Assembly (NCBI RefSeq): GCF_900172295.1
Contig: NZ_FWFL01000009.1
Location: 62,001 to 126,000, forward strand
Reading direction: 5' to 3'
Origin: Roseovarius litorisediminis
Lineage (GTDB): Bacteria > Pseudomonadota > Alphaproteobacteria > Rhodobacterales > Rhodobacteraceae
DNA length: 64,000 nucleotides
The notes under the pieces were generated by a model. It ran no database searches and had not been told where the DNA came from. It was given only the letters and a program-made list of their open reading frames with translations. Position 1 is the first letter of the stretch; each line of letters starts with the position of its first letter. Positions 1 to 64,000 of the stretch are shown one piece after another. The position numbers were made by a program, and so were the translations under genes.

Positions 1-74
1 AGATCAAGAATGGTTGTAATATCGGTGGGCGAGAGGGGTTCGATCCCCAGAAGGTGGGATTGTGAAAAGCTCAT
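1..74 (-). CDS. pyrB: Aspartate carbamoyltransferase, N-terminal fragment (cut by window edge)
   Basis: Only the first 24 codons are inside the window. Read on the minus strand from an ATG they give MSFSQSHLLGIEPLSPTDIT and then TILD. The HLLGIExLSPTDI stretch is the usual N-terminus of catalytic aspartate carbamoyltransferase in Rhodobacterales. The family catalyses carbamoyl phosphate plus aspartate to N-carbamoylaspartate, the committed step of pyrimidine synthesis. The rest lies to the left of the window, so active-site residues cannot be checked. It is divergent from the uracil-DNA glycosylase gene. The call rests on a short but characteristic match. Confidence 0.75.
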   Translation of the reverse strand, partial: MSFSQSHLLGIEPLSPTDITTILD

Positions 75-368
75 CCGCCGCTCCGTGCCTGAAATCTGCC
101 CGCTTATAGAAAGGCCTTGGCCCCGGAGCAAGCCGGGGTTTCAATTCGTGATGAAACCTACATTGGCAGGCTTTTGGGTTTTACCCGATTCATCGGATAA
201 CAGACAGCCTTTCATCCATAATTTCAAATCATCCCGCAGCATATGAAGTTTGGCATTTCATGTTTATCTTTTTGACATGACGCGGGTTTACCGCGCCCAG
301 GGCAAGAATAGAGACCGGGGAAGGAATGAGTGGTTTTACCCGGCGCGTTGCCAGTCTAGATTTGCCGC
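75..368. other. Divergent intergenic region, pyrB / uracil-DNA glycosylase
   Basis: No convincing gene is seen. The sequence holds a GC hairpin at 121-138 (CCCCGG, six-base loop, CCGGGG, then TTT), which lies in the presumed pyrB leader. A TTGACA box at about 272-277 could be a -35 element for the rightward gene, but I see no good -10 partner. No strong Shine-Dalgarno precedes the downstream ATG. Confidence 0.5.
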
Positions 369-1154
369 ATGGAATCGGCCTTAGATTTTCACCACGCGAA
401 GGCACTGCTGGACTGGCAGATCGAACTCGGTGCGACCGAGTCGATTGGCGATGAGCCTGTTAATCGCTATGAGGTGCCAGAAAAGCAGGCCAAACCTGTC
501 TCGACAACCCCTGCCCCCGTGGCGGCCCCGGCCCAAACAATACAGGCCGATCCGGTGGCGGAGGCCAAAACGGCCGCTGCCGGAGCAGATACGCTTGAAG
601 GCTTGCGTGCGGCTATGGCCGGGTTTGAGCATTGCGAGTTGAAGCGTGGGGCGAGAAATCTGGTCTTTGCCGATGGCAACCCCAATGCCCGCGTGATGAT
701 CATTGGCGAGGCGCCGGGAAGGGATGAGGATATGCAAGGCAAGCCCTTTGTTGGTCGTGCCGGGCAATTGCTGGACCGAATGTTTGCTGCCATTGATTTG
801 GGTCGCAACGAAGAAAAACCCGAACAGGCGGTCTATATCACCAATGTCCTGCCGTGGCGCCCACCCCAGAACCGTGACCCCAAACCCGAAGAGATCGCCA
901 TGTTGTTGCCCTTCGTGCAACGCCATGTCGAGCTGGTGAATCCCGATATCGTGGTGCTGATGGGCAATATCAGCTGTCAGGCGGGGCTTAGCAAACGCGG
1001 CATTACCCGGCTGCGCGGCCAATGGGTACAGGCCTATGGCAAACCTGCCCTGCCGATGTTCCACCCTGCCTATTTACTGCGCAGCCCCCACGCCAAACGC
1101 GAGGCCTGGGCTGATCTTCTGGATCTGCAGGCGCGGTTGAGGGGCGACACATGA
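369..1154 (+). CDS. Uracil-DNA glycosylase superfamily protein, family 4-like but lacking the Fe-S cysteines
   Basis: This 261-residue protein belongs to the uracil-DNA glycosylase superfamily, which cuts uracil from DNA in base-excision repair. Motifs seen are GEAPGRDE at 113-120, PFVGRAGQLLD at 126-136, TNVLPWRPPQNRDP near 158-171 and HPAYLLRSP at 232-240. Family 4 enzymes use four cysteines to hold a 4Fe-4S cluster. Here only Cys89 sits at such a place, and the usual KC of the TNV motif is PW. The cluster is therefore probably absent, as in some alphaproteobacterial members. The first 75 residues are Ala/Pro-rich and look like a linker. The stop overlaps the next gene by four bases, so they are probably cotranscribed. 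The start lacks a clear ribosome site. Confidence 0.85.
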   Translation: MESALDFHHAKALLDWQIELGATESIGDEPVNRYEVPEKQAKPVSTTPAPVAAPAQTIQADPVAEAKTAAAGADTLEGLRAAMAGFEHCELKRGARNLVFADGNPNARVMIIGEAPGRDEDMQGKPFVGRAGQLLDRMFAAIDLGRNEEKPEQAVYITNVLPWRPPQNRDPKPEEIAMLLPFVQRHVELVNPDIVVLMGNISCQAGLSKRGITRLRGQWVQAYGKPALPMFHPAYLLRSPHAKREAWADLLDLQARLRGDT

Positions 1155-1750
1155 GAATCATGGCGTTTTCGGACCTTCACCACGCTCGCGGCCGGGCGGA
1201 AATCCTGGTTGAGGCCAGCCGCGAGGCTGATCTGGTGATTGGGGCCGGGGATTTCTGCGATATGCGGCAACACTTGCCTGAGGCGATGAACCTGCTATCG
1301 GGCATTTCCGCGCCACTGGTCGTTGTCCCCGGTAATGCCGAAAGTGATGCCGAGCTGCGCGATGCAGCCCATATCGGCACCCAGGTGTTACACGGGGCGG
1401 GCACGACTATTGATGGGCTCACCCTGTTTGGTCTGGGCTACGGGGTGCCAACCACACCTTTTGGGGAGTGGTCCTGCGACCTGTCCGAAACACAGGCCGC
1501 CGAGATGCTGGCAAGATGCGAAGCGGCAGACATTCTTATCCTGCATTCGCCCCCCAAAGGCGTGGCCGATATGACATCAACCGGACTGTCCGTCGGCTCG
1601 CGCGCAATTTTTGACGCCATCGAACGGATCCAGCCAAAACTGGCGGTCTGCGGCCATATCCATGACAGCTGGGGCATATCCGGTCAGATCGGCAACACAA
1701 AAGTGGTCAACCTTGGCCCCAACCCCAACTGGTTTGAGATAAGCCCATGA
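1151..1750 (+). CDS. Calcineurin-like metallophosphoesterase
   Basis: The 199-residue product carries the metallophosphoesterase motif series: DLH at 8-10, GAGD at 31-34, GN at 61-62, a lone His at 132 in LHSPPKG, and GHIH at 168-171. These residues bind two divalent metals in the family. The substrate cannot be predicted; relatives hydrolyse phosphomonoesters, phosphodiesters or nucleotides. It overlaps the glycosylase stop by ATGA and is itself overlapped by the LysE gene, so translational coupling is likely. No signal peptide is seen, so it is probably cytoplasmic. Confidence 0.8.
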   Translation: MRIMAFSDLHHARGRAEILVEASREADLVIGAGDFCDMRQHLPEAMNLLSGISAPLVVVPGNAESDAELRDAAHIGTQVLHGAGTTIDGLTLFGLGYGVPTTPFGEWSCDLSETQAAEMLARCEAADILILHSPPKGVADMTSTGLSVGSRAIFDAIERIQPKLAVCGHIHDSWGISGQIGNTKVVNLGPNPNWFEISP

Positions 1751-2367
1751 TCGACCCGATTGTTCTGTTGACCTTTATCCCCGCAGCGCTGGCGCTGAAC
1801 CTGTCACCGGGGGCGGATATGATGTTCTGCCTCGGGCTTGGCCTGCGCTCGGGTCCGCGCGCGGCCATGGCCGCCAGCGCCGGGATTTCCGTTGGCGGCC
1901 TGGTGCATGTCACTCTGGCCGGTCTGGGTCTGGGCGCGCTGGTGGCAGCCGTGCCTTGGGTGTTTGATGTGATCCGCTGGATCGGTGTGGGCTACCTGCT
2001 ATGGCTTGCATTTAATGCACTAACCGCCCGCCCCACAGCCGCCGACACCCCGCCAACCCCTGCAAGACGCGCCTTTCGCGAAGGAGTATTGGTAAACCTC
2101 ACCAACCCCAAGGTTATCCTGTTTGTCCTGGCTTTCGTGCCACAATTCGTTGACCCTGCAGGCGGGCCCATTCTGCTGCAGTTTCTGATCTTCGGCCTCG
2201 TACTGGCCATCGGAGGGTTCGTAATCAACGGCGGCGTGGGTGTTTTTGCCGGCGGTTTGGGGCGCGCACTGACAACCTCGCCCCGGTTTGCCCGCGGTCT
2301 GGGTTATGTCAGTGCCGCGATTTTTACCGCTCTGGCCGCCCGGCTGGCACTGTTGGAAAGGGCCTGA
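1747..2367 (+). CDS. LysE/RhtB family amino-acid exporter
   Basis: This is a 206-residue hydrophobic protein with about six predicted membrane segments. The N-terminal region LNLSPGADMMFCLGLGLRSG matches the LysE/RhtB signature, in which a conserved Pro-Gly follows the first helix. LTNPKVILFVLAFVPQFV near residues 117-134 is the second family signature. Members export amino acids or derivatives such as homoserine and threonine across the inner membrane; the substrate here is unknown. It overlaps the phosphoesterase stop and sits four bases before moaB, within the same apparent operon. Confidence 0.85.
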   Translation: MIDPIVLLTFIPAALALNLSPGADMMFCLGLGLRSGPRAAMAASAGISVGGLVHVTLAGLGLGALVAAVPWVFDVIRWIGVGYLLWLAFNALTARPTAADTPPTPARRAFREGVLVNLTNPKVILFVLAFVPQFVDPAGGPILLQFLIFGLVLAIGGFVINGGVGVFAGGLGRALTTSPRFARGLGYVSAAIFTALAARLALLERA

Positions 2368-2371
2368 CACG

Positions 2372-2914
2372 ATGTCGCGCATTGACGAAACCCTTGAATT
2401 CATCCCCGTCCGCATCGCGGTGCTGACAGTCAGCGACAGCCGCAGCCTGGCCGATGATCGCTCGGGCGATACGCTGGCAGCCCGGATCACGCAGGCAGGC
2501 CATATTATGGCGGATCGCAAAATCATCCGCGATGAACGCACCCTGATTGCGGATCAGCTACGCGACTGGATTGCGCAGGAAAACATAGACGTGATCATCT
2601 CGACCGGGGGCACAGGGCTGACGGGGCGTGATGTCACGGTCGAGGCGCACCGCGATGTCTATGAGAAAGAAATCGAGGCTTTTGGAACGGTTTTCACCCT
2701 CGTCAGCATGCAGAAAATCGGCACCAGCGCCGTCCAAAGCCGCGCCACGGGCGGCGTTGCTGGCGGTACATACCTTTTTGCCTTGCCCGGCAGCCCCGGT
2801 GCCTGCAAGGATGCCTGGGACGAAATCCTGAAATTTCAGCTGGATTACCGCCACCGGCCCTGCAACTTTGTGGAAATAATGCCGCGACTTGAAGAACATA
2901 AGCGCCGGAAATAG
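2372..2914 (+). CDS. moaB: Molybdenum cofactor biosynthesis protein B
   Basis: The 180-residue protein has the MoaB/MogA fold signatures VLTVSDSRS near the N-terminus and STGGTGLTGRDVT in the middle, with LPGSPGACKDAWDEIL towards the end. MoaB/Mog proteins bind molybdopterin and adenylate it before molybdate insertion. The ATG chosen lies just after the LysE stop; an in-frame upstream extension runs into LysE and is unlikely to be used. Some Rhodobacterales MoaB proteins may replace MogA, so MoaB versus Mog is a naming choice. No other molybdopterin gene is near. Confidence 0.88.
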   Translation: MSRIDETLEFIPVRIAVLTVSDSRSLADDRSGDTLAARITQAGHIMADRKIIRDERTLIADQLRDWIAQENIDVIISTGGTGLTGRDVTVEAHRDVYEKEIEAFGTVFTLVSMQKIGTSAVQSRATGGVAGGTYLFALPGSPGACKDAWDEILKFQLDYRHRPCNFVEIMPRLEEHKRRK

Positions 2915-3010
2915 CGCGATATCGCGTATAAGTCCTTAAGCTTGGCATTTCGTGCGACCTGCTTACATTAAGACAGACCGATTTCGGTCATGATCAAGGG
3001 TTGGAAACAC

Positions 3011-4468
3011 ATGCGGTTTCTACGCAATAGTCTGACCGGCCTGTTCCTGCTGTCCGTGACACTGGGATTGTTCGTGTATGCCGGATTCACTGTGGTTTCG
3101 GCAATTAATGAGCGTTTGGCACAAGAATCCAAAGTGCCTGTACGCAACGAACGGGTTTTCGCTGTAACCGTGGTTGAAGCTCGCGAAGAGACCATAGCCC
3201 CCACACTTACTGCATTTGGAGAGGTAAAAAGCAGCCGAACTCTTGAAATTCGCGCCAAGGCAAGTGGCACTCTGGTTGAAATTGCAGCAGAGTTCGTCGA
3301 AGGCGGGCGCGTTCAGGCTGGCCAGTTGCTGGCGCTCGTCGATCCTGCAGATGCTCAGTCGGCACTGGATCGCGCCAAAAGCGACCTGCTGGATGCTGAG
3401 GCTGAAAAACGCGAGGCCGCCCGCGCACTGGTGCTGGCGAGGGATGAACTGGCTGCAGCCAGAGCGCAATCGCAATTGCGCGACCGTGCCTTTGTTCGAC
3501 AGCGCGACCTGGAAGATCGCGGTGTTGGGACAGCTGCAACCGTGGAAACAGCAGAACTTTCGGCAGCGCAAGCCCGACAGGCCGTAATAGCCAGCCGGCA
3601 GGGATTGGCAAATGCCGAGGCCCGCGTAGATCAGGCAACGACGCAGCTGCGACGTGCAGAGATTGCCTTGGCCGAGGCCAAGCGCCGGCTGCAAGACACC
3701 CGGGTTGTCGCAGGATTTTCAGGTACTCTTAGCAATGTGACCGCGGTTCAGGGGGGCTTGGTGTCCAACAATGAACAACTTGCCAATCTGATTGACGCCA
3801 AGACGCTTGAGGTCGCATTCAGGGTATCAACGCAGCAATACGCCCGTTTGCTGGACGAGAGCGGTTCATTGCGTAAAATGCCGGTCGAAATCACCCTGGA
3901 TGTTTTTGGCGAAGATCTGACCTACAGCGGCATGATCAGTCGTGACAGCGCAATTGTAGGCGAAGGACAAACCGGGCGACTGATCTATGCCACTCTGGGG
4001 TTCGCTCCCGGTTTGAAACCTGGTGACTTCGTAACGGTCGAAATTGAAGAACCTCCTCTGAAACGCATGGTAAGATTGCCTGCAACCTCTCTTGGGGCCG
4101 ATGGCAGCATCCTGATTCTGGACGACACCAACCGGCTGACAGCTATGAAAGTTGATCTGATCCGCCGACAGGGTGACGATATTCTGGTATTTGCCGAAGG
4201 GCTGGAAGGACGCACTGTTGTGGCCGAACGCTCGCCCTTGTTGGGTGCAGGTATCAAGGTCCGGCCCTTGCAGCGCCAAGGCCAGGCAAACGCTGCAACG
4301 CCTGAAATGTTGGAGTTGAGCCAAACCCGCCGCGCCCGGCTGGTATCATTCGTTGAAACCAGCACCGACCTTCCTGAAGCGGTCAAGTCACGTCTGCTTG
4401 GTCAACTGGAGCAGGCACGCGTCCCCGCCAGCATGGTGAAACGGCTGGAACGCCGCATGGGCGGCTGA
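3011..4468 (+). CDS. RND efflux system, periplasmic adaptor (membrane fusion) subunit
   Basis: The protein of about 485 residues starts with a single hydrophobic anchor (LTGLFLLSVTLGLFVYAGF). A lipoyl/barrel-sandwich half (SSRTLEIRAKASGTLVEIA) follows, then a long Ala/Glu/Arg-rich alpha-helical hairpin around residues 120-235. The second lipoyl half (TRVVAGFSGTLSNVTAV) and a beta-barrel come next. This is the HlyD/AcrA-type layout that joins an inner-membrane pump to an outer-membrane channel. Another in-frame ATG lies 21 bases upstream; AAGGG nine to ten bases before this one favours the later start. The permease gene follows after three bases. The pumped substrate is unknown. Confidence 0.85.
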   Translation: MRFLRNSLTGLFLLSVTLGLFVYAGFTVVSAINERLAQESKVPVRNERVFAVTVVEAREETIAPTLTAFGEVKSSRTLEIRAKASGTLVEIAAEFVEGGRVQAGQLLALVDPADAQSALDRAKSDLLDAEAEKREAARALVLARDELAAARAQSQLRDRAFVRQRDLEDRGVGTAATVETAELSAAQARQAVIASRQGLANAEARVDQATTQLRRAEIALAEAKRRLQDTRVVAGFSGTLSNVTAVQGGLVSNNEQLANLIDAKTLEVAFRVSTQQYARLLDESGSLRKMPVEITLDVFGEDLTYSGMISRDSAIVGEGQTGRLIYATLGFAPGLKPGDFVTVEIEEPPLKRMVRLPATSLGADGSILILDDTNRLTAMKVDLIRRQGDDILVFAEGLEGRTVVAERSPLLGAGIKVRPLQRQGQANAATPEMLELSQTRRARLVSFVETSTDLPEAVKSRLLGQLEQARVPASMVKRLERRMGG

Positions 4469-4471
4469 CCT

Positions 4472-7400
4472 GTGACACGCCCGCTTCCTCATTCGGCCGG
4501 TGGTTTGCTGTCCTACTTCACGCGACACCGGACAGCGGCCAACCTGTTGCTGACTGTCCTGATTGTCTTGGGACTTGCCGCGTTGCCACGGATGCGGGCG
4601 CAGTTTTTCCCTGATGTCATAGTAGACAATATATCGGTGTCAGTTGTCTGGGATGGGGCCAGCGCAGAAGACGTGGACAACGCGATCATTCAGGCAGTTG
4701 AACCGGTGTTGCTGGCTGTCGAAGGCGTAAAAAGCAGTTGGGCCACCAGCCGCGAAAACCGTGCCCATATCCAATTGGAGTTTGAACCCGGCTTGGATAT
4801 TGGCCGTGCCGCCGATGACGTACAGGCGGCGATTGACACGGTGACCCTGCTACCTGAGGACGCGGAAGAACCCGAAGTGCGGCGCGATGTCTGGGTGGAC
4901 AGGGTAACCGACATTGTCATCACAGGACCTGTCGCAGCCGAACAGCTTGGGCTTTTTGCAGATGAGTTACTGGTCCGTCTTTTTGATGCTGGCGTGACCC
5001 GTACTTCCGTGCGGGGTGTGGCCGCACCCGAAACAATCATCGAAGTGCCATCGACCAACCTGATTGCCCATGACATCACGATGACAGAGATCGCCGACGC
5101 CATAGCGCAAGAGGTTGCGACCGATCCCGCAGGCGATGTCAGCGGATCGAATACACGCGTCCGCACCGGTGTTGAAAAGCGCGACCCTGACAAAATTTCT
5201 GATATCGTGCTGATTTCCCGTCAGGATGGCACAAAACTTACGGTCGGTGACATCGCAACGGTTAAAGCAAGCAGTATCACCAGTGACTTAAGCTTTTTTG
5301 TCGGCGATGCGCCCGCGATGTCGATTAGGGTTGACCGTTCAGATCAAGGTGACGCTCTGAAAATTCAAGCCACGGTCGAAGACATCGCTGCCAAACTGGA
5401 AGAAACCCTGCCCGAAGGCGTCAGTATCGAACTGATCCGAACACGTTCGGATGCGATATCGGGGCGTCTTAATGTGCTGCTCAGCAACGGCGCAACCGGT
5501 TTGGCGCTGGTTCTTGGCTTGCTGTTCCTGTTTCTGAATGCACGCACAGCATTCTGGGTGGCCGCTGGTATTCCGGTATCCATGATGGCTGCGATTGCAA
5601 TGATGTATCTGGCGGGTCTGACGATCAATATGGTTTCGCTATTCGCGCTCATCATTACTTTGGGTATCGTTGTAGATGATGCCATTGTCGTGGGCGAACA
5701 TGCCGATGCACGCGTACGCAAGCTGGGTGAAGGCCCCATCGAAGCATCGGAAAATGCAGCGCGTCGAATGGCGGTTCCTGTTTTTTCCGCCACGCTGACC
5801 ACACTTATCGCTTTTTTCGGACTGACAGCCATCGGTGGGCGGTTCGGAGATCTGATCATCGATATTCCATTTACCGTGATCGTGGTGCTGACCGCCAGTC
5901 TGGTAGAATGCTTTCTTATTTTACCCAATCACATGTCACACGCGTTGCGACATGCAGGCAAGCAGCATTGGTATGACTGGCCCAGCCGTATAGTGAACCG
6001 GGGGTTCGTCTGGCTTCGTGATCGGGCATTCCGACGCTTCATGAAATTCGTGATTTGGGCACGATACCCGGTATTTGCCGGCATGGTACTGATTTTGTCC
6101 TCGCAGATCGCCGTTTTCATTGGTGGCGATGTGACCTGGCGCTTTTTCAACGCGCCCGAACGCGGAAGTGTCACTGGCAGTTTCGCCATGACCTCTGGGG
6201 CGACCCGCGAAGATTCGCTGGAAATGATGCAGGAGATGCAGCGCGCGACCGAAGCCCTGGGGCTCGAATACGAAGAACGTTACGGGCAAAATCCTCTGGA
6301 CTATGTTTTGGCGCAGGTCGGCGGCACCACCGGGCGGGGACTGGCCGGTGCCGAAACCAAAGACGAGGATCTTTTGGGGGGTATTTCGATCGAATTGATT
6401 GATGCCGATCTCAGGCCCTATTCCAGCTTCGCTTTTGTGGGCGAACTGCAGGATAAGGTCGTGCACCATCCACTGGCCGAAACCGTCAGTTTCCGGGGCT
6501 GGAGGTCTGGCCCCGGGGGGGATGCACTGGACATCCAGTTTTTTGGCGCGTCCGCAGACGTGCTGAAAGCCGCCTCGCAAGCACTGAAAGAATCGCTTGC
6601 GGGTTTTTCCATCGTCTCGGCGTTGGAAGACAATCTTGCATATGACAAACAGGAGTTGATCCTTGAACTGACCCCACAAGGGCAAGCTTTGGGCTTTACA
6701 ACTGATGCATTGGGAAAAGTGCTCCGAAACCGGATCAACGGCATCGAAGCCGCAACTTACCCCTTGGGGACGCGCAGCGCCGAAATCAGGGTCGAACTTC
6801 CGGAAGGCGAATTGGCGGCGGATTTCCTTGAAAGGATGCAGTTGCGCACGCCCGCGGGCGAATACGTTCTGCTTGCAGATATTGTCAGCGTGGAACGACG
6901 CACCGGGTTTTCTACAGTAAAGCGAAACAACGGTGTTCGGGTCATCAATATCACCGGTGATATTTCAGAGGACGACCCGGCAGAGGCCGAAAAAGTCATG
7001 AAATTGCTGGAAACCGAGATTTTGCCAACGATATCCAGCGAACATCAGGTCGAATGGCGGATGTCGGGCCTATCTGAACAGGAAGATGACTTTATTAAAG
7101 ATGCGCGGCTTGGGCTTATCCTTACATTGACTGGAATCTATCTTGTTCTGGCTTGGGTATTTGCAAGCTGGACTAGACCCATTGTTGTCATGGCCATCAT
7201 TCCTTTTGGTCTGGTGGGAACAATATATGGGCACCACCAGTGGGACGTTCCGCTAAGCATGTTTTCGGTCGTCGGTCTGTTGGGAATGACAGGCATCATT
7301 ATTAACGATTCAATCGTTCTGGTGACGACGATAGACGAATATGCAAAAGAGAAGGGATTGATTGGTTCGATCATTGAGGGAACCGCTGATCGGCTGCGCG

Positions 7401-7861
7401 CCGTTCTTTTGACGACACTGACCACTGTTCTGGGGTTGGCACCGCTTTTGTTCGAGCGGTCTCAGCAAGCACAGTTTTTAAAGCCCACGGTTATCACGCT
7501 GGTTTACGGCCTGGGTTTTGGCATGTTGATGGTTTTGTTGGTTGTACCGGCCCTGATCGCGATGCAACACGATTTCAAAAGATATTTCATGGCACTGCGT
7601 CTTGGTTTGAAATTTCGCGCCCGACGAATTCAGATTTCGCTTTTTGTCGCACTGATCGCCATAATGACGTGGATGGCATCAACACTCGGGTTCACGGTTT
7701 TCAGAGGTTCATTGCCCGCACTGATCACCAGCGTTTTGCCGATACTGGAGGAATTGTCGCCGGTGCTGTCCGCGCTTGTGGTATTCATCGCCGGATCAGC
7801 GTTCATTACCCTGCTTTGCTACATCGTCCTGGCACTGGGCCAGAAATCGAAAAAGGTCTAA
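4472..7861 (+). CDS. RND efflux transporter permease (AcrB/hydrophobe-amphiphile type)
   Basis: This 1129-residue inner-membrane pump starts at GTG three bases after the adaptor gene. The first helix follows FTRHRTAANLL, and the large periplasmic loop opens with FFPDVIVDNISVSVVWDGAS. TM4 carries GIVVDDAIVVGEHADARV, whose paired aspartates are the proton-relay residues of the family. A second copy of the fold includes GIIINDSIVLVTTIDEY. Family members export drugs, detergents or lipids using the proton gradient. The protein runs about 100 residues past the usual end, with two extra hydrophobic segments near 1052-1072 and 1095-1122. No outer-membrane channel gene is adjacent, so a distant TolC is assumed. 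Confidence 0.9.
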   Translation: MTRPLPHSAGGLLSYFTRHRTAANLLLTVLIVLGLAALPRMRAQFFPDVIVDNISVSVVWDGASAEDVDNAIIQAVEPVLLAVEGVKSSWATSRENRAHIQLEFEPGLDIGRAADDVQAAIDTVTLLPEDAEEPEVRRDVWVDRVTDIVITGPVAAEQLGLFADELLVRLFDAGVTRTSVRGVAAPETIIEVPSTNLIAHDITMTEIADAIAQEVATDPAGDVSGSNTRVRTGVEKRDPDKISDIVLISRQDGTKLTVGDIATVKASSITSDLSFFVGDAPAMSIRVDRSDQGDALKIQATVEDIAAKLEETLPEGVSIELIRTRSDAISGRLNVLLSNGATGLALVLGLLFLFLNARTAFWVAAGIPVSMMAAIAMMYLAGLTINMVSLFALIITLGIVVDDAIVVGEHADARVRKLGEGPIEASENAARRMAVPVFSATLTTLIAFFGLTAIGGRFGDLIIDIPFTVIVVLTASLVECFLILPNHMSHALRHAGKQHWYDWPSRIVNRGFVWLRDRAFRRFMKFVIWARYPVFAGMVLILSSQIAVFIGGDVTWRFFNAPERGSVTGSFAMTSGATREDSLEMMQEMQRATEALGLEYEERYGQNPLDYVLAQVGGTTGRGLAGAETKDEDLLGGISIELIDADLRPYSSFAFVGELQDKVVHHPLAETVSFRGWRSGPGGDALDIQFFGASADVLKAASQALKESLAGFSIVSALEDNLAYDKQELILELTPQGQALGFTTDALGKVLRNRINGIEAATYPLGTRSAEIRVELPEGELAADFLERMQLRTPAGEYVLLADIVSVERRTGFSTVKRNNGVRVINITGDISEDDPAEAEKVMKLLETEILPTISSEHQVEWRMSGLSEQEDDFIKDARLGLILTLTGIYLVLAWVFASWTRPIVVMAIIPFGLVGTIYGHHQWDVPLSMFSVVGLLGMTGIIINDSIVLVTTIDEYAKEKGLIGSIIEGTADRLRAVLLTTLTTVLGLAPLLFERSQQAQFLKPTVITLVYGLGFGMLMVLLVVPALIAMQHDFKRYFMALRLGLKFRARRIQISLFVALIAIMTWMASTLGFTVFRGSLPALITSVLPILEELSPVLSALVVFIAGSAFITLLCYIVLALGQKSKKV

Positions 7862-8667
7862 CCTGACGGGCAACCCTGAATATCCACCGCATGAGACTGC
7901 CCTAAAACCGTGATACGCAAACCTGAACGGTTCAACGCGAAAGCACTTCCGTTTGCGTGAAAAAGCTCGGCCTCAGCGGTGAACCGCTTTCCCTCGCGCG
8001 TCGTTTTAGGCTGAGATACCCAAATATCGGGGTTATCAGTTTCCACAATGGCGGCTTCGCTCCCACCAACAGAGGGAAGATCAATTTCGGCGGTAAGGCG
8101 CAAGCCGCCTTCAATGGGTGAAATTCGACAGGCCACCCGTGTCACCCCCCCTTCTGCCGCAGAATACGGTCGCTCCGCCAGAGCAGCAACAATGCGCGGG
8201 TCACGTTTTGAAATACCCATCGGTAATTTCTGGGAAAAGGTCACGGTGACGGGCACACAAATTTCTTTGCAGATTCCCAAATCAATCTGACCTGAAAGTG
8301 TGATCGATTGCCCTTTTTTATCTGGCGTCAGTGTAAGCGGGAGAGTTACTGAACGTTCATACCCAATGGCGCGGGCACCATTGGTCGATATCAGCTTTGG
8401 CGTTGGCCAACTCACTTCGACAGCCGCAAGATTTTCAGAGCTAAGCCAGTCAAATCTTGGTGGGATGCCTGCCTCGCCCGGCGCACGCCAATAGGTTTTC
8501 CAGCCATCATGAAGAATTATTCGAAGCGCAGCAGTATGGGTGCCATTTGCATTTTGCCACCCTGTCAGCACATGCAGATCCAGTAACTCGCCCGGTGACT
8601 TGGCAAAGGCACCGTTGGTTGCAAGGAGCAAGGCAGTAAAGCAAAAACTTAAAAGGCGGCTTATCAT
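7858..8667 (-). CDS. Secreted protein with a DsbD/ScsB N-terminal-type domain
   Basis: The product of about 269 residues begins with a clear signal peptide (ISRLLSFCFTALLLATNGAFA). It continues with a domain like the periplasmic N-terminal domain of DsbD/ScsB: WKTYWRAPGEAGIPPRFDW, then LGICKEICVPVTV with a CxxxC pair. In DsbD that domain passes electrons to periplasmic thiol-disulfide partners. Here the membrane and thioredoxin domains are missing, so this is a stand-alone domain and its partner is unknown. Alternative starts exist up to 8730; this one places the signal peptide at the N-terminus. Its stop codon overlaps that of the RND permease on the other strand. Confidence 0.75.
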   Translation of the reverse strand: MISRLLSFCFTALLLATNGAFAKSPGELLDLHVLTGWQNANGTHTAALRIILHDGWKTYWRAPGEAGIPPRFDWLSSENLAAVEVSWPTPKLISTNGARAIGYERSVTLPLTLTPDKKGQSITLSGQIDLGICKEICVPVTVTFSQKLPMGISKRDPRIVAALAERPYSAAEGGVTRVACRISPIEGGLRLTAEIDLPSVGGSEAAIVETDNPDIWVSQPKTTREGKRFTAEAELFHANGSAFALNRSGLRITVLGQSHAVDIQGCPSG

Positions 8668-8803
8668 GCCCTTCACATAGGGGTATTTCAATTGGATTTC
8701 CAATTCACATTCAAGCGAGTTTTTTTTCACTTACTACCCATCCTTCGCTTGCACAGCCCTTTGGGCACGCCCATTGTTAAGAAAACAATGCCGGAGCATA
8801 GGA

Positions 8804-9370
8804 TTGGCAAAGACCATCGACCTCAACGGAAAACTACTGATCGCGATGCCTGGCATGGGTGATCCGCGATTCGCACATTCCGTTGTTTTCATGTGTGCCC
8901 ATTCCGAGGAAGGCGCAATGGGCCTGGTGATCAACAAACCAACCGGCGACCTGTGGTTACGTGATTTGCTGGAGCAGCTATCAATCGAGCCCGGAAAGGA
9001 TGCACCTGATTTGCCCGTCTGTTTTGGCGGCCCGGTGGAACACGGGCGTGGTTTTGTATTGCATAATCGTGGTTACCATTCTGCGATATCGACACTTGAT
9101 GTGAATGATGAATTCGCGATGACCGCAACCATAGACATTCTGGAAGATCTGGCCGAAGGGCGGGGGCCAGACAAAGTCATCATGGCTCTGGGGTATGCTG
9201 GCTGGGGGCCAGGCCAACTGGAAGCAGAAATCGCCCAAAATGGATGGTTGACCTGCGAAGCCGATACGTCACTGGTTTTTGACACGTCCGCTGCCACCAA
9301 ATGGGAAGCGGCGCTGAAAAAACTGGGCGTCAGCGCTTTGGCGCTTTCTGCAAGCGCAGGCCGGGCCTAA
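8804..9370 (+). CDS. YqgE/AlgH family (UPF0301) protein
   Basis: The product is a 188-residue protein. Its N-terminal LNGKLLIAMPGMGDPRFAHSV and the following EEGAMGLVINKPT are hallmarks of the YqgE/AlgH family. LPVCFGGPVEHGRGFVLH and ALGYAGWGPGQLEAEI confirm it. The biochemical role is unsettled; AlgH was linked to regulation in Pseudomonas. The TTG start is preferred because GGAG lies about eight bases upstream and the product then has the usual family length. Another TTG lies 30 bases upstream. Confidence 0.88.
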   Translation: MAKTIDLNGKLLIAMPGMGDPRFAHSVVFMCAHSEEGAMGLVINKPTGDLWLRDLLEQLSIEPGKDAPDLPVCFGGPVEHGRGFVLHNRGYHSAISTLDVNDEFAMTATIDILEDLAEGRGPDKVIMALGYAGWGPGQLEAEIAQNGWLTCEADTSLVFDTSAATKWEAALKKLGVSALALSASAGRA

Positions 9371-9451
9371 AATCTCAGTTGCTGTCGCTTACAACCTCAA
9401 AACCTGCTGGCCTCTGGTCAATCTGCAACCTGTGCTGTTAAGTTTTGGATC

Positions 9452-11206
9452 ATGCCTGGCCTTCGAAGTAAATGGATCGGAATTATCGTACCTTTTCTGG
9501 TATTTGTTGCCGTCCTGACAATTGGCGTCTGGCGCTATGGTTACAGTCAGGCCCTTGATCAACTGGCGCGGCGGGGCACAGCGGATATCACCCTTGTCCT
9601 GGATGGGCTCTCTTCTGATCTGCAACGATATCGTGATCAGGCCGTACAACTTGCAGAACATCCGACACTCACTCAACTGACAGCGACGCGCCAACGCGAC
9701 CAGGCGGCGGATGATCTGCTTCTTGCTGCCGCCGACCGTACCGGAGCAGCGATGCTATTGTTCGTCGATTCAAACGGTACGGTGTTGGCGAACTCGCAAG
9801 AACAGCAACCAGCGGGCCTTCAACAGTCGCGCTACTTTCAAAGAGCCATGGATGGCGCACTGGGTATAGCGCATGCCACTGACACAGGCTTTGGTAAACG
9901 CGTGTTTTATTTTGCGGCCCCATCTTTCGCTGACACCGGTCAAATACAAGCGGCACTGGTGACGGTAGCGGACGTTGAAAATGCCGAAATAGGTTGGCGC
10001 GCAGGGCCAACAGCGGTTTTGCTGATAGATTCAGACGATAACATATTCATGTCAAATCGTACTGAGCTACTGGGTTGGGCGCACCCCGCCGGCTCAACGA
10101 CATTCCTGCACCCAAACGGCGAAAAACACGTTTTCAAGCCTCAATCTTTCGGAAATCATGAAGTGTGGAAGCTCAATCTTGGCCCCTACCTGCCAAGCGA
10201 AGCGCTTAGACTTACACAATCACGCCCACAACTGGATATGACCGGTCTAGCTTTGGTCGATGTCGCCCCTGCGCAGAAGATCGCCTTGCTGCAATCCACC
10301 GTGGTTGGTGCACTTTTGTTGTTTTTTGGAGCTTTGTTGTTCTTGACACAAGTGCGGCGCCAGACCCTCTCGATTGCCAATGCCAAACTTGAAAGCCGTG
10401 TCGCAGAACGCACCCAGAGCCTGACTGAAACCAACAAGATCCTGCGGCACGAAATCCGCGAGCGTAAAGAAGCTGAGGCGGCTTTGAAAAAAGCGCAGGC
10501 CGACCTGGTGCAGGCCGGAAAACTAAGCGCACTGGGCCAGCTCAGTGCAGGAATCAGCCACGAATTGAATCAACCTCTGATGGCGATTCAACAATATGCG
10601 GCGAATGGCGGCGCTTTTCTTGAACGGAAGCAACCTGACAAAGCGGGTGAGAACCTTTCGCGTATTGATGAGATGGCGCGCCGTATGGGCCGTATCATCC
10701 GCAACCTGCGCGCCTTTGTACGAAATGAGAACGAGCCAGTCGGGCAAGTCGATATTGTTCCAGTCATTGAAACCGCGCTGGATTTGACTGGTGCACGTAT
10801 GCGCCAAAGCGGCATCACCGTAAACTGGCAGCCCCCACCCCACCCGGTCTGGGTGTCGGGTGGCGAGGTGCGGCTGGGACAGGTTTTGGTCAACCTGATC
10901 AGCAACGCCGCTGATGCCATGACCGATAGCCCCGAAAAACAGCTGGATATCACGGTGCAAGAAGGCAACCCGGTGGTGCTGCGCCTGCGCGACACGGGTC
11001 CGGGAATTGAAGAACCGGAAAAGATTTTCGATCCGTTCTATTCCACCAAACAGGTGGGCGACGGCGACGGCATGGGGCTCGGTCTTTCGATCTCATATGG
11101 ACTAGTGCAAAGTTTTGGCGGAAATATTCGGGGCATTAACACCGCAAATGGCGCCGAGTTCTCGGTAGAGCTGGAACGCTGGCAGGAGAAAGACAAAGTG
11201 GCATGA
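9452..11206 (+). CDS. dctB: C4-dicarboxylate sensor histidine kinase DctB
   Basis: This 584-residue sensor kinase has a first membrane helix at about 9-27, a periplasmic domain of about 245 residues, and a second helix at about 277-299. A coiled linker leads to the kinase core. The dimerisation box GQLSAGISHELNQPL contains the phospho-acceptor His370. The catalytic domain shows NLISNAADAM, LRDTGPGIEEP and GMGLGLSISYGLVQSFGG. This is the DctB layout, which senses succinate, fumarate or malate and phosphorylates DctD. The last four bases overlap dctD. The TRAP genes downstream support a dicarboxylate role. Confidence 0.9.
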   Translation: MPGLRSKWIGIIVPFLVFVAVLTIGVWRYGYSQALDQLARRGTADITLVLDGLSSDLQRYRDQAVQLAEHPTLTQLTATRQRDQAADDLLLAAADRTGAAMLLFVDSNGTVLANSQEQQPAGLQQSRYFQRAMDGALGIAHATDTGFGKRVFYFAAPSFADTGQIQAALVTVADVENAEIGWRAGPTAVLLIDSDDNIFMSNRTELLGWAHPAGSTTFLHPNGEKHVFKPQSFGNHEVWKLNLGPYLPSEALRLTQSRPQLDMTGLALVDVAPAQKIALLQSTVVGALLLFFGALLFLTQVRRQTLSIANAKLESRVAERTQSLTETNKILRHEIRERKEAEAALKKAQADLVQAGKLSALGQLSAGISHELNQPLMAIQQYAANGGAFLERKQPDKAGENLSRIDEMARRMGRIIRNLRAFVRNENEPVGQVDIVPVIETALDLTGARMRQSGITVNWQPPPHPVWVSGGEVRLGQVLVNLISNAADAMTDSPEKQLDITVQEGNPVVLRLRDTGPGIEEPEKIFDPFYSTKQVGDGDGMGLGLSISYGLVQSFGGNIRGINTANGAEFSVELERWQEKDKVA

Positions 11207-12432
11207 TCCGAAAGGTGCTGGTAGTTGACGACGATAAACCCGTCCGCGAAGCGCTGGCGCAAACGCTGGAACTGGCAGATTACGACGTGCAATCTGCCGG
11301 GTCTTTCATTGAGGCGAAAGACCATATCGAGCGTGATTTTGCCGGGGTGATACTGTCTGACATCCGAATGCCCGGACGTGACGGGTTCCATCTGCTGAAT
11401 CATACCCAAAAGTTAGACGACGAGTTGCCGGTGATTTTGCTGACCGGCGAAGGTGATATTCCCATGGCGGTGCGCGCGATGGGCGAGGGAGCTTTTGATT
11501 TTCTGGAAAAACCCTGTGCGCCAGAGGCGTTGACCTCGGTTCTTGAAAGGGCGTTGAAAACCAGGGCGCTTGTGCTTGAAAACCGGCGGCTAAAAACTCA
11601 GCTCGAAACAGGTGATCCGGCGGCGCGCATGCTCTTTGGGACCTCTGAACTAGCCGAGGAACTGCGCCAACGCGTGCGTAGCGTTGCCAGAACCCGGGCC
11701 GAGGTTCTGGTTACCGGCCCGCCCGGGGCGGGCGTGTCCAAAGTAGCCGAAGTCATCCATTTTTTGTCCCCCGGGGCACCAGGGCCATTTGTCAAACACT
11801 CATCTGCCTCACTTGATGCAACCGCACTTGAGACAGCTTTTCAGGCCGCTGCGGGTGGCAACTTGTTCCTTGATGAAATCTCCACCTTGCCGACCGACAT
11901 GCAATACGCTGTACTGGAGCGGATCGAGCAGGACGCCGAGGCGCGCCTGATCGCAGGCAGCACCGCTGATCTGGAAAACGCAGTTGCTGCGGGCAATTTT
12001 CATGCCGAGCTTTATTACAGGCTGGATGTCATGCGCGTGAATGTCCCGCCACTTGCCGACCGCCCCGAGGATATCCCGGTGCTGTTTCGCCACTATGTGG
12101 CGCAGGCCGCCGAACAGGCCGGACTGGAGGCCCGCGAAATTACGCCCGATCATCTGGCCGCCCTGATGGCGCAGGACTGGCCCGGCAATGCGCGATCCCT
12201 GATGAGTGCGGCCATGCGATTTGTGCTGGGCATGCCCGATGCGACAACCGAAGCAGCCGAACTGGGCCTGACGGAACAGATGGCGCGGGTGGAAAGATCC
12301 CTGCTGATTGCTGCCTTGGGGCGGCAGAACGGCCGTGCATCAGCCGCGGCAAAAGCGCTGAAACTGCCGCGCAAGACCTTCTATGACAAGCTGGCCCGTT
12401 ACGGGTTGCGCCCCGATGACTACCGGCGATAA
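11203..12432 (+). CDS. dctD: DctD-type response regulator lacking the sigma-54 contact loop
   Basis: The 409-residue protein has a receiver domain (acidic D9-D11, phospho-acceptor D53, K103), an AAA+ domain at about 140-340, and a Fis-type helix-turn-helix at the end (RASAAAKALKLPRKTFYDKL). The AAA+ domain is degenerate. The P-loop reads GPPGAGVS at 172-179, with Val where the nucleotide-binding Lys belongs. About 19 residues holding the GAFTGA loop are absent between FVKHSSASLD and GGNLFLDEIS. Walker B and the arginine-finger region (AELYYRLDVMRVNVPPLADR) remain. It probably acts as a DNA-binding activator without sigma-54, as known for Rhodobacter capsulatus NtrC. Confidence 0.88.
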   Translation: MIRKVLVVDDDKPVREALAQTLELADYDVQSAGSFIEAKDHIERDFAGVILSDIRMPGRDGFHLLNHTQKLDDELPVILLTGEGDIPMAVRAMGEGAFDFLEKPCAPEALTSVLERALKTRALVLENRRLKTQLETGDPAARMLFGTSELAEELRQRVRSVARTRAEVLVTGPPGAGVSKVAEVIHFLSPGAPGPFVKHSSASLDATALETAFQAAAGGNLFLDEISTLPTDMQYAVLERIEQDAEARLIAGSTADLENAVAAGNFHAELYYRLDVMRVNVPPLADRPEDIPVLFRHYVAQAAEQAGLEAREITPDHLAALMAQDWPGNARSLMSAAMRFVLGMPDATTEAAELGLTEQMARVERSLLIAALGRQNGRASAAAKALKLPRKTFYDKLARYGLRPDDYRR

Positions 12433-12570
12433 CGCATTGTTTGCCCTGCCAGCAGACGAAAGATTACATGATGAAACATCTCGACGTGGGTAAGGCCCGG
12501 CGTTACGCTATCACATAGTGCAACTGACACTGCGGGTTAACTGCAGGTCTTTTTTTCGAGCAGACCGGTT

Positions 12571-13893
12571 ATGAACGACGTGTTACCCGAAGATCAGATG
12601 CCCAAAGGCATGCTTGCAGCTGCTCGATGGGCTGCTGAACGCACACCTGCAAATCGTAACCGCGCCGTTGATCTCTATCGCGCAATCGCCATCATGTTTG
12701 TGATTCTGGGCCATTGGCTGCTGGTCGCTGCTGTGGTCCGAAATGACGGCGTCAACCTGATAATCCTGCTGGCAGAACAACGCTGGACCCACTATGCGAC
12801 ATGGCTTTTTCAAGTTATGCCGGTCTTTTTCTTTGTCGGTGGCTTTTCCAACAGCCTTTCCTGGGCATCTGCCAGGCGCGATCCCGAAAAGACCCGTACT
12901 TGGGCGTCCACCCGTCTGACGCGCCTGCTGAAACCTACCGTGCCAGTGGTATTGGTTTGGGCGATGGCAGCTTTTATCGCGAACCGGATGGGTGTTTCAC
13001 CTGACCTTATTGGCGCGGCTTCGCAGGCGGCCCTAGTTCCCATCTGGTTCCTGGCCGTTTACATCATCATCACGATGGCCGTCCCGATAACGGCGGCCCT
13101 GTGGAACCGGTTTGGTATCCTATCTGTTGCGTTGCTGGCGGCAGGTGCAATCTTGGTCGACACCATTGCTTTTGGTATGGACCTGCAATGGCTACGTTGG
13201 GCAAACTACGGTTTTGTCTGGCTTGCTGTGCATCAACTTGGATATTGGTGGCACGTTGCTGAACGCCCAAAAACCTGGGCGTTTGTCTTTATCGCACTTG
13301 GTCTCGCGTGGCTTTACATGCTGATCGTACACTACGGGTTCCCGGTTGCCATGGTCAGCGTACCGGGTGCAGAAATGTCCAACACACGCCCTCCGACAAC
13401 AGCTATGCTGGCTGTTGGATGTGTGCAGATCGGCGTCATCCTGTTACTGACCGGCCCCGCGTCAAAATGGCTGCAAAATACACGGCCCTGGTCATGGGTC
13501 ATTTTGCTGAATCAGATGATTATGACAATTTATTTATGGCATATGACCGCGATGATTGCTGTGGTTGGTGTTACCGTCTTGCTGGGCGGCATCGGCCTAG
13601 GAGTCGAACCAGGCACAGGCCAATGGTGGGCGTTACGACCACTTTGGCTGGGGCTTTATATTGCTGTTCTGGCACCGCTGGTGCTGACTTTCGTCAGATT
13701 CGAGGCCGGAAGCCGAGCCACAAATGGTAATCAGCCCGGATCATGGCAGGCTTTTCTGGGCGCGCTGGTAACTTGCGCCGGACTGATCATGATGGCGCTT
13801 GGTGGAATTGGCGCCGACAATCTGTTTGGCGTCAGCTGGATTGCCGTAGGGCTTGTCGTAGCCGGGGTCGTTATGGCGACAAAACGCTTCTGA
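12571..13893 (+). CDS. Acyltransferase family 3 membrane protein
   Basis: This 440-residue polytopic membrane protein has the Acyltransferase-3 N-terminal signature NRAVDLYRAIAIMFVILGHWLL, whose His is the proposed catalytic residue. FQVMPVFFFVGGFSNSLSW follows, and about ten hydrophobic segments are seen. Relatives transfer acetyl or other acyl groups to sugars, lipids or peptides at the membrane. The substrate is unknown. It stands between dctBD and dctPQM on the same strand, about 140 bases after dctD, and has no evident link to dicarboxylate uptake. Confidence 0.82.
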   Translation: MNDVLPEDQMPKGMLAAARWAAERTPANRNRAVDLYRAIAIMFVILGHWLLVAAVVRNDGVNLIILLAEQRWTHYATWLFQVMPVFFFVGGFSNSLSWASARRDPEKTRTWASTRLTRLLKPTVPVVLVWAMAAFIANRMGVSPDLIGAASQAALVPIWFLAVYIIITMAVPITAALWNRFGILSVALLAAGAILVDTIAFGMDLQWLRWANYGFVWLAVHQLGYWWHVAERPKTWAFVFIALGLAWLYMLIVHYGFPVAMVSVPGAEMSNTRPPTTAMLAVGCVQIGVILLLTGPASKWLQNTRPWSWVILLNQMIMTIYLWHMTAMIAVVGVTVLLGGIGLGVEPGTGQWWALRPLWLGLYIAVLAPLVLTFVRFEAGSRATNGNQPGSWQAFLGALVTCAGLIMMALGGIGADNLFGVSWIAVGLVVAGVVMATKRF

Positions 13894-13920
13894 TTTTGGG
13901 ACACCTGCGATACTGAGTCT

Positions 13921-13938
13921 TGTGCGGTTTTCCGCACA
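13921..13938. promoter_or_regulatory. DctD-type operator, upstream copy
   Basis: TGTGCGGTTTTCCGCACA is a perfect inverted repeat with seven-base arms and a four-base centre. It matches the DctD upstream activator pattern known in rhizobia (TGTGCG...CGCACA). It lies between the acyltransferase and dctP. Confidence 0.75.
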
Positions 13939-13951
13939 AGCTGGCAAAAAA

Positions 13952-13969
13952 CGTGCGGAATTCCGCACA
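13952..13969. promoter_or_regulatory. DctD-type operator, downstream copy
   Basis: CGTGCGGAATTCCGCACA contains the perfect 16-base palindrome GTGCGGAATTCCGCAC. Its centre lies 31 bases from that of the upstream copy, close to three helical turns, so two DctD dimers could bind the same face of the DNA. Confidence 0.75.
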
Positions 13970-13994
13970 CGCTTACTTGGCGGACACCGCAGAA

Positions 13995-14011
13995 GCAGAA
14001 AAATTTTCTGC
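13995..14011. repeat. Short A/T-centred palindrome in the dctP leader
   Basis: GCAGAAAAATTTTCTGC is a perfect inverted repeat of eight bases around one A. It sits between the DctD operators and the proposed dctP promoter. It could be an early terminator for upstream transcripts or a protein site; the sequence does not decide. Confidence 0.4.
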
Positions 14012-14066
14012 AATGACTTGAAATCAAAAATAAAAATATCAAAGCACGGTCGCCACTAAAGAATAC

Positions 14067-14095
14067 TTGAGCGCGACACTGTCTTGTCCAAACAT
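14067..14095 (+). promoter_or_regulatory. Candidate sigma-70-type promoter for dctPQM
   Basis: TTGAGC and AAACAT are spaced by 17 bases, 63 bases before the dctP start codon. This would fit a housekeeping-sigma promoter driven by a DctD that cannot contact sigma-54. The match is moderate. Confidence 0.35.
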
Positions 14096-14157
14096 AACTA
14101 GGCCGCGCCTACCGGGCGCCGAATGCAATTGTCTCAAGTAATGGGAGGAGACACCAC

Positions 14158-15159
14158 ATGAAATTCCTGACAGCAACCGCTGCCGCACTCGCCATGACTG
14201 TTTCAGCAGGCACAGCAACCGCTGCCTGTGACGATGGCGAAATCGTCGTCAAGTTCAGCCACGTCACCAACACTGACAAACACCCCAAAGGCATCGCTGC
14301 CGCGTTGCTTGAAAAGCGCGTTAACGAGGAAATGGACGGCAAGATGTGCATGGAGGTCTATCCGAACTCCACGCTTTATGACGACAACAAGGTACTCGAA
14401 GCGATGCTTCAGGGCGACGTGCAACTGGCTGCGCCCAGCCTGTCCAAGTTCGAACAGTTCACCAAACAGTTCCGTCTGTTTGACCTGCCTTTCTTGTTCA
14501 ATGACATTAAAGCCGTGGACAGCTTTCAATCCTCCGAGACCGGCCAGGCCATGCTGGACAGCATGCAAAAACGCGGCCTGCAGGGGCTGGCCTACTGGCA
14601 CAACGGCATGAAGCAGATGTCAGCCAACAAACCGCTGATTGAACCCTCGGACGCCAACGGCCTGAAATTCCGCGTGCAATCTTCGGACGTTCTGGTGGCC
14701 CAGATGGACGCCATCGGTGGCAGCCCTCAGAAAATGGCCTTTTCCGAAGTCTACGGGGCCCTGCAACAGGGTGTTGTGGACGGTCAGGAAAACACCTGGT
14801 CGAACATCTACGGCAAGAAATTCTTTGAGGTTCAGGACGGCACCACAGAAACCAACCACGGCGTGATTGACTATCTGCTGGTGACCAACATCGACTGGCT
14901 GGAAAGCCTGGACAGCGACGTGCGCGATCAGTTCCTTGCCATCGTGGACGAGGTTACCAACGCACGTAATGCCGAATCGACTGCCGTGAACGCCGCCGCC
15001 AAAGAGGCAGTCATCAAGGCAGGTGGCGTTGTCCGCCAACTTACGCCTGAACAGCGCGCCAAGTGGGTAGAGACAATGAAACCCGTCTGGGAGCAGTTCA
15101 AAGGCGACGTAGGCCAGGAAAACATCGACGCGGCCCAGGCGGCCAACGGCGGCGCCTGA
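14158..15159 (+). CDS. dctP: TRAP transporter C4-dicarboxylate-binding protein
   Basis: The 333-residue protein starts with a signal peptide (KFLTATAAALAMTVSAGTATA). It then shows the DctP-family core: VKFSHVTNTDKHPKG, LEKRVNEEMDGKMCMEVYPNSTLYDD, LAAPSLSKFEQF and GVVDGQENTWSNIY. The conserved Arg in LKFRVQSSD that clamps the carboxylate in this family is present. The protein is periplasmic and delivers C4-dicarboxylates to DctQM. A strong ribosome site (GGGAGGAG) precedes it. It is the first gene of dctPQM, behind the DctD operators. Confidence 0.92.
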   Translation: MKFLTATAAALAMTVSAGTATAACDDGEIVVKFSHVTNTDKHPKGIAAALLEKRVNEEMDGKMCMEVYPNSTLYDDNKVLEAMLQGDVQLAAPSLSKFEQFTKQFRLFDLPFLFNDIKAVDSFQSSETGQAMLDSMQKRGLQGLAYWHNGMKQMSANKPLIEPSDANGLKFRVQSSDVLVAQMDAIGGSPQKMAFSEVYGALQQGVVDGQENTWSNIYGKKFFEVQDGTTETNHGVIDYLLVTNIDWLESLDSDVRDQFLAIVDEVTNARNAESTAVNAAAKEAVIKAGGVVRQLTPEQRAKWVETMKPVWEQFKGDVGQENIDAAQAANGGA

Positions 15160-15269
15160 TCGGCCTTCTGGTCTGACATGACATCTGGGCGGGCAGTTGA
15201 TGGAATTGCCCGCCCTGCATGAACGCTGCTTCATGCCCCATGAAATCTGGACCCGGGGGAGGGGAAAAG

Positions 15270-15983
15270 ATGCATCCGCACCCAAGCCAAAGCATCACAG
15301 ACAAACTGGAAGAGACGCTTATCGCGGTCATTCTGGGCCTGATGACGATGATTACCTTTATCAATGTCATCGTGCGCAAGGCCTTTGCAAATGATCCGCC
15401 AGCGCTCATTGAATGGATCAAGCTCGAGAATATCGGCCTTTGGGGCAACGAGCTTACGGTGCTCATGTTTGCCTGGCTGGGATTGCTGGGGGCCTCTTAT
15501 GCGGTGAAGAAAAACGCGCATCTGGGCGTCGATGCGGTGATCAACATGTTATCTGCCCCGGTCCGCCGTATTCTGGCCCTTGTGGCGGTTGCGGTCTGTC
15601 TGGTTTACGCCTTCCTGCTGCTCAAAGGGTCGTGGGATTACTGGGCCAACTTCGCCAATCTGCCCGCCACCGAAGGCCGCTGGTTCCCCACCGGGTTCGA
15701 GGACAAATTCCGCGAAAAAGGCTGGTACGCGATGGAAAGCGTGCCAATGCCCGGCATGCTGGCCTGGATGGCAGATGTCTTCAACGACGGCGAACCCTAC
15801 GAAAAACTGCCCCGTCTGGTACCCTACTTTGCGTTGCCTCTTTCCATGGCGCTGCTGCTGTTTCGCTTTGCTCAGGTGGCCGTAGCAATCTGGCAGGGCA
15901 AGATGGACCGCATTGTCGCCAGCCACGAGGTTGAAGACGAAATTCAGGAAATGCGCGAACAACGCGGGGAGTTTGACACATGA
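15270..15983 (+). CDS. dctQ: TRAP transporter small permease
   Basis: The product of about 237 residues is a four-helix small TRAP permease. LEETLIAVILGLMTMITFINVIVRKAF forms helix one. NELTVLMFAWLGLLGASYAVKKNAHLGVD is the family signature joining helix two to the loop. DctQ stabilises the large permease and connects it to DctP. It is longer than many DctQ proteins because of a loop of about 60 residues between helices three and four. The ATG is chosen because GGGGAGGGG stands just upstream; in-frame ATGs also occur 30 and 51 bases earlier. The last four bases overlap dctM. Confidence 0.9.
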   Translation: MHPHPSQSITDKLEETLIAVILGLMTMITFINVIVRKAFANDPPALIEWIKLENIGLWGNELTVLMFAWLGLLGASYAVKKNAHLGVDAVINMLSAPVRRILALVAVAVCLVYAFLLLKGSWDYWANFANLPATEGRWFPTGFEDKFREKGWYAMESVPMPGMLAWMADVFNDGEPYEKLPRLVPYFALPLSMALLLFRFAQVAVAIWQGKMDRIVASHEVEDEIQEMREQRGEFDT

Positions 15984-17374
15984 CCGTAGCCCTGCTTTTC
16001 CTGATCATCGTCGGGCTGATGCTGATCGGTGTGCCGATTGCCGTGGCGCTTGGCATGTCGTCTATCCTGTTCCTGCTGGTGTTTTCCGACAGTTCACTTG
16101 CGTCAGTGGCGCAGACCTTGTTTGCCGCCTTCGAAGGGCATTCCACCCTGTTGGCGATCCCCTTCTTCATTCTGGCCTCGTCGTTCATGTCGACTGGCGG
16201 TGTGGCGCAGCGGATCATCCGATTTTCCATCGCCTGCGTGGGGCATCTGCGCGGCGGTCTGGCAATCGCGGGCGTTTTTGCCTGTATGCTTTTTGCCGCC
16301 CTTTCGGGATCATCCCCGGCAACAGTGGTCGCCATCGGCTCGATCGTGATCGCGGCAATGCGGCAGGCGGGCTATACCAAGGAATTCGCGGCAGGCGTGA
16401 TCTGTAACGCGGGCACATTGGGCATCCTGATACCCCCCAGCATCGTGATGGTGGTCTATGCCGCCGCAGTCGAGGTTTCGGTAGGCCGGATGTTCCTGGC
16501 CGGCGTTATCCCCGGCATCATGGCCGGTGTGATGTTGATGATCGCGATTTACGTCATGGCCCGGGTCAAGAACATGCCCAAAGGCGAGTGGGCCGGCTGG
16601 GGCGAGATTGGCGCTTCTTTCCGCGATGCGGCCTGGGGCCTAGGGCTGATCGCGATCATCATGATCGGCATCTACGGAATCCCCGGTGTCACCAGCGCGA
16701 TTTTTACCCCGACCGAGGCCGCAGCCGTGGCGGCAGTCTATGCCTTCCTTATTGCCAGCTTTGTCTACCGCGACATGGGGCCACTGGCCACCGATGGCGA
16801 CGGGCACAATATCTCGCTTTTGCGCAAGCCGCTGGCGCTGATCAGCGCCTGGGGGCACGTCGACACGCGCCACACCTTGTTCGAGGCCGGCAAACTGACC
16901 GTCACGCTGATGTTCGTGATCGCCAATGCCTTGATCCTGAAACATGTGCTGACAGACGAGCAGGTGCCGCAACATGTGGCCAATGCCATGCTCAGCGCGG
17001 GTTTTGGCCAGGTCATGTTTCTTGTGGTGGTCAACGTAATCCTGCTGGTTGGTGGGCAGTTCATGGAGCCCTCGGGCCTGTTGGTCATCGTCGCCCCACT
17101 GGTCTTTCCCATTGCCATTCAACTGGGCATCGACCCGATCCATTTGGGCATCATCATGGTGGTGAACATGGAAATCGGGATGATTACCCCGCCCGTTGGT
17201 CTGAACCTGTTCGTAACCTCGGGTGTGGCGGGCATGCCTATGATGGCCGTGGTCCGCGCCGCCCTGCCCTTCCTGGCGGTTCTCTTCGTGTTCCTGATCA
17301 TGATCACCTATATTCCATGGATCAGCACTGTCTTGCCCAACGCCATCATGGGGCCTGAACTTATCACCAACTGA
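15980..17374 (+). CDS. dctM: TRAP transporter large permease
   Basis: This 464-residue integral membrane protein is a DctM-type TRAP large permease. FAAFEGHSTLLAIPFFILASSFMSTGG and ALSGSSPATVVAIGSIVIAAMRQAGY are characteristic, as is CNAGTLGILIPPSIVMVVYA. It couples sodium-driven transport to substrate handed over by DctP. It overlaps dctQ by ATGA and closes the operon, with a terminator 22 bases after its stop. Confidence 0.93.
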   Translation: MTVALLFLIIVGLMLIGVPIAVALGMSSILFLLVFSDSSLASVAQTLFAAFEGHSTLLAIPFFILASSFMSTGGVAQRIIRFSIACVGHLRGGLAIAGVFACMLFAALSGSSPATVVAIGSIVIAAMRQAGYTKEFAAGVICNAGTLGILIPPSIVMVVYAAAVEVSVGRMFLAGVIPGIMAGVMLMIAIYVMARVKNMPKGEWAGWGEIGASFRDAAWGLGLIAIIMIGIYGIPGVTSAIFTPTEAAAVAAVYAFLIASFVYRDMGPLATDGDGHNISLLRKPLALISAWGHVDTRHTLFEAGKLTVTLMFVIANALILKHVLTDEQVPQHVANAMLSAGFGQVMFLVVVNVILLVGGQFMEPSGLLVIVAPLVFPIAIQLGIDPIHLGIIMVVNMEIGMITPPVGLNLFVTSGVAGMPMMAVVRAALPFLAVLFVFLIMITYIPWISTVLPNAIMGPELITN

Positions 17375-17396
17375 TTGACAGGTTTGAAAATACATC

Positions 17397-17426
17397 AAGG
17401 CGGAGCCCCCCAGGCCCCGCCTTTTT
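17397..17426 (+). terminator. Rho-independent terminator of dctPQM
   Basis: AAGGCGGAGCC pairs with GGCCCCGCCTT (one A.C mismatch) around a five-base loop, followed by TTT and further pyrimidines. Confidence 0.8.
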
Positions 17427-17527
17427 CTTTTGGCACCTGCGGCGAATGCATCGCTTAAGCAATTCAGCTTGGTTGAAAAATTTAAACTGGGCTCGCTTTC
17501 TCATCCAGTTTATGCATGACCATGTTC

Positions 17528-17557
17528 AATTTTTCTGGCTATTTAAACAGAAAAATT
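17528..17557. repeat. Perfect inverted repeat upstream of the BMP operon
   Basis: AATTTTTCTG and CAGAAAAATT are perfect ten-base arms separated by ten bases. They lie immediately before the RutR-like site and about 50 bases before the BMP start codon. An operator is more likely than a terminator, given the A/T-rich arms and central spacing. Confidence 0.45.
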
Positions 17558-17572
17558 TTACCATTTGGTCAA
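17557..17572. promoter_or_regulatory. RutR-like operator before the BMP transporter operon
   Basis: TTTACCATTTGGTCAA agrees with the RutR consensus TTGACCANNTGGTCAA at 13 of 14 defined positions. It ends 33 bases before the start codon of the substrate-binding protein gene, a place suited to repression. Confidence 0.6.
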
Positions 17573-17605
17573 ACATAAAAGAAACCCAACAGTGAGGACA
17601 TCTTA

Positions 17606-18640
17606 ATGCATCGCAAAAGCACGACCAATTCCAACGCTATTTCACGCCGCCGTTTTATGGCAACAACCGCCGGGGGTGCTCTGCTAGCCGGGGCCGTTAG
17701 CCTGCCCAGTCGCCTTCTGGCGGCCGAACCGATTAAATGTGCCGGTATCTATACCGTGCCCGTAGAACAACAATGGGTCAGCCGCATTCACAAAGCGGCC
17801 ATGACAGCGCAGGACCGCGGCGATATCAGCTATGTCTATTCCGAGAATGTCAGCAACACCGATTATGCCCGCGTGATGCGCGAGTATGCCGAGCAGGGGT
17901 ATAAGCTGATCATTGGTGAGGCATTTGCAGTAGAACAGGAAGCGCGCGAAGTGGCGGCGGAATATCCTGATATCGCTTTCCTTCTCGGTTCCAGCTTTAA
18001 AGAAGATGCTGCGTTGCCGAACTTTGCCGTGTTCGACAATTACATTCAGGATGCGTCGTACCTGTCGGGCATCATCGCAGGATCGATGACCACGTCGGGC
18101 AACATTGGTATGGTCGGCGGTTTTCCCATTCCCGAGGTCAACCGCCTGATGCATGCCTTCATGGCCGGCGCACATGAGATGAACCCGGATATCAAATTCC
18201 AGGTCAGCTTTATCGGCTCGTGGTTCGACCCGCCCAAGGCCAAGGAAACTGCCTTTGCGATGATCGAGAATGGTGCAGACCTGCTTTATGCTGAACGCTT
18301 TGGCGTTTCGGACGCAGCTCAGGAAAAGGGTATCCTGGCCATCGGCAACGTTATTGACACTCAGGCCGACTATCCTGAAACAGTTGTCGCCTCGGCCATC
18401 TGGCACTTTGAGCCCACGCTGGACGCGGCTATAGCCGCTGTGCAGGCTGGCAACTTCAAAGCGGCTGACTATGGCGTCTATTCCTTCATGAAAGAAGGCG
18501 GATCGTCGCTGGCGCCGTTGGGAACGTTCGAGGGCAAGGTACCGCAATCAGCACTTGATCTGGTCGCCAAACGCACAGCCGAGATCAAGGCTGGCACTTT
18601 CGCGGTCGAGATTAACGACGAAGAACCCAAGTCGTCCTAA
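17606..18640 (+). CDS. BMP family ABC transporter substrate-binding protein (nucleoside/nucleobase type)
   Basis: The 344-residue protein begins with a twin-arginine signal (SRRRFMATTAGGALLAG) and an Ala-rich cleavage region. It then matches the basic membrane protein/PnrA family: GIYTVPVEQQWVSRIHKAA, VREYAEQGYKLIIGEAF-like and GMVGGFPIPEVNRLMHAFMAGA. Such proteins bind purine or other nucleosides and related bases in the periplasm. The operon continues with the ABC ATPase, two permeases and a cytosine-deaminase-like enzyme, which supports a nucleobase ligand. Tat export suggests it folds before crossing the membrane. Confidence 0.88.
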   Translation: MHRKSTTNSNAISRRRFMATTAGGALLAGAVSLPSRLLAAEPIKCAGIYTVPVEQQWVSRIHKAAMTAQDRGDISYVYSENVSNTDYARVMREYAEQGYKLIIGEAFAVEQEAREVAAEYPDIAFLLGSSFKEDAALPNFAVFDNYIQDASYLSGIIAGSMTTSGNIGMVGGFPIPEVNRLMHAFMAGAHEMNPDIKFQVSFIGSWFDPPKAKETAFAMIENGADLLYAERFGVSDAAQEKGILAIGNVIDTQADYPETVVASAIWHFEPTLDAAIAAVQAGNFKAADYGVYSFMKEGGSSLAPLGTFEGKVPQSALDLVAKRTAEIKAGTFAVEINDEEPKSS

Positions 18641-18641
18641 A

Positions 18642-20189
18642 ATGGGAAATTCTGGAGAGGCGCAGGTTGTTCTGCGCCTCAACGCCATTACCAAAACCTT
18701 TGGCGCGCTAACCGCAAACGACGCTGTCAGCCTATCTCTGCACAAAGGTGAGGTGATCGCCCTTCTGGGCGAAAACGGCGCGGGTAAAACCACATTGATG
18801 AACATCCTCTTCGGCCAGTATACCGCCGATAGCGGCACGGTTGAGGTGTTTGGCCGCGAACTGCCCCCCGGCAATCCACGCGCGGCACTGGATGCAGGTG
18901 TGGGCATGGTGCACCAGCATTTCACGCTGGCCGACAATATGACCGTGCTGGAAAACGTCATCCTAGGCACACAATCTCTTTGGAAACCGGGGCTGAACCG
19001 CGCTGTGGCGCGTGATAAAATCAACGAACTGGCCGCCGATTTCCGCCTTTCCGTTGATCCTGACGCGCGTGTTGGCGCGCTGACTGTTGGCGAGCGACAG
19101 CGGGTTGAAATACTCAAGGCGCTCTACCGGGATGCGCGGATTCTTATCCTGGATGAGCCCACCGCCGTTCTGACCCCACAGGAAACCGATGATCTGTTTG
19201 AGACCCTGCGCAAGGCCGTGGCTCTTGGCCTTTCTGTAGTTTTTATCAGCCACAAATTACACGAGGTCATGGCGATCTCTGATCGTGTGCTGATCCTGCG
19301 ACATGGCAAAATGGTGGCCGAAAGAAATATCTTGGATGTCGATAAACACAGCCTTGCCGCGCTTATGGTCGGTGCCGAAGTATCCGCGCCCAAGGTCGAA
19401 CCGGGCACGCCTGGTTCGCCATTACTTAGTCTCCGGAACGTTACCACCCCGGATCAGGGCAACGCACCCGGTCTAAAATCGCTGTCGCTGACCTTGCGCG
19501 CGGGAACGATAACCGGCCTCGCCGGTGTCTCGGGCAACGGACAGGCTGCGTTGGCTGATCTGATTGGCGGGTTGACACGGCCCGCCAACGGCACACTGGA
19601 ACTGGACAGTGCAGACGTCGGGCACTGGTCCCCGCGCGAGGCGGTACACAGTGGCATCGCCCGCATCCCCGAGGACCGCCACAAAACCGGTACCATTGCC
19701 GATTTCAACCTGACGGAAAACGCCATTCTTGAGACCTATCATCAGCCACCGATGAGCCGACGAGGCTGGATGAACTGGGGCGAGGCGCAACGGGCTACGC
19801 AACATATCATTGATACTTACGATGTTCGCTGTCCCGGTCCCGGGACCCGCATACGTCTGCTGTCGGGTGGTAATATGCAAAAACTGATTCTTGGCCGTGT
19901 CCTAGAGGCTGAACCGCGCATTGTTCTGGCCAACCAACCAGTGCGCGGTCTGGACATCGGCGCGGTCAACTATGTGCATTCGGAACTTTTAAGCGCCCGC
20001 AAACGCGGCGCGGCGGTGCTGCTGATTTCTGAAGATCTGGATGAAATCATGGCGCTTTCGGATGTAATATACGTGATTTCCGAAGGCCGCCTTTCGCCCG
20101 GGTTCGCGCGCGACAGCATGACGCCTGCCGAACTTGGCGTCTGGATGGCGGGCCATGGGTTTGAAGCGGAGCAGGCCCATGCGTCTTGA
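18642..20189 (+). CDS. ABC transporter ATPase, two nucleotide-binding domains (BMP system)
   Basis: This protein of about 515 residues holds two fused nucleotide-binding domains. The first has a normal P-loop (GENGAGKTT) and Walker B LILDEPT. The second has the degenerate P-loop GVSGNGQAA and signature LLSGGNMQKL, as usual for the RbsA/PnrC-type sugar and nucleoside importers. The ATG one base after the BMP stop is preferred; a longer frame runs back into the previous gene. The last 11 bases overlap the first permease gene, so coupled translation is expected. Confidence 0.9.
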   Translation: MGNSGEAQVVLRLNAITKTFGALTANDAVSLSLHKGEVIALLGENGAGKTTLMNILFGQYTADSGTVEVFGRELPPGNPRAALDAGVGMVHQHFTLADNMTVLENVILGTQSLWKPGLNRAVARDKINELAADFRLSVDPDARVGALTVGERQRVEILKALYRDARILILDEPTAVLTPQETDDLFETLRKAVALGLSVVFISHKLHEVMAISDRVLILRHGKMVAERNILDVDKHSLAALMVGAEVSAPKVEPGTPGSPLLSLRNVTTPDQGNAPGLKSLSLTLRAGTITGLAGVSGNGQAALADLIGGLTRPANGTLELDSADVGHWSPREAVHSGIARIPEDRHKTGTIADFNLTENAILETYHQPPMSRRGWMNWGEAQRATQHIIDTYDVRCPGPGTRIRLLSGGNMQKLILGRVLEAEPRIVLANQPVRGLDIGAVNYVHSELLSARKRGAAVLLISEDLDEIMALSDVIYVISEGRLSPGFARDSMTPAELGVWMAGHGFEAEQAHAS

Positions 20190-21228
20190 ACCCATCGCCA
20201 ACCCCACGCTGGCACGCACAACGCTGCCGCCTGCTATCGCCATCGTCGCCACGGTTTTCATCGCCTCGATTCTGGCCATGGTCGCCGGCGCCAATCCGTT
20301 TGCTGTTCTGGGGTTGATTATCAAAGGCGCGGCGGGGTCCAAATTTGCGTTGCTGGAAACCCTCAACCGGGCTACTCCGCTGATCTTTACCGGCCTGTCA
20401 GTCGCTGTCGCCTTTCGTGCCAAACTGTGGAACATTGGGGCCGAAGCACAACTTTACGCGGGGGCCCTGATCACCGTGGTTCTAGGCACCGGGATGCTGC
20501 CATGGGCCAGCCCTGCCTTGTTGCCGGTGATCGCGCTTTGCGCCATGCTGGCGGGCGCCGTTGTTCTTATGGCGCCTGCGCTGCTGAAGGTTCGCTTTGG
20601 CGTGGACGAGGTGGTGACGACACTGCTTTTCAACTTCATCTTCCTGCTCTTCATATCGCTGCTGCTGGAAGGGCCCCTGAAGGATCCGATGGGAATGGGC
20701 TGGCCCAAATCACAACGGTTGATCGCCGAGGCCCGCCTGCCACGCATCATCGACGGGCTGCGCCTGCACTGGGGTTTTGCCCTGGCGCTGATTGCCGCCG
20801 TCGCAGTCTGGGTGATTCAGCAACGTACAACACTGGGGTATGAAATGCGCGCCGTTGGCCTGAATAAGGAGGCCGCCGATTTTGCCGGCATCCCCGTCAA
20901 CCGCGTGTTGATCAAAACCGCATTGCTGTCAGGCGGTCTGGCCGCCCTAGCCGGTTTTTCAGAAGTCGCGGGGCTCAAGGGCAACCTCACCCTCGATCTT
21001 TCGCCTGGCTTTGGCTACACCGGCATAATCGTCGCCATGCTGGCACTGCTCAATCCGCTGGCTGTCATCGCATCGGCACTTTTCATTGCCGGTATATTCG
21101 TGGGCGCCGACAGCATGAGCCGCGCAATTGGCGTGCCCACCTATCTGGCCGATATCATGTTGGCCACCGCCCTGTTGCTAATGGTTTTGGCGATCCTGCT
21201 AACCCGGTTCCGCCTGGTAAGGGAATAG
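20179..21228 (+). CDS. ABC transporter permease (BMP system), first
   Basis: The product is a 349-residue permease of the branched-chain/nucleoside (BPD_transp_2) family. It shows LLETLNRATPLIFTGLSVAVAFRAKLWNIGAEAQ near 65-100, the coupling-type loop of YufP-like permeases. EMRAVGLNKEAADFAGIPV and FGYTGIIVAMLALLNPL follow. About nine hydrophobic helices are seen. It overlaps the ATPase gene and is followed after three bases by the second permease. Confidence 0.88.
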   Translation: MRLEPIANPTLARTTLPPAIAIVATVFIASILAMVAGANPFAVLGLIIKGAAGSKFALLETLNRATPLIFTGLSVAVAFRAKLWNIGAEAQLYAGALITVVLGTGMLPWASPALLPVIALCAMLAGAVVLMAPALLKVRFGVDEVVTTLLFNFIFLLFISLLLEGPLKDPMGMGWPKSQRLIAEARLPRIIDGLRLHWGFALALIAAVAVWVIQQRTTLGYEMRAVGLNKEAADFAGIPVNRVLIKTALLSGGLAALAGFSEVAGLKGNLTLDLSPGFGYTGIIVAMLALLNPLAVIASALFIAGIFVGADSMSRAIGVPTYLADIMLATALLLMVLAILLTRFRLVRE

Positions 21229-21231
21229 ATC

Positions 21232-22176
21232 ATGGACCTTTTCGATATCCTGCTTTCCGCCAGTTTCTGGACCGCCGCCATACGCATCGCCAGCCCGCTG
21301 ATCTTTGCCACTTTAGGCGAACTGATCTGTGAACGCGCCGGTGTTCTGAATCTCGGAATCGAAGGGATCATGGTCGCCGGGGCCTTCGCAGGCTGGATGG
21401 CTGTCTATTCCGGTATGGGATTGTGGGGTGGTGTGGCCGTGGCGATGCTGGCGGGTATGATGTTTGGTCTGATTCACAGCACTCTCACGGTGCCTTTTGG
21501 CTTGTCACAGCATGTTGTGGGCCTTGGCATCACCTTGCTGGCCACATCGCTGACCTACTACGCTTATCGCCTTGCCCTGCCTGAGGTGACAAGCCCCCCC
21601 AAAATCACAGCGTTTAAACCCTATGAAATCCCTGTCCTGTCAGATCTGCCTCTGATCGGCCAGGCACTCTTCTCGCAAACGCCACTGACCTATCTGGCAT
21701 TTGTGCTGGTGGGGCTTGTCTCGGTCGTCCTCTACCGAACACCACTTGGTCTGGCGTTGCGCGCAGCGGGTGAAAATCCATCAGCCGTTGCCGCGCAGGG
21801 CCTCTCGGTGACGGGGCTCCGCATGGGGGCCGTCATTTTTGGCAGCGGATTCATGGCCGTAGGCGGCGCGTTTCTGACCATGTCAGCGTTTGACAGTTTC
21901 TTCTTCGAGATGGTCAATGGCCGCGGCTGGATCTGCATCGCGCTGGTGGTGTTTGGCGCCTGGAAGCCTGGCAAGGCCCTTCTTGGCGCAATCCTTTTTG
22001 CCGCTTTCGATGCGCTGCAAATCCGTATCCAGCAAACGCCTCTGGGGGCCAATATCCCCTATCAGGTCTTTCTGATGATGCCATATTTACTATCCATACT
22101 GGCCCTGATCGCTATGTCCCGCCGAGCCGAAGTACCAGCCGCGCTAATGGTGCCGTTCAACAAAGGAGAACGCTGA
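21232..22176 (+). CDS. ABC transporter permease (BMP system), second
   Basis: This 314-residue permease is the YufQ-like partner. [33 protein letters not shown] is the family signature, and [22 protein letters not shown] is the coupling segment. Eight to nine membrane helices are predicted. Its stop overlaps the start of the deaminase gene by one base, so transporter and enzyme are made together. Confidence 0.9.
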
Positions 22177-23456
22177 TGTTCGATCTTATCGTCAGAGGTG
22201 GCACCCTCCCCGATGGAAGAACTGCCGACATCGGCATCAGGGCCACTAAGATCGCGGCTATTGGCGATCTTTCGGACGCCGAGGCAGGCAAGGTGATCGA
22301 CGCCGCCGGCGATCTGGTCAGCCCGCCCTTTGTCGATCCACATTTCCACCTTGATGCCACGCAATCCTACGGCATCCCGCGGATCAACGCCTCGGGCACC
22401 CTGCTGGAAGGTATCGGCCTGTGGGGCGAGTTGAAAAAGGTCATGACCCAAGATCAGCTGGTTGAACGCGCGCTCACTTATTGCGATTGGGCAGCCAGTA
22501 TGGGCCTGCTGGCCATCCGCAGCCATGTAGATACCTGCGATGACCGGCTGTTGGGCGTCGAGGCGCTGCTGGAGGTCCGGGAAAAGGTTAAAGACTACAT
22601 CGACCTGCAGTTGGTGGCTTTCCCGCAGGACGGTTTTTACCGCGCCCCAACGGCACGCGAAAATACCATCCGCGCTTTGGATATGGGTGTAGACGTGGTT
22701 GGCGGCATCCCGCATTTCGAACGGACAATGGCCGACGGTGCGGCGTCGGTCAAAGAACTATGCGAGATCGCTGCCGAGCGTGGCCTGATGGTCGACCTGC
22801 ATTGTGATGAATCCGACGACCCGATGTCGCGCCACATCGAAACTTTGGCATTTGAAACTCAGCGCCTTGGGCTTCACGGCAGGGTTGCCGGATCACACCT
22901 GACCTCGATGCATTCGATGGACAACTACTATGTCTCGAAACTGCTTCCCCTGATGGCCGAGGCGCAGGTTGCGGCGATACCCAACCCGCTGATCAACATT
23001 ATGCTGCAGGGCCGCAACGATACCTTTCCCAAGCGCCGTGGGCTGACACGCGTAAAGGAAATGCTAAGCCATGGAATTACCGTTGGTTTTGGGCAGGATT
23101 GCGTACTTGATCCGTGGTATTCGCTTGGCACTGCCGACATGCTGGATGTGGCCTTTATGGGCCTGCATGTCGCGCAAATGAGCAGCCCCGAGGAGATGCG
23201 CCAATGCTTTGACATGGTCACCACCGAAAGCGCCCGCATATTAGGCCATCAAGACTATGGCCTGCGAGTGGGAGCACAGGCCTCGTTGGTGGTGCTTGAT
23301 GCCGGGAACCCGATCGAAGCAGTTCGCCTGCGGCCCGCCCGCCTGTATGTTATCGCAAAAGGCAAGGTGATCAGCAAAACACCCCGGCAGAACGCTGAAT
23401 TGGCCCTGCCCGCGCGGCCTGAAACCGTACGTCGGCGCCACGCAGCTCATAATTAA
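22176..23456 (+). CDS. Cytosine deaminase-like amidohydrolase
   Basis: The 426-residue protein is a metal-dependent amidohydrolase. It has an HxH-type motif in [18 protein letters not shown] in the middle, and [23 protein letters not shown], which parallels the GHDDVFDPWYPLG region of E. coli CodA. CodA hydrolyses cytosine to uracil and ammonia. Related enzymes act on isopropylammelide or other amino-heterocycles, so the exact substrate is uncertain. Being the gene after a nucleobase-type ABC importer supports nucleobase deamination. No signal peptide is present. Confidence 0.82.
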
Positions 23457-23605
23457 GACGTAAACGTTTTGGTCGGGCATAAAGGGCCGTTCAAAGAACC
23501 GTCGAAATTTATCACGTTTGAAGGCATATCTATTATGCTGGTCCCAATTTTGCGCAATGAAGCCATTAAATGGAAAATGCCAGATAAAAACAGGAGTCAT
23601 GAAGA

Positions 23606-25024
23606 GTGACACGTTATCCCCGTGACATGCGCGGACATGGTGCGCACCCACCAGATCCAAAATGGCCAGGCGGCGCCAGAATAGCGGTGCAGTTCGTGTT
23701 GAACTATGAAGAAGGTGGCGAAAACTGCGTGCTGCATGGGGATTCCGCCTCAGAGGCCTTTTTGTCCGACATTCCCGGTGCCGCCCCTTGGCCAAGCCAG
23801 CGCCATTGGAACATGGAATCGATCTATGAATATGGCGCGCGCGCCGGGTTCTGGCGTCTGCACCGCCTATTTACCGGGGCCCAAATTCCGCTGACAATTT
23901 ATGGTGTGGCAACAGCATTGGCCCGCAGCCCGCAACAGGTAGAGGCCATGAAAGCTGCCGACTGGGAGATCGCCAGCCATGGGCTAAAGTGGGTCGAACA
24001 CAAGGACATGCCCGAGGCTGAAGAGCGCAATGCAATCACCGAAGCCATCCGTCTGCACACCGAGGTCGTGGGCGAGCGCCCGTTGGGTTGGTACACCGGT
24101 CGCTGTAGCGCCAATACCGTCCGGCTGGTCGCCGAGGAAGGTGGGTTTGAGTATATTTCAGATACCTATGACGACGATCTGCCCTATTGGCTAGAGGTCG
24201 GAAACCACGACCAGCTGATCATCCCTTACACGCTGGAAGCAAATGACATGCGCTTTGCAACAGCACCAGGGTACATCACCGGCGAGCAGTTTTTCCAGTA
24301 TCTCAAAGACGCTTTTGATGTGCTCTATGCCGAGGGCGAAACCGGAACCGCCAGAATGATGAGTATCGGGCTGCATTGCCGCCTGATCGGTCGCCCCGGA
24401 AAACTGGCGGGACTGAAGCGATTCATTGACTACATCCAGGGCTTTGACGGCGTCTGGTGCGCCAGACGCATAGACATAGCACGACATTGGGCAAAAACCC
24501 ATCGGCCAAAGCGGTGGCGTCGCCCCAGCCAGATGACCAAACAGGAATTTGTTAAAGCCTTCGGTGGCATTTTTGAACATTCCGACTGGATTGCCGAGCA
24601 GGCTTTTGATCTTGAAATGGGGCTGGCACATGATTGCGTGGCAGGCGTTCACAACCTTTTATGCCGTGCGTTCCGCTCTGCCACATCTGACGCGCGCCTT
24701 GGCGTACTCAAAGCCCATCCGGATCTGTCGGGCAAACTGGCCACAGCAAAGCGCCTGACCGCAGAAAGCACGTCTGAACAGGCAAGCGCAGGGTTAGACG
24801 TTTTGACCGATGACGAACGCGCACAATTCACCGCACTGAACAGGGCCTATGTCGCCAAACACGGTTTTCCGTTCATTATTGCAGCCCGTGATCATGGCAA
24901 GGCGGGTATCCTTGGCGCCTTCGAAAAACGCTTGGGCAACGATCCTGAAACCGAGTTCGCAACGGCCTGCCGGCAGGTTGAACGAATCGCACGGCTGCGT
25001 CTTCAGGATATTTTGCCCGAATGA
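23606..25024 (+). CDS. Bifunctional PuuE-type allantoinase / OHCU decarboxylase fusion
   Basis: This 472-residue protein joins two enzymes. Residues 1 to about 300 match the polysaccharide-deacetylase-like PuuE allantoinase (RDMRGHGAHPPDPKWPGGARIAVQFVLNYEEG-type start and GWYTGRCSANTVRLV). Residues from about 308 match UraD, with FEHSDWIAE, KAHPDLSGKLA, STSEQASAGLD and NRAYVAKHGFPFIIA. Both sets of catalytic-site motifs look intact. The fusion covers OHCU to allantoin and allantoin to allantoate. GTG is the start, with AGGAG upstream. It overlaps the ureidoglycolate lyase gene by four bases. Confidence 0.88.
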   Translation: MTRYPRDMRGHGAHPPDPKWPGGARIAVQFVLNYEEGGENCVLHGDSASEAFLSDIPGAAPWPSQRHWNMESIYEYGARAGFWRLHRLFTGAQIPLTIYGVATALARSPQQVEAMKAADWEIASHGLKWVEHKDMPEAEERNAITEAIRLHTEVVGERPLGWYTGRCSANTVRLVAEEGGFEYISDTYDDDLPYWLEVGNHDQLIIPYTLEANDMRFATAPGYITGEQFFQYLKDAFDVLYAEGETGTARMMSIGLHCRLIGRPGKLAGLKRFIDYIQGFDGVWCARRIDIARHWAKTHRPKRWRRPSQMTKQEFVKAFGGIFEHSDWIAEQAFDLEMGLAHDCVAGVHNLLCRAFRSATSDARLGVLKAHPDLSGKLATAKRLTAESTSEQASAGLDVLTDDERAQFTALNRAYVAKHGFPFIIAARDHGKAGILGAFEKRLGNDPETEFATACRQVERIARLRLQDILPE

Positions 25025-25515
25025 AGAACATGATTGTCGCCTCCCCGCTTACAGCCAAAGCTTTCGCACCTTATGGCGATGTCATTGAGATTACTGGCAA
25101 GCCTGACAAGTTGATAAATCAAGGTAAATGCGGGCGGTGCGACAATCTGGCGGAACTGGACTTCTCTGATGGAATCGCGGGAATCAGCATTTTCGAATCC
25201 GAGCCGCAGCAATTTCCCTATGTGGTAGATATGGTCGAAAGGCACCCTTTTGGCAGTCAGACATTTATCCCACTCAACCAAGTACCAATGCTGATCATAG
25301 CTGCAGAAGATGCCAACGGGACACCCACCGGTCCAAAGGCGTTTATCAGCGAAAACGGGCAATCGGTTAATATTCGTCGTGGCACATGGCACGGCGTATT
25401 GGCCCCTATCGGCAATCCCGGTCAATATGTCGTTGTCGATCGAGTTGGCGAAGGAATGAACCTTGAAGAACACCGGTTCCACATGCCCTATATTGTCACG
25501 CATCCCGACCTGTGA
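25021..25515 (+). CDS. allA: Ureidoglycolate lyase
   Basis: The 164-residue protein matches the AllA cupin-like family: AKAFAPYGDVIE near the start, MVERHPFGSQTFIPL with the conserved His, FISENGQSVNIRRGTWHGVLAP, and VVDRVGEGMNLEEHRF. AllA splits ureidoglycolate into glyoxylate and urea, the end of the ureide pathway. It is translationally coupled to the PuuE-UraD fusion. Allantoate hydrolase and urate-oxidising enzymes are not next to it, so the path is completed elsewhere or the amidohydrolase downstream contributes. Confidence 0.88.
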   Translation: MKNMIVASPLTAKAFAPYGDVIEITGKPDKLINQGKCGRCDNLAELDFSDGIAGISIFESEPQQFPYVVDMVERHPFGSQTFIPLNQVPMLIIAAEDANGTPTGPKAFISENGQSVNIRRGTWHGVLAPIGNPGQYVVVDRVGEGMNLEEHRFHMPYIVTHPDL

Positions 25516-25595
25516 CAACAGTCAGATCCTGCTTTGGTGCTGGACACCCACGAACAAGGCCTATGGCCGCGTTTTAAACTTGTTTTCCGGAAGTT

Positions 25596-25672
25596 TGGTA
25601 GCGGAGGAGGGACTTGAACCCCCGACACGCGGATTATGATTCCGCTGCTCTAACCAACTGAGCTACTCCGCC
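25596..25672 (-). tRNA. tRNA with CAU anticodon, probably elongator tRNA-Met
   Basis: The minus strand folds into a full cloverleaf of 77 bases with encoded CCA. The acceptor arm is GGCGGAG/CTCCGCT (one G.U pair), the D arm is AGCTCAGTTGGTTAGAGC, and the anticodon stem GCGGA/TCCGC has loop ATCATAA. The T arm is GGGGGTTCAAGTCCCTC. The CAU anticodon could also mark initiator Met or lysidine tRNA-Ile. The first pair and D-arm fit elongator Met of alphaproteobacteria. Confidence 0.92.
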
Positions 25673-25855
25673 AAACCGTGGCGGTTGGTATGACACAGCA
25701 AAGCCTGCGTCAAGGCCCAAAAGCCTCGGGCAGCCCGGGTATCTGACCAACGTGACCGGATCGCTGTCGCATAGTTAAGCGGGTGCCGCCAGAAATACAA
25801 TTGTTCGATGATAGGGCAGTTGCCGGATCTGCACAGATGCAGCATGATCAGTGCC

Positions 25856-27286
25856 ATGTGCACATTCTCTGAAAACCCTGTCGTTGAACGGTTAAGCCAC
25901 ATTGTGGGCGCGCGTTATGTCCTGACAGGTGCAGATGCCAACCCGTGGTCACATGACTGGAGTGGCACTATCACATGGACGCCTCTGGCTGTGGTTCGTC
26001 CAGCCAACACCAGAGTAGTTTCAAAAATCGTCAAGCTGGCCAATTTGAACAAGCTCCCAGTTGTACCCGTTTCCGGCAATACTGGCCTTACAAAGGGCAC
26101 CACAGCCGAGGGTGCCATCATGGTTTCTCTGGATCGTATGTCGGCCATCCGCGACATTCGCCCTGACGGGCGGACAGCCGTTGTCGAGGCGGGCGTTATC
26201 CTGTCGAGGTTGCATGAGGCCGCAGCAGAACATGACCTGATTTTTCCGCTAACGTTTGGCGCCCGCGGATCGGCGATGATCGGCGGAGCGATTTCGACCA
26301 ATGCAGGTGGGTCAAACGTGTTGCGCTACGGCAATACCCGCGATCTGTGCCTGGGGCTTGAAGTGGTATTGCCCAACGGAGAGATAATGAACCTGATGAG
26401 TGCCTTGCATAAGGACAACTCGGGTTATGATCTGCGTCACCTGCTTATCGGCGCCGAAGGTACTTTGGGAATCATCACTGCAGCGGTTCTTAAATTGCGC
26501 CCGAAACCAAAGGCTTATGCAACAGCTATGGTGGCCGTAGCTTCCGTGGATCAGGCCGTGCATTTACTGAACCGGCTACAGAGCGAAACCGGCGGAGCTG
26601 TGGAAGCGTTTGAATACATGCCGCGCAGTTTCATAGAGGCGCATCTCAAGCGTTTCCCCGAGGCGCGAGCGCCGTTTGACGACATGTATGACGTCAATAT
26701 TCTGGTCGAAGTGGGCGCATTGGCGCCGCGCGATGCCATGCCCAATCCTGATGGTAGCATACCGATCACGATGCATCTGGAAACCGTGCTGGCGGGATCG
26801 TTTGAGAAAGGCGACGTGCTGGATGCTGTGGTCGCCCAGAATGACACCCAAAGGGCGGAAATGTGGGCCCGGCGAGAAGCCGCGGCAGAAGTATCACGGT
26901 TGCGAGACCCTATTGTCGACAATGACATAGCTGTGCCTGTCGACAAAATGCAGGCCCTTCTGGAGCGTATAAATAAACGCACCCAAGCGCTGGATCCCGG
27001 TATGCAGAATATCTCGGTTGCGCATCTTGGTGATGGCAATCTGCATTTTGCCGGTTGGCCTGAAACCCTGGATCCCGAAATTCACCGCGCGATTCAGGAC
27101 GCTGTTGAGGAAGAGGTCATTGCCCTCGGCGGGAGTTTCTCGGCCGAGCACGGAATCGGTCTGTCGAAACTGCCCGCAATGTCGCGGCGCAAGGATCCGG
27201 CCGCATTAGCGGCGATGCGGGCAATCAAACAGGCACTTGATCCAAACAACATCATGAACCCAGGCAAGGTAATACCTGCGCTCTAA
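25856..27286 (+). CDS. FAD-linked oxidase (GlcD/D-2-hydroxyacid dehydrogenase type)
   Basis: The product of about 476 residues has an FAD-binding PCMH domain with VPVSGNTGLTKGTT, and FGARGSAMIGGAISTNAGGSNVLRYG. A C-terminal FAD-oxidase domain follows, with VAHLGDGNLHFAG and EHGIGLSK, where the His residues help bind metal and substrate. The family oxidises D-lactate, glycolate or D-2-hydroxyglutarate. ALHKDNSGYDLRHLLIGAEGTLGIIT is shared by all of them, so the substrate is open. Three in-frame ATGs exist; the last gives the usual N-terminus (PVVERLSHIVGARYVLTGAD). It converges with hemC with a one-base gap. Confidence 0.85.
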   Translation: MCTFSENPVVERLSHIVGARYVLTGADANPWSHDWSGTITWTPLAVVRPANTRVVSKIVKLANLNKLPVVPVSGNTGLTKGTTAEGAIMVSLDRMSAIRDIRPDGRTAVVEAGVILSRLHEAAAEHDLIFPLTFGARGSAMIGGAISTNAGGSNVLRYGNTRDLCLGLEVVLPNGEIMNLMSALHKDNSGYDLRHLLIGAEGTLGIITAAVLKLRPKPKAYATAMVAVASVDQAVHLLNRLQSETGGAVEAFEYMPRSFIEAHLKRFPEARAPFDDMYDVNILVEVGALAPRDAMPNPDGSIPITMHLETVLAGSFEKGDVLDAVVAQNDTQRAEMWARREAAAEVSRLRDPIVDNDIAVPVDKMQALLERINKRTQALDPGMQNISVAHLGDGNLHFAGWPETLDPEIHRAIQDAVEEEVIALGGSFSAEHGIGLSKLPAMSRRKDPAALAAMRAIKQALDPNNIMNPGKVIPAL

Positions 27287-27287
27287 G

Positions 27288-28235
27288 CTATTGTCGCCAA
27301 TCGAAGAATCCTGAACCGGCTTGCTCCAGCAGCTTGACAGCCATAGCTCTGCCCAGTTCGCACCCATCTTCAATTGGGGCGGTCTGGTCGTCACTCAGGC
27401 TTTCACTTCCGTCTGGACGCAGGATTTCTCCGCGCAAGCGCAGGTTTTTACCGTCGAATTCGGCCAGACCCGCAATAGGTGTTTCACAGGAACCGTCCAG
27501 CGTGGCCAGAAAAGATCTTTCTGCCGCAAGGCGTTGGCCGGTTTCCATATGATGAATCGCAGTCAGCATATCAGCGGCACGACTATCGCCGGCACGACGT
27601 TCAATTCCAATGGCGCCCTGGGCCACGGCGGGTAACATGACATCCGGTGCAATCGCCGATCGGGCCACATCGGCGCGCCCCAAACGATTGAGCCCGGCCA
27701 TCGCCAAAAAGGTGCAGGCGGCCACACCGTCATCCAGTTTTTTCAATCTTGTCTGCACGTTACCGCGAAATTCGACCACTTCAAGATGGGGATAGGCAAC
27801 CAGCACCTGCGCCTTGCGCCGTAGAGAAGACGTACCTACCTTAGCCCCCTTGGGCAATTCGGCCAGACACTCAACGCCGGGCGAGACAAAGGCATCGCGC
27901 ACGTCTTCACGCGGCAGGTAAGTGTCAAGCAATAGGCCCTCGGGTTGCAGTACCGGCATGTCCTTCATCGAATGTACGGCGATGTCGATTTCGCCTGTCA
28001 AAAGCGCTTGTTCAATCTCGCGGGTAAACAGCCCCTTGCCGCCAATCTCTTTCAGCGGGCGATCAATGATCCGATCACCCGTTGTTTTTATCACAACAAT
28101 TTCAAAGGCTTCATGCGGCAGGTCAAAGGCAGAAGCCAACCTGTCTCGAGTCTCGTTCGCCTGCGCCAAGGCCAGCGGAGAGCCACGCGTGCCGATTTTC
28201 AAAGCGGTTTTCGGGGTTGGTAAATCAAGTGTCAT
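27288..28235 (-). CDS. hemC: Hydroxymethylbilane synthase (porphobilinogen deaminase)
   Basis: This 315-residue enzyme joins four porphobilinogens into hydroxymethylbilane. Visible signatures are KIGTRGSPLALAQANETRD at 13-31, HSMKDMP at 88-94, GTSSLRRKAQ at 134-143, and LDGSCETPIAG with Cys250, which holds the dipyrromethane cofactor. Its length is normal. It is divergent from hemE across 95 bases, so two consecutive-branch tetrapyrrole genes may share a control region. Heme, siroheme and cobalamin all depend on this step. Confidence 0.95.
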   Translation of the reverse strand: MTLDLPTPKTALKIGTRGSPLALAQANETRDRLASAFDLPHEAFEIVVIKTTGDRIIDRPLKEIGGKGLFTREIEQALLTGEIDIAVHSMKDMPVLQPEGLLLDTYLPREDVRDAFVSPGVECLAELPKGAKVGTSSLRRKAQVLVAYPHLEVVEFRGNVQTRLKKLDDGVAACTFLAMAGLNRLGRADVARSAIAPDVMLPAVAQGAIGIERRAGDSRAADMLTAIHHMETGQRLAAERSFLATLDGSCETPIAGLAEFDGKNLRLRGEILRPDGSESLSDDQTAPIEDGCELGRAMAVKLLEQAGSGFFDWRQ

Positions 28236-28330
28236 AACGCAGGTCTAGACGCGGCAAACCGTCGTGGCAAGCGGGGGGTGCTTGACATCTTGTCGCCGTG
28301 GGGTGACCACCGACAAAACGGAGGATACCC

Positions 28331-29365
28331 ATGGCCGAGAAGAAAACGATTTTACGGGCACTGGCGGGCGAAACTCAGGATGTGCCGCCGATCTGGATGA
28401 TGCGGCAGGCCGGGCGCTATCTGCCGGAATACAAGGCCACGCGGGCCCAAGCTGGGGATTTCCTTTCCTTGTGTTATAATAGTGATTTGGCCACCGAAGT
28501 CACGCTGCAACCAATCCGGCGTTATGGCTTTGATGCCGCGATTCTCTTTGCCGATATTCTGCTGGTGCCGCAGGCGCTTGGGGCGGATCTGTGGTTTGTG
28601 ACAGGTGAAGGGCCGCGGTTGTCTACGATCACCTCGCAATCGGAACTGGATCAGCTGAAACCGACGGACGAGATTCACGAAACGCTTAATCCGATCTACC
28701 AGACCGTGCGCAATCTGACCGGCGCCCTGCCGCCACAGACCACATTGATTGGATTCGCCGGCGCGCCCTGGACAGTGGCCACCTATATGATTGCCGGGCA
28801 AGGCACGCCCGATCAGGGACCGGCCCACGCGCTGAAGGCTGAAAACAAAGCTGTTTTTGAAGGGCTGCTGGACCGCATCACCGAGGCTACAATCGAATAT
28901 CTTTCGGCCCAGATCACGGCCGGTGCCGAGGTGGTCAAGCTGTTCGACAGCTGGGCGGGATCGCTGAAAGGTGAAGATTTCGACAAATATGCGACCGACC
29001 CAACCAAACGCATCATTGGCGCACTTAAAGCCCGCCATCCCGGCATTCCGGTCATCGCTTTCCCGCGTGAGGCGGGGGATAACTACGTGGGATTCCACAA
29101 AAAAACCGGCGCTGACTGTGTGGCCATTGATGATTCGGTCAGCGCCGAATGGGCCGCTGAAAATGTTCAGAATGACGGCTGCGTTCAGGGAAATCTTGCG
29201 TCTTTCCATATGGTTACAGGCGGCGAGGCGCTGGTGAATGAGACCCGGAGAATTGTGAAGGCGTTCAGCAAAGGCCCGCATATCTTCAATCTGGGCCATG
29301 GGATCACGCCCGATGCCGACCCCGACAACGTGCAGCGGATGATCGACACGGTGCGCGGCGGCTGA
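28331..29365 (+). CDS. hemE: Uroporphyrinogen decarboxylase
   Basis: The 344-residue protein carries the UroD signature [17 protein letters not shown] at 19-35 with its substrate-binding Arg residues. [14 protein letters not shown] and [11 protein letters not shown] are also present. The enzyme converts uroporphyrinogen III to coproporphyrinogen III, directing precursor away from cobalamin towards heme. GGAGG lies eight bases before the ATG. It is divergent from hemC. An unusual palindromic region follows the stop. Confidence 0.95.
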
Positions 29366-29366
29366 G

Positions 29367-29444
29367 CGTACGCATGGTACGAAACGTACGTGGATTTCGT
29401 ACGCGATTTGGCTGATTTTCAAAGCTGAGCGTACGTTTCGTACG
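29367..29444. repeat. Cluster of five CGTACG palindromes with a long inverted repeat
   Basis: CGTACG occurs five times in 78 bases (29367, 29385, 29398, 29430, 29439). GGTACGAAACGTACG at 29376 is the reverse complement of CGTACGTTTCGTACG at 29430 at 14 of 15 positions, with 39 bases between. GCTGAGCGTACG is also directly repeated (29361, 29424). The stretch starts just after hemE and ends about 105 bases before a Phd/YefM-like antitoxin gene. A hemE terminator with a large loop or an autoregulatory operator array both fit. Confidence 0.7.
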
Positions 29445-29548
29445 TTTTGACGGCGGTGCGCCATGAAGGCGCCCCAACAGTGCGGTGCGATTATCCGGCC
29501 TTAACGCCTTGCCATCACAGTGCCCAGACCCCGGCAATGAGGCAGAGC

Positions 29549-29788
29549 ATGCATATCGAACTTCGCACCAGCAAATTGCGCACCAACCTGAGCGCCTATC
29601 TGGATCACCATGCCGCCACCGGTGATCGTATCCTGTTGTTCCGCAATGGCCGTCCGGTGGCCGCCCTTGTAAGCCCCAAGGACATGCACGCGCTGGAAAA
29701 GGTCGACGGAAGCCGCGAGGAATTGCTGGAAAGGCGACAGGCCGCGCAGATGCGCGAGTTTCGCATGCTGAAAAACGGGCTGTTGTAA
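29549..29788 (+). CDS. Phd/YefM-like type II antitoxin, no toxin adjacent
   Basis: This small protein of 79 residues begins MHIELRTSKLRTNLSAYLDH. It continues GDRILLFRNGRPVAALVSPKD, the Phd/YefM DNA-binding and dimerisation pattern (residues 1-55). A short charged helical tail follows (EELLERRQAAQMREFRMLKNG), where toxin neutralisation usually lies. No RelE/YoeB, Doc or PIN toxin frame is found on either side. GAGG seven bases upstream favours this ATG over one 12 bases earlier. It may be a solitary regulator or a remnant of a toxin-antitoxin pair. Confidence 0.65.
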   Translation: MHIELRTSKLRTNLSAYLDHHAATGDRILLFRNGRPVAALVSPKDMHALEKVDGSREELLERRQAAQMREFRMLKNGLL

Positions 29789-29830
29789 CCTGCCTTGTTC
29801 TTCTTGCCATAAATATCCCAGAGTATTTGA

Positions 29831-29847
29831 GGGACAGCGTCCCGTTT
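29831..29847 (+). terminator. Possible short terminator after the antitoxin gene
   Basis: GGGAC, a three-base loop and GTCCC are followed by GTTTT. The stem is only five pairs, so this is tentative. Confidence 0.35.
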
Positions 29848-29990
29848 TCCAAAACCAAAATGCGCGCCAAAGGCGCCCCGGTATGAAAATCCAACCTTGC
29901 CTTGTGAAATGGCGGCAAATCCGTGTCGCAATCGGACAAGCACCCCGCCTGAGCCCCGGCCAGACTGACCCAAAGCCGAGGGAGGCCCGG

Positions 29991-31334
29991 ATGAACACCC
30001 ATTACCGCGACACGCGCAAGATCGACCCAACGAGGGGTGCCACGCTAGGCGATAACACCCCCAACGATGCCGACCGGATCGAGATCGGGCCGACGCAGCT
30101 GGCCTATTCCGAATGGGCGGCGGCGGGGCTGCAATTGCCTGACCTGCAAGCGATGCGCAGGTTCCGGTGGGAACGGCTGACCCGACATATAGTGGATCGC
30201 GGCTATGCAGGCCTGCTGATGTTTGACCCGCTCAACATTCGCTATGCCACCGACAGCACCAATATGCAGCTGTGGAACACCCACAACCCATTCCGCGCGG
30301 TGCTGGTCTGTGCCGATGGCTATATGGTGATCTGGGATTACAAGAACTCGCCTTTCCTTTCCAAATTCAACCCGCTGGTGCGTGAGCAGCGCAGTGGCGC
30401 GGATCTGTTTTATTTCGATCGCGGCGACAAGATCGAAGTGGCCGCAGATGTATTTTCAAACGAGGTGCGCGTGCTGCTGGCCGAGCATTGCCCCGGCAAC
30501 ATGCGGCTGGCGGTGGACAAGCCGATGGTACACGGGCTGCGCGCGCTTGAGGCGCAGGGATTTGAGATTATGGACGGGGAAGAGGTCACCGAGAAATCCC
30601 GTTCGGTCAAAGGCCCTGACGAGATTCTGGCGATGCGCTGTGCCAGCCATGCCTGCGAAGTGACCGTCGCCAGAATGGAGCAGTTTGCCCGCGAAAACGT
30701 GCCGCTTGGCAATACGTCCGAGGATGACATCTGGGCGGTGATGCATGCCGAGAACATCCGCCGTGGCGGTGAGTGGATCGAGACGCGGTTGCTGGCCTCG
30801 GGGCCGCGGTCAAACCCGTGGTTTCAGGAATGCGGCCCAAGGATTGTGCAAAACAACGAGATTGTCAGTTTCGATACCGATCTGATTGGCAGCTATGGCA
30901 TCTGCGTCGATATCAGCCGCAGCTGGTGGATTGGCGATCAAAAGCCGCGCCCTGACATGATTTACGCGATGCAGCACGGGGTTGAACATATCCGCACCAA
31001 TATGGAGATGCTGAAGCCCGGCGTTATGATCCCCGAGTTGACGGCCAATACCCATGTGCTGGACGACAAGTTTCAGGCGCAGAAATACGGCTGCCTGATG
31101 CATGGCGTGGGTCTGTGTGATGAATGGCCGCTGGTTTCTTACCCTGACAAGGCCGTGGCTGGCGCGTTTGACTATGCGTTGGAGCCAGGCATGACCCTGT
31201 GTGTCGAGGCATTGGTGGGTGAGGTCGGCGGCGATTTCTCGATCAAGCTGGAGGATCAGGTGCTGATCACCGAAGACGGCTATGAAAACCTGACGAAATA
31301 CCCGTTTGATGAAGCGTTGATGGGGCTGACCTAG
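29991..31334 (+). CDS. dddP: Dimethylsulfoniopropionate lyase DddP (M24 peptidase fold)
   Basis: DddP cleaves DMSP to dimethyl sulfide, acrylate and a proton in marine roseobacters. The 447-residue protein has the M24 'pita-bread' fold but is not a peptidase. The six metal ligands described for DddP crystal structures fall at the same numbers: Asp295 and Asp297 in FDTDLIGSYG, Asp307 in VDISRSWW, His371 in MHGVGLCDEWP, Glu406 in CVEALVGE, and Glu421 in KLEDQVLI. GGGAGG precedes the ATG; an upstream in-frame ATG would add 36 atypical residues. No acrylate-detoxifying gene such as acuI is next to it. Confidence 0.93.
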   Translation: MNTHYRDTRKIDPTRGATLGDNTPNDADRIEIGPTQLAYSEWAAAGLQLPDLQAMRRFRWERLTRHIVDRGYAGLLMFDPLNIRYATDSTNMQLWNTHNPFRAVLVCADGYMVIWDYKNSPFLSKFNPLVREQRSGADLFYFDRGDKIEVAADVFSNEVRVLLAEHCPGNMRLAVDKPMVHGLRALEAQGFEIMDGEEVTEKSRSVKGPDEILAMRCASHACEVTVARMEQFARENVPLGNTSEDDIWAVMHAENIRRGGEWIETRLLASGPRSNPWFQECGPRIVQNNEIVSFDTDLIGSYGICVDISRSWWIGDQKPRPDMIYAMQHGVEHIRTNMEMLKPGVMIPELTANTHVLDDKFQAQKYGCLMHGVGLCDEWPLVSYPDKAVAGAFDYALEPGMTLCVEALVGEVGGDFSIKLEDQVLITEDGYENLTKYPFDEALMGLT

Positions 31335-31382
31335 GCGGGCAGCCCCCTTTTTTCTTTTTTGTCAGCCACTGGACCAAAACGG

Positions 31383-31580
31383 TCAGTGTGACCGCCGGAC
31401 GTTGCCGTGCCAGTCTTCGATCTGGGACGGATCGGCGGCTTGAGACGCGCTGATCGGCGGGGTGGTATCCGTTGACGCGACAACAGCCGCCAGCACAAGC
31501 AGCGCGCCCAACAAAGCGGCCACCAATGCACCGGAATTCAGGGATGTCGTGTGGGAGTCGAGGCAGAGATCCTGAGGCAT
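31383..31580 (-). CDS. Small single-pass membrane protein, unknown function
   Basis: This is a 65-residue product with one strong hydrophobic helix (about 17-36, ALVAALLGALLVLAAVVAS), a short polar N-terminus and a Ser/Asp-rich tail ending HGNVRRSH. GGAAAGGA stands seven to eight bases before the ATG on the minus strand, which supports translation. It lies between the convergent dddP end and a methyltransferase gene. I recognise no family. Confidence 0.5.
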   Translation of the reverse strand: MPQDLCLDSHTTSLNSGALVAALLGALLVLAAVVASTDTTPPISASQAADPSQIEDWHGNVRRSH

Positions 31581-31687
31581 TTGTTTATCCTTTCCAAAAC
31601 ACGTTTTCTGATGCTTCAGAGATAGGAAAGATGGATTAATAAAGAAAACGAATATTTATTAACACCACCATCACGATTTGTGATGGT

Positions 31688-32404
31688 TTAATCGCCATCA
31701 CGACCGCATAGCACACAGGTGCCCCGCGTCTTGCGGCCCTCGCGGAAATAATCGTGCATACCTTCGCGGTCATCGCCAAGGATCAGGTCGTGATCCAGCC
31801 AGGTGATCTCCATATCCAGCGCCTCGGCCATGAAACCGGTGGCGCGCCGGCTGGGGACGCCCACCACCGTGTGGGTCAGCCCGGGGGCATCGGCGGTGGC
31901 GTTCAGAGGATTTGCGACCTCTTCCTTCAGCAGTTGAATCATCGCGTTGTCGAGGGTGATGAATTCGCTGTCGATGATGATGATCCGGGGATGCAGGCGT
32001 TTGGCCAGCGACAGCAGGCGGAAATGATCCATGATGTGGTAAAAGATGCCGTAGACGGCGATCACATCAAACCGTGCGCCGCCGGCAACCAGCTGTTCCA
32101 ACTCTGCAAAGAGATCGTTGCACTGCAGGTTGACCCGGGATTTGAAGGGGGTGTCGGGGAAGGCGTTGAACCGGCTGATCAGCTCGGGTCGTGCCTCGAC
32201 CCCGTGCACATGGGTCGCCCCCGCTGCCGCCAGCGCATAAGACCAGCGCCCATCGTGGCAGGCCAGATCCAGCACACGGGCGCCAGAAATCTGCGGTACA
32301 AAGGGGGCGACCAGCAACCGGTGGCGATTGTTGAGGCGACGGATCGTCGTCTCATTCTCGGAATAGGGCGGGATATTTCGCATGAAATCAAAGAATTCAG
32401 TCAT
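31688..32404 (-). CDS. Class I SAM-dependent methyltransferase
   Basis: The 238-residue protein has motif I VLDLACHDGRWSYALAAAG at about 44-62 and acidic motif II HGVEARPELI. FDVIAVYGIFYHIMDHFRLL is motif IV/post-I like. The FYHxxDH sequence is typical of a methyltransferase group with unknown acceptors. The Cys residues in TCVLCGRDGD at the very end could bind metal. The target, small molecule or macromolecule, cannot be told. It is read away from the B12 riboswitch on the other strand. Confidence 0.75.
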   Translation of the reverse strand: MTEFFDFMRNIPPYSENETTIRRLNNRHRLLVAPFVPQISGARVLDLACHDGRWSYALAAAGATHVHGVEARPELISRFNAFPDTPFKSRVNLQCNDLFAELEQLVAGGARFDVIAVYGIFYHIMDHFRLLSLAKRLHPRIIIIDSEFITLDNAMIQLLKEEVANPLNATADAPGLTHTVVGVPSRRATGFMAEALDMEITWLDHDLILGDDREGMHDYFREGRKTRGTCVLCGRDGD

Positions 32405-32629
32405 TTATCCCACCTTTTACCCGGAAGGTTAAAAGCCGTGCTGGACGACGTCAACGACAGGTTGTTTGGAGCAAGCCCCGCTTTTTCCACAAATATGCCG
32501 ACAATTTCGGACTTGCCTCAATTGCGGGAGTCCGGATCGTCCGTAAACCGACATGACTGCCGTTTCGCGCCCATCCTCTGTCGGAATCAATCTTGACGCG
32601 GCCCGTATCGGGCTTCATACCTGACAGTG
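32405..32629. other. Intergenic region upstream of the B12 riboswitch
   Basis: No gene is seen. TTGACG at 32593 and TCATAC at 32615 are spaced by 16 bases and could be the promoter of the riboswitch-cbtBA transcript. Confidence 0.4.
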
Positions 32630-32822
32630 CAAGGTTCCCCGATGGATGCAAAGCGTTCGGGGGAATAATTGGGAATGACGTGATGGTGGACCCAAACAGG
32701 GCGCCCAATCGTCAGCCGCCCCCGCGACTGTAAGCGGTGAGCCCCTGCCATATGCCACTGGGATAGTCAAACCCGGGAAGGCGGCAGTAAGGTGACGACC
32801 CGTGAGCCAGGAGACCAGCCTT
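32630..32822 (+). ncRNA. Cobalamin (B12) riboswitch
   Basis: The leader holds the conserved parts of the adenosylcobalamin aptamer in order: GGTTCCCCGATGGATG, GGGAATGACGTGATGG, the core GCCGCCCCCGCGACTGTAAG with CGGTGAGCCCC, GCCACTGGG, and CCGGGAAGGCGGC. The B12 box AGCCAGGAGACCAGCC lies at 32805-32820. It ends about 50 bases before cbtB, so it should shut down cbtBA, and possibly later genes, when cobalamin is plentiful. Confidence 0.95.
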
Positions 32823-32872
32823 TGCGTTTCGTTCAACACGCCTCGGGTGAGAGGTGTACAGGAGAAAATAAA

Positions 32873-33049
32873 ATGACTGCACAGGTAAAAACAGCCGCCA
32901 AATCCACAGCACGGTCAACCGTGATGCCGTTTTTGGCAGCCATGGTTCTGGGCCTTGGGATCATCACGATCGCCGGCCACGTTCAGGCCTCGGCCCTGCA
33001 TGACGCGGCTCATGACGTGCGCCACGCCACCGGCTTTCCCTGCCACTAA
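32873..33049 (+). CDS. cbtB: Cobalt transporter subunit CbtB
   Basis: CbtB is a small single-helix protein found with CbtA under B12 riboswitches. It is a predicted cobalt uptake component. The 58-residue sequence has one hydrophobic helix (about 19-38) and ends HDAAHDVRHATGFPCH. The His-rich tail with terminal FPCH is the family signature, presumed to bind cobalt. GGAG precedes the ATG at a normal distance. It directly follows the riboswitch and precedes cbtA. Confidence 0.9.
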   Translation: MTAQVKTAAKSTARSTVMPFLAAMVLGLGIITIAGHVQASALHDAAHDVRHATGFPCH

Positions 33050-33167
33050 CAATGTTTTGAGTTTGATCTGATCCCTTGGATCAGATCGGGTGCGCGCAGA
33101 GCGCGGAAAGGGCGTAGTCCCTTTTCCGTCATTTTGTGCGCTGGAAACACGTGGGAAGGACCTGACT

Positions 33168-33848
33168 ATGTTTTCAAGAATTGTGACCAGCGCACTGCTT
33201 GCTGGTTTCTGCGCGGGGCTGCTTGCGGCTCTGTTGCAGTTGATGTTCCTGCAACCTGTGCTGCTGCATGCCGAATTGTTTGAAACCGGAAAACTGGTGC
33301 ATTTTGGCGGGCAACTGGCCGATGCCCATCCTGATCTGCCCGGTTTCGATCTGATGCGCGACGGGTTGAGCGCACTTTTTTGGACGCTGTTGCAGGTGGG
33401 CTATGCCCTGATCCTGGTGGCCTGCATGGCCTTTGCCGCCGAACGCGGCGTTGTTATCGACGCCCGGCGCGGACTGTTGTGGGGGCTGGCAGGGTTCATT
33501 GCCGTGCAATTTGCGCCTGCCTTTTCATTGCCCCCTGAAGTACCTGGGGCGGCCTATGTTGATCTGACCGCGCGGCAGGTCTGGTGGTGGGGCACGGCAA
33601 TTGCGACCGCAGTGGCAATGGCGCTGATTGCCTTTGGCACAGGCGCTGGAATGTGGGGGGCGGCAGTGGTGTTGCTGCTGGCGCCGCATCTGATCGGGGC
33701 ACCCCAGCCCGAGGCCTTTGCCGGGTCGGTGCCGCCGGAACTGGCATCGATGTTTGCCGCCCGCGCGCTTGGCGTGGGGCTGGCTTCCTGGGCTCTGACC
33801 GGGCTTTTGGGAGGATATTTCTGGCAACGCGAAAACGCCGGATCGTGA
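33168..33848 (+). CDS. cbtA: Cobalt transporter subunit CbtA
   Basis: The 226-residue membrane protein has about five to six hydrophobic helices. It begins FSRIVTSALLAGFCAGLLAALLQ, typical of CbtA, and contains LPPEVPGAAYVDLTARQVWWWGTA in the centre, another family feature. CbtA is the larger membrane part of the predicted CbtAB cobalt importer. GGGAAGGA precedes the ATG. The 118-base gap from cbtB still looks like one transcription unit. Transport itself is predicted from genome context in the literature rather than shown here. Confidence 0.88.
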   Translation: MFSRIVTSALLAGFCAGLLAALLQLMFLQPVLLHAELFETGKLVHFGGQLADAHPDLPGFDLMRDGLSALFWTLLQVGYALILVACMAFAAERGVVIDARRGLLWGLAGFIAVQFAPAFSLPPEVPGAAYVDLTARQVWWWGTAIATAVAMALIAFGTGAGMWGAAVVLLLAPHLIGAPQPEAFAGSVPPELASMFAARALGVGLASWALTGLLGGYFWQRENAGS

Positions 33849-33858
33849 ACATCTTTAC

Positions 33859-33879
33859 CCCGCGGCATGCTGCCGCGGG
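33859..33879 (+). promoter_or_regulatory. Strong GC hairpin between cbtA and the His-tailed peptide gene
   Basis: CCCGCGGCA pairs perfectly with TGCCGCGGG around a three-base loop. No T run follows, so it is more likely an mRNA-stabilising or attenuating hairpin than a full terminator. Confidence 0.5.
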
Positions 33880-33901
33880 TATCTGACATGGGAGCATGGC
33901 A

Positions 33902-34039
33902 ATGCCCAAACATTTCGTTTTTCTGATTATCGGTCTGTTCTTCGGCTTTGGCGCCGGGGTTCTGGTCAGCGGCACGATGGGCGTGCACATGCAGCAGCAC
34001 GATCATGGCACGCATGACCATGGGGATACATCAAACTGA
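33902..34039 (+). CDS. 45-residue His-tailed membrane peptide, cobalt-region
   Basis: This small gene encodes one hydrophobic helix with glycine-rich packing (FVFLIIGLFFGFGAGVLVSG) and a tail MQQHDHGTHDHGDTSN. Four His and several Asp residues there suggest metal binding. GGGAG stands seven bases before the ATG; another ATG lies six bases upstream. It follows cbtA by about 50 bases on the same strand, in the transcript controlled by the B12 riboswitch. The helix-plus-HD-tail plan resembles CbtB, so an accessory role in cobalt handling is inferred. I recognise no named family. Confidence 0.65.
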   Translation: MPKHFVFLIIGLFFGFGAGVLVSGTMGVHMQQHDHGTHDHGDTSN

Positions 34040-34043
34040 TGTC

Positions 34044-34376
34044 TTACGCGGGCACCCGGCCGATCAGACAATGGCGCAACCGGCCTGCAGGTCGGGCATC
34101 TTCGATCCAGCCATCGGGGCTGGCGGCGTATAGCGCGGCAAAGGCCAGCGTGTCGGCCATATCGGTGTCAGGATTAATATCGCCAAAAAGATATGTCGCC
34201 TTGTCCGGGGCACTGAAGGCCACACTCAGCGGGCGGCCACAGTTTGACATGCAGTCATGGTCCTGCACATCAAATGCCATGCCGCGCCCCGCCAAAGCAG
34301 TGCGCAAACGGGCGGCAAAGGCTTTGCCATCCGTGCCGTCACAGGTAGAACAGACCACAATCCGATGCGACATCAT
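34044..34376 (-). CDS. DUF1636 family protein, predicted Fe-S/metal-binding
   Basis: This 110-residue protein has CSTC at 9-12 and CMSNC at 42-46. The paired cysteines in a thioredoxin-like [2Fe-2S] ferredoxin-type order are typical of DUF1636. Members recur beside cobalamin genes of alphaproteobacteria, but their function is not established. It is read opposite to its neighbours, its stop lying five bases from the His-tailed peptide stop. Its start is divergent from cobW across about 67 bases. Confidence 0.75.
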   Translation of the reverse strand: MMSHRIVVCSTCDGTDGKAFAARLRTALAGRGMAFDVQDHDCMSNCGRPLSVAFSAPDKATYLFGDINPDTDMADTLAFAALYAASPDGWIEDARPAGRLRHCLIGRVPA

Positions 34377-34443
34377 CCCGTTCCTTTCACGGGCGGGTTA
34401 GGCGATACCCGCAACTCACGCAAGCCTTTCGAGGAGCTTTACA

Positions 34444-35532
34444 ATGCCTGCCAAAATTCCTGCTACCGTCGTGACCGGTTTTCTGGGCGCCGGAAAGACC
34501 ACGCTTATCCGGCATATGCTGCAAAATGCCGAGGGCCGGCGCATTGCGCTGATCATCAACGAATTTGGTGATCTGGGCGTGGATGGTGACATACTCAAGG
34601 GCTGCGGCGACGAGACCTGCACCGAAGATGATGTGATGGAACTGTCCAACGGCTGCATCTGCTGCACGGTGGCCGAGGATTTCATCCCCACGATGCAAAA
34701 GCTGCTTGAGCGCGACAATGCCCCCGATCATATCGTGATCGAAACCTCTGGTCTGGCGCTGCCACAGCCGTTGGTGCGGGCCTTTAACTGGCCCGAGATT
34801 TCCACCCGCGTGACCGTGGACGGGGTTGTGACCGTGGTCGATGGCAAGGCGGTCAGCGAGGGGCGGTTTGCCCATAATGTCGCCGCCGTGGACGCGCAGC
34901 GCAAACTGGATGAAAATCTGGATCACGACACGCCTTTGTCAGAACTGTTCGAGGATCAGGTGGCCTGTGCCGATATGATCGTGGTGAACAAGGCCGACCT
35001 GCTGGGAAGCGATGAAGCTGACGCGCTGGTGGGCAGATTGCGCAGCGACAGCCGCGATGGCGTTCAGGTGGTGAAATCGACCATGGGTGTGCTGCCGGTC
35101 AATGTGCTGCTGGGGCAAGGCATCGGGGCCGAGTCCGATCTGGAGGCGCGGCACGAGGTGCATCACCACCATCATGATCACGATGACGACGACCATGACG
35201 ACCATGACGACCATGACGACCATGATGATCACCACCACGATCATGATCATGATGCATTTGAAAGCTTTGTCGTCACACGCTCCGAGATTGACGATGCGGG
35301 CGCCTTTGCCCTGCGTGTAGCCGACGTGATCCGGGACCATGACATCCTGCGCCTCAAGGGGTTTGTCGCTGTGACCGGCAAACCGATGCGCCTGACGTTG
35401 CAGGCAGTGGGCCCGCGCGTGGATACTTATTTTGATCAGCCCTTTGGTAGCCAGCCACGCGAGACGCGACTGGTGGTGATCGGTCAGGCCGGACTGGACC
35501 GGGCGGCCATTGAAGCTGCCCTTGCGGCCTGA
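34444..35532 (+). CDS. cobW: CobW family metal-chaperone GTPase with long His/Asp tract
   Basis: The 362-residue protein is a COG0523 GTPase. It has the P-loop GFLGAGKTT at 12-20, the metal-binding GCICC at 70-74, ETSGLALPQP at 100-109 and NKADL at 182-186. CobW is thought to supply cobalt to the CobNST chelatase. Residues 240-270 are an unbroken run of 31 His and Asp residues, partly made of nine-base DNA repeats, which should bind metal. The C-terminal CobW_C domain follows. It overlaps the GNAT gene by one base and precedes cobN. Confidence 0.93.
   Translation: MPAKIPATVVTGFLGAGKTTLIRHMLQNAEGRRIALIINEFGDLGVDGDILKGCGDETCTEDDVMELSNGCICCTVAEDFIPTMQKLLERDNAPDHIVIETSGLALPQPLVRAFNWPEISTRVTVDGVVTVVDGKAVSEGRFAHNVAAVDAQRKLDENLDHDTPLSELFEDQVACADMIVVNKADLLGSDEADALVGRLRSDSRDGVQVVKSTMGVLPVNVLLGQGIGAESDLEARHEVHHHHHDHDDDDHDDHDDHDDHDDHHHDHDHDAFESFVVTRSEIDDAGAFALRVADVIRDHDILRLKGFVAVTGKPMRLTLQAVGPRVDTYFDQPFGSQPRETRLVVIGQAGLDRAAIEAALAA
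35191..35226 (+). repeat. Nine-base tandem repeat inside cobW
   Basis: GACCATGAC is repeated exactly three times and a fourth time with one change, each unit coding Asp-His-Asp. Copy number may vary between strains. Confidence 0.8.
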
Positions 35533-35981
35533 TGCTGGTTGTCGAAAAAGCCGACCCGCACGCAGCGCAGGCCACGGCGCTGTTGCGCGCCAGCCATGCG
35601 CTGATGGACGAGCTTTTCCCGGCTGACGACATTTACGCCCTGTCGATTGACGACCTGTGCGCCCCGGACATCCATTTCTTTGTGGCCCGCGAGGGCGACA
35701 GGGTTCTGGGCATCGGTGCGCTGGCCGAGCGCATTGGCTATGGCGAAGTGAAGTCGATGTTCACTGATCCAGGCGCCCGGGGCAAGGGTGTTGCGGCCGC
35801 GATCCTGCGTCAGATCGAAGATCAGGCGCGGGCGGTGGGTTTACCATTGTTGCGGCTTGAAACCGGAACACTGCTGGCGGCGGCGGTCAAGCTATATATG
35901 CGGCACGGCTTTACCGAATGCGCCCGGTTTGGCGACTATCAGCAAAACGAAACATCGTATTACATGGAAAAGACGTTGTGA
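35532..35981 (+). CDS. GNAT family N-acetyltransferase
   Basis: The 149-residue protein shows the GNAT acetyl-CoA site: VKSMFTDPGARGKGVAAAIL at about 75-94, with motif A R/G-x-x-G-x-G/A. LRLETGTLLAAAVKLYMRHGFTECARFGDY follows. It uses acetyl-CoA to acetylate an unknown amine. It overlaps the cobW stop by one base, so it is cotranscribed. No cobalamin-specific role can be inferred. Confidence 0.82.
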   Translation: MLVVEKADPHAAQATALLRASHALMDELFPADDIYALSIDDLCAPDIHFFVAREGDRVLGIGALAERIGYGEVKSMFTDPGARGKGVAAAILRQIEDQARAVGLPLLRLETGTLLAAAVKLYMRHGFTECARFGDYQQNETSYYMEKTL

Positions 35982-35983
35982 GG

Positions 35984-36157
35984 CTATTCGGGCGCTTTTT
36001 TGGTTTCTGCTTTGGCGGCAGCCTTCATCCGTTCCAGCAACTCGGCCTTGGAGGGGCGTTTGCCGAAGGGGTTTTTATCCGAACCCGGCTGGTTATGTTC
36101 GCTGTGACGCGGGGCGTTTTTGCCCATTTTCGGCGCGCCGGATGCTTTGTAATTCAT
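35984..36157 (-). CDS. Small basic protein, unknown function
   Basis: The 57-residue product is Lys-rich and probably disordered at first (NYKASGAPKMGKNAPRHSEHNQPG), then helical (KAELLERMKAAAKAETKKAPE). The sequence NPFGKRPSKAELLERMK is distinctive and looks conserved-gene-like. AAAGGG seven bases before this ATG supports it over a start 54 bases upstream. It is antisense to the GNAT-cobN gap and ends two bases from the GNAT stop. No function is recognised. Confidence 0.55.
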   Translation of the reverse strand: MNYKASGAPKMGKNAPRHSEHNQPGSDKNPFGKRPSKAELLERMKAAAKAETKKAPE

Positions 36158-36249
36158 GGGTTTGCCCTTTCGGCTTTGCGACAAATCTGCGGTCGCCTTT
36201 ATCCGGCTCATGCCCTAAACCGGGCTCGCAATCAAGTTAGGATCGCGTG

Positions 36250-39200
36250 ATGCATCTACTTGCCGCTACCCCGGGGAGCATCGATGACGGGAACGAACCC
36301 GTTGATCTGGGCCAGAGCCCGGCGGATGTGGTTGTCATTTCGGCAGCGGACACGGAACTGGCAGCACTGAGCGCTGCACGCGCAGAAATGGCAGGCCCCC
36401 CTGACCTGCGGCTGGGCAATCTTACCCATTTGCAGCATCCGATGTCGGTGGATCTGCATCTGGATAACTGCGCGACAAAATCCAGACTGGTGATCGCGCG
36501 CGTGCTGGGCGGTGTCGGCTATTGGAAATACGGCGCCGAGCAATATGCCGCGCGCTGCCATGAGGCGGGCGTGCCTTTGGCGCTGCTGCCCGGCGACGAC
36601 AAACCCGATGCGGAATTGCGTGAACTGTCGACGGTTTCCGATGAGGACTACGACGCGCTCTGGGCCTATATGGTTGAGGGCGGCCCCGAAAATTCTGCGA
36701 ATTTTCTGAGTTACGCGCGGGCGATGGTTGAGAATCTTGAAAAGCCAGCAGCCGCCAGCCCGCTATTGCGCGCAGGCGTCTATTGGCCGGGCGCAGGTGT
36801 GGCAGAACTGGCCGCTGCGCAGGCTGCATGGGTTGAGGGGCAGCCGGTGGTACCCCTGGTGTTTTACCGCGCACTGGTACAAGGCGCGGGACTGAATCCG
36901 ATTAACCGGCTGGTGAAATCGCTGCTGCGTACAGGGCTGAACCCCCTGCCCGTCTTTGTAGCGTCGCTGAAAGATCCGGTCTCGGTGGCCACGCTGGAGC
37001 ATTTGTTCAGCGCGGCATCGCCGTCGGTCATTCTGAACTGCACGGCCTTTGCCGTGGGCTCGCCTCATATGGAGGATGACAGCCCGATCAATCCCCTAGT
37101 GATGGCGGCGGCGCAAAAGGCCCCCGTGTTTCAGGTGGTTCTGGCCGGATCATCCGAAGAGGCCTGGGCCAGCGGGCTGAGCGGCCTGTCGGCGCGCGAC
37201 ATTGCGATGAACGTGGCGTTGCCCGAGGTCGACGGCCGGGTGCTGAGCCGTGCGGTCAGCTTCAAGGGCGAGGCCTATTTTGACGAGGCCACCGAATGCC
37301 CGATTGCCACCTATCGCGCGGTGGGCGACCGGGTGGAATTTGTCGCCAACCTGGCAGCGAACTGGGCGCGGCTGCGGCACAGGCCTGTAGGCGAGCGGCG
37401 CGTTGCGCTGGTGCTGGCGAATTACCCCAACAAGGACGGGCGGCTGGCCAACGGTGTGGGGCTGGATACGCCTGCGGCGACGGTGCATGTTTTGCGCCTG
37501 CTGGAAGAGGCAGGGTATCGGGTGACGGGCGCGCCCGCTGAGTCCGATGCGCTGATGCAGGCGGTGATGGCGGGGCCGACCAACTGGCTGACAGACCGGG
37601 CTGAGCGCCAGGGTGGCGTGAAAATGTCGATGGCCGAGTATCAGATCGACTATGGCCAACTGCCTTGGGAACTGCGCGAGGCGGTGGAAAGCCGCTGGGG
37701 CAGACCCGAGGCCGATCCGTTCTACACCCCGGGCGAGGTGGATTGCGGGCATTTCAGCCTGTCGGTGCTGGAGTTCGGCAATGTCGTCGTCGGCCTGCAA
37801 CCGGCACGCGGTTATAACATTGATCCGACCGATACCTATCATTCCCCCGATCTGGTGCCGCCGCATAACTATCTGGCGTTCTATTTCTGGCTGCGCCATC
37901 AGTTCCGCGCCGATGCGATTGTACACATGGGCAAGCATGGCAATCTGGAATGGCTGCCGGGCAAGGCGCTGGCCCTGAGCCAGTTGTGCTGGCCCGAGGC
38001 GGTACTGGGGCCGGTGCCGCATATCTATCCGTTTATCGTGAATGACCCCGGTGAAGGCACGCAGGCCAAGCGCCGGGCGCAGGCGGTGATCATCGACCAC
38101 CTGACGCCGCCGCTGACGCGCGCGGAAACCTACGGACCGCTGCGCGATCTTGAGGCGCTGGTGGATGAGTATTACGAGGCGGCAGGGGTTGATCCGCGCC
38201 GGATTGCCCATTTGCGGCGCGAGATCCTCACACTGACCTCGGCCACCGGGCTGGACAAGGATGTGGGCATGCACGGCACCGACGAGGATGGTGATCTGGC
38301 CAAGCTGGATGCCTATCTGTGCGATTTGAAAGAGGCGCAGATCCGCGACGGGCTGCATATCTTTGGCACATCGCCCGAAGGGGTGCAGGAACGTGACCTT
38401 GCCATTGCGCTTTTGCGTGTGCCGCGCGGCAACGGAAAGGGCAGCGATGCCTCGCTGATCCGCGCATTGGCGGCTGATTGTGATGTCGATATTGATCCTC
38501 TGGATTGTGACATGTCAGCACCTTATACAGGCCCGCACCACAAGTTTTTGAGTGCCGTCGACAGCGCAGGCTGGCGCAGCAATGGCGACACGGTGGAGCG
38601 GCTGGAAAAGCTGGCGCAGCTGGCAGTGGCGTGGCCCGAAACGCCCGAACACCTGCCCAATACGCGCCCGGTTCTGGAAGAGTTGCACAATGTGGTTTTG
38701 CCGACACTGCGGGCCTGTGGGCCGGACGAAGGAACGGGCCTTCTCACCGCCCTTGCAGGGCAATTCGTCGCCCCGGCGCCCTCCGGCGCGCCCACGCGGG
38801 GACGTTTGGACACGCTTCCAACGGGGCGGAATTTCTTTAGCGTCGACAGCCGCGCGGTGCCGACGCCGACGGCCTGGGCGTTGGGATGGAAGTCAGCCAA
38901 CCTGTTGATTGAAAAGCACCTGCAGACCCATGGCGACTGGCCACGAACAATGCTGCTGACGGCCTGGGGCACCGCGAATATGCGCACTGGTGGCGATGAT
39001 ATCGCGCAGGCCCTGGCGCTGATGGGGGTGAAGCCCAAATGGGATAGTGCCAATCGCCGGGTCACCGGGTTTGAAGTACTGCCGCAAGGCGTATTGGGGC
39101 GACCAAGGGTAGATGTAACGCTGCGCATTTCGGGGTTTTTCCGCGATGCCTTTCCACAGCTGATCGCGCTGGTGGATTCAGCGGCGCGCGCGGTGATGGC

Positions 39201-39969
39201 GCTGGACGAGCCTGAAGATCTGAACCCGGCGGCGGCGCGGGCGCGCAGCGAGGGCCCGCAGGCGCGGGTCTATGGCGCGAAACCCGGGGCTTACGGTGCA
39301 GGCCTGCAGGCAATGATCGACGAGCGGCTATGGGCGGACAAATCCGATCTGGCCGAAGCCTATCTGGAATGGGGCAGCTACGCCTATGGTGCCGGGGATG
39401 AGGGGCGTCGCGACCGCGCGGGGTTTGAAACCCGCCTGCGCGAGACCGAGGCGATTGTGCAGAACCAGGACAATCGCGAGCACGATATTCTGGACAGCGA
39501 CGATTATTACCAGTTCGAAGGCGGGGCCGCGGCGGCGGTGAGCACCCTGCAGGGCCGCGACCGGCCGATTTACCACAACGACCATTCGCGCCCCGAACGC
39601 CCGGTGATCCGCACGCTGGAGGACGAGATTGGCCGGGTGGTAAGGTCCCGTGTGGTGAACCCCAAGTGGATCGAAGGGGTCAAGCGGCACGGCTACAAGG
39701 GTGCCTTCGAGATGGCCGCGACAGTGGATTACCTCTTTGCCTTTGCCGCCACCACGGGCGCAGTGCGCGGACATCATTTCGATCTGGTCGAAGCGGCGTT
39801 TCTGGAAGATGATGATACGCGGGAGTTTATCGCTGAACACAATGCCCCGGCCCTGCGCGAGATGGCCGAGAGGCTGGCCGAGGCGATTGACCGTGGGCTT
39901 TGGATGCCACGCTCGAACTCGGCGCGGGCGCGGATTGAGGCGGCAAGGCGGGGGACGCCCCTACCCTGA
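36250..39969 (+). CDS. cobN: Cobaltochelatase subunit CobN
   Basis: CobN is the large subunit of the aerobic, ATP-dependent CobNST chelatase. It inserts Co(II) into hydrogenobyrinic acid a,c-diamide. The 1239-residue length fits the family. MGKHGNLEWLPGKALALS near residue 560 is the chelatase core motif shared with the magnesium chelatase H subunit. HNYLAFYFWLRHQFRADA lies before it, and EWGSYAYGAGDEG and QDNREHDILDSDDYYQFEGG near the end are CobN-specific. cobS and cobT are not in the window. An adjacent in-frame GTG lies one codon upstream. Confidence 0.96.
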   Translation: MHLLAATPGSIDDGNEPVDLGQSPADVVVISAADTELAALSAARAEMAGPPDLRLGNLTHLQHPMSVDLHLDNCATKSRLVIARVLGGVGYWKYGAEQYAARCHEAGVPLALLPGDDKPDAELRELSTVSDEDYDALWAYMVEGGPENSANFLSYARAMVENLEKPAAASPLLRAGVYWPGAGVAELAAAQAAWVEGQPVVPLVFYRALVQGAGLNPINRLVKSLLRTGLNPLPVFVASLKDPVSVATLEHLFSAASPSVILNCTAFAVGSPHMEDDSPINPLVMAAAQKAPVFQVVLAGSSEEAWASGLSGLSARDIAMNVALPEVDGRVLSRAVSFKGEAYFDEATECPIATYRAVGDRVEFVANLAANWARLRHRPVGERRVALVLANYPNKDGRLANGVGLDTPAATVHVLRLLEEAGYRVTGAPAESDALMQAVMAGPTNWLTDRAERQGGVKMSMAEYQIDYGQLPWELREAVESRWGRPEADPFYTPGEVDCGHFSLSVLEFGNVVVGLQPARGYNIDPTDTYHSPDLVPPHNYLAFYFWLRHQFRADAIVHMGKHGNLEWLPGKALALSQLCWPEAVLGPVPHIYPFIVNDPGEGTQAKRRAQAVIIDHLTPPLTRAETYGPLRDLEALVDEYYEAAGVDPRRIAHLRREILTLTSATGLDKDVGMHGTDEDGDLAKLDAYLCDLKEAQIRDGLHIFGTSPEGVQERDLAIALLRVPRGNGKGSDASLIRALAADCDVDIDPLDCDMSAPYTGPHHKFLSAVDSAGWRSNGDTVERLEKLAQLAVAWPETPEHLPNTRPVLEELHNVVLPTLRACGPDEGTGLLTALAGQFVAPAPSGAPTRGRLDTLPTGRNFFSVDSRAVPTPTAWALGWKSANLLIEKHLQTHGDWPRTMLLTAWGTANMRTGGDDIAQALALMGVKPKWDSANRRVTGFEVLPQGVLGRPRVDVTLRISGFFRDAFPQLIALVDSAARAVMALDEPEDLNPAAARARSEGPQARVYGAKPGAYGAGLQAMIDERLWADKSDLAEAYLEWGSYAYGAGDEGRRDRAGFETRLRETEAIVQNQDNREHDILDSDDYYQFEGGAAAAVSTLQGRDRPIYHNDHSRPERPVIRTLEDEIGRVVRSRVVNPKWIEGVKRHGYKGAFEMAATVDYLFAFAATTGAVRGHHFDLVEAAFLEDDDTREFIAEHNAPALREMAERLAEAIDRGLWMPRSNSARARIEAARRGTPLP
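36688..36706. repeat. 19-base palindrome inside cobN
   Basis: GAAAATTCTGCGAATTTTC, an eight-base inverted repeat with a TGC loop, is identical to the element after preA at 50158. Here it encodes Glu-Asn-Ser-Ala-Asn-Phe in frame. Confidence 0.7.
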
Positions 39970-39997
39970 CAGGCGGTGTCTCTAAGGGAGCCATGGG

Positions 39998-40519
39998 ATG
40001 ATGCGGCGATATACCCCCGAAGATGACCTTGCTGCGGTTCATAACCTGCTGACCCGGGCCTTTGCCTATATGGAGGGGCGGATTGATCCAGCCTCATCGC
40101 TCAGCCGGTTGGACACTGAAGGGATGAAGGCACTGGCGGCACATCGCGAGGTCTGGGTGATGGAAGAAGGCAACGGGCCGGTGGGTTGTATGGTTCTGAC
40201 GCCAAAAGACGATACGCTTTACCTGGGTAAACTGGCCGTGGATTACGCACAGCGCGGCAAAGGGCTGGCGCGGATTCTGGTGGATCAGGCGCTGCGGCGT
40301 GCGGGTGACCTGGGGCTGGACAGTGTGACACTGGAGACCCGGATCGAGTTGACAGAGAACCACGCGGCATTCACCGCCCTCGGGTTTCATAAAGCCGACG
40401 AAACTGCCCATCCCGGCTATGATCGCCCCACCAGCATCACCATGGTCCGCCCCCTTGGCACGGCGGGGAGGGCGGGTGGGCGGCGTGCCAAGCGGGCGGC
40501 ACGCAACAGGGAGATTTGA
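39998..40519 (+). CDS. GNAT family N-acetyltransferase
   Basis: The 173-residue protein has the GNAT core: LYLGKLAVDYAQRGKGLARILVDQALRRA at about 75-103 with the RGKGLA acetyl-CoA loop, and ALGFHKADETAHPGYDRPTSITMVRPL. AAGGGAG precedes the start. It is not closely similar to the GNAT after cobW. The last 20 residues are Gly/Arg-rich (RAGGRRAKRAARNRE), perhaps a read-out beyond the folded domain. It ends one base before the GFA gene. Confidence 0.8.
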   Translation: MMRRYTPEDDLAAVHNLLTRAFAYMEGRIDPASSLSRLDTEGMKALAAHREVWVMEEGNGPVGCMVLTPKDDTLYLGKLAVDYAQRGKGLARILVDQALRRAGDLGLDSVTLETRIELTENHAAFTALGFHKADETAHPGYDRPTSITMVRPLGTAGRAGGRRAKRAARNREI

Positions 40520-40520
40520 C

Positions 40521-40886
40521 ATGATGCGCAAGGGGCATTGCCTGTGCAAAGCCGTTACTTTCGCATTGAGCGGCGCGCATAACTGGGCCGGGCATTGCTA
40601 CTGCGAAAGTTGTCGAAGAGGCACAGGCGCGGCGGTGGTGACCTTTGTCGGTAACCCCAACGGGCAATGGCGCTGGACCGCTCAAGTGCCGGTCTGTTAC
40701 ACGTCCTCGCCCGGCAACCGGCGGTATTTCTGCGCAACCTGCGGTGCCTCGGTTGCTTACGGCAGTGACCGCTTCCCGGATGAAATGCATTTTCATGCTG
40801 CGCTGCTGGACGATCCCGAAGCGTTGACCCCGGATGAGCATTTCCACAAGCAAGAGCGGCTGGGCTGGCCCCTGGACCCGGATTAG
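40521..40886 (+). CDS. GFA (glutathione-dependent formaldehyde-activating-like) family protein
   Basis: This 121-residue protein has the zinc-binding pattern of the GFA/CENP-V domain: GHCLCKAVTF at 6-15, CYCESCRRGTGA near 33-44, and FCATCGASVAYG near 71-82. It matches the fold of the glutathione S-(hydroxymethyl) transferase family. Most members of this domain have no proven reaction. It follows the GNAT gene by one base, suggesting cotranscription. Confidence 0.85.
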   Translation: MMRKGHCLCKAVTFALSGAHNWAGHCYCESCRRGTGAAVVTFVGNPNGQWRWTAQVPVCYTSSPGNRRYFCATCGASVAYGSDRFPDEMHFHAALLDDPEALTPDEHFHKQERLGWPLDPD

Positions 40887-40991
40887 GCGGGTTGCCCGGG
40901 CAGATATGTTTTGCAGATTATTTAAGGTTCGGACGCGATTTTTATCAGGTCTGGAATAAACTGCGCGCCAACGTGAGAAGGAGCAGGCAGG

Positions 40992-41027
40992 ATGCCTCCG
41001 GCGGGAGTATTTTGGGGAAAAATGAAA
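40992..41027. repeat. Rhodobacterales-type intergenic element
   Basis: GCCTCCGGCGGGAGTATTTT followed by GGGGAAAAATGAAAGCAGGG is a sequence style seen after many genes in this order. The second half recurs at 56032-56062 (GAGTATTTATGGAAAAATG and AAAGTCAGGG). A GCCTCCGGCGGG hairpin is possible. Confidence 0.5.
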
Positions 41028-41046
41028 GCAGGGTTCCGGGCGCCCT

Positions 41047-41430
41047 TTAGAGGGCGGGCTCGCAGATCAGATCGCCAAAGCCCTCAAATACATGTTCGAA
41101 CTCGCAGTCGTATTCACCAGAGCGTGGCAGGGGCTGCAACGGGCCGCCGCAATCCAGCCGCGCCAGCAGGACCGCCTGGTCGCCATCAAGTTTGCGCGCC
41201 TTGCAGCCGCTGACCGCCTCGATCGCGGCGACACCGCGCGGGGCCACGGCGGCAAGACGCGGGGCCCATTCAGGAGTCAGGCGGATCGCCTGCGCCCGGG
41301 TGCCGTCAACACGGACGTCAAAGGTGCTTTTCCCGACGCTGATCCTGACCGGCCTGATGTCACGAAAATCAGGCCCGGGTGTGTTGCACCCCAGCAGAAG
41401 CCCTAAAGAGATTGCCATCACCACCCGCAT
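41047..41430 (-). CDS. Predicted lipoprotein, unknown function
   Basis: The 127-residue product starts with a short lipoprotein signal (VVMAISLGLLLGC), the lipobox LLLGC placing the lipid-bearing Cys at about 15. The mature part has four more Cys, two in SGCKARKLDGDQAVLLARLDCGGP and two in YDCEFEHVFEGFGDLICEP, which could form disulfides. It is opposite to its neighbours and about 110 bases from lrgA. I do not recognise a family. Confidence 0.6.
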   Translation of the reverse strand: MRVVMAISLGLLLGCNTPGPDFRDIRPVRISVGKSTFDVRVDGTRAQAIRLTPEWAPRLAAVAPRGVAAIEAVSGCKARKLDGDQAVLLARLDCGGPLQPLPRSGEYDCEFEHVFEGFGDLICEPAL

Positions 41431-41542
41431 CACGCCAGAGTGGCGCAGAGATGGTTAACAAGGGGTTACCGGGCGCGTAGCAGCCTTTGCAGCGCCCCGC
41501 CCGCGCCCTATGCTGCCGAGCAGCACACAAAAGGTAAAACCC

Positions 41543-41902
41543 ATGATCCTGAATCTTGCGCTGATACTTGGCTTTCAATTGACCGGCGAAGTGCTGGGGC
41601 GCGCACTGGCCCTGCCCGTCCCCGGCCCGGTTATCGGCATGGGCCTGTTGCTGGCGGCGTTCCTGCTGGTGCCTGGTCTGGCGGCCCGGATGCTTGTGAC
41701 CACGCAAGGACTGCTGGCGCATCTGTCGCTGCTTTTCGTCCCGGCGGGCGTTGGCGTGATCAGCCACGCCGAAGCGCTTGGCCAGACCGGACCCGCGCTG
41801 CTGACGGCCCTGGTTCTGAGCACCGCACTGGCGTTGGTGGCCGGCGCGCTGACTTTTGTCGGGCTTGCGCGGTTAACCGGGTCAAAGGGTACGGAGGCAT
41901 GA
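41543..41902 (+). CDS. lrgA: CidA/LrgA family protein
   Basis: The 119-residue protein has four hydrophobic helices. FQLTGEVLGRALALPVPGPVIGMGLLLAAF is the LrgA signature, and LLAHLSLLFVPAGVGVI follows. LrgA/CidA resemble holins and in other bacteria act with LrgB in cell-death control or in small-molecule (pyruvate, lactate, glycolate) transport. The ATG follows AAAAGG by a normal distance. Its stop overlaps the lrgB start. Confidence 0.87.
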   Translation: MILNLALILGFQLTGEVLGRALALPVPGPVIGMGLLLAAFLLVPGLAARMLVTTQGLLAHLSLLFVPAGVGVISHAEALGQTGPALLTALVLSTALALVAGALTFVGLARLTGSKGTEA

Positions 41903-42615
41903 CCGCCCTGCCCGACATCTGGTCCTATCTGAGCGAAGAGCCCCTGCTGTGGCTGACGGCCACGCTGGTGGCCTATCTGATTGGCGATGCGGCGTTTCGG
42001 GCCAGCCGGGGCAACCCGCTGGTCAATCCGGTACTGGTGGCGATGATCCTGCTGGGTGGCGTTCTGTGGGTCACGCAGACCCCGTACCAGACCTATTTCG
42101 AAGGGGCGCAGTTTGTGCATTTCATGCTGGGGCCCGCCACCGTGGCGCTGGCCGGACCGCTTTACAGCAACCTGCACCATGTACGCCGAACTTTGCTGCC
42201 GATGCTGGGGGCACTGGTGGTCGGATCGGTTGTCGCCGTGGCCTCGGCCCTGTGGATTGCGCAGGCCCTGGGGGTTGAAGGGGCACAACTGGCCTCGGTG
42301 GCACCGAAATCGACCACGGCACCTGTGGCCATTGGCATTTCTGAAAAACTGGGCGGATTGCCAACGCTGACCGCAGCACTGGTCATCCTGACGGGCATCA
42401 TCGGTGCGGTGATCGTGACGCCGCTGATGAACGCGCTGCGCATCCGCGACTGGCGCGCGCGCGGGTTTGCCGTGGGAGTGACCGCACACGGCATCGGCAC
42501 CGCACGCGCGTTTCAGGTGAACGAAACCGCCGGAGCCTTTGCGGGTATCGGCATGGGGCTCAATGCCTTGCTAACCGCCCTGATTGCGCCTTATGTGTTA
42601 TCCCTGTTCAACTAA
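41899..42615 (+). CDS. lrgB: CidB/LrgB family protein
   Basis: This 238-residue membrane protein is the LrgB partner. FMLGPATVALAGPLY is the family signature, and LASVAPKSTTAPVAIGISEKLGG with VTAHGIGTARAFQVNETAGAFAGIGMGL confirm it. About six to seven helices are predicted. LrgAB proteins regulate autolysis or move glycolate/pyruvate-like metabolites. It is translationally coupled to lrgA and followed after 18 bases by cobO, an unusual neighbour. Confidence 0.88.
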   Translation: MTALPDIWSYLSEEPLLWLTATLVAYLIGDAAFRASRGNPLVNPVLVAMILLGGVLWVTQTPYQTYFEGAQFVHFMLGPATVALAGPLYSNLHHVRRTLLPMLGALVVGSVVAVASALWIAQALGVEGAQLASVAPKSTTAPVAIGISEKLGGLPTLTAALVILTGIIGAVIVTPLMNALRIRDWRARGFAVGVTAHGIGTARAFQVNETAGAFAGIGMGLNALLTALIAPYVLSLFN

Positions 42616-42633
42616 TCCCGAAGGACACCAGCC

Positions 42634-43242
42634 ATGACCGACGACCCCGACCGCCACGCAATGAAGATGGCCAAGAAAAAGGCCGCCCGTGACAAGATCA
42701 TGGCCACCAAGACCGACGAAAAGGGCCTGATCATTGTGCATACCGGCAAGGGCAAGGGCAAATCCTCGGCCGCGTTCGGGATGATCTTTCGCTGTATCGC
42801 GCATGACATGAAATGTGCCGTGGTACAGTTTATCAAAGGCGGGATGAGCACGGGCGAGCGTGATATGATCCTTGATAAGTTTTCGGACACCTGCGCGTTT
42901 CACACCATGGGCGAAGGATTTACCTGGGAAACACAGGACCGCACCCGCGACACCGAGATGGCGCAGGCGGCCTGGGAAAAGGCCAAGGAGCTGATCCGGG
43001 ATGAAAGCAACAAGATGGTGCTGCTGGACGAGATCAACATCGCGCTGCGCTACGATTATCTGGACATCAACGATGTGGTAACGTTTCTGGCGGAAGAAAA
43101 ACCGCATATGACCCACGTCGTGCTGACCGGACGCAATGCCAAGGAAGAACTGATCGAAATTGCCGATCTTGTCACCGAAATGGAGCTGATCAAGCACCCG
43201 TTCCGCTCTGGCATCAAGGCACAGATCGGGGTCGAGTTTTAG
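42634..43242 (+). CDS. cobO: Cob(I)yrinic acid a,c-diamide adenosyltransferase
   Basis: CobO/BtuR adds the 5'-deoxyadenosyl group to cobalt(I) in the corrin using ATP. The 202-residue protein has the P-loop HTGKGKGKSSAAFG, VQFIKGGMSTGERDM, and LLDEINIALRYDYLD as Walker B, with VVLTGRNAKEELIEIADLVTEMELIKHPF at the end. All are typical of the CobO family. GAAGGA precedes the ATG. The last bases overlap the 3' end of the DUF4062 pseudogene on the other strand. Confidence 0.95.
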   Translation: MTDDPDRHAMKMAKKKAARDKIMATKTDEKGLIIVHTGKGKGKSSAAFGMIFRCIAHDMKCAVVQFIKGGMSTGERDMILDKFSDTCAFHTMGEGFTWETQDRTRDTEMAQAAWEKAKELIRDESNKMVLLDEINIALRYDYLDINDVVTFLAEEKPHMTHVVLTGRNAKEELIEIADLVTEMELIKHPFRSGIKAQIGVEF

Positions 43243-44318
43243 AATTCAACCGACTGGTTGCCTTGCTTGACAATCCAACGTCGAAAATCTTCGGAGAGCG
43301 CCCAAGGTGTTCTGCGAAGATAATCGTTCTTTCGCCCAAAAAGGAGTTCAGACATACTGCCATATGGCTCACCGGGCCTAAGCAATCCGGTGCCCTCAAG
43401 GGCCATGAAGAGAGGTTCAAGCGAGTGCTCATCGGTTGGCGCGCAAACAATACTGTTGGGCGTTCCTATTGGATGTGGTGAGGCAAGACCTTTCTTGACA
43501 GCACTCTCGAAATCCCGCCCAAAGAGAAACCCAAAACAAATTCGCTCCATTATCCATGAAGCTGGTTTTTGAAACGGTTCGCCTATTGGTTGATACAAAT
43601 ACTTATCAAAACCTTTTCGCACTTCAAGGTTTGGCTCCCGATCAAACGGCCACGAATCATTGATTTCGGCCCCTGAGAATTCGAATTTCTGAAGCTCAAC
43701 TTTGCCGCTTAATCCCTCAAGGATGGGTCTGAAATCCTTTTTTTCATGAACCGACAAATTTTCTCTAAGAAGGCGATTCTCTTCCATCAACTCACCTATC
43801 TTCAACCGAGAATCCTTATCAGAGATGTCACTCGCCTTTGCCCAACCAATCGCTGGTTTGCTTTTCTTGATCTCCAAGAGTGCGTAAGTGGCTTCTTTTC
43901 CCAGTTGATCAGGAGTTTCCTAAAAGGCTACCATCCTGCTTTCGCGCATTTTGTTTCTGAACGTTAAGAGTTTCGCGAGCTTACCATCGTCCTCGTCAGC
44001 AATACTTTTGGGGTCCTTATGCAGCAACCGAATTACCGGCTTACCGATCTCCACCGCATAATCATATTCCATCTCGGTATAGCTTAGCATCGTCCCAGGG
44101 TGGATTGACCCATACCGCCCCGCCGAGATGATGACGTAGTAATCCGACTGGTCGATCACCGTCTTGATGAACTCGAACTGTTCCTCATCCGCTGCGGGAA
44201 ACAATTCCATCCCAGCCGGAAAGCAATCGGCGCGCAACAGGGCCTGTGACACTTCCTGTCGGGCATTCTGCAAATCCTGAAATGTCGAACTGATGAAAAC
44301 CTGATACCGTTTGTCCAA
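43239..44318 (-). pseudogene. DUF4062 protein gene interrupted by one in-frame amber codon
   Basis: The first part (132 residues, TTG start) has the DUF4062 N-terminus [29 protein letters not shown]-like and [29 protein letters not shown] at 43922-43920 ends it after MVAF. The frame then continues without a shift through ETPDQLGKEATYALLEIKK and PAIGWAKASDI for a further 226 codons. Homologues usually read RMVxFW at this point, so a TGG-to-TAG change is likely. DUF4062 domains occur in proteins linked to signalling and defence, but no function is proven. The region is more A/T-rich than its neighbours, suggesting transfer. Readthrough cannot be excluded. Confidence 0.8.
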
Positions 44319-44390
44319 ATGCTTGCCCCATAGCGTTAATCTTCTTAAGTGTGGCGTAGATGCAGATCGAGATCAACCAAAGGAAGATCA

Positions 44391-44741
44391 ATGCCGAAAA
44401 CCCGCGTTTTGACCGAATTTGGCATGGGGACCTCTCTGCGCCGACAAGATTATACGCAAGCTGCGAAACGCGCGCTGCAGGACGCGCTGTGGCACAATTC
44501 GATCAACATGGCCGAGCTTTTCGGATTTCCCAAAGAGGCGATGCTGGTCGATGTTGAAATTGCGGTTCAGCAACCGGATCAGGTAGATACAACTGCGTTG
44601 AGCGATATCTTTCCCTATGGCCAGATCACTGTCACGGCCACCCATGGGGGTCTTGATATTCCGCGCCCCGACGGCAAACCGACGGTAATTGCCAATGCCG
44701 CGATCTCGGTTTCATTTGAGATGGAGCGTGCCGATGGCTGA
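44391..44741 (+). CDS. Lin0512 family protein, first copy
   Basis: The 116-residue protein starts KTRVLTEFGMGTSLRRQDYTQAAKRALQDALWHNSI. The EFGMGxxLxxxDYTxAAxRAxxDAxxHNS pattern marks the Lin0512 family of unknown function. AAGGAAG stands upstream. It overlaps the second copy by eight bases. The two proteins align along their length and probably form a hetero-oligomer, as an inference. No enzyme activity can be assigned. Confidence 0.75.
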   Translation: MPKTRVLTEFGMGTSLRRQDYTQAAKRALQDALWHNSINMAELFGFPKEAMLVDVEIAVQQPDQVDTTALSDIFPYGQITVTATHGGLDIPRPDGKPTVIANAAISVSFEMERADG

Positions 44742-45102
44742 TCAGCGCTTCATCATCGAAATGGGCATGGGTAACGACCTGCACGGGATGGATTACCAAA
44801 AAGCCGCACGCCGCGCGATCGAAGATGCGTTTCGCCACTCGACGCTGCCGATATTTGAAACCACCAGACTGGACCATACCGAGATGCGGGTGCAGGTGAC
44901 GGTGGGGGTGCAGGAACCGGAGCGGCTTGATACCGACACGCTGGCAGCGACCCTGCCCCGCGGCCGCGCCAGCGTGCGCGCGGTCAAGGGCGGGCAGAAC
45001 GTGACCAACCCCGAAACCGGCGAGACGCTGGTGATTGCCACCGCTGCTGTTGAGGCTTTTTTACCCCTGCAGGCGGACAGGTGGCAGCAGTCACAAGGTT
45101 AG
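44734..45102 (+). CDS. Lin0512 family protein, second copy
   Basis: The 122-residue protein has RFIIEMGMGNDLHGMDYQKAARRAIEDAFRHST, parallel to its neighbour, then VTVGVQEPERLDTDTLAATLPRGRASVRAVKGG. The pair arose by duplication of the gene, the second diverging in its C-terminal third. The start codon lies inside the previous gene, so translation is coupled. The GntR regulator gene begins 100 bases downstream. Function is unknown. Confidence 0.75.
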   Translation: MADQRFIIEMGMGNDLHGMDYQKAARRAIEDAFRHSTLPIFETTRLDHTEMRVQVTVGVQEPERLDTDTLAATLPRGRASVRAVKGGQNVTNPETGETLVIATAAVEAFLPLQADRWQQSQG

Positions 45103-45172
45103 TGCCCTCTCCAGCCGCGAATTGGCCTTGCGGCAAATTCACTTGTGCCGACACTTGCGGCGGTCATATAAA

Positions 45173-45188
45173 TTGACCAATGGGTGAA
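45173..45188. promoter_or_regulatory. RutR-like operator before the GntR gene
   Basis: TTGACCAATGGGTGAA agrees with TTGACCANNTGGTCAA at 12 of 14 defined positions. It ends 14 bases before the preferred ATG. GGTCA and TGACC flanking TATAAAT form a second, overlapping inverted repeat at 45162-45178. Confidence 0.5.
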
Positions 45189-45201
45189 AAAGGATTTGAG
45201 C

Positions 45202-45969
45202 ATGCCATTTCAGAAAGTTACGCCTGAGAAGCTTTCAACCGCTGTTACGCGGCAGATTGAAAAGCTGATCCTGCGCGGTATCCTGCGCCCTGGCGAACGT
45301 TTGCCGGCCGAACGTGAACTTGCCGAACGGCTGGGTGTTTCCCGCCCGTCGCTGCGCGAAGCTGTGGCCGAGTTGCAGGAAAAAGGGCTTTTGACGACGC
45401 GGGCCAGTGCCGGGATATTTGTGGCAGACGTACTGGGAAACGCCTTTTCCAACGCACTTGTGCGGCTCTTTGCCGACCATGACGAAGCGGTTTTCGACTA
45501 TATCGCCTTTCGCCGCGACCTTGAAGGGCTGGCCGCTGAGCGGGCCGCAAAGCTGGCCTCGGACACCGACCTGAAGGTGATACAGACGGTCATGGACAAG
45601 ATGGAACAGGCCCACGCCAAGACAAATCCGACCGAAGAGGCCCGGCTGGACGCCGAGTTTCATCTGGCTATCATCGAAGCCAGCCACAATGTGATCATGC
45701 TGCATATGATGCGGTCGATGTTCCAGTTGCTGCGCGAAGGCGTGTTTTATAACCGGCAGGTGATGTTCAAACAACGCACCACGCGCGGTGCGCTGCTGGA
45801 CCAGCACCGCGCCATCAATACAGCCTTGCAGGCGCGCGACCCTTCCGGCGCCCGCGAGGCGGTGATTTCGCATCTTGATTACGTCGAAAACGCCCTGGCC
45901 GATCAGCAAAAAGCCGACAAGAACGAAGCTATTGCAAAGCAACGGTTTGAACACGAACAATCGCGTTAA
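45202..45969 (+). CDS. FadR/GntR family transcriptional regulator (FCD domain)
   Basis: The 255-residue regulator has a GntR winged helix-turn-helix, with LRPGERLPAERELAERLGVSRPSLREAVAELQEKGLL at about 30-66. An all-helical FCD ligand domain (about 85-235) follows, with the metal-binding Asp/His residues in LDAEFHLAIIEASHN and DQHRAINTALQARD. FCD regulators respond to organic acids. AAAAAGGA lies upstream of this ATG; a GTG 18 bases earlier would overlap the RutR-like site. It lies beside the pyrimidine genes but its target is not shown. Confidence 0.85.
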   Translation: MPFQKVTPEKLSTAVTRQIEKLILRGILRPGERLPAERELAERLGVSRPSLREAVAELQEKGLLTTRASAGIFVADVLGNAFSNALVRLFADHDEAVFDYIAFRRDLEGLAAERAAKLASDTDLKVIQTVMDKMEQAHAKTNPTEEARLDAEFHLAIIEASHNVIMLHMMRSMFQLLREGVFYNRQVMFKQRTTRGALLDQHRAINTALQARDPSGAREAVISHLDYVENALADQQKADKNEAIAKQRFEHEQSR

Positions 45970-46025
45970 GTCGAACTTGGAAATCGCGCGGCAACTTGAA
46001 GGCGGCTGGCACAGACCGCAAGGGT

Positions 46026-46394
46026 TCACTCAAAATAGGGCGCCGTATACGCCATCGAGCCCCTGAGTAGTCGGTCCAGATCCTCCAAAGTGGCAGGCGA
46101 TAGGGCAACAGCGTTTTGCTGGAGAATTCTAAGATTCCCCACCAACTGCTGGCATGTGTATGAAATCGTCATGTTACGTGCCGTGCCAACCGCACCATCA
46201 TTGTAATTCGAACAAGAGCCAAAAACCGAACTGCACGCTTGTTGTGATATCTCGGCACAGCGCGATTGGGACATGCCAATATGTGCTGAAACCGCGCTCT
46301 GTAGCCCGGATATTTCGTGTGATTGCGCCAAATTGGCTGTTACCGACAAGGCAAAGCAAAATGCGAATCCGCCCAAAAAATAAGTCCGTTTCAA
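46026..46394 (-). CDS. Small secreted cysteine-containing protein, unknown function
   Basis: The 122-residue product has a signal peptide (KRTYFLGGFAFCFALSVTANLAQS). The mature domain has about four Cys (SRCAEISQQACSSVFGSC and SYTCQQL), likely disulfide-bonded in the periplasm. GAAAGGAA lies six bases before the TTG, making that start likely; longer frames exist to 46499. It sits in an A/T-richer stretch, opposite to the pyrimidine operon. No family is recognised. Confidence 0.5.
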   Translation of the reverse strand: MKRTYFLGGFAFCFALSVTANLAQSHEISGLQSAVSAHIGMSQSRCAEISQQACSSVFGSCSNYNDGAVGTARNMTISYTCQQLVGNLRILQQNAVALSPATLEDLDRLLRGSMAYTAPYFE

Positions 46395-46519
46395 AGCAGT
46401 TCCTTTCTTTTGAAAACTTGTTGCACTTCCGATTTTAGCAAACAGCATCAGACCTGTCTCCTCTGCGCGCCATCTGGTGTAAACCGCAGGCGAGAGCAAT
46501 TTTCTTGCCCCGATAAATT

Positions 46520-46535
46520 TTTACCAATTGATAAA
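46520..46535. promoter_or_regulatory. RutR-like operator before preT
   Basis: TTTACCAATTGATAAA agrees with TTGACCANNTGGTCAA at 11 of 14 defined positions and is part of the imperfect 18-base palindrome TTTTACCAATTGATAAAA. It lies about 50 bases before the preT start codon. Confidence 0.45.
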
Positions 46536-46586
46536 ATTTTAAAATGTGAAATACTGGGTCAGAGATTTTCCATACCGGAGGACCCC

Positions 46587-47909
46587 ATGAGTGAGAATGC
46601 GCTGACCCCCGGCATCATCGCCGGACGCCTTGATGCCGCCAGCCTTGCCGAGAACTTTTCCGACCTGCATCCGCCACTGGATGATCACGAGGCACTGGTG
46701 GCCGCAGACCGGTGTTATTTCTGCCATGACGCGCCTTGCATGACGGCCTGCCCCACCACAATCGATATCCCGCTTTTCATTCGTCAGATCGCGACAGGCA
46801 CGCCTGAGGCCGCAGCGGAAACGATCCTGAACCAGAACATCCTGGGCGGCATGTGCGCCCGGGTCTGCCCCACCGAAACCTTATGCGAAGAGGTCTGCGT
46901 GCGCGAAGCCGCCGAGGGCAAGCCGGTACTGATCGGGCAATTGCAGCGCTACGCCACCGATGTTCTGATGGCGACAGGCAAACACCCCTTTGCCCGCGCT
47001 GAACCCACCGGCAAAAAGGTGGCCGTCGTGGGTGCCGGCCCTGCCGGGCTCGCCTGTGCCCATCGTCTGGCAATGCTGGGCCACGATGTGGTTGTGTTCG
47101 ACGGCCGCAACAAGCCCGGTGGGCTGAACGAATTTGGCATCGCGTCTTACAAAAGCGTCGATGGCTTTGCCGAACGCGAGGTGGACTGGCTGTTGCAGAT
47201 CGGCGGGATCACGATTAAAACCGGCAAGCGGTTGGGACGCGAGGTGGCGCTTGCTGACTTGCGCGCCGCCTATGATGCGGTGTTTCTGGCTATCGGCCTG
47301 GGTGGCGTGAATGCCCTTGGGCTGGCTGGTGAAGACAAGGATGGCCTGAGCGATGCGGTGGATTTCATTGCCGAACTGCGGCAGACCGGGGATCTGACCA
47401 AGCTGCCAATCGGACGTGACGTAGTGGTCATCGGCGGCGGCATGACGGCAGTTGATGCCGCCGTGCAGGCCAAACTGCTGGGTGCGCTGAACGTCAGTCT
47501 TGTCTATCGGCGTGGCCGTGACCGGATGAATGCCAGCCGATTTGAACAGGATCTTGCGGCCTCAAAGGGTGTGCGGATCATCACCAATGCCGCGCCCGTT
47601 GCGGTGCATGGCAACGGCGCGGTACGAGAAATCGAGTTTGAATATACCGACAACGACCTGAATCCTACGGGTCAGACCTTTCGGCTGCCTGCAGATCAGG
47701 TGTTCAAGGCAATTGGCCAGACCCTGGAGGGGGATGACCTGCCTGTGCTTGAGGCCCGCAAAATCGCGGTCACGGGGCCTGGCCGGACCAGCGTAGAGCG
47801 GGTCTGGGCCGGGGGCGATTGCGCGGCAGGCGGCGATGATCTCACGGTGACCGCCGTGGCCGAGGGGCGCGATACCGCGATCGATATTCATGCTACACTG
47901 GTTGGGTAA
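46587..47909 (+). CDS. preT: Dihydropyrimidine dehydrogenase (NAD) subunit PreT
   Basis: PreT feeds electrons from NADH to PreA for reduction of uracil and thymine. The 440-residue protein has an N-terminal double 4Fe-4S region (CYFCHDAPCMTACPTTIDIP and CARVCPTETLCEEVC). An FAD dinucleotide fold (VAVVGAGPAGLACAHRLA) and an NAD fold (VVVIGGGMTAVDAAVQA) follow. This is the GltD-like order of the family. GGAGGA precedes the ATG. A methyltransferase gene separates it from preA on the same strand. Confidence 0.92.
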   Translation: MSENALTPGIIAGRLDAASLAENFSDLHPPLDDHEALVAADRCYFCHDAPCMTACPTTIDIPLFIRQIATGTPEAAAETILNQNILGGMCARVCPTETLCEEVCVREAAEGKPVLIGQLQRYATDVLMATGKHPFARAEPTGKKVAVVGAGPAGLACAHRLAMLGHDVVVFDGRNKPGGLNEFGIASYKSVDGFAEREVDWLLQIGGITIKTGKRLGREVALADLRAAYDAVFLAIGLGGVNALGLAGEDKDGLSDAVDFIAELRQTGDLTKLPIGRDVVVIGGGMTAVDAAVQAKLLGALNVSLVYRRGRDRMNASRFEQDLAASKGVRIITNAAPVAVHGNGAVREIEFEYTDNDLNPTGQTFRLPADQVFKAIGQTLEGDDLPVLEARKIAVTGPGRTSVERVWAGGDCAAGGDDLTVTAVAEGRDTAIDIHATLVG

Positions 47910-47932
47910 CGCAATTTTCAGGAGCCAGACCC

Positions 47933-48760
47933 ATGACCGAAACAGACGCCAATATCGCCCGCCATTACGGCAAGGAAGGGTTGTTTGACCGGATCATGTC
48001 TGGTTTGGAAAGCCATGGGAAAACCGGCGCTTCCCTCACAGTCGCTGATTTGAAACCGGTGGACGAGTTTCATATCGGTGGAGTCGAGGCGACGAATGAC
48101 CTGCTGGCACAGGTCGATATCGGGCCGGATACCCGTGTTCTGGATATCGGATCAGGTATTGGCGGTACGGCCCGGCATATCGCCACGCAATATGCCGCGC
48201 AGGTCACTGGCCTGGATCTGACACCAGAATTTGTCGAGACGGCGCAAAAGCTGACAGACCTGGTTGGACTGGACCCTAAATATGTTACCGGCAGTGCATT
48301 GGACATGCCGTTTGACACCGACAGCTTTGATCTTGCGACCCTGATCCATGTGGGCATGAATCTACCCGACAAAGTGAAATTGTTTGCCGAATCTGCACGG
48401 GTTCTGCGTCCGGGCGGCTGCTTTGCTGTCTATGACGTTATGCTGGTGGGCAAGATGCATCCGGATTTTCCGGTGCCGTGGTCAAGCAGACCCGACACGT
48501 CGTTTCTGGACCGGCCCGAGGTCTATCTGACAGCAGCAGACAAGGCAGGTTTCACACTGATGGCACAGAGGATGCGCGGCGAATTTGCCCGCGATTTCTT
48601 TGCCCGTCTTGCAGCCAATCTGAACCAGACCAACCCGCCGCCCGTCGGTTTAGGGCTGCTGATGGGGGCCGATGCGCAGGCGAAAATCGGCAACATGGTC
48701 AAGGCCGTCGGCGCCGGTGATATCGCGCCCGTTGAAATGATATTCCGGGCGCCGGGGTAA
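47933..48760 (+). CDS. Class I SAM-dependent methyltransferase within the pre operon
   Basis: The 275-residue protein has motif I VLDIGSGIGGTARHIA at about 69-84, motif II VTGLDLTPEFVETAQ, then DMPFDTDSFDLATLIHVGMNL and ARVLRPGGCFAVYDVM. This is the UbiE/sterol/glycine-sarcosine type of methyltransferase acting on small molecules. The acceptor is unknown. AGGAG lies upstream and the gene stands 24 bases after preT and 62 before preA, so it is cotranscribed with the two dehydrogenase subunits. Its role in pyrimidine breakdown is not known. Confidence 0.82.
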   Translation: MTETDANIARHYGKEGLFDRIMSGLESHGKTGASLTVADLKPVDEFHIGGVEATNDLLAQVDIGPDTRVLDIGSGIGGTARHIATQYAAQVTGLDLTPEFVETAQKLTDLVGLDPKYVTGSALDMPFDTDSFDLATLIHVGMNLPDKVKLFAESARVLRPGGCFAVYDVMLVGKMHPDFPVPWSSRPDTSFLDRPEVYLTAADKAGFTLMAQRMRGEFARDFFARLAANLNQTNPPPVGLGLLMGADAQAKIGNMVKAVGAGDIAPVEMIFRAPG

Positions 48761-48822
48761 TCGGCGCCACAGCAACGTACCTGCCCTCAAAGCGGGTAAA
48801 AACAGGAAAAAGGAGCAAGGCC

Positions 48823-50127
48823 ATGGCCGATCTCACATCCAACTTCATCGGGATCATATCCCCCAACCCGTTCTGGCTGGCCTCGGCGCCTCCGACGGAC
48901 AAGGAATATAACGTGCGCCGCGCGTTCGAGGCCGGATGGGGCGGCGTGGTGTGGAAAACCCTGGGTGAGGCCGGACCGCCGGTGGTGAATGTCAACGGCC
49001 CGCGTTATGGCGCAATATGGGGCGCTGACCGCCGCCTGCTGGGGCTGAACAACATCGAATTGATCACCGACCGGCCACTGGAAGTGAACCTTGAAGAAAT
49101 GAAACGTGTGAAGCGCGACTGGCCTGACCGCGCGCTGATTGCCAGCCTGATGGTGCCGGTGAACGAAGACGCCTGGAAAGACATTCTGCACCGGGTGGAA
49201 GATACCGGCTGTGACGGGGTTGAGCTTAACTTTGGCTGCCCGCACGGGATGAGCGAGCGTGGCATGGGCAGTGCTGTGGGGCAGGTGCCGGAATATGTGG
49301 GTCAGGTGGCGCATTGGTGCAAGAAGCACAGTGACCTGCCGGTGATCGTGAAACTGACGCCCAATATTACCGACATCCGCAAACCGGCGCAGGCCGCCAA
49401 GGAAGGCGGCGCCGATGCGGTGAGCCTGATCAACACGATCAATTCGATCACCTCGGTCAATCTGGACCTCTTTGCACCTGAACCCACGATTGACGGCCAA
49501 GGGGCGCATGGTGGCTATTGTGGACCGGCCGTAAAACCCATTGCATTGAACATGGTGGCCGAAATTGCCCGCGACCCAGCCACCGCAGGCCTGCCGATCA
49601 GCGGCATTGGCGGGGTCACCACCTGGCGCGATGCAGCCGAGTTCATGGCGCTTGGCGCGGGCAATGTGCAGGTCTGTACGGCGGCCATGACCTATGGCTT
49701 CAAGGTGGTACAGGAAATGATCTCGGGCCTGTCGCAATACATGGATGAAAAAGGGTTCACATCCGTTGATCAATTGGTGGGCCGCGCGGTGCCCAATGTG
49801 GTGAACTGGCAGGACCTGAACCTGAATTATATCGCCAAGGCCAAGATTAATCAGGACGAGTGCATTAAATGCGGGCGCTGTTTTGCAGCTTGCGAGGATA
49901 CTTCGCATCAGGCGATTTCCATGTCTCAAGACCGGGTTTTTGAGGTTAAGGACGATGAATGCGTCGCCTGCAACCTCTGCGTCAATGTCTGCCCTATTGA
50001 GGGTTGTATCACGATGGAACCGATGGCAGCCGGGGCCGTTGATCCACGCACCGGTCAGGTGGTGAAAGAGGAATACGCCAACTGGACAACCCACCCGAAC
50101 AACCCGGGGAAATGCGCGGCAGAATAG
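48823..50127 (+). CDS. preA: Dihydropyrimidine dehydrogenase (NAD) subunit PreA
   Basis: PreA reduces uracil or thymine to the 5,6-dihydro form. The 434-residue protein has a dihydroorotate-dehydrogenase-like FMN barrel: NPFWLASAPPTD, VELNFGCPHGMSERGMGSAVGQ with the catalytic-loop region, SGIGGVTTWRDAAEFMALGAG. Two C-terminal 4Fe-4S motifs follow (CIKCGRCFAACEDTSHQ and CVACNLCVNVCPIEGC). Length and order match the family. It converges with a small minus-strand gene across two hairpins. Confidence 0.94.
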   Translation: MADLTSNFIGIISPNPFWLASAPPTDKEYNVRRAFEAGWGGVVWKTLGEAGPPVVNVNGPRYGAIWGADRRLLGLNNIELITDRPLEVNLEEMKRVKRDWPDRALIASLMVPVNEDAWKDILHRVEDTGCDGVELNFGCPHGMSERGMGSAVGQVPEYVGQVAHWCKKHSDLPVIVKLTPNITDIRKPAQAAKEGGADAVSLINTINSITSVNLDLFAPEPTIDGQGAHGGYCGPAVKPIALNMVAEIARDPATAGLPISGIGGVTTWRDAAEFMALGAGNVQVCTAAMTYGFKVVQEMISGLSQYMDEKGFTSVDQLVGRAVPNVVNWQDLNLNYIAKAKINQDECIKCGRCFAACEDTSHQAISMSQDRVFEVKDDECVACNLCVNVCPIEGCITMEPMAAGAVDPRTGQVVKEEYANWTTHPNNPGKCAAE

Positions 50128-50131
50128 CAGC

Positions 50132-50176
50132 CGATTTTTCGCAGAAAAATCGTTGGCGAAAATTCTGCGAATTTTC
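50132..50176. terminator. Two adjacent hairpins between convergent genes
   Basis: Arms CGATTTTTC/GAAAAATCG with loop GCA (50132-50152) and GAAAATTC/GAATTTTC with loop TGC (50158-50176, followed by A residues) lie between preA and the opposing small gene. They probably end transcription from both sides. Confidence 0.6.
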
Positions 50177-50405
50177 AAAAAACGATGCTGATTGATCCAC
50201 TGTGGCAAATCACGATGAACTGATCGGCGGTCTGGACCAGACGAAAACCGCGTCGTCGTACTTCACCGATGAACCTGTCGCGACCAACCTCCCGGTCGAT
50301 CCAGGCCATTGACCGGCGAATGACCGCGCCTTTCTGCACCGCCTTGGCAGAAAATATCTGGCTGATCCAGAATTCAGGGCTGTTTTGGCGCGACAGGGCT
50401 TGCAT
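50175..50405 (-). CDS. Small conserved-type protein, unknown function
   Basis: The 76-residue product, MQALSRQNSPEFWISQIFSA..., continues with KGAVIRRSMAWIDREVGRDRFIGEVRRRGFRLVQTADQFIVICH. The order of helix, basic segment and two strands looks like a folded small protein common in Rhodobacterales; some relatives carry a doubtful phosphoribosylanthranilate isomerase name. No catalytic motif is seen. It is on the same strand as the TetR genes and may be read after them. Confidence 0.55.
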   Translation of the reverse strand: MQALSRQNSPEFWISQIFSAKAVQKGAVIRRSMAWIDREVGRDRFIGEVRRRGFRLVQTADQFIVICHSGSISIVF

Positions 50406-50440
50406 GCCAACAACCCTGCCCCATCCCGGTTAATGAGGCG

Positions 50441-51058
50441 TTAAGGCGCGAGGAGCCGGCGGAACATCCTGTCGAGATGCGCCGAAGCGCCCTCATAAAC
50501 CGGCGCATCTCCCATCAACACCTGCACCTGCGCGTCAAAATCAGCATAGTGCTGGGTTGTTGCCCAGATCGAGAAAAGCAGATGACGCGGGTCTACCGGG
50601 GCCAGCTTTCCGGCTGCGACCCAGCGTTTGATCAGGGTCGCCGTTTCGTCGACCAGCGGTTTCAGAACGGTTTCAAGATGCGGAACCATGCGCGGCGCGC
50701 CCTGCAATACCTCATTGGCGAAAAGCCTGCTTTCGCGCGGCAGATCGCGTGACATCTCAAGCTTGCGCTGCACATAGCGCAAGACTTCTTTCAGCGGATC
50801 GCCTTGGGGGTCAATCTCGCGCAGCGGAGCCAGCCAGATGTCCATCAACTGGTTCAAGAGTGTAACGTGGATATCCTCTTTGCCATCGAAATAATACAGG
50901 ATGTTCGGCTTACTCAGACCCGCCTCTACAGCGATCTGATCCAGAGTCGCACCGCGATAGCCATGTTGCGAAAACACTTCCAGGGCTGCTTCAAGTATAA
51001 GCTTGCGATTGCGCAGCTGGATGCGGCTGGTTTTCTTGACAGGCTGCGCGTCGTTCAT
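50441..51058 (-). CDS. TetR family regulator, RutR-like
   Basis: The 205-residue protein has a TetR helix-turn-helix at about 15-62 (ILEAALEVFSQHGYRGATLDQIAVEAGLSKPNILYYFDGKEDI). The C-terminal domain has LFANEVLQGAPRMVPHLE and DPRHLLFSIWATTQHYADFDAQV, typical of RutR, the uracil/thymine-sensing regulator of pyrimidine use. It is 63 bases downstream of a second RutR-like gene. A role controlling the surrounding pyrimidine genes is inferred from context and from RutR-like sites. Confidence 0.85.
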   Translation of the reverse strand: MNDAQPVKKTSRIQLRNRKLILEAALEVFSQHGYRGATLDQIAVEAGLSKPNILYYFDGKEDIHVTLLNQLMDIWLAPLREIDPQGDPLKEVLRYVQRKLEMSRDLPRESRLFANEVLQGAPRMVPHLETVLKPLVDETATLIKRWVAAGKLAPVDPRHLLFSIWATTQHYADFDAQVQVLMGDAPVYEGASAHLDRMFRRLLAP

Positions 51059-51121
51059 TGGGGGCTCCGGTACGGTTACAGGATCAGAATGCGGTATTTT
51101 GCCCGTCGGGGAAAGGCCGCG

Positions 51122-51769
51122 TTACGTTTCCCGGTTCTGGCGCGCGCCGATCCCATTCAGAATGATGGTCTTGACCGATGTCTTGGCGGCCTCCCATTGC
51201 GCATCCGTCAGGGGTAGCCCCCCATTCAGCGTTTCGATCTGGTGGCCGAAATCTGCATAGTGCTGCGTCGTGGCCCATAGCATATACAAAAGGTGGCGCG
51301 GGTCGACCGCATCCATCTTACCCTCGTCAATCCAGCGCTGAATGACCGCCATCCGCCCTTCTGTCCATTCCACCAGCGTGGTTTCCAGATAGTCCTGAAT
51401 GACTGGCGCGCGGTGCATCACCTCGGATGCCCAGACCTTGGACCCCGCCGGATGCCGCCGGCTTATTTCCATCTTGGCGTCTATATAGGCGCTGATTCCT
51501 TCAACCGGTCCCGGCGCGTCATCGAAAATATCCGCCGCCTTCAGCCAATCCTGAAAAATCGCCTGAACAACCTGTCGATATAGCGATTCCTTGGTGGGAA
51601 AATAATAGTGCAGATTGGCCTTGGGCAGCCCCGCCATATCGGCGATCAACTGCATTGTTGCCCCGCCAAACCCTGCTTCGGCAAAGACTTTTTCCGCTGC
51701 CTCAAGAATAAGCTTTTCATTCTCGCGGCGGATTTCTTTTTTGCTGAGAGGGCGGGAGGCTGCGGCCAT
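51122..51769 (-). CDS. TetR family regulator, RutR-like, divergent from pydC
   Basis: The 215-residue protein has the helix-turn-helix KLILEAAEKVFAEAGFGGATMQLIADMAGLPKANLHYYFPTKESLY. Its C-terminal domain (VWASEVMHRAPVIQDYLE, DPRHLLYMLWATTQHYADFGHQIETL) aligns with its neighbour, so the two are paralogues of the RutR group. It is divergent from the amidohydrolase operon. Two RutR-like sites lie between the start codons, the first only 24 bases from this one, suggesting autoregulation. Confidence 0.87.
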   Translation of the reverse strand: MAAASRPLSKKEIRRENEKLILEAAEKVFAEAGFGGATMQLIADMAGLPKANLHYYFPTKESLYRQVVQAIFQDWLKAADIFDDAPGPVEGISAYIDAKMEISRRHPAGSKVWASEVMHRAPVIQDYLETTLVEWTEGRMAVIQRWIDEGKMDAVDPRHLLYMLWATTQHYADFGHQIETLNGGLPLTDAQWEAAKTSVKTIILNGIGARQNRET

Positions 51770-51792
51770 CGCAAAAGGCTTTCAAAAATTTC

Positions 51793-51808
51793 TTGACCAG
51801 TTGGTCAG
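51793..51808. promoter_or_regulatory. RutR-like operator, TetR-proximal
   Basis: TTGACCAGTTGGTCAG agrees with TTGACCANNTGGTCAA at 13 of 14 defined positions. It lies in the divergent control region. Confidence 0.75.
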
Positions 51809-51826
51809 CATGTGGTGCTCTTCTTC

Positions 51827-51842
51827 CTGACCATACGGTCAG
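51827..51842. promoter_or_regulatory. RutR-like operator, pydC-proximal
   Basis: CTGACCATACGGTCAG is a near-perfect palindrome and agrees with the RutR consensus at 11 of 14 defined positions. Its centre is 34 bases from that of the neighbouring site. Confidence 0.65.
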
Positions 51843-51899
51843 GATATGACCGATTGCAAGAGGGCCGATCAAGCGCCCCGGCAGCAAGGGAGAATGAAC

Positions 51900-53162
51900 A
51901 TGGCCGCACACACATCAGCACCGGGTGAGAATCTCAAAATCAATGGCGAGCGCCTGTGGGACAGCCTGATGGAGATGGCCAAGATCGGCCCCGGTGTGGC
52001 CGGGGGCAACAACCGCCAGACGCTGACCGATGAAGACGGCGAAGGCAGGGCATTATTCCAAAAGTGGTGTGAGGCTGCGGGCATGAGCATGGGGTTGGAC
52101 ACCATGGGCAACATGTTTGCGCGGCGAGAGGGAACCGACCCGGATGCACTCCCCGTCTATGTCGGTTCCCACCTCGACACACAGCCGACGGGTGGCAAAT
52201 ACGATGGTGTTTTGGGTGTGCTGGCCGGGCTGGAGCTGATCCGCACGCTGAACGATCTGGACATCAAGACCAAACACCCCATCGTCGTCACCAACTGGAC
52301 CAATGAAGAAGGCACGCGTTTTGCCCCTGCGATGCTCGCCTCGGGCGTTTTTGCGGGTATCCATGACGAACAATGGGCTTATGGACGGACCGATGCTGAC
52401 GGCAAGAAATTTGGCGATGAACTGGCACGGATCGGCTGGAAGGGCGACGAACCTGTGGGCAGCCGCAAGATGCGCGCATTTTTTGAGCTGCATATCGAAC
52501 AGGGGCCAATCCTTGAGGCCGAGAACAAGGATATCGGCGTTGTCACCCACGGGCAGGGCCTGTCTTGGACGCAGGTGACAATCACCGGCAAGGACAGTCA
52601 CACCGGCTCAACCCCGATGAAATTGCGCCGCAATGCGGGCCTTGGCATGGCGCGGGTGCTGGAGCTGGTGGATGATATCGCCTGGTCCCACGCGCCCGAT
52701 GCGGTAGGCGCGGCCGGACATATCGATGTCTTCCCCAATTCGCGCAACGTGATCCCCGGCAAGGTTGTCTTTACCGTCGATTTCCGTTCTCCTCAGCTGG
52801 AGGTTATTCAGGACATGGAGGCGCGGCTCAAGGAAGGTGCCCAAAAGATCGCCGACCGCATGCATCTTGGAATCGAATTTGAAAAGGTCGGCGGGTTTGA
52901 TCCGGTCACCTTTGACGAGGGCTGTGTCACGGCTGTGCGCAATGCTGCCGAACGGCTTGGCTATTCGCACCGCGACCTGATTTCAGGCGCAGGCCACGAC
53001 GCCTGCTGGATCAACCGCGTCGCGCCGACGGCGATGGTCATGTGCCCCTGTGTGGATGGGCTGTCGCATAACGAGGCCGAGGAGATTTCCAAGGAGTGGG
53101 CCACGGCGGGGGCGGATGTGCTGATGCACGCAGTGGTCGAGACAGCGGAGATTGTGGAGTGA
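51900..53162 (+). CDS. Zn-dependent N-carbamoyl amino acid amidohydrolase (probable beta-ureidopropionase)
   Basis: The 420-residue protein is an M20/HyuC-type amidohydrolase. It has VGSHLDTQPTGGKYDGVLGVLAGLE (His and bridging Asp metal ligands), TNWTNEEGTRFAPAMLASG (Glu ligands), and GAGHDACWINRVAPTAMVMCPC near the end. The family includes N-carbamoyl-beta-alanine amidohydrolase, allantoate amidohydrolase and L-carbamoylase. Its position with dihydropyrimidinase and PreTA supports N-carbamoyl-beta-alanine as substrate, giving beta-alanine, CO2 and ammonia. AAGGGAG sits eight bases before this ATG; two earlier in-frame ATGs exist. It overlaps the next gene by four bases. Confidence 0.85.
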   Translation: MAAHTSAPGENLKINGERLWDSLMEMAKIGPGVAGGNNRQTLTDEDGEGRALFQKWCEAAGMSMGLDTMGNMFARREGTDPDALPVYVGSHLDTQPTGGKYDGVLGVLAGLELIRTLNDLDIKTKHPIVVTNWTNEEGTRFAPAMLASGVFAGIHDEQWAYGRTDADGKKFGDELARIGWKGDEPVGSRKMRAFFELHIEQGPILEAENKDIGVVTHGQGLSWTQVTITGKDSHTGSTPMKLRRNAGLGMARVLELVDDIAWSHAPDAVGAAGHIDVFPNSRNVIPGKVVFTVDFRSPQLEVIQDMEARLKEGAQKIADRMHLGIEFEKVGGFDPVTFDEGCVTAVRNAAERLGYSHRDLISGAGHDACWINRVAPTAMVMCPCVDGLSHNEAEEISKEWATAGADVLMHAVVETAEIVE

Positions 53163-53584
53163 CCCAACGCTGCATCTATTCACAAGATGGCCTTGTCGAT
53201 GTCTTCTGGCGTGAGGACATTGGTGCGATACATGTGAAATGGCATTCAGAATATGACCCAAACGACGGGGTGCAAATGGCTGTCAGGGCTGCTGTTGCCT
53301 TCGTGAACGAAAACAATGTGAAGAACTGGCTGGTCGATATTTCGGACTCGGACGATGCACTAAGCGACAAGGACTATGAATGGGTCAGCGGAGACGAGTT
53401 TCGCAACCTCATACGGCAATCTACCTTGCAGCGTTTCGTGATGATACCGCCGGGCCCTAAAACCCGACAGGACACAAGTTGGATCGCGGATTGGGAAAAA
53501 AACACATTGCAAAATTTCGGAGAAAGCGTTGCGGCAAAAGTGTCTTCGGACATGGATGAAATCCGCGCCTTCTTCGACACATAA
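53159..53584 (+). CDS. Unknown 141-residue protein in the pyd operon
   Basis: Translation is expected from GTG overlapping the amidohydrolase stop (GTGA). The acidic protein reads TQRCIYSQDGLVDVFWREDIGAIHVKWHSEY and later NVKNWLVDISDSDDALSDKDYEWV, RFVMIPPGPKTRQDT, and AAKVSSDMDEIRAFFD. The alternation of strands and helices and the NWLVDISD segment recall STAS/SpoIIAA-like folds, but this is only a resemblance. No membrane helix or signal is seen. It is followed by dihydropyrimidinase after 17 bases. Confidence 0.65.
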   Translation: MTQRCIYSQDGLVDVFWREDIGAIHVKWHSEYDPNDGVQMAVRAAVAFVNENNVKNWLVDISDSDDALSDKDYEWVSGDEFRNLIRQSTLQRFVMIPPGPKTRQDTSWIADWEKNTLQNFGESVAAKVSSDMDEIRAFFDT

Positions 53585-53601
53585 CAGATGGGAGAAGACC
53601 A

Positions 53602-55065
53602 ATGACCACCAAAGTCATTAAAGGCGGCCAGGTTTGCACCGCCGACCGCACCTGGAAGGCCGATGTGCTGATTGAGGGCGAGACGATCAAACAGATCGGC
53701 GAGGACCTTAAGGGCGACGAATATATCGACGCGGAAGGCGCCTATGTTATCCCCGGCGGGATTGATCCGCATACCCATCTTGAGATGCCCTTTATGGGCA
53801 CCACCGCCGCCGAGACCTTCGAGACCGGCACTTGGGCGGCGGCCTGTGGCGGCACCACAATGCTGGTGGATTTCTGCCTGCCCGGCGCCGATGGCAGCAT
53901 CAAGAACGCGATCAATGAATGGCACCGCAAATCCGCGCCGCAAATTTGCAGCGATATCGGCTATCACATGGCGATCACCGGCTGGAACGAGAACGTGTTC
54001 ACCGAGATGGAAGACGCGGTCAAGATGGGCGTCAATTCGTTCAAGCATTTCATGGCCTATAAAGGCGCGCTGATGATCGAGGACGACGAAATGTTCGCCA
54101 GCTTCAAGCGCTGTGCGGAACTTGGCGCGCTGCCGATGGTGCATGCAGAAAACGGCGATCTTGTCGCCGAGATGCAGCAGAAATATTTCGATCAGGGCAT
54201 CACCGGCCCCGAAGGCCACGCCTATTCCCGCCCGCCCGAATTTGAGGGCGAGGCCGCCAACCGCGCGATCTGTATTGCCGATGCGGCGGGGGTGCCTTTG
54301 TACATCGTGCATGTCAGTTGCGAGCAGGCCCACGAAGCCATCCGCCGTGCGCGGCAAAAGGGCATGCGGGTCTACGGCGAGCCGCTGATCCAGTTCCTGA
54401 CGCTGGACGAATCCGAGTATTTCAACAAGGATTGGGACCATGCCGCACGCCGCGTGATGTCGCCGCCCTTCCGCAACAAACAACATCAGGACAGCCTGTG
54501 GGCCGGTCTTCAGGCCGGGTCATTACAGGTGGTGGCAACCGATCACGCCGCCTTCAACACCGAGCAGAAACGCGCCGGCCGCGACGATTTCCGCATCATC
54601 CCCAACGGCTCGAACGGGCTGGAGGAGCGTCTGCCGGTGCTCTGGACGACAGGGGTTGAAACAGGCCGCCTGACGCCGAATGAGTTTGTCGCGGCAACGT
54701 CAACCAACGTCGCGAAAATCCTAAACATCTATCCTAAGAAGGGTGCGATTGTTGAAGGGGCTGATGCCGATATCGTGGTCTGGGACCCGAAGATTTCCAA
54801 AACCATCTCTCCGGGCAATCACCACTCGATTTTGGATTACAACGTGTTCGAAGGGTTCGAAGTCACGGCCAACAGTCGCTACACCCTCAGCCGTGGCGAG
54901 GTGATCTGGGCCTGGGGCCAGAACAGCCAGCCGCAGCCCGGCCGCGGACGTTTCGTGCCCCGCCCGGCCTTCCCCTCGGCCCATGAGGCGCTGAGCAAAT
55001 GGAAGGCGCTTACCGCCCCCAAGATGATTGAACGCGATCCGCTAAACATCCCCGCGGGGATTTGA
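53602..55065 (+). CDS. Dihydropyrimidinase (D-hydantoinase family)
   Basis: The 487-residue enzyme opens dihydrouracil or dihydrothymine to the N-carbamoyl-beta-amino acid. It shows GGIDPHTHLEMPFMG (HxH metal ligands at 57-59), SFKHFMAYKGAL containing the lysine that becomes carboxylated, VHAENGDL, YIVHVSCEQA and VATDHAAF with the catalytic Asp. Length and motif order match dihydropyrimidinase rather than allantoinase. GGGAG precedes the ATG. It completes, with PreTA and the amidohydrolase, the three-step reductive pathway. Confidence 0.92.
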   Translation: MTTKVIKGGQVCTADRTWKADVLIEGETIKQIGEDLKGDEYIDAEGAYVIPGGIDPHTHLEMPFMGTTAAETFETGTWAAACGGTTMLVDFCLPGADGSIKNAINEWHRKSAPQICSDIGYHMAITGWNENVFTEMEDAVKMGVNSFKHFMAYKGALMIEDDEMFASFKRCAELGALPMVHAENGDLVAEMQQKYFDQGITGPEGHAYSRPPEFEGEAANRAICIADAAGVPLYIVHVSCEQAHEAIRRARQKGMRVYGEPLIQFLTLDESEYFNKDWDHAARRVMSPPFRNKQHQDSLWAGLQAGSLQVVATDHAAFNTEQKRAGRDDFRIIPNGSNGLEERLPVLWTTGVETGRLTPNEFVAATSTNVAKILNIYPKKGAIVEGADADIVVWDPKISKTISPGNHHSILDYNVFEGFEVTANSRYTLSRGEVIWAWGQNSQPQPGRGRFVPRPAFPSAHEALSKWKALTAPKMIERDPLNIPAGI

Positions 55066-55079
55066 GAAAAGGCCACCAT

Positions 55080-55862
55080 GTGAACGACCAACCTGTTGTT
55101 ACGGCTGAAAACCTCAGCCTGACCTTTGAAACCAGCGACGGCCCGGTGCATGCACTCAAGGATGTAAACCTTGAGGTGCACAAAGGCGATTTCGTTAGCT
55201 TCATTGGCCCGTCTGGCTGTGGCAAGACCACGTTTCTGCGGGTCATGGCCGATCTGGAACAGCAGACGGCAGGGACCATCACGGTGAACGGGGTCAGCCC
55301 GGAAGAGGCCCGGAAATCCCGCGCCTATGGCTATGTGTTTCAAGCCGCAGGTCTGTACCCGTGGCGTACGATTGGCGGCAACATCCGCCTGCCGCTCGAG
55401 ATCATGGGGTACGACAAGGCCGATCAGGATCAACGGGTGAAACGCGTGCTGGAGCTGGTTGATCTGGCCGGGTTCGAAAAGAAATTCCCATGGCAATTAT
55501 CCGGCGGCATGCAGCAACGTGCCAGCATTGCTCGCGCACTGGCGTTTGATGCGGATATTCTGCTGATGGACGAACCCTTTGGCGCGCTGGACGAAATCGT
55601 ACGCGACCATCTGAACGAACAGCTTTTAAGCCTTTGGGACAAGACGCATAAAACGATCTGCTTTGTCACCCACTCAATCCCCGAGGCGGTTTATCTGAGC
55701 ACCAAGATTGTGGTCATGTCTCCGCGCCCCGGACGAATAACCGACGTGATCGACAGCCCCCTGCCCCGCGAACGCCCGCTGGAAATCCGTGACACTCCCG
55801 AGTTTATCGAAATTGCACACCGCGTCCGTGACGGTTTAAGAGCGGGGCACGGCGATGACTGA
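55080..55862 (+). CDS. ABC transporter ATPase (nitrate/taurine/NMT1 type)
   Basis: The 260-residue ATPase has Walker A GPSGCGKTTFL, a Q-loop in YVFQAAGLYPWRTI, signature LSGGMQQRASIARAL and Walker B ILLMDEPFGALDE. FVTHSIPEAVYLSTKIVVMSPRPGRI is the H-loop of the SsuB/TauB subfamily. GTG is used; the ATG two bases upstream leads straight into TGA. AAAAGG stands upstream. A TTG overlapping the dihydropyrimidinase stop is an alternative start. It energises the two permeases downstream. Confidence 0.88.
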   Translation: MNDQPVVTAENLSLTFETSDGPVHALKDVNLEVHKGDFVSFIGPSGCGKTTFLRVMADLEQQTAGTITVNGVSPEEARKSRAYGYVFQAAGLYPWRTIGGNIRLPLEIMGYDKADQDQRVKRVLELVDLAGFEKKFPWQLSGGMQQRASIARALAFDADILLMDEPFGALDEIVRDHLNEQLLSLWDKTHKTICFVTHSIPEAVYLSTKIVVMSPRPGRITDVIDSPLPRERPLEIRDTPEFIEIAHRVRDGLRAGHGDD

Positions 55863-56072
55863 CCAACGCCGCCCCCCGCAATCGGGCCCCGCCCCTATCC
55901 GGGGTACGGACACTTTCACTTTTCACGGTCATCGGCTCTCCAGCCTGTACCGTGAGGCAAAGACAAACCAAATTGCTTTCATTTTTCTTAAAATACTCAA
56001 TTCCCGTATCTTTTTTCAGCGTAGTGGCATGAGTATTTATGGAAAAATGAAAGTCAGGGTAGGGCACTGCTG
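55863..56072. other. Gap inside the ABC operon with an intergenic element
   Basis: No gene is supported. The stretch ends with the element GAGTATTTATGGAAAAATG and AAAGTCAGGG at 56032-56062, similar to the one at 41010-41030. A repeat insertion into the operon, or a lost segment, could explain the gap. Confidence 0.5.
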
Positions 56073-56933
56073 ATGCGCAACCTTCTACCTGTTCTCACGG
56101 TCGTGGCCGCAATTATCGCGCTTTGGTACGGGGCGGCGATCATGCTAAATTCGACCTGGGCGCAAGACAAGGCGACGCGGGCGGGAACAACCCTGAGTAT
56201 GACCGAGTTGATCACCGATACCTGGAGCCAGAAAAAGCCCAAGCTGCCGGTACCCCATCAAGTCGCGGCCGAAATCTGGCAAACAACCGTTGAAAAAAAG
56301 ATCACCTCGAAACGCTCTTTGATTTATCACGCCGGGATCACCTTCAGCTCAACCATGCTGGGCTTTGTGATGGGGACGGCGCTTGGTATCGCGCTGGCCA
56401 TCGGCATCGTCTTTAACCGAACCATGGACATGAGCGTGATGCCCTGGGTGATCGCGTCGCAGACCATTCCCATTCTGGCGATTGCGCCGATGATCATCGT
56501 GGTGCTGAACGCGGTGGGGATTTCGGGACTGCTGCCCAAGGCGATGATCTCGATGTATCTGTCTTTCTTTCCGGTGGTGGTAGGTATGGTCAAGGGCCTA
56601 CGCAGCCCCAGCCATATGCAACTGGACCAGATGCGCACATGGCACGCCAGTGCCAGTCAGACGTTCTGGCGGCTACGGTTACCATCGTCGATGCCCTATC
56701 TGTTTACCTCACTCAAGGTGGCCATGGCGGCCAGCCTGGTGGGCGCCATCGTGGGTGAATTGCCCACAGGTGCCGTCGCTGGCCTTGGCGCGCGATTGCT
56801 TGCCGGGAGTTATTATGGACAGACGATCCAGATCTGGAGCGCGCTTGTCATGGCGGCAGCGCTGGCAGCAGGATTGGTCTCGATCATCGGGCTAGTGCAG
56901 CGCCTGACCCTCAAACGGATGGGGATGGCGTGA
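56073..56933 (+). CDS. ABC transporter permease, first
   Basis: The 286-residue permease belongs to the BPD_transp_1 (SsuC/TauC) family. The N-terminal helix is LPVLTVVAAIIALWYGAAIML. A periplasmic stretch of about 55 residues is followed by five more helices. The coupling segment is TWHASASQTFWRLRLPSSMPYLFTSLKVAMAASLVGAIVGE. It overlaps the second permease by one base. With the ATPase and NMT1-type binding protein it should import a pyrimidine or related heterocycle, as inferred from the operon. Confidence 0.87.
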   Translation: MRNLLPVLTVVAAIIALWYGAAIMLNSTWAQDKATRAGTTLSMTELITDTWSQKKPKLPVPHQVAAEIWQTTVEKKITSKRSLIYHAGITFSSTMLGFVMGTALGIALAIGIVFNRTMDMSVMPWVIASQTIPILAIAPMIIVVLNAVGISGLLPKAMISMYLSFFPVVVGMVKGLRSPSHMQLDQMRTWHASASQTFWRLRLPSSMPYLFTSLKVAMAASLVGAIVGELPTGAVAGLGARLLAGSYYGQTIQIWSALVMAAALAAGLVSIIGLVQRLTLKRMGMA

Positions 56934-57898
56934 TGGGTGTCATACGCTCCAGATTTTTTGCGATCGTTGCTGCCGGGCTGATAGGGTTTGCCATACTTTT
57001 CTTTATGACACGTTCCAATCCTGCTGGTGGCTTGAGATGGTTACAGGCGATGGCGGTGATTTTGATCTGGCTGGTCTGTTGGGCGACAAATGCCAAACTT
57101 GCCAACCTGAAGCTATCTTCACAAAACGCCCAAAAGGCTCGCAAGTTTCTGGTTGCATTGTTTTTTGGCCTTACCGTGCTCTTGCTCTGGGAAATTACAG
57201 TTCGCGTCTTTGGAATAAGTAAGGTTCTGCTTCCGGCGCCATCCGCGATCGCATCAACCTTTGCAGCCTCGACCGATATCCTTTGGGTGGATTTCGTGCA
57301 GACCGTGCTGAAGGGCGCATTGTCGGGCTATGTGCTGGGCTGTGGCTCGGCGTTTCTGATTGCAGTGATCATCGACCGGTTTCCGTTCCTGCAACGGGGC
57401 CTTTTGCCGGTCGGTAATTTCGTGGCAGCCTTGCCGATTATCGGCATGGCACCGATCCTCGTGATGTGGTTCGGGTTCGACTGGCAGTCCAAGGCGGCGG
57501 TGGTGGTGGTGATGGTGTTTTTTCCCATGCTGGTGAACACCGTGCAGGGCCTGCAGGATACCGACGCGATGCAGCGTGACCTGATGCGCACTTACGCGGC
57601 CGGATATTGGAAAACCCTTCTGAAGCTGCGCCTGCCTGCGGCGATGCCGTTTATCTTTAATGGGCTTAAAATTGCCACCACGCTGGCACTGATCGGGGCG
57701 ATTGTTGCGGAATTCTTTGGCTCGCCCATCCGTGGCATGGGCTTTCGCATCTCGACCTCGGTTGGACAACTAGCGATGGATCTGGTCTGGGCCGAGATCG
57801 TGGTGGCGGCGATTGTCGGCTCGGCGTTTTACGGCGGGGTTGCGCTGCTGGAGAAGACAATGACATTCTGGCACCCATCACAAAGGCGCCGGACATAA
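56933..57898 (+). CDS. ABC transporter permease, second
   Basis: The 321-residue permease has two extra N-terminal helices (FFAIVAAGLIGFAILFFM and WLQAMAVILIWLVCWATNAKL). The common core then follows: LLLWEITVRVFGISKVLLPAPSAI and the coupling loop TYAAGYWKTLLKLRLPAAMPFIFNGLKIATTLALIGAIVAEFFG. The ATG overlaps the preceding stop; a GTG one codon earlier is also possible. Two distinct permeases suggest a heterodimeric channel. Confidence 0.87.
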   Translation: MGVIRSRFFAIVAAGLIGFAILFFMTRSNPAGGLRWLQAMAVILIWLVCWATNAKLANLKLSSQNAQKARKFLVALFFGLTVLLLWEITVRVFGISKVLLPAPSAIASTFAASTDILWVDFVQTVLKGALSGYVLGCGSAFLIAVIIDRFPFLQRGLLPVGNFVAALPIIGMAPILVMWFGFDWQSKAAVVVVMVFFPMLVNTVQGLQDTDAMQRDLMRTYAAGYWKTLLKLRLPAAMPFIFNGLKIATTLALIGAIVAEFFGSPIRGMGFRISTSVGQLAMDLVWAEIVVAAIVGSAFYGGVALLEKTMTFWHPSQRRRT

Positions 57899-57927
57899 GG
57901 CAACTTAAAACACAAGGGAGAACCACG

Positions 57928-58920
57928 ATGAACAAATTTACACAAGCACTGGCGGTTGCCGCAGCTGGGGCCTGGGCCTCGGTTGCGCAGGCAGCGGATG
58001 ACGTGACACTGCAATTGAAGTGGGTCACGCAGGCGCAGTTTGCGGGGTATTACGTGGCGCAGGATCAGGGCTTTTACGACGAGGAAGACCTGAACGTCAC
58101 GATCAAACCGGGCGGGCCCGATATCGCCCCGGCGCAGGTTATTGCCGGTGGCGGGGCCGATGTGGTGCTGGACTGGATGCCTTCAGCGCTGGCCAGCCGC
58201 GAAAAAGGTTTGCCACTGGTGAATATCGCGCAACCGTTCAAATCTTCGGGTATGATGCTGACCTGCCGCAAGGATGCAGGTGTTGAAACACCTGCCGATT
58301 TCGCCGGTAAAACCCTTGGCGTGTGGTTCTTTGGCAATGAGTATCCTTTCCTGAGCTGGATGAGCAAACTGGGATTGGCCACAGATGGATCAGAGGGCGG
58401 CGTGACGGTTCTCAAGCAGGGCTTTAACGTTGATCCCATTTTGCAGGGTCAGGCGGCCTGTGTGTCGACCATGACCTATAATGAATATTGGCAGATCATC
58501 GACGCAGGGCTAAGCCCGGATGATCTGGTTGTCTTCAAATACGAGGATCAGGGCGTGGCGACGCTTGAGGACGGCATGTATGTTCTGGAGGAAAACCTGA
58601 ATGATCCTGCGTTTGTCGATAAGATGGTACGCTTTGTGCGGGCCTCGATGAAGGGTTGGAAATGGGCCGAGGAGAACCCCGAAGACGCCGCGATGATCGT
58701 GCTGGACAACGACGCCTCGGGTGCGCAGACAGAAGAGCATCAGACCCGGATGATGGGCGAGATTGCCAAACTGACAGCTGGCAGCAATGGCGCGCTTGAC
58801 CCGGCGGATTACGAGCGCACGGTGCAATCGCTTCTGGCGGGTGGCTCGGATCCGGTGATTACCAAACACCCGGGCGAAGGCGCCTGGACCCACGTGATTA
58901 CCGATGCCGCGCTGAACTAA
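57928..58920 (+). CDS. NMT1/ThiY-type ABC substrate-binding protein
   Basis: The 330-residue protein begins with a signal peptide (NKFTQALAVAAAGAWASVAQA). It continues VTLQLKWVTQAQFAGYYVAQDQGFYDEEDLNVTIKPGGPDIAPAQVI, the NMT1/THI5-like fold that binds pyrimidines such as formylaminopyrimidine. GADVVLDWMPSALASREKG and the ALG-free hinge support the same family. The ligand here is inferred to be a pyrimidine base or degradation product. It ends the operon, with a terminator 33 bases later. Confidence 0.85.
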   Translation: MNKFTQALAVAAAGAWASVAQAADDVTLQLKWVTQAQFAGYYVAQDQGFYDEEDLNVTIKPGGPDIAPAQVIAGGGADVVLDWMPSALASREKGLPLVNIAQPFKSSGMMLTCRKDAGVETPADFAGKTLGVWFFGNEYPFLSWMSKLGLATDGSEGGVTVLKQGFNVDPILQGQAACVSTMTYNEYWQIIDAGLSPDDLVVFKYEDQGVATLEDGMYVLEENLNDPAFVDKMVRFVRASMKGWKWAEENPEDAAMIVLDNDASGAQTEEHQTRMMGEIAKLTAGSNGALDPADYERTVQSLLAGGSDPVITKHPGEGAWTHVITDAALN

Positions 58921-58952
58921 ATCGCCGGGTTCGACAGGGCTAAACCAAATGC

Positions 58953-58991
58953 AAAGACCCGGGGCACAAATGCTGCTCTGGGTCTTTTTTT
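58953..58991 (+). terminator. Rho-independent terminator of the pyd-ABC operon
   Basis: AAAGACCC pairs with GGGTCTTT around a 19-base loop that can itself pair partly (GGGCA/TGCT), followed by a run of T. Confidence 0.8.
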
Positions 58992-59201
58992 GTTCAAAAC
59001 CAACCTGCATCATTGGTGTTTTGGCCAGTTTTGTAGATACGCACACTAAAACCACAACATATTGCGATGATCGATTAACAACGGCCACAAATCCATTGAA
59101 AATGAAGGCTTTATTCAAATCGCCACCTGTGCTACGTTTTCCGCAATAAATCAAAAGCCAGTCGGAAAACCGGCGGCACGAGGCAGAAAAAGAGTAGTTC
59201 C

Positions 59202-60620
59202 ATGAAGGCTCGGGGCAGGCAACCGATCCGTTGGGGTCTGGTTGCGTTAGCGACTATCTGGATGTTGATCATCGTACCTTTGAGTGCGGTTGCAGCACCT
59301 TATGCAGCGATGGTAATTGATGCGCGCAGCGGCGAGGTACTGCATTCGCGCAACGCTGATTCACGGCTGCATCCGGCCTCGTTGACCAAAATGATGACGC
59401 TGTACGTGGTGTTTGAGGCGATTGAGAACGGCGAAATCGGCCTGGATACCAAGGTGACAATCTCAAAGCATGCCGCCAGCGAGCCGCCCAGCAAACTGGG
59501 CCTGCGCCCCGGCCAGAAGATCGCACTGCGGTATCTGATCCGCGCAGCTGCGGTAAAATCGGCCAATGACGCGGCCACGGCCCTTGGTGAAGCGATCGAA
59601 GGCTCCGAAGCCAAGTTCGCCCGCCGGATGAACCGCACGGCCAAGGCACTTGGCATGACACGGTCGACCTTCAAGAATGCCCATGGCCTGACGGAATCGG
59701 GTCACCTGTCGACAGCGCGCGACATGACAAATCTGGGGCGGCACCTGTTTTACGACTACCCAGAATATTACAATCTGTTTTCACGGATCACGGCAGATGC
59801 CGGGGTGCGCAAGGTCTCTCACACCAACCGTAAGCTTTTACAAAGCTATCGCGGCGCGGATGGCATCAAAACCGGCTACACCCGTGCGGCGGGTTTTAAC
59901 CTTGTGGCCAGCGCCGAACGTGGCAAAGAACGCGTCATCGCAACAGTGTTTGGCGGCCGGTCAACCGCGTCTCGGAATGCGAAGGTGGCTGAATTGCTTG
60001 ACCTCGGCTTTCGTCGCGCACCTACCAGGGTTGCACTGCACCGTCCCAGCAAACCACCTTATATGGGCAAAGGTGGCGGACAAGCTATTCCGGCCGCGGC
60101 CGGCAAAACAGTGCGCTTCGCCTCGGCTGCAGCCGTCAAGAAAAGCTTGAGACCACAACAGCGCCCCATTACCGAAACCCAACCAATCGTTGTTGCGATC
60201 AAGGATGATATTGAAAAGGCCATCATGGCAGCTCAGCAGACCAGTGCGCAAAAGACCGAGAAAGTCGCCCAGGTGGTACCTGCCAAAGTAAGCCCCACTG
60301 CAAGGCCAAAAGACCTTGTACTGGCCAAGGCCGAGGTGGAAGACCCGATACAAGAAGTTGTGACGCGCGTCTCGACATCCGGCGGGCGGCATTGGGGAAT
60401 AAACATCGGGCGCTACCCAAGCCAGTACAAGGCCCGCAAGGTTCTGTTGCAGACAGCACTTAGTGAAATGAGCACGCTGGACGGATCCCTGCGCAAAGTC
60501 GTCAAACGCTCGAATGGGTTTGACGCAAATTTCATGGGGATGAGCCGTGAAACAGCTGATCTTGCCTGCCGGCGGCTTCAAGCCAAACAGGTTACCTGCT
60601 TCATGATCGGACCGGGCTGA
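59202..60620 (+). CDS. D-alanyl-D-alanine carboxypeptidase with SPOR domain
   Basis: This 472-residue S11 peptidase trims peptidoglycan side chains. A signal anchor (WGLVALATIWMLIIVPLSAVAA) precedes the catalytic domain with SxxK at Ser60-Lys63 (ASLTK), SxN at Ser120-Asn122 and KTG at 223-225. A basic, low-complexity linker follows at about 280-380. The last 80 residues (HWGINIGRYPSQYKARKVLL and onward) look like a SPOR domain, which binds septal denuded glycan. It would act in the periplasm at division sites. Confidence 0.9.
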   Translation: MKARGRQPIRWGLVALATIWMLIIVPLSAVAAPYAAMVIDARSGEVLHSRNADSRLHPASLTKMMTLYVVFEAIENGEIGLDTKVTISKHAASEPPSKLGLRPGQKIALRYLIRAAAVKSANDAATALGEAIEGSEAKFARRMNRTAKALGMTRSTFKNAHGLTESGHLSTARDMTNLGRHLFYDYPEYYNLFSRITADAGVRKVSHTNRKLLQSYRGADGIKTGYTRAAGFNLVASAERGKERVIATVFGGRSTASRNAKVAELLDLGFRRAPTRVALHRPSKPPYMGKGGGQAIPAAAGKTVRFASAAAVKKSLRPQQRPITETQPIVVAIKDDIEKAIMAAQQTSAQKTEKVAQVVPAKVSPTARPKDLVLAKAEVEDPIQEVVTRVSTSGGRHWGINIGRYPSQYKARKVLLQTALSEMSTLDGSLRKVVKRSNGFDANFMGMSRETADLACRRLQAKQVTCFMIGPG

Positions 60621-60757
60621 TCTTTTCCCTTGTGATGCGACAGAATGTATTCCTGAAAGTCGCGACAGGGGCCCTTAGCGCACAATTGTTAAAATTAAGT
60701 TAATTTATCGTCGCCTTTTCGGATTTCCAACATAAGTTGGTTCCAGAGGTGTGAAAA

Positions 60758-61828
60758 TTGGCTGATCCGTATTTCTCGGAACTGAAATTTGTCGGCGGGA
60801 CAGTCCTTGATTTTCTTGAGATCGCCGTCGACACCGGGCTGGATGTCAGCGGCATTCAGGTTGTTGTCTACAATCCGGACGGTACGGTCAGGTCAACTGA
60901 CACGCTTGGAACCGCCAGCGGAACAATTGCCGGAAGCGATATTTATGTAATTGACAGTACCACCGCTGCGAATTTCAACGGCGTGCATCAGAACGGCGCA
61001 GTGGCACTGGTGCAGGACGGCGTTGTGCTGTCCTTTTTGTCCTTCAGCAGAACCGTTACCCCGTCTGAGGGGCCGGCTGTCGGGTTAACATCGACAGCCC
61101 TGGGAACTACCACAGGTGGCCAGTCTCTGGAATCGACAGATGGCGGGACGACCTATGTCGTTCAGACCAACCCCACCCCCGGCACCGCACCCTGTTTTCA
61201 GACCGGGTCGCTTATCCTGACGGATCGGGGTTACGTTCCTGTAGAAACCCTGAAGGCGGGTGACTTGGTGGAAACGCTTGATCAGGGGCTTATGCCGCTT
61301 CTTTGGGTTGGAAATCGTGTGCTGACGTTTTCAGAAATGGCCAACCCCAAGTTTCACCCGGTCTGCATACCCGCAGGGTCTATGGCGCTAGGCGTGCCTA
61401 ATCGTGATCTTTTCCTTTCCCCCAATCACCGCGTATTTCTCAACCATCCTGTAACAGAGTTGCTGTTTCACGAATCCGAGGTGCTGACCCCGGTAAAAGC
61501 ACTGGTCGGCTATCGGGGCGTCGGGTGCAGACCGATCAGCGCACCAGTCAACTACCACCACCTTTTGTTCAAACGCCATCAGGTGGTCTGGTCCAATGGC
61601 CTGCCAAGCGAAAGCTTTTTCCCTGATCACGTCGGCCTTTCGGCCTATTCGGACAAAATGCAAAATAGCCTGATGTCGACACTTCCGGCATTGAGGCAGG
61701 GAATAAATGCCTATGGCCGCACCGCGCGGATGGTATTGAAACCGTCAGAAACGCAAGTTTTGCTAAGCTATGTAGCGACAGGTCCGCTATCCAGATTTTG
61801 CAGCCAGAACATGCCATCTGTGGCCTGA
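60758..61828 (+). CDS. Hint (Hedgehog/intein-type) domain protein
   Basis: The 356-residue protein starts at TTG with AGAGGTG upstream. Residues 1 to about 145 are a Gly/Thr/Asp-rich beta-type region with no signal peptide. At about 147 a Hint domain begins: PCFQTGSLILTDRGYVPVETLKAGDLVETLDQGLMPLLWVGNR, then LFLSPNHRVFL with the conserved His. Many roseobacters carry several such proteins; self-cleavage or secretion-linked processing is suspected but unproven. A C-terminal His-Asn splice junction is not seen. It converges with ccoS. Confidence 0.8.
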   Translation: MADPYFSELKFVGGTVLDFLEIAVDTGLDVSGIQVVVYNPDGTVRSTDTLGTASGTIAGSDIYVIDSTTAANFNGVHQNGAVALVQDGVVLSFLSFSRTVTPSEGPAVGLTSTALGTTTGGQSLESTDGGTTYVVQTNPTPGTAPCFQTGSLILTDRGYVPVETLKAGDLVETLDQGLMPLLWVGNRVLTFSEMANPKFHPVCIPAGSMALGVPNRDLFLSPNHRVFLNHPVTELLFHESEVLTPVKALVGYRGVGCRPISAPVNYHHLLFKRHQVVWSNGLPSESFFPDHVGLSAYSDKMQNSLMSTLPALRQGINAYGRTARMVLKPSETQVLLSYVATGPLSRFCSQNMPSVA

Positions 61829-61830
61829 GG

Positions 61831-61989
61831 TCAGGGTTTGGGGTGGTCATCCCAATCATCAGAAAGGATACGGCGGCTGTCGCCGTCGGGATCGTCATAC
61901 TGGTTGGAACGCACCGTATAGATAAACGCCACAAGACCCACGCCCCCCAGAAACAGGGAAATGGGAATCAGGTAGGCCAGGATGTTCAT
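61831..61989 (-). CDS. ccoS: Cytochrome cbb3 oxidase assembly protein CcoS
   Basis: This 52-residue protein has one membrane helix (ILAYLIPISLFLGGVGLVAFIYTV) followed by RSNQYDDPDGDSRRILSDDWDD. The Q-Y/F-D-D-P-G/D pattern after the helix is the CcoS/FixS signature. CcoS is needed to mature cbb3-type oxidase, with copper supplied by CcoI. It begins four bases after the ccoI stop on the same strand. Its stop is two bases from that of the Hint gene. Confidence 0.92.
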   Translation of the reverse strand: MNILAYLIPISLFLGGVGLVAFIYTVRSNQYDDPDGDSRRILSDDWDDHPKP

Positions 61990-61993
61990 TGCA

Positions 61994-64000
61994 TTACCTC
62001 AGCCTGAGCGCGTTGAGCGACACCGTGATTGAACTGGCCGACATGGCCAATGCCGCAATCAGTGGTGTGGCCAGACCTGCCACCGCTAGCGGCACGGCGA
62101 TGATATTGTAGATCGTGGCAATCCGAAAGTTTTCGCGTATCCGCCGGGTGGCGGATTGTGCTGTGTCACAAGCCGCCGCAATCGGGCTGAGATCACTGCC
62201 CAGCAAAACGATGTCGCTGGCCACCCGCGCGGCATCCAGCGCTGACGCTGGCGAGATCGAGACATGGGCGGCTGCCAGCGCCGCAGTATCATTCAGCCCA
62301 TCCCCCACCATCAGGACATGCGCACCATTGTAGGTCATGGCCTGAATGCGGGCAGATTTGTCGGCCGGAAGCGCCTCGGCCAGCCAATGGGTGATACCCA
62401 GCCGCTTTGCCAGTGCCTCGACCGCAGCCGTGGTATCGCCGGACATCAGATAAACAGATTTCCCGCTGTCCTTCAGCGCCTGCACCGCGTCGGAGGCGCC
62501 CTCACGTAAATGGTCGGCAAAGGTGAATGTAATGGCAGGCCGACCGGCGACCTGCAGGTGGGTTGCTGTCTGTGCGGTGTCCCCTGCCCCGGTCCAGCTG
62601 GCACGGCCCAGCCGAACCTCCTGTCCCTTGTAAGTGCCTTTGGTACCATAGCCGGGCACTTCGGTAATGTTGGCGACGCCAGCGCAAGCCATCCCGGCGT
62701 CACGCGCTGCACGGGTGATGGATTGCGCCAGGGGATGGGACGACCCCCGCGCCAGGGCATAGGCCACTTCGGCGTCTTTGCGTGGAAGGGATTCCAAATT
62801 GGTCAATTCGGGTGCACCCGCGGTCAAAGTGCCGGTTTTGTCAAAGACCACGGTATCGACCTGCGCCAGACGTTCCAGCGCCGTTTCGTGTTTGATCAGC
62901 ATACCACGGCGAAACAGCCGGCCACTGGCCGCAGTCGTCACAGCAGGTACGGCCAGCCCAAGCGCACAGGGGCAGGTGATGATCAGTACGGCGGCGGCGA
63001 TGTTGAGGGCCGTGCGTACATCCCATGAATAAAGGTACCAGCCCAGGAAACTGAGCGCCGACAAGATATGTACGCCGGGGGCATAAAGCTTGGCCGCCTT
63101 GTCGGCCAGTGAGGTATAACGCGAGCGCCCGGATTCCGCGAGCGCAACCAGATCGGCCATCTGGTGCAATGAGGTATCTGCGCCTACTGCCGTGGCGCGA
63201 ACCGTCAACAGGCCCGTCAGATTGACCTCGCCGGCCGATACCCGCTGCCCTTCGCCGGCAAAAACCGGCACGGTTTCACCCGTCAACAGCGAGCGGTCGA
63301 TTTCGGACGTGCCGCTGACAATCTCGCCGTCCACCGGCATGCGGCCGCCGGGACGGACAAGAATCATGTCACCGACACGCAATTCAGCGACATTGACGGT
63401 TTCCTCAGCACCATCGGACAGGCGGATCGCACGGGGCACCTCAAGTGCGGTCAGTTCTTCGGCGGCTGAACGGGCAATGGCGCGGGTGCGGTGATCAAGA
63501 TAGCGGCCTGCCAGCAAAAAGAAGGTCAGGGCAAGTGCGGCGTCGAAATAGGCGTGTTCACCCGATAGCGCGGTTTCCCAAAGCGACGTAACCACCGCCA
63601 GCAAGATCGCCAGCGTAATTGGCACGTCCATATTGAGCGAGCGGTTGGACAGCGCGGCCCAGGCATTGCGGAAAAACGGCTGCCCGGCAAAGGCGATAGT
63701 AGGCAGGGCGATGGCCGCAGAAATCCAGTGAAACAGGTCGCGTGTGGCGTCTGCGGCCCCGGACCAGACGGCGACAGACAGCAGCATCACATTCATCGAG
63801 GCAAAGCCCGCCACGGCCAGCCGCATCAGCAATTCGCGCCCGGCACGATTGTTCGCCGTGGCGTTCAGGGTACCAGCGTCCAGCTCGTGTGCCTCGTATC
63901 CCAACCCCTGAACCAGGGCGACCATATCCTGCGCGCTCACATCAGCGCCCGCATCGATGCTGGCGCGTTTGAGGGTTAGATTTACACGGGCGGATTTGAC
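61994..64000 (-). CDS. ccoI: Copper-exporting P-type ATPase CcoI/FixI (5' end outside window)
   Basis: The visible 668 residues lack the start; the frame continues to the window edge with the end of a heavy-metal-associated domain (ASIDAGADVSAQDMVALVQGLGYEA). Next come four pairs of helices, the phosphatase loop LLTGETVPV, the copper channel CPC in ITCPCALGLAVP, the phospho-acceptor DKTGTLT, an HP motif in GSSHPLAQSI, and MVGDGLNDTAAL. Adjacent ccoS makes it the cbb3-assembly copper ATPase rather than a detoxifying CopA. The upstream ccoGH genes would lie beyond the right edge. Confidence 0.92.
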   Translation of the reverse strand, partial: VKSARVNLTLKRASIDAGADVSAQDMVALVQGLGYEAHELDAGTLNATANNRAGRELLMRLAVAGFASMNVMLLSVAVWSGAADATRDLFHWISAAIALPTIAFAGQPFFRNAWAALSNRSLNMDVPITLAILLAVVTSLWETALSGEHAYFDAALALTFFLLAGRYLDHRTRAIARSAAEELTALEVPRAIRLSDGAEETVNVAELRVGDMILVRPGGRMPVDGEIVSGTSEIDRSLLTGETVPVFAGEGQRVSAGEVNLTGLLTVRATAVGADTSLHQMADLVALAESGRSRYTSLADKAAKLYAPGVHILSALSFLGWYLYSWDVRTALNIAAAVLIITCPCALGLAVPAVTTAASGRLFRRGMLIKHETALERLAQVDTVVFDKTGTLTAGAPELTNLESLPRKDAEVAYALARGSSHPLAQSITRAARDAGMACAGVANITEVPGYGTKGTYKGQEVRLGRASWTGAGDTAQTATHLQVAGRPAITFTFADHLREGASDAVQALKDSGKSVYLMSGDTTAAVEALAKRLGITHWLAEALPADKSARIQAMTYNGAHVLMVGDGLNDTAALAAAHVSISPASALDAARVASDIVLLGSDLSPIAAACDTAQSATRRIRENFRIATIYNIIAVPLAVAGLATPLIAALAMSASSITVSLNALRLR

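Follow-up and report, generated by a model that had tools for sequence, protein, structure and literature searches.

The dctBD–dctPQM locus

The window, by which we mean the whole 64,000-nucleotide stretch of DNA analysed here, carries a dctB–dctD pair and the dctPQM genes of a predicted C4-dicarboxylate TRAP transporter, with a putative control region directly upstream of dctP (Table 1). The joining of dctD to dctB and the adjoining dctPQM are seen in the window and in most orthologous loci. The host is a bacterium related to marine Roseovarius.

Table 1. Coordinates, in window positions, of the genes, protein landmarks and control elements at the locus.
Feature	Position	Strand	Remarks
dctB, sensor kinase	9452..11206	+	dCache, HisKA, HATPase_c; overlaps dctD by 4 bases
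dctD	11203..12432	+	409 aa; receiver, AAA+ core without L1 (GAFTGA), lid, Fis-type HTH
Degenerate Walker A, GPPGAGVS	11716..11739	+	residues 172-179; Val178 at the Lys position
L1 deletion junction, residues 210/211	11830..11835	+	19 residues including GAFTGA gone
Walker B region, LFLDE	11863..11877	+	kept; residues 221-225; Asp224-Glu225
Second deletion, L2/pre-sensor-I loop	approx. 11932..11946	+	about 12 residues
Arginine-finger region	12001..12021	+	first Arg replaced by His267; second, Arg273, kept
Operator 1, GTGCGGTTTTCCGCAC	13922..13937	.	inverted repeat
Operator 2, GTGCGGAATTCCGCAC	13953..13968	.	inverted repeat; 31 bp from operator 1
IHF-like box	14011..14025	-	conserved tAANNNNcTGAAAA near operator 2 +59; putative IHF binding
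Proposed -35, TTGAGC	14067..14072	+	conserved CTTGAGC box
Proposed -10, AAACAT	14090..14095	+	17 bp spacer; weak here, position conserved across relatives
dctP, TRAP solute-binding protein	14158..15159	+	proposed target
dctQ	15219-15983	+	
dctM	15980-17374	+	

DctD has lost the GAFTGA loop and several ATPase-site residues

An earlier note on this DNA had described the open reading frame as a DctD with Val for Lys in its P-loop and about 19 residues missing around GAFTGA; both observations are borne out, and the missing stretch is exactly 19 residues, the alignment giving 0 residues of L1 between positions 210 and 211 against 19 in ten GAFTGA-bearing DctDs. The L2/pre-sensor-I stretch is likewise reduced, to 9 residues versus 21 in the GAFTGA-bearing proteins. 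Pfam matches comprise the receiver, a Sigma54_activat match broken into two segments, an AAA lid and the Fis HTH. The note's list of kept parts holds for the receiver, Walker B and the Fis-type HTH but only half for the arginine-finger region, where the first Arg, present in 10/10 GAFTGA and 20/20 GAFxGA rows, is His267. At the sensor-I position the window protein has Thr254, in contrast to Lys in 10/10 GAFTGA rows; with the Walker A Lys, the sensor-I-position residue and the first Arg finger all changed, a complete ATPase site is absent. Sensor-II Arg331 and receiver residues Asp53, Thr81 and Lys103 are retained, and two newly conserved residues, Lys180 and Glu183, come just after the degenerate Walker A. 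For sensor I, sensor II, Arg finger, L1 and L2 we take the positions that correspond to those of other family members. Lys180 might, in principle, still act in nucleotide binding.

An AlphaFold2 model of DctD (mean pLDDT 89.8) keeps the AAA+ and receiver folds, with Foldseek/VIA structural matches to NtrX, NtrC1 and VpsR; its AAA+ domain superposes on those of FlrC and FleQ with Z about 25 and rmsd 1.5-2.0 over 208-212 residues. The receiver matches 1l5y (E 1e-35) and 1qkk (E 3.8e-35), and receiver plus linker share 47% identity with Sinorhizobium meliloti DctD 1qkk, with rmsd 1.5 over 139 residues. The receiver, AAA+ fold and Fis HTH, the last recognised by sequence only, identify DctD as an NtrC-family response regulator.

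One branch of loopless, lysine-less DctDs

Mapping the loop loss over DctD homologues, as the earlier note had proposed, led to a single tree branch, in which both the loop and the Walker A Lys are absent from 101/101 genus-level orthologues; both are also absent from 80/80 named relatives, which are the best-matching 80 among 429 found. In these alignments the loss is far beyond chance and common to the whole clade. The first Arg finger is absent from 101/101 clade rows and the sensor-I-position Lys is left in 1/101; receiver Asp53 and Lys103 are each present in 101/101. The tree (FastTree, local SH-like supports, 155 rows) uses only columns present in the window DctD, so contains no loop columns, and had the P-loop dropped; it omits rows shorter than 380 aa (including L127, L196, L201 and L209), all 80 named loci and 8/12 rows of the L003-like family, and its placement of the long-branch rows from the host's own genome (L001, L002 and L005) is unreliable. 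A plasmid search returned 578 records, all below 60% identity.

Within the clade, information per domain is 2.73 bits for the AAA core against 3.41 for the receiver, 3.37 for the lid and 3.41 for the HTH; in 30 canonical rows the corresponding values are 3.06, 2.93, 2.85 and 2.97 bits. Median dN/dS is 0.215 for the AAA core, 0.133 for the receiver, 0.073 for the lid and 0.060 for the HTH. Judged by information content, the AAA core is the only relaxed domain of the four main DctD domains in the clade.

Sigma-54 in the host and its relatives

We found no Sigma54_DBD (PF04552) or Sigma54_CBD (PF04963) match in the host genome (G000; completeness 100, 39 contigs), in a search whose controls were positive in E. 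coli, B. subtilis, Caulobacter and Bacteroides. In the host's family, 172/248 genera have no convincing rpoN, at a threshold that we set and with some genomes incomplete. Genomes counted as rpoN+ are 76 of the 83 with a PF04552 match, the other seven having weak matches (G022, G075, G095, G110, G115, G188 and G190; E 1e-4 to 1e-3; that of G075 lies above the Pfam cut-off); three further weak-match genomes (G492, G495 and G511) were likewise not counted, and G021 and G031 were counted on partial matches, that of G031 with a stop. The tallies are without G309, G413 and G434, and among the 80 named loci rpoN status covers 37 genomes. An R. pomeroyi strain (L078) is one rpoN+ relative with a DctD without the Walker A Lys (K-less). 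Because 22/101 K-less DctDs are found in rpoN+ genomes, a missing loop does not go hand in hand with a present-day lack of sigma-54, and we rejected rpoN loss as its sole cause; judged from the orthologues, the loss of loop and lysine is old, clade-wide and found in rpoN+ and rpoN- genomes alike.

Sites of the -24/-12 type are not enriched before dctP in 149 non-redundant loci (mean best score 0.656 vs 0.659 in shuffled sequence). Three of the 149 score at least 0.8 as sigma-54-like sites; a site scoring 0.88 stands before dctP in a loopless sister-lineage relative (L226), whose genome (G143) is rpoN-. The GG-N10-GC sequence at 13941, which the earlier note had said may be chance or a relic, is indeed present, but of the two readings only chance stood: sites of its quality occur in the window at chance level (116 found vs 104.8 expected, sd 9.8), and a GG-N10-GC lies at the equivalent place (±2) in 20/149 loci, its GC supplied by operator 2 itself. 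A sigma-54 relic at 13941-13957 was rejected on these counts. Taken with the genome's lack of sigma-54 domains and the lost ATPase-site residues, the absence of -24/-12 enrichment supports the note's expectation that this DctD cannot serve sigma-54.

By comparison, GAFTGA-bearing DctDs in the rpoN+ genomes G456 and G455 do have -24/-12 sites before dctP, TGGCATGCAGATTGCT at -78 and TGGCACAGTTTTTGCA at -93, respectively. These two are the only GAFTGA controls with dctP that we found (n=2), and in G455 the Walker A Lys of the protein is replaced by Arg and the promoter has nothing resembling an operator close by. In an order-level search for more controls with a GAFTGA DctD query, the 30 loci obtained from among its matches all have GAFPGA, GAFAGA or GAFEGA.

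A putative enhancer-like control region before dctP

The operators have the consensus GTGCGG-N4-CCGCAC, and at least one occurs in 94/94 K-less and 78/78 named dctP regions. Two operators (at most 2 mismatches each, 29-36 bp apart and 150-275 bp from the start) are present in 154/185 dctP regions of all kinds, with a spacing of 32 or 33 bp in 148/154; by these criteria the second is missing in 19/94 K-less regions. In the host genome exact matches to the 16-base operator are confined to the two dctP sites, and a wide regulon is unsupported there, 17 operator matches with at most 2 mismatches comparing with 21 for a reversed-pattern control.

Downstream, a CTTGAGC box (at least 5/7 letters) is found in 130/149 non-redundant loci versus a mean of 58 in 20 shuffles, and at operator 2 +112 to +116 in 115/149 versus a mean of 9; the search for boxes covered operator 2 +85 to +135 and slightly favoured +114, and the same rule was applied to the shuffles. 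A -10-like element is conserved 17 bp after the box. The box is present in 16/22 rpoN+ and 66/84 rpoN- loci and is missing at this threshold in 19/149 loci (11/70 K-less). The IHF box is modestly above shuffles (7.24 vs 6.60 of 9). A consensus sigma-70 scan of the window region found no site; because the window's own TTGAGC and AAACAT are weak by consensus, the promoter assignment rests on conservation across species. As judged from the aligned loci, the geometry is enhancer-like, with operators, then the IHF-like box, then CTTGAGC-N17-(-10) about 114 bp on.

Relation to known regulators

Canonical Sinorhizobium/Rhizobium DctD has GAFTGA and the Walker A Lys and acts at a -24/-12 promoter from tandem upstream sites. 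The window DctD is like it in receiver and linker, in its partner DctB and in a dicarboxylate transporter as proposed target, but has neither GAFTGA nor the Walker A Lys, and no -24/-12 promoter is seen at that target. Rhodobacter capsulatus NtrC uses tandem distal sites, and the window DctD resembles it, at the sequence level, in the loss of GAFTGA and in distal tandem sites before a sigma-70-type promoter. Unlike that NtrC, it has also lost its L2 loop, the Lys of Walker A and one Arg finger, the first, and it is a different gene, with different operators, on a separate branch. The protein taken as the host's NtrC (L005) keeps GESGTGKS, its long branch leaving its place in the tree unsure; the loopless DctDs group together on a branch separate from it, which supports the earlier note's suggestion of an R. 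capsulatus NtrC-like loss of independent origin.

GAFTGA-less NtrC of R. capsulatus and of Caulobacter is reported to act on sigma-70 promoters, with the phospho-Asp mattering; for the Caulobacter protein the authors predict ATP binding and hydrolysis (PMC10274813). Because R. capsulatus NtrC reportedly needs ATP binding (PMC10274813) and the DctD clade is without the lysine, the DctD loss exceeds that of the NtrC, and our best reading of the sequences is that DctD may stand one step beyond it among GAFTGA-less NtrC-family regulators. HupR, TyrR and DhaR, described as sigma-70 dependent, and VpsR, described as probably not sigma-54 dependent, have a changed or deleted GAFTGA, Thr-to-Pro being reported as a favoured deviation (Francke et al. 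2011, PMC3162934); VpsR is reported to be a c-di-GMP effector (PMC12564702). All four share the NtrC family and an altered GAFTGA with DctD, but none is a DctD, and a loopless DctD is not named in the available portion of Francke et al. 2011 (PMC3162934). A search of the open-access literature, subscription papers being outside its scope, gave among the matches listed no paper on a GAFTGA-less or Walker-A-less DctD.

In Ruegeria pomeroyi, SPOA0237 (dctD-2) is, as DctD, an NtrC-family protein without GAFTGA, with a kinase gene before it and TRAP genes after it; unlike DctD, it keeps GETGTGKE and part of L1 and has 446 aa, and its short upstream region has one palindrome. Its mutant fitness is reported to resemble that of its TRAP genes (PMC10041152). 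Another regulator of the same species, SPO2630, is presumably the orthologue of the window DctD by its gene order; insertions in it are reported to lower fitness, as in dctM and dctQ, the effect being significant in one of three treatments (PMC10041152).

Proposed mechanism and its alternatives

We consider it probable, on the comparative sequence evidence, that DctBD serves the C4-dicarboxylate TRAP transporter and that its DctD is now a sigma-54-independent, ATPase-dead activator of a sigma-70-family dctP promoter. Dicarboxylate sensed by DctB would lead to phosphorylation of DctD at Asp53, and phospho-DctD would bind both operators; these sites precede the predicted dctP start by about 172 and 142 bp and face almost the same side of the helix. 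From there phospho-DctD may reach the CTTGAGC-N17 promoter by DNA looping, probably aided by a bend at the IHF-like box, and contact RNA polymerase with a sigma-70-family factor. The AAA+ core, without hydrolysing ATP, would act as a scaffold on which DctD oligomerises or touches the polymerase. Activation rather than repression, the use of sigma-70 and the lack of ATPase activity are the parts of this mechanism that we infer.

DctD might instead work like R. capsulatus NtrC, with neither hydrolysis nor sigma-54 but with ATP binding for oligomerisation through a re-registered P-loop in which Lys180 replaces the Walker A Lys. Lys180 is present in 100/101 clade and 78/80 named rows and Glu183 in 100/101 and 80/80; the Walker B Asp (96/101), Walker B Glu (86/101) and sensor-II Arg (99/101) are kept, as is the AAA+ fold in the model, and the NtrC itself is a reported precedent for ATP binding (PMC10274813). 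We nevertheless regard this as rather unlikely, since four features were lost together, namely the Walker A Lys, the residue next to it (which is Glu in 10/10 GAFTGA rows), the Lys at the sensor-I position and the first Arg finger, Lys180 sits two residues on, in the following helix of the model, and the AAA core is the fastest-evolving domain. That DctD represses the sigma-70 dctP promoter, or is mainly an anti-repressor there, seems improbable: both operators are distant from the start (about -142 and -172), the promoter itself is not overlapped by a conserved operator, its -10 is weak, which would suit a promoter that needs an activator, and in R. pomeroyi the effects of regulator and transporter mutations go in the same direction. 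NtrC-family proteins can repress sigma-70 promoters, however, as Caulobacter NtrC is reported to do for some genes (PMC10274813), and the sequence by itself is no proof of activation.

Decay to a non-functional relic is very improbable. Many conserved AAA+ residues are lost, and one genus-level copy (L127, from G009) has an in-frame stop, but dN/dS is 0.06-0.22 across the four domains, operators and synteny are conserved, and the same DctD form is found in 101 genera; a dctD pseudogene was rejected on dN/dS. We give still less credence to a DctD that works with a sigma-54 through a different surface, at least in rpoN+ relatives: the K-less rows in rpoN+ genomes and the sigma-54-like sites at single loci would fit it, but the rpoN+ loci share the CTTGAGC box, sigma-54 sites are not enriched in the 149 loci, and the host genome has no detectable sigma-54.

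Significance

The dctP system takes up organic acids, and its genes are reported to influence how fit R. pomeroyi is in the company of diatoms and other bacteria (PMC10041152). The finding also bears on annotation, the GAFTGA-less R. pomeroyi SPO_RS21020 being labelled 'sigma-54 dependent transcriptional regulator'.

More speculatively, and with considerable doubt, this old and widespread 101-genus lineage may have fully uncoupled the enhancer action of an NtrC-type protein from ATP, a nucleotide-free AAA+ scaffold looping from operators at near-fixed distance to a sigma-70-family polymerase and the ATP pocket being rebuilt round Lys180 and Glu183, which might form a salt-bridge lock or bind a different ligand; relatives with a half-loop and the Lys, or with loops lost, Walker A kept and Walker B replaced, would then be separate routes out of sigma-54 control. 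DctD and its near relatives form a natural series, from GAFTGA through a partial loop and a loopless form with Lys to the loopless form without it, with matching promoters, -24/-12 versus CTTGAGC-N17, in the few comparable cases. With this series, a change from an ATP-driven sigma-54 activator to an ATP-independent sigma-70 activator becomes testable.

Loss of the loops and the Walker A lysine

The dctD product has the domain set of an NtrC-family response regulator, with its Pfam Sigma54_activat match split into two stretches. Aligned with ten GAFTGA-bearing DctDs, it lacks exactly 19 residues of L1, the loop that bears GAFTGA, and is about 12 residues short in the second pore loop, L2; its P-loop reads GPPGAGVS, with Val178 at a site where nine of the ten have Lys and one has Arg. 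Changes extend to the sensor-I position and the first of the arginine fingers, while the second finger, Walker B and the sensor-II Arg are retained. The alignment bears out the earlier note's description of a lost loop and a lost Walker A lysine, but the arginine-finger region, which the note took to be kept, is only half kept. An AlphaFold2 model (mean pLDDT 89.8; pTM 0.59, relative domain placement unreliable) has an AAA+ fold without the loops, matched by the AAA+ domains of FlrC and FleQ with Z about 25 and rmsd of 1.5-2.0.

Among the loci compared, an acyltransferase gene follows dctD only here and in two Roseovarius loci (L027 and L046); the dctP operators and promoter box are intact downstream of it.

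Features of the dct locus in the window
Feature	Position	Strand	Remark
dctB	9452-11206	+	
dctD	11203-12432	+	
acyltransferase gene	12571-13893	+	
operator 1	13922-13937		exact match
operator 2	13953-13968		exact match; 31 bp from operator 1
dctPQM	14158-17374	+	

The loss defines an old branch

At E 1e-40, 247 of the 248 Rhodobacteraceae genera contain a relative of this DctD, many of these relatives being paralogues. We compared 120 further regions from the family, 14 from the class and 80 loci from named records (the best 80 of 429), and built a FastTree tree of 155 rows. A single branch (support 99) holds 101 rows, one a genus, none of which has L1 or a Lys or Arg at the Walker A position; the residue there is Ile (53), Thr (27), Val (13), Leu (3), Asn (3), Met (1) or Ser (1). 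These rows are hereafter termed K-less. The same losses occur in the named relatives, including Roseovarius, Ruegeria, Phaeobacter, Leisingera and Tritonibacter.

A wider branch of 113 rows (support 97) encloses the 101. Two of its genomes (G057 and G206) keep half of L1 with Walker A and L2 intact; ten rows have lost the loops and retain a Walker A Lys (8) or Arg (2), with Lys replacing the Walker B Asp in all ten. These sequences suggest that the motor was taken apart stepwise and by more than one route.

The ten sister-lineage rows are L197, L198, L199, L200, L206, L207, L219, L226, L237 and L248; in five of them (L198, L206, L219, L226 and L237) dctP stands upstream of dctB in divergent orientation. 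Elsewhere, a dctD orthologue (L127, G009:C3) carries an in-frame TAA, either a real loss or an assembly error, and a record titled Nocardioides marinus (L083), with an alphaproteobacterial-type dctBD-dctPQM and DctD identity of 69%, is probably mislabelled or contaminated.

Conservation in the K-less rows is lowest in the AAA core (2.73 bits; REC 3.41, lid 3.37, HTH 3.41); in 30 canonical rows the core is highest (3.06 bits, versus 2.93, 2.85 and 2.97). Across the 120 pairs formed by 16 close loci, dN/dS has a median of 0.215 in the core, 0.133 in REC, 0.073 in the lid and 0.060 in the HTH. These values point to purifying selection on dctD with a relaxed motor. Receiver Asp53 and Lys103 are each present in all 101 K-less rows, the Walker B Asp in 96, the Walker B Glu in 86 and the sensor-II Arg in 99; Lys180 and Glu183, adjoining the old P-loop, are each found in 100 of 101, and in 0 and 3% of canonical rows.

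Sigma-54 in the host and its family

The host genome, a 4.0-Mb draft in 39 contigs with completeness 100, has no match to Sigma54_DBD or Sigma54_CBD; controls were positive in E. coli, B. subtilis, Caulobacter and Bacteroides. With one genome a genus, PF04552 matched in 83 of 248 family genomes (72 of 215 more complete ones), and 76 of the 83 were judged convincing and are termed rpoN+; matches were convincing in 7 of 37 named genomes searched. Since rpoN+ genomes hold 22 of the 101 K-less rows, loss of the motor does not depend on sigma-54 being absent today.

PF00158 identified five full NtrC-family response regulators besides DctD in the host, all with the Walker A lysine and none with GAFTGA; three further proteins, 344-887 aa long, match it weakly. 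These five (L001-L005, on G000 contigs C23, C29, C13, C29 and C29) persist without detectable sigma-54; resemblance and neighbours suggest NtrX, NtrC, a DctD paralogue and two others.

Operators and promoter of dctP

At least one GTGCGG-N4-CCGCAC operator (two mismatches or fewer) precedes dctP in all 94 K-less and all 78 named regions, and two do so in 75 and 76 of them, respectively. Pooling regions of all kinds, 154 of 185 have two operators, spaced by 32 bp (80) or 33 bp (68) in 148 of the 154; the median position of operator 2 is 206 bp before the ATG. The exact 16-base operator occurs only at its two places here in the host genome.

An unsupervised two-block search returned CTTGAGC, a proposed -35, with a 17-bp spacer and a -10-like element. 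In an anchored search, 130 of 149 non-redundant loci have the box with at least five of its seven letters, and in 115 of the 130 it falls at operator 2 +112 to +116; the corresponding shuffle values are 58 and 9. When required near its usual place, it is found in 16 of 22 rpoN+ loci, 66 of 84 rpoN- loci and 37 of 43 loci of untested rpoN status. A second box, conserved at +59, matches an IHF site read on the opposite strand, but only modestly better than shuffles do. The window's own elements, TTGAGC and AAACAT, are weak by consensus and went unreported by a simple scanner. Scanned for -24/-12 elements, dctP regions equal shuffles (mean best 0.656 versus 0.659; 0.8 or higher in 2.0% versus 2.9%).

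Two more distant GAFTGA DctDs with dctP downstream, both in rpoN+ genomes, have strong -24/-12 sites before dctP, at -78 (G456) and -93 (G455), and so loop and promoter type change together in these few comparable cases (n = 2). G456 has a recognisable operator (two mismatches) at -213; G455, whose DctD has Arg instead of the Walker A Lys, has none near its -24/-12 promoter. GAFPGA-type relatives before dctP in two rpoN+ genomes (G467 and G194) come with neither operator nor strong -24/-12 site. The loopless sister-lineage locus L226 has a sigma-54-like site scoring 0.88, yet PF04552 is unmatched in its genome (G143).

At order level, a second DctD-like family (L283-L312, 30 loci among the matches listed) has GAFPGA (24), GAFAGA (5) or GAFEGA (1), and GAFTGA in none of these 30. 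Eleven of the 20 GAFxGA rows of the tree come from genomes without convincing rpoN, and this family may also be sigma-54-independent.

Mutant fitness in Ruegeria pomeroyi

Among values reported from R. pomeroyi transposon fitness assays, the regulator SPO2630 has -0.25 in one of three treatments, and dctM (-0.13, -0.12) and dctQ (-0.17, -0.65), with neighbouring locus numbers, are likewise all negative (PMC10041152). SPO2630 is probably the K-less orthologue, because a genome titled R. pomeroyi has one K-less DctD, adjoining dctPQM. As regulator and transporter mutants share the same sign, activation by DctD is weakly favoured. The study's second regulator, SPOA0237, lacks GAFTGA and has GETGTGKE; its mutants resemble those of its TRAP genes (PMC10041152). 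The short region upstream of this second TRAP cluster holds a similar palindrome, CTGCGGAAATCCGCAG (L282:26313-26328, on the R. pomeroyi DSS-3 megaplasmid, before SPOA0238), possibly the site of SPOA0237.

Proposed mechanism and precedents

The two operators are centred some 142 and 172 bp upstream of the dctP start predicted from the -10 (14102). Operators this far upstream, kept at an almost fixed distance from the -35 box and with a bend-like box in between, make up an enhancer layout. Sigma-54 is undetected, and both L1 and the Walker A Lys are gone; read most simply, DctD would loop the DNA to activate a polymerase with a sigma-70-family factor and would turn over no ATP. Lys180 might restore nucleotide binding.

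GAFTGA-less NtrC-family proteins acting on sigma-70 are already known: HupR, TyrR and DhaR (PMC3162934), and NtrC of R. capsulatus and Caulobacter and VpsR (PMC10274813). Among the open-access papers listed in our searches, we found none that describes a GAFTGA-less DctD, or one without the Walker A lysine. R. capsulatus NtrC is reported to require ATP binding (PMC10274813), and the K-less DctD clade has probably taken the loss of ATP use a step beyond this.
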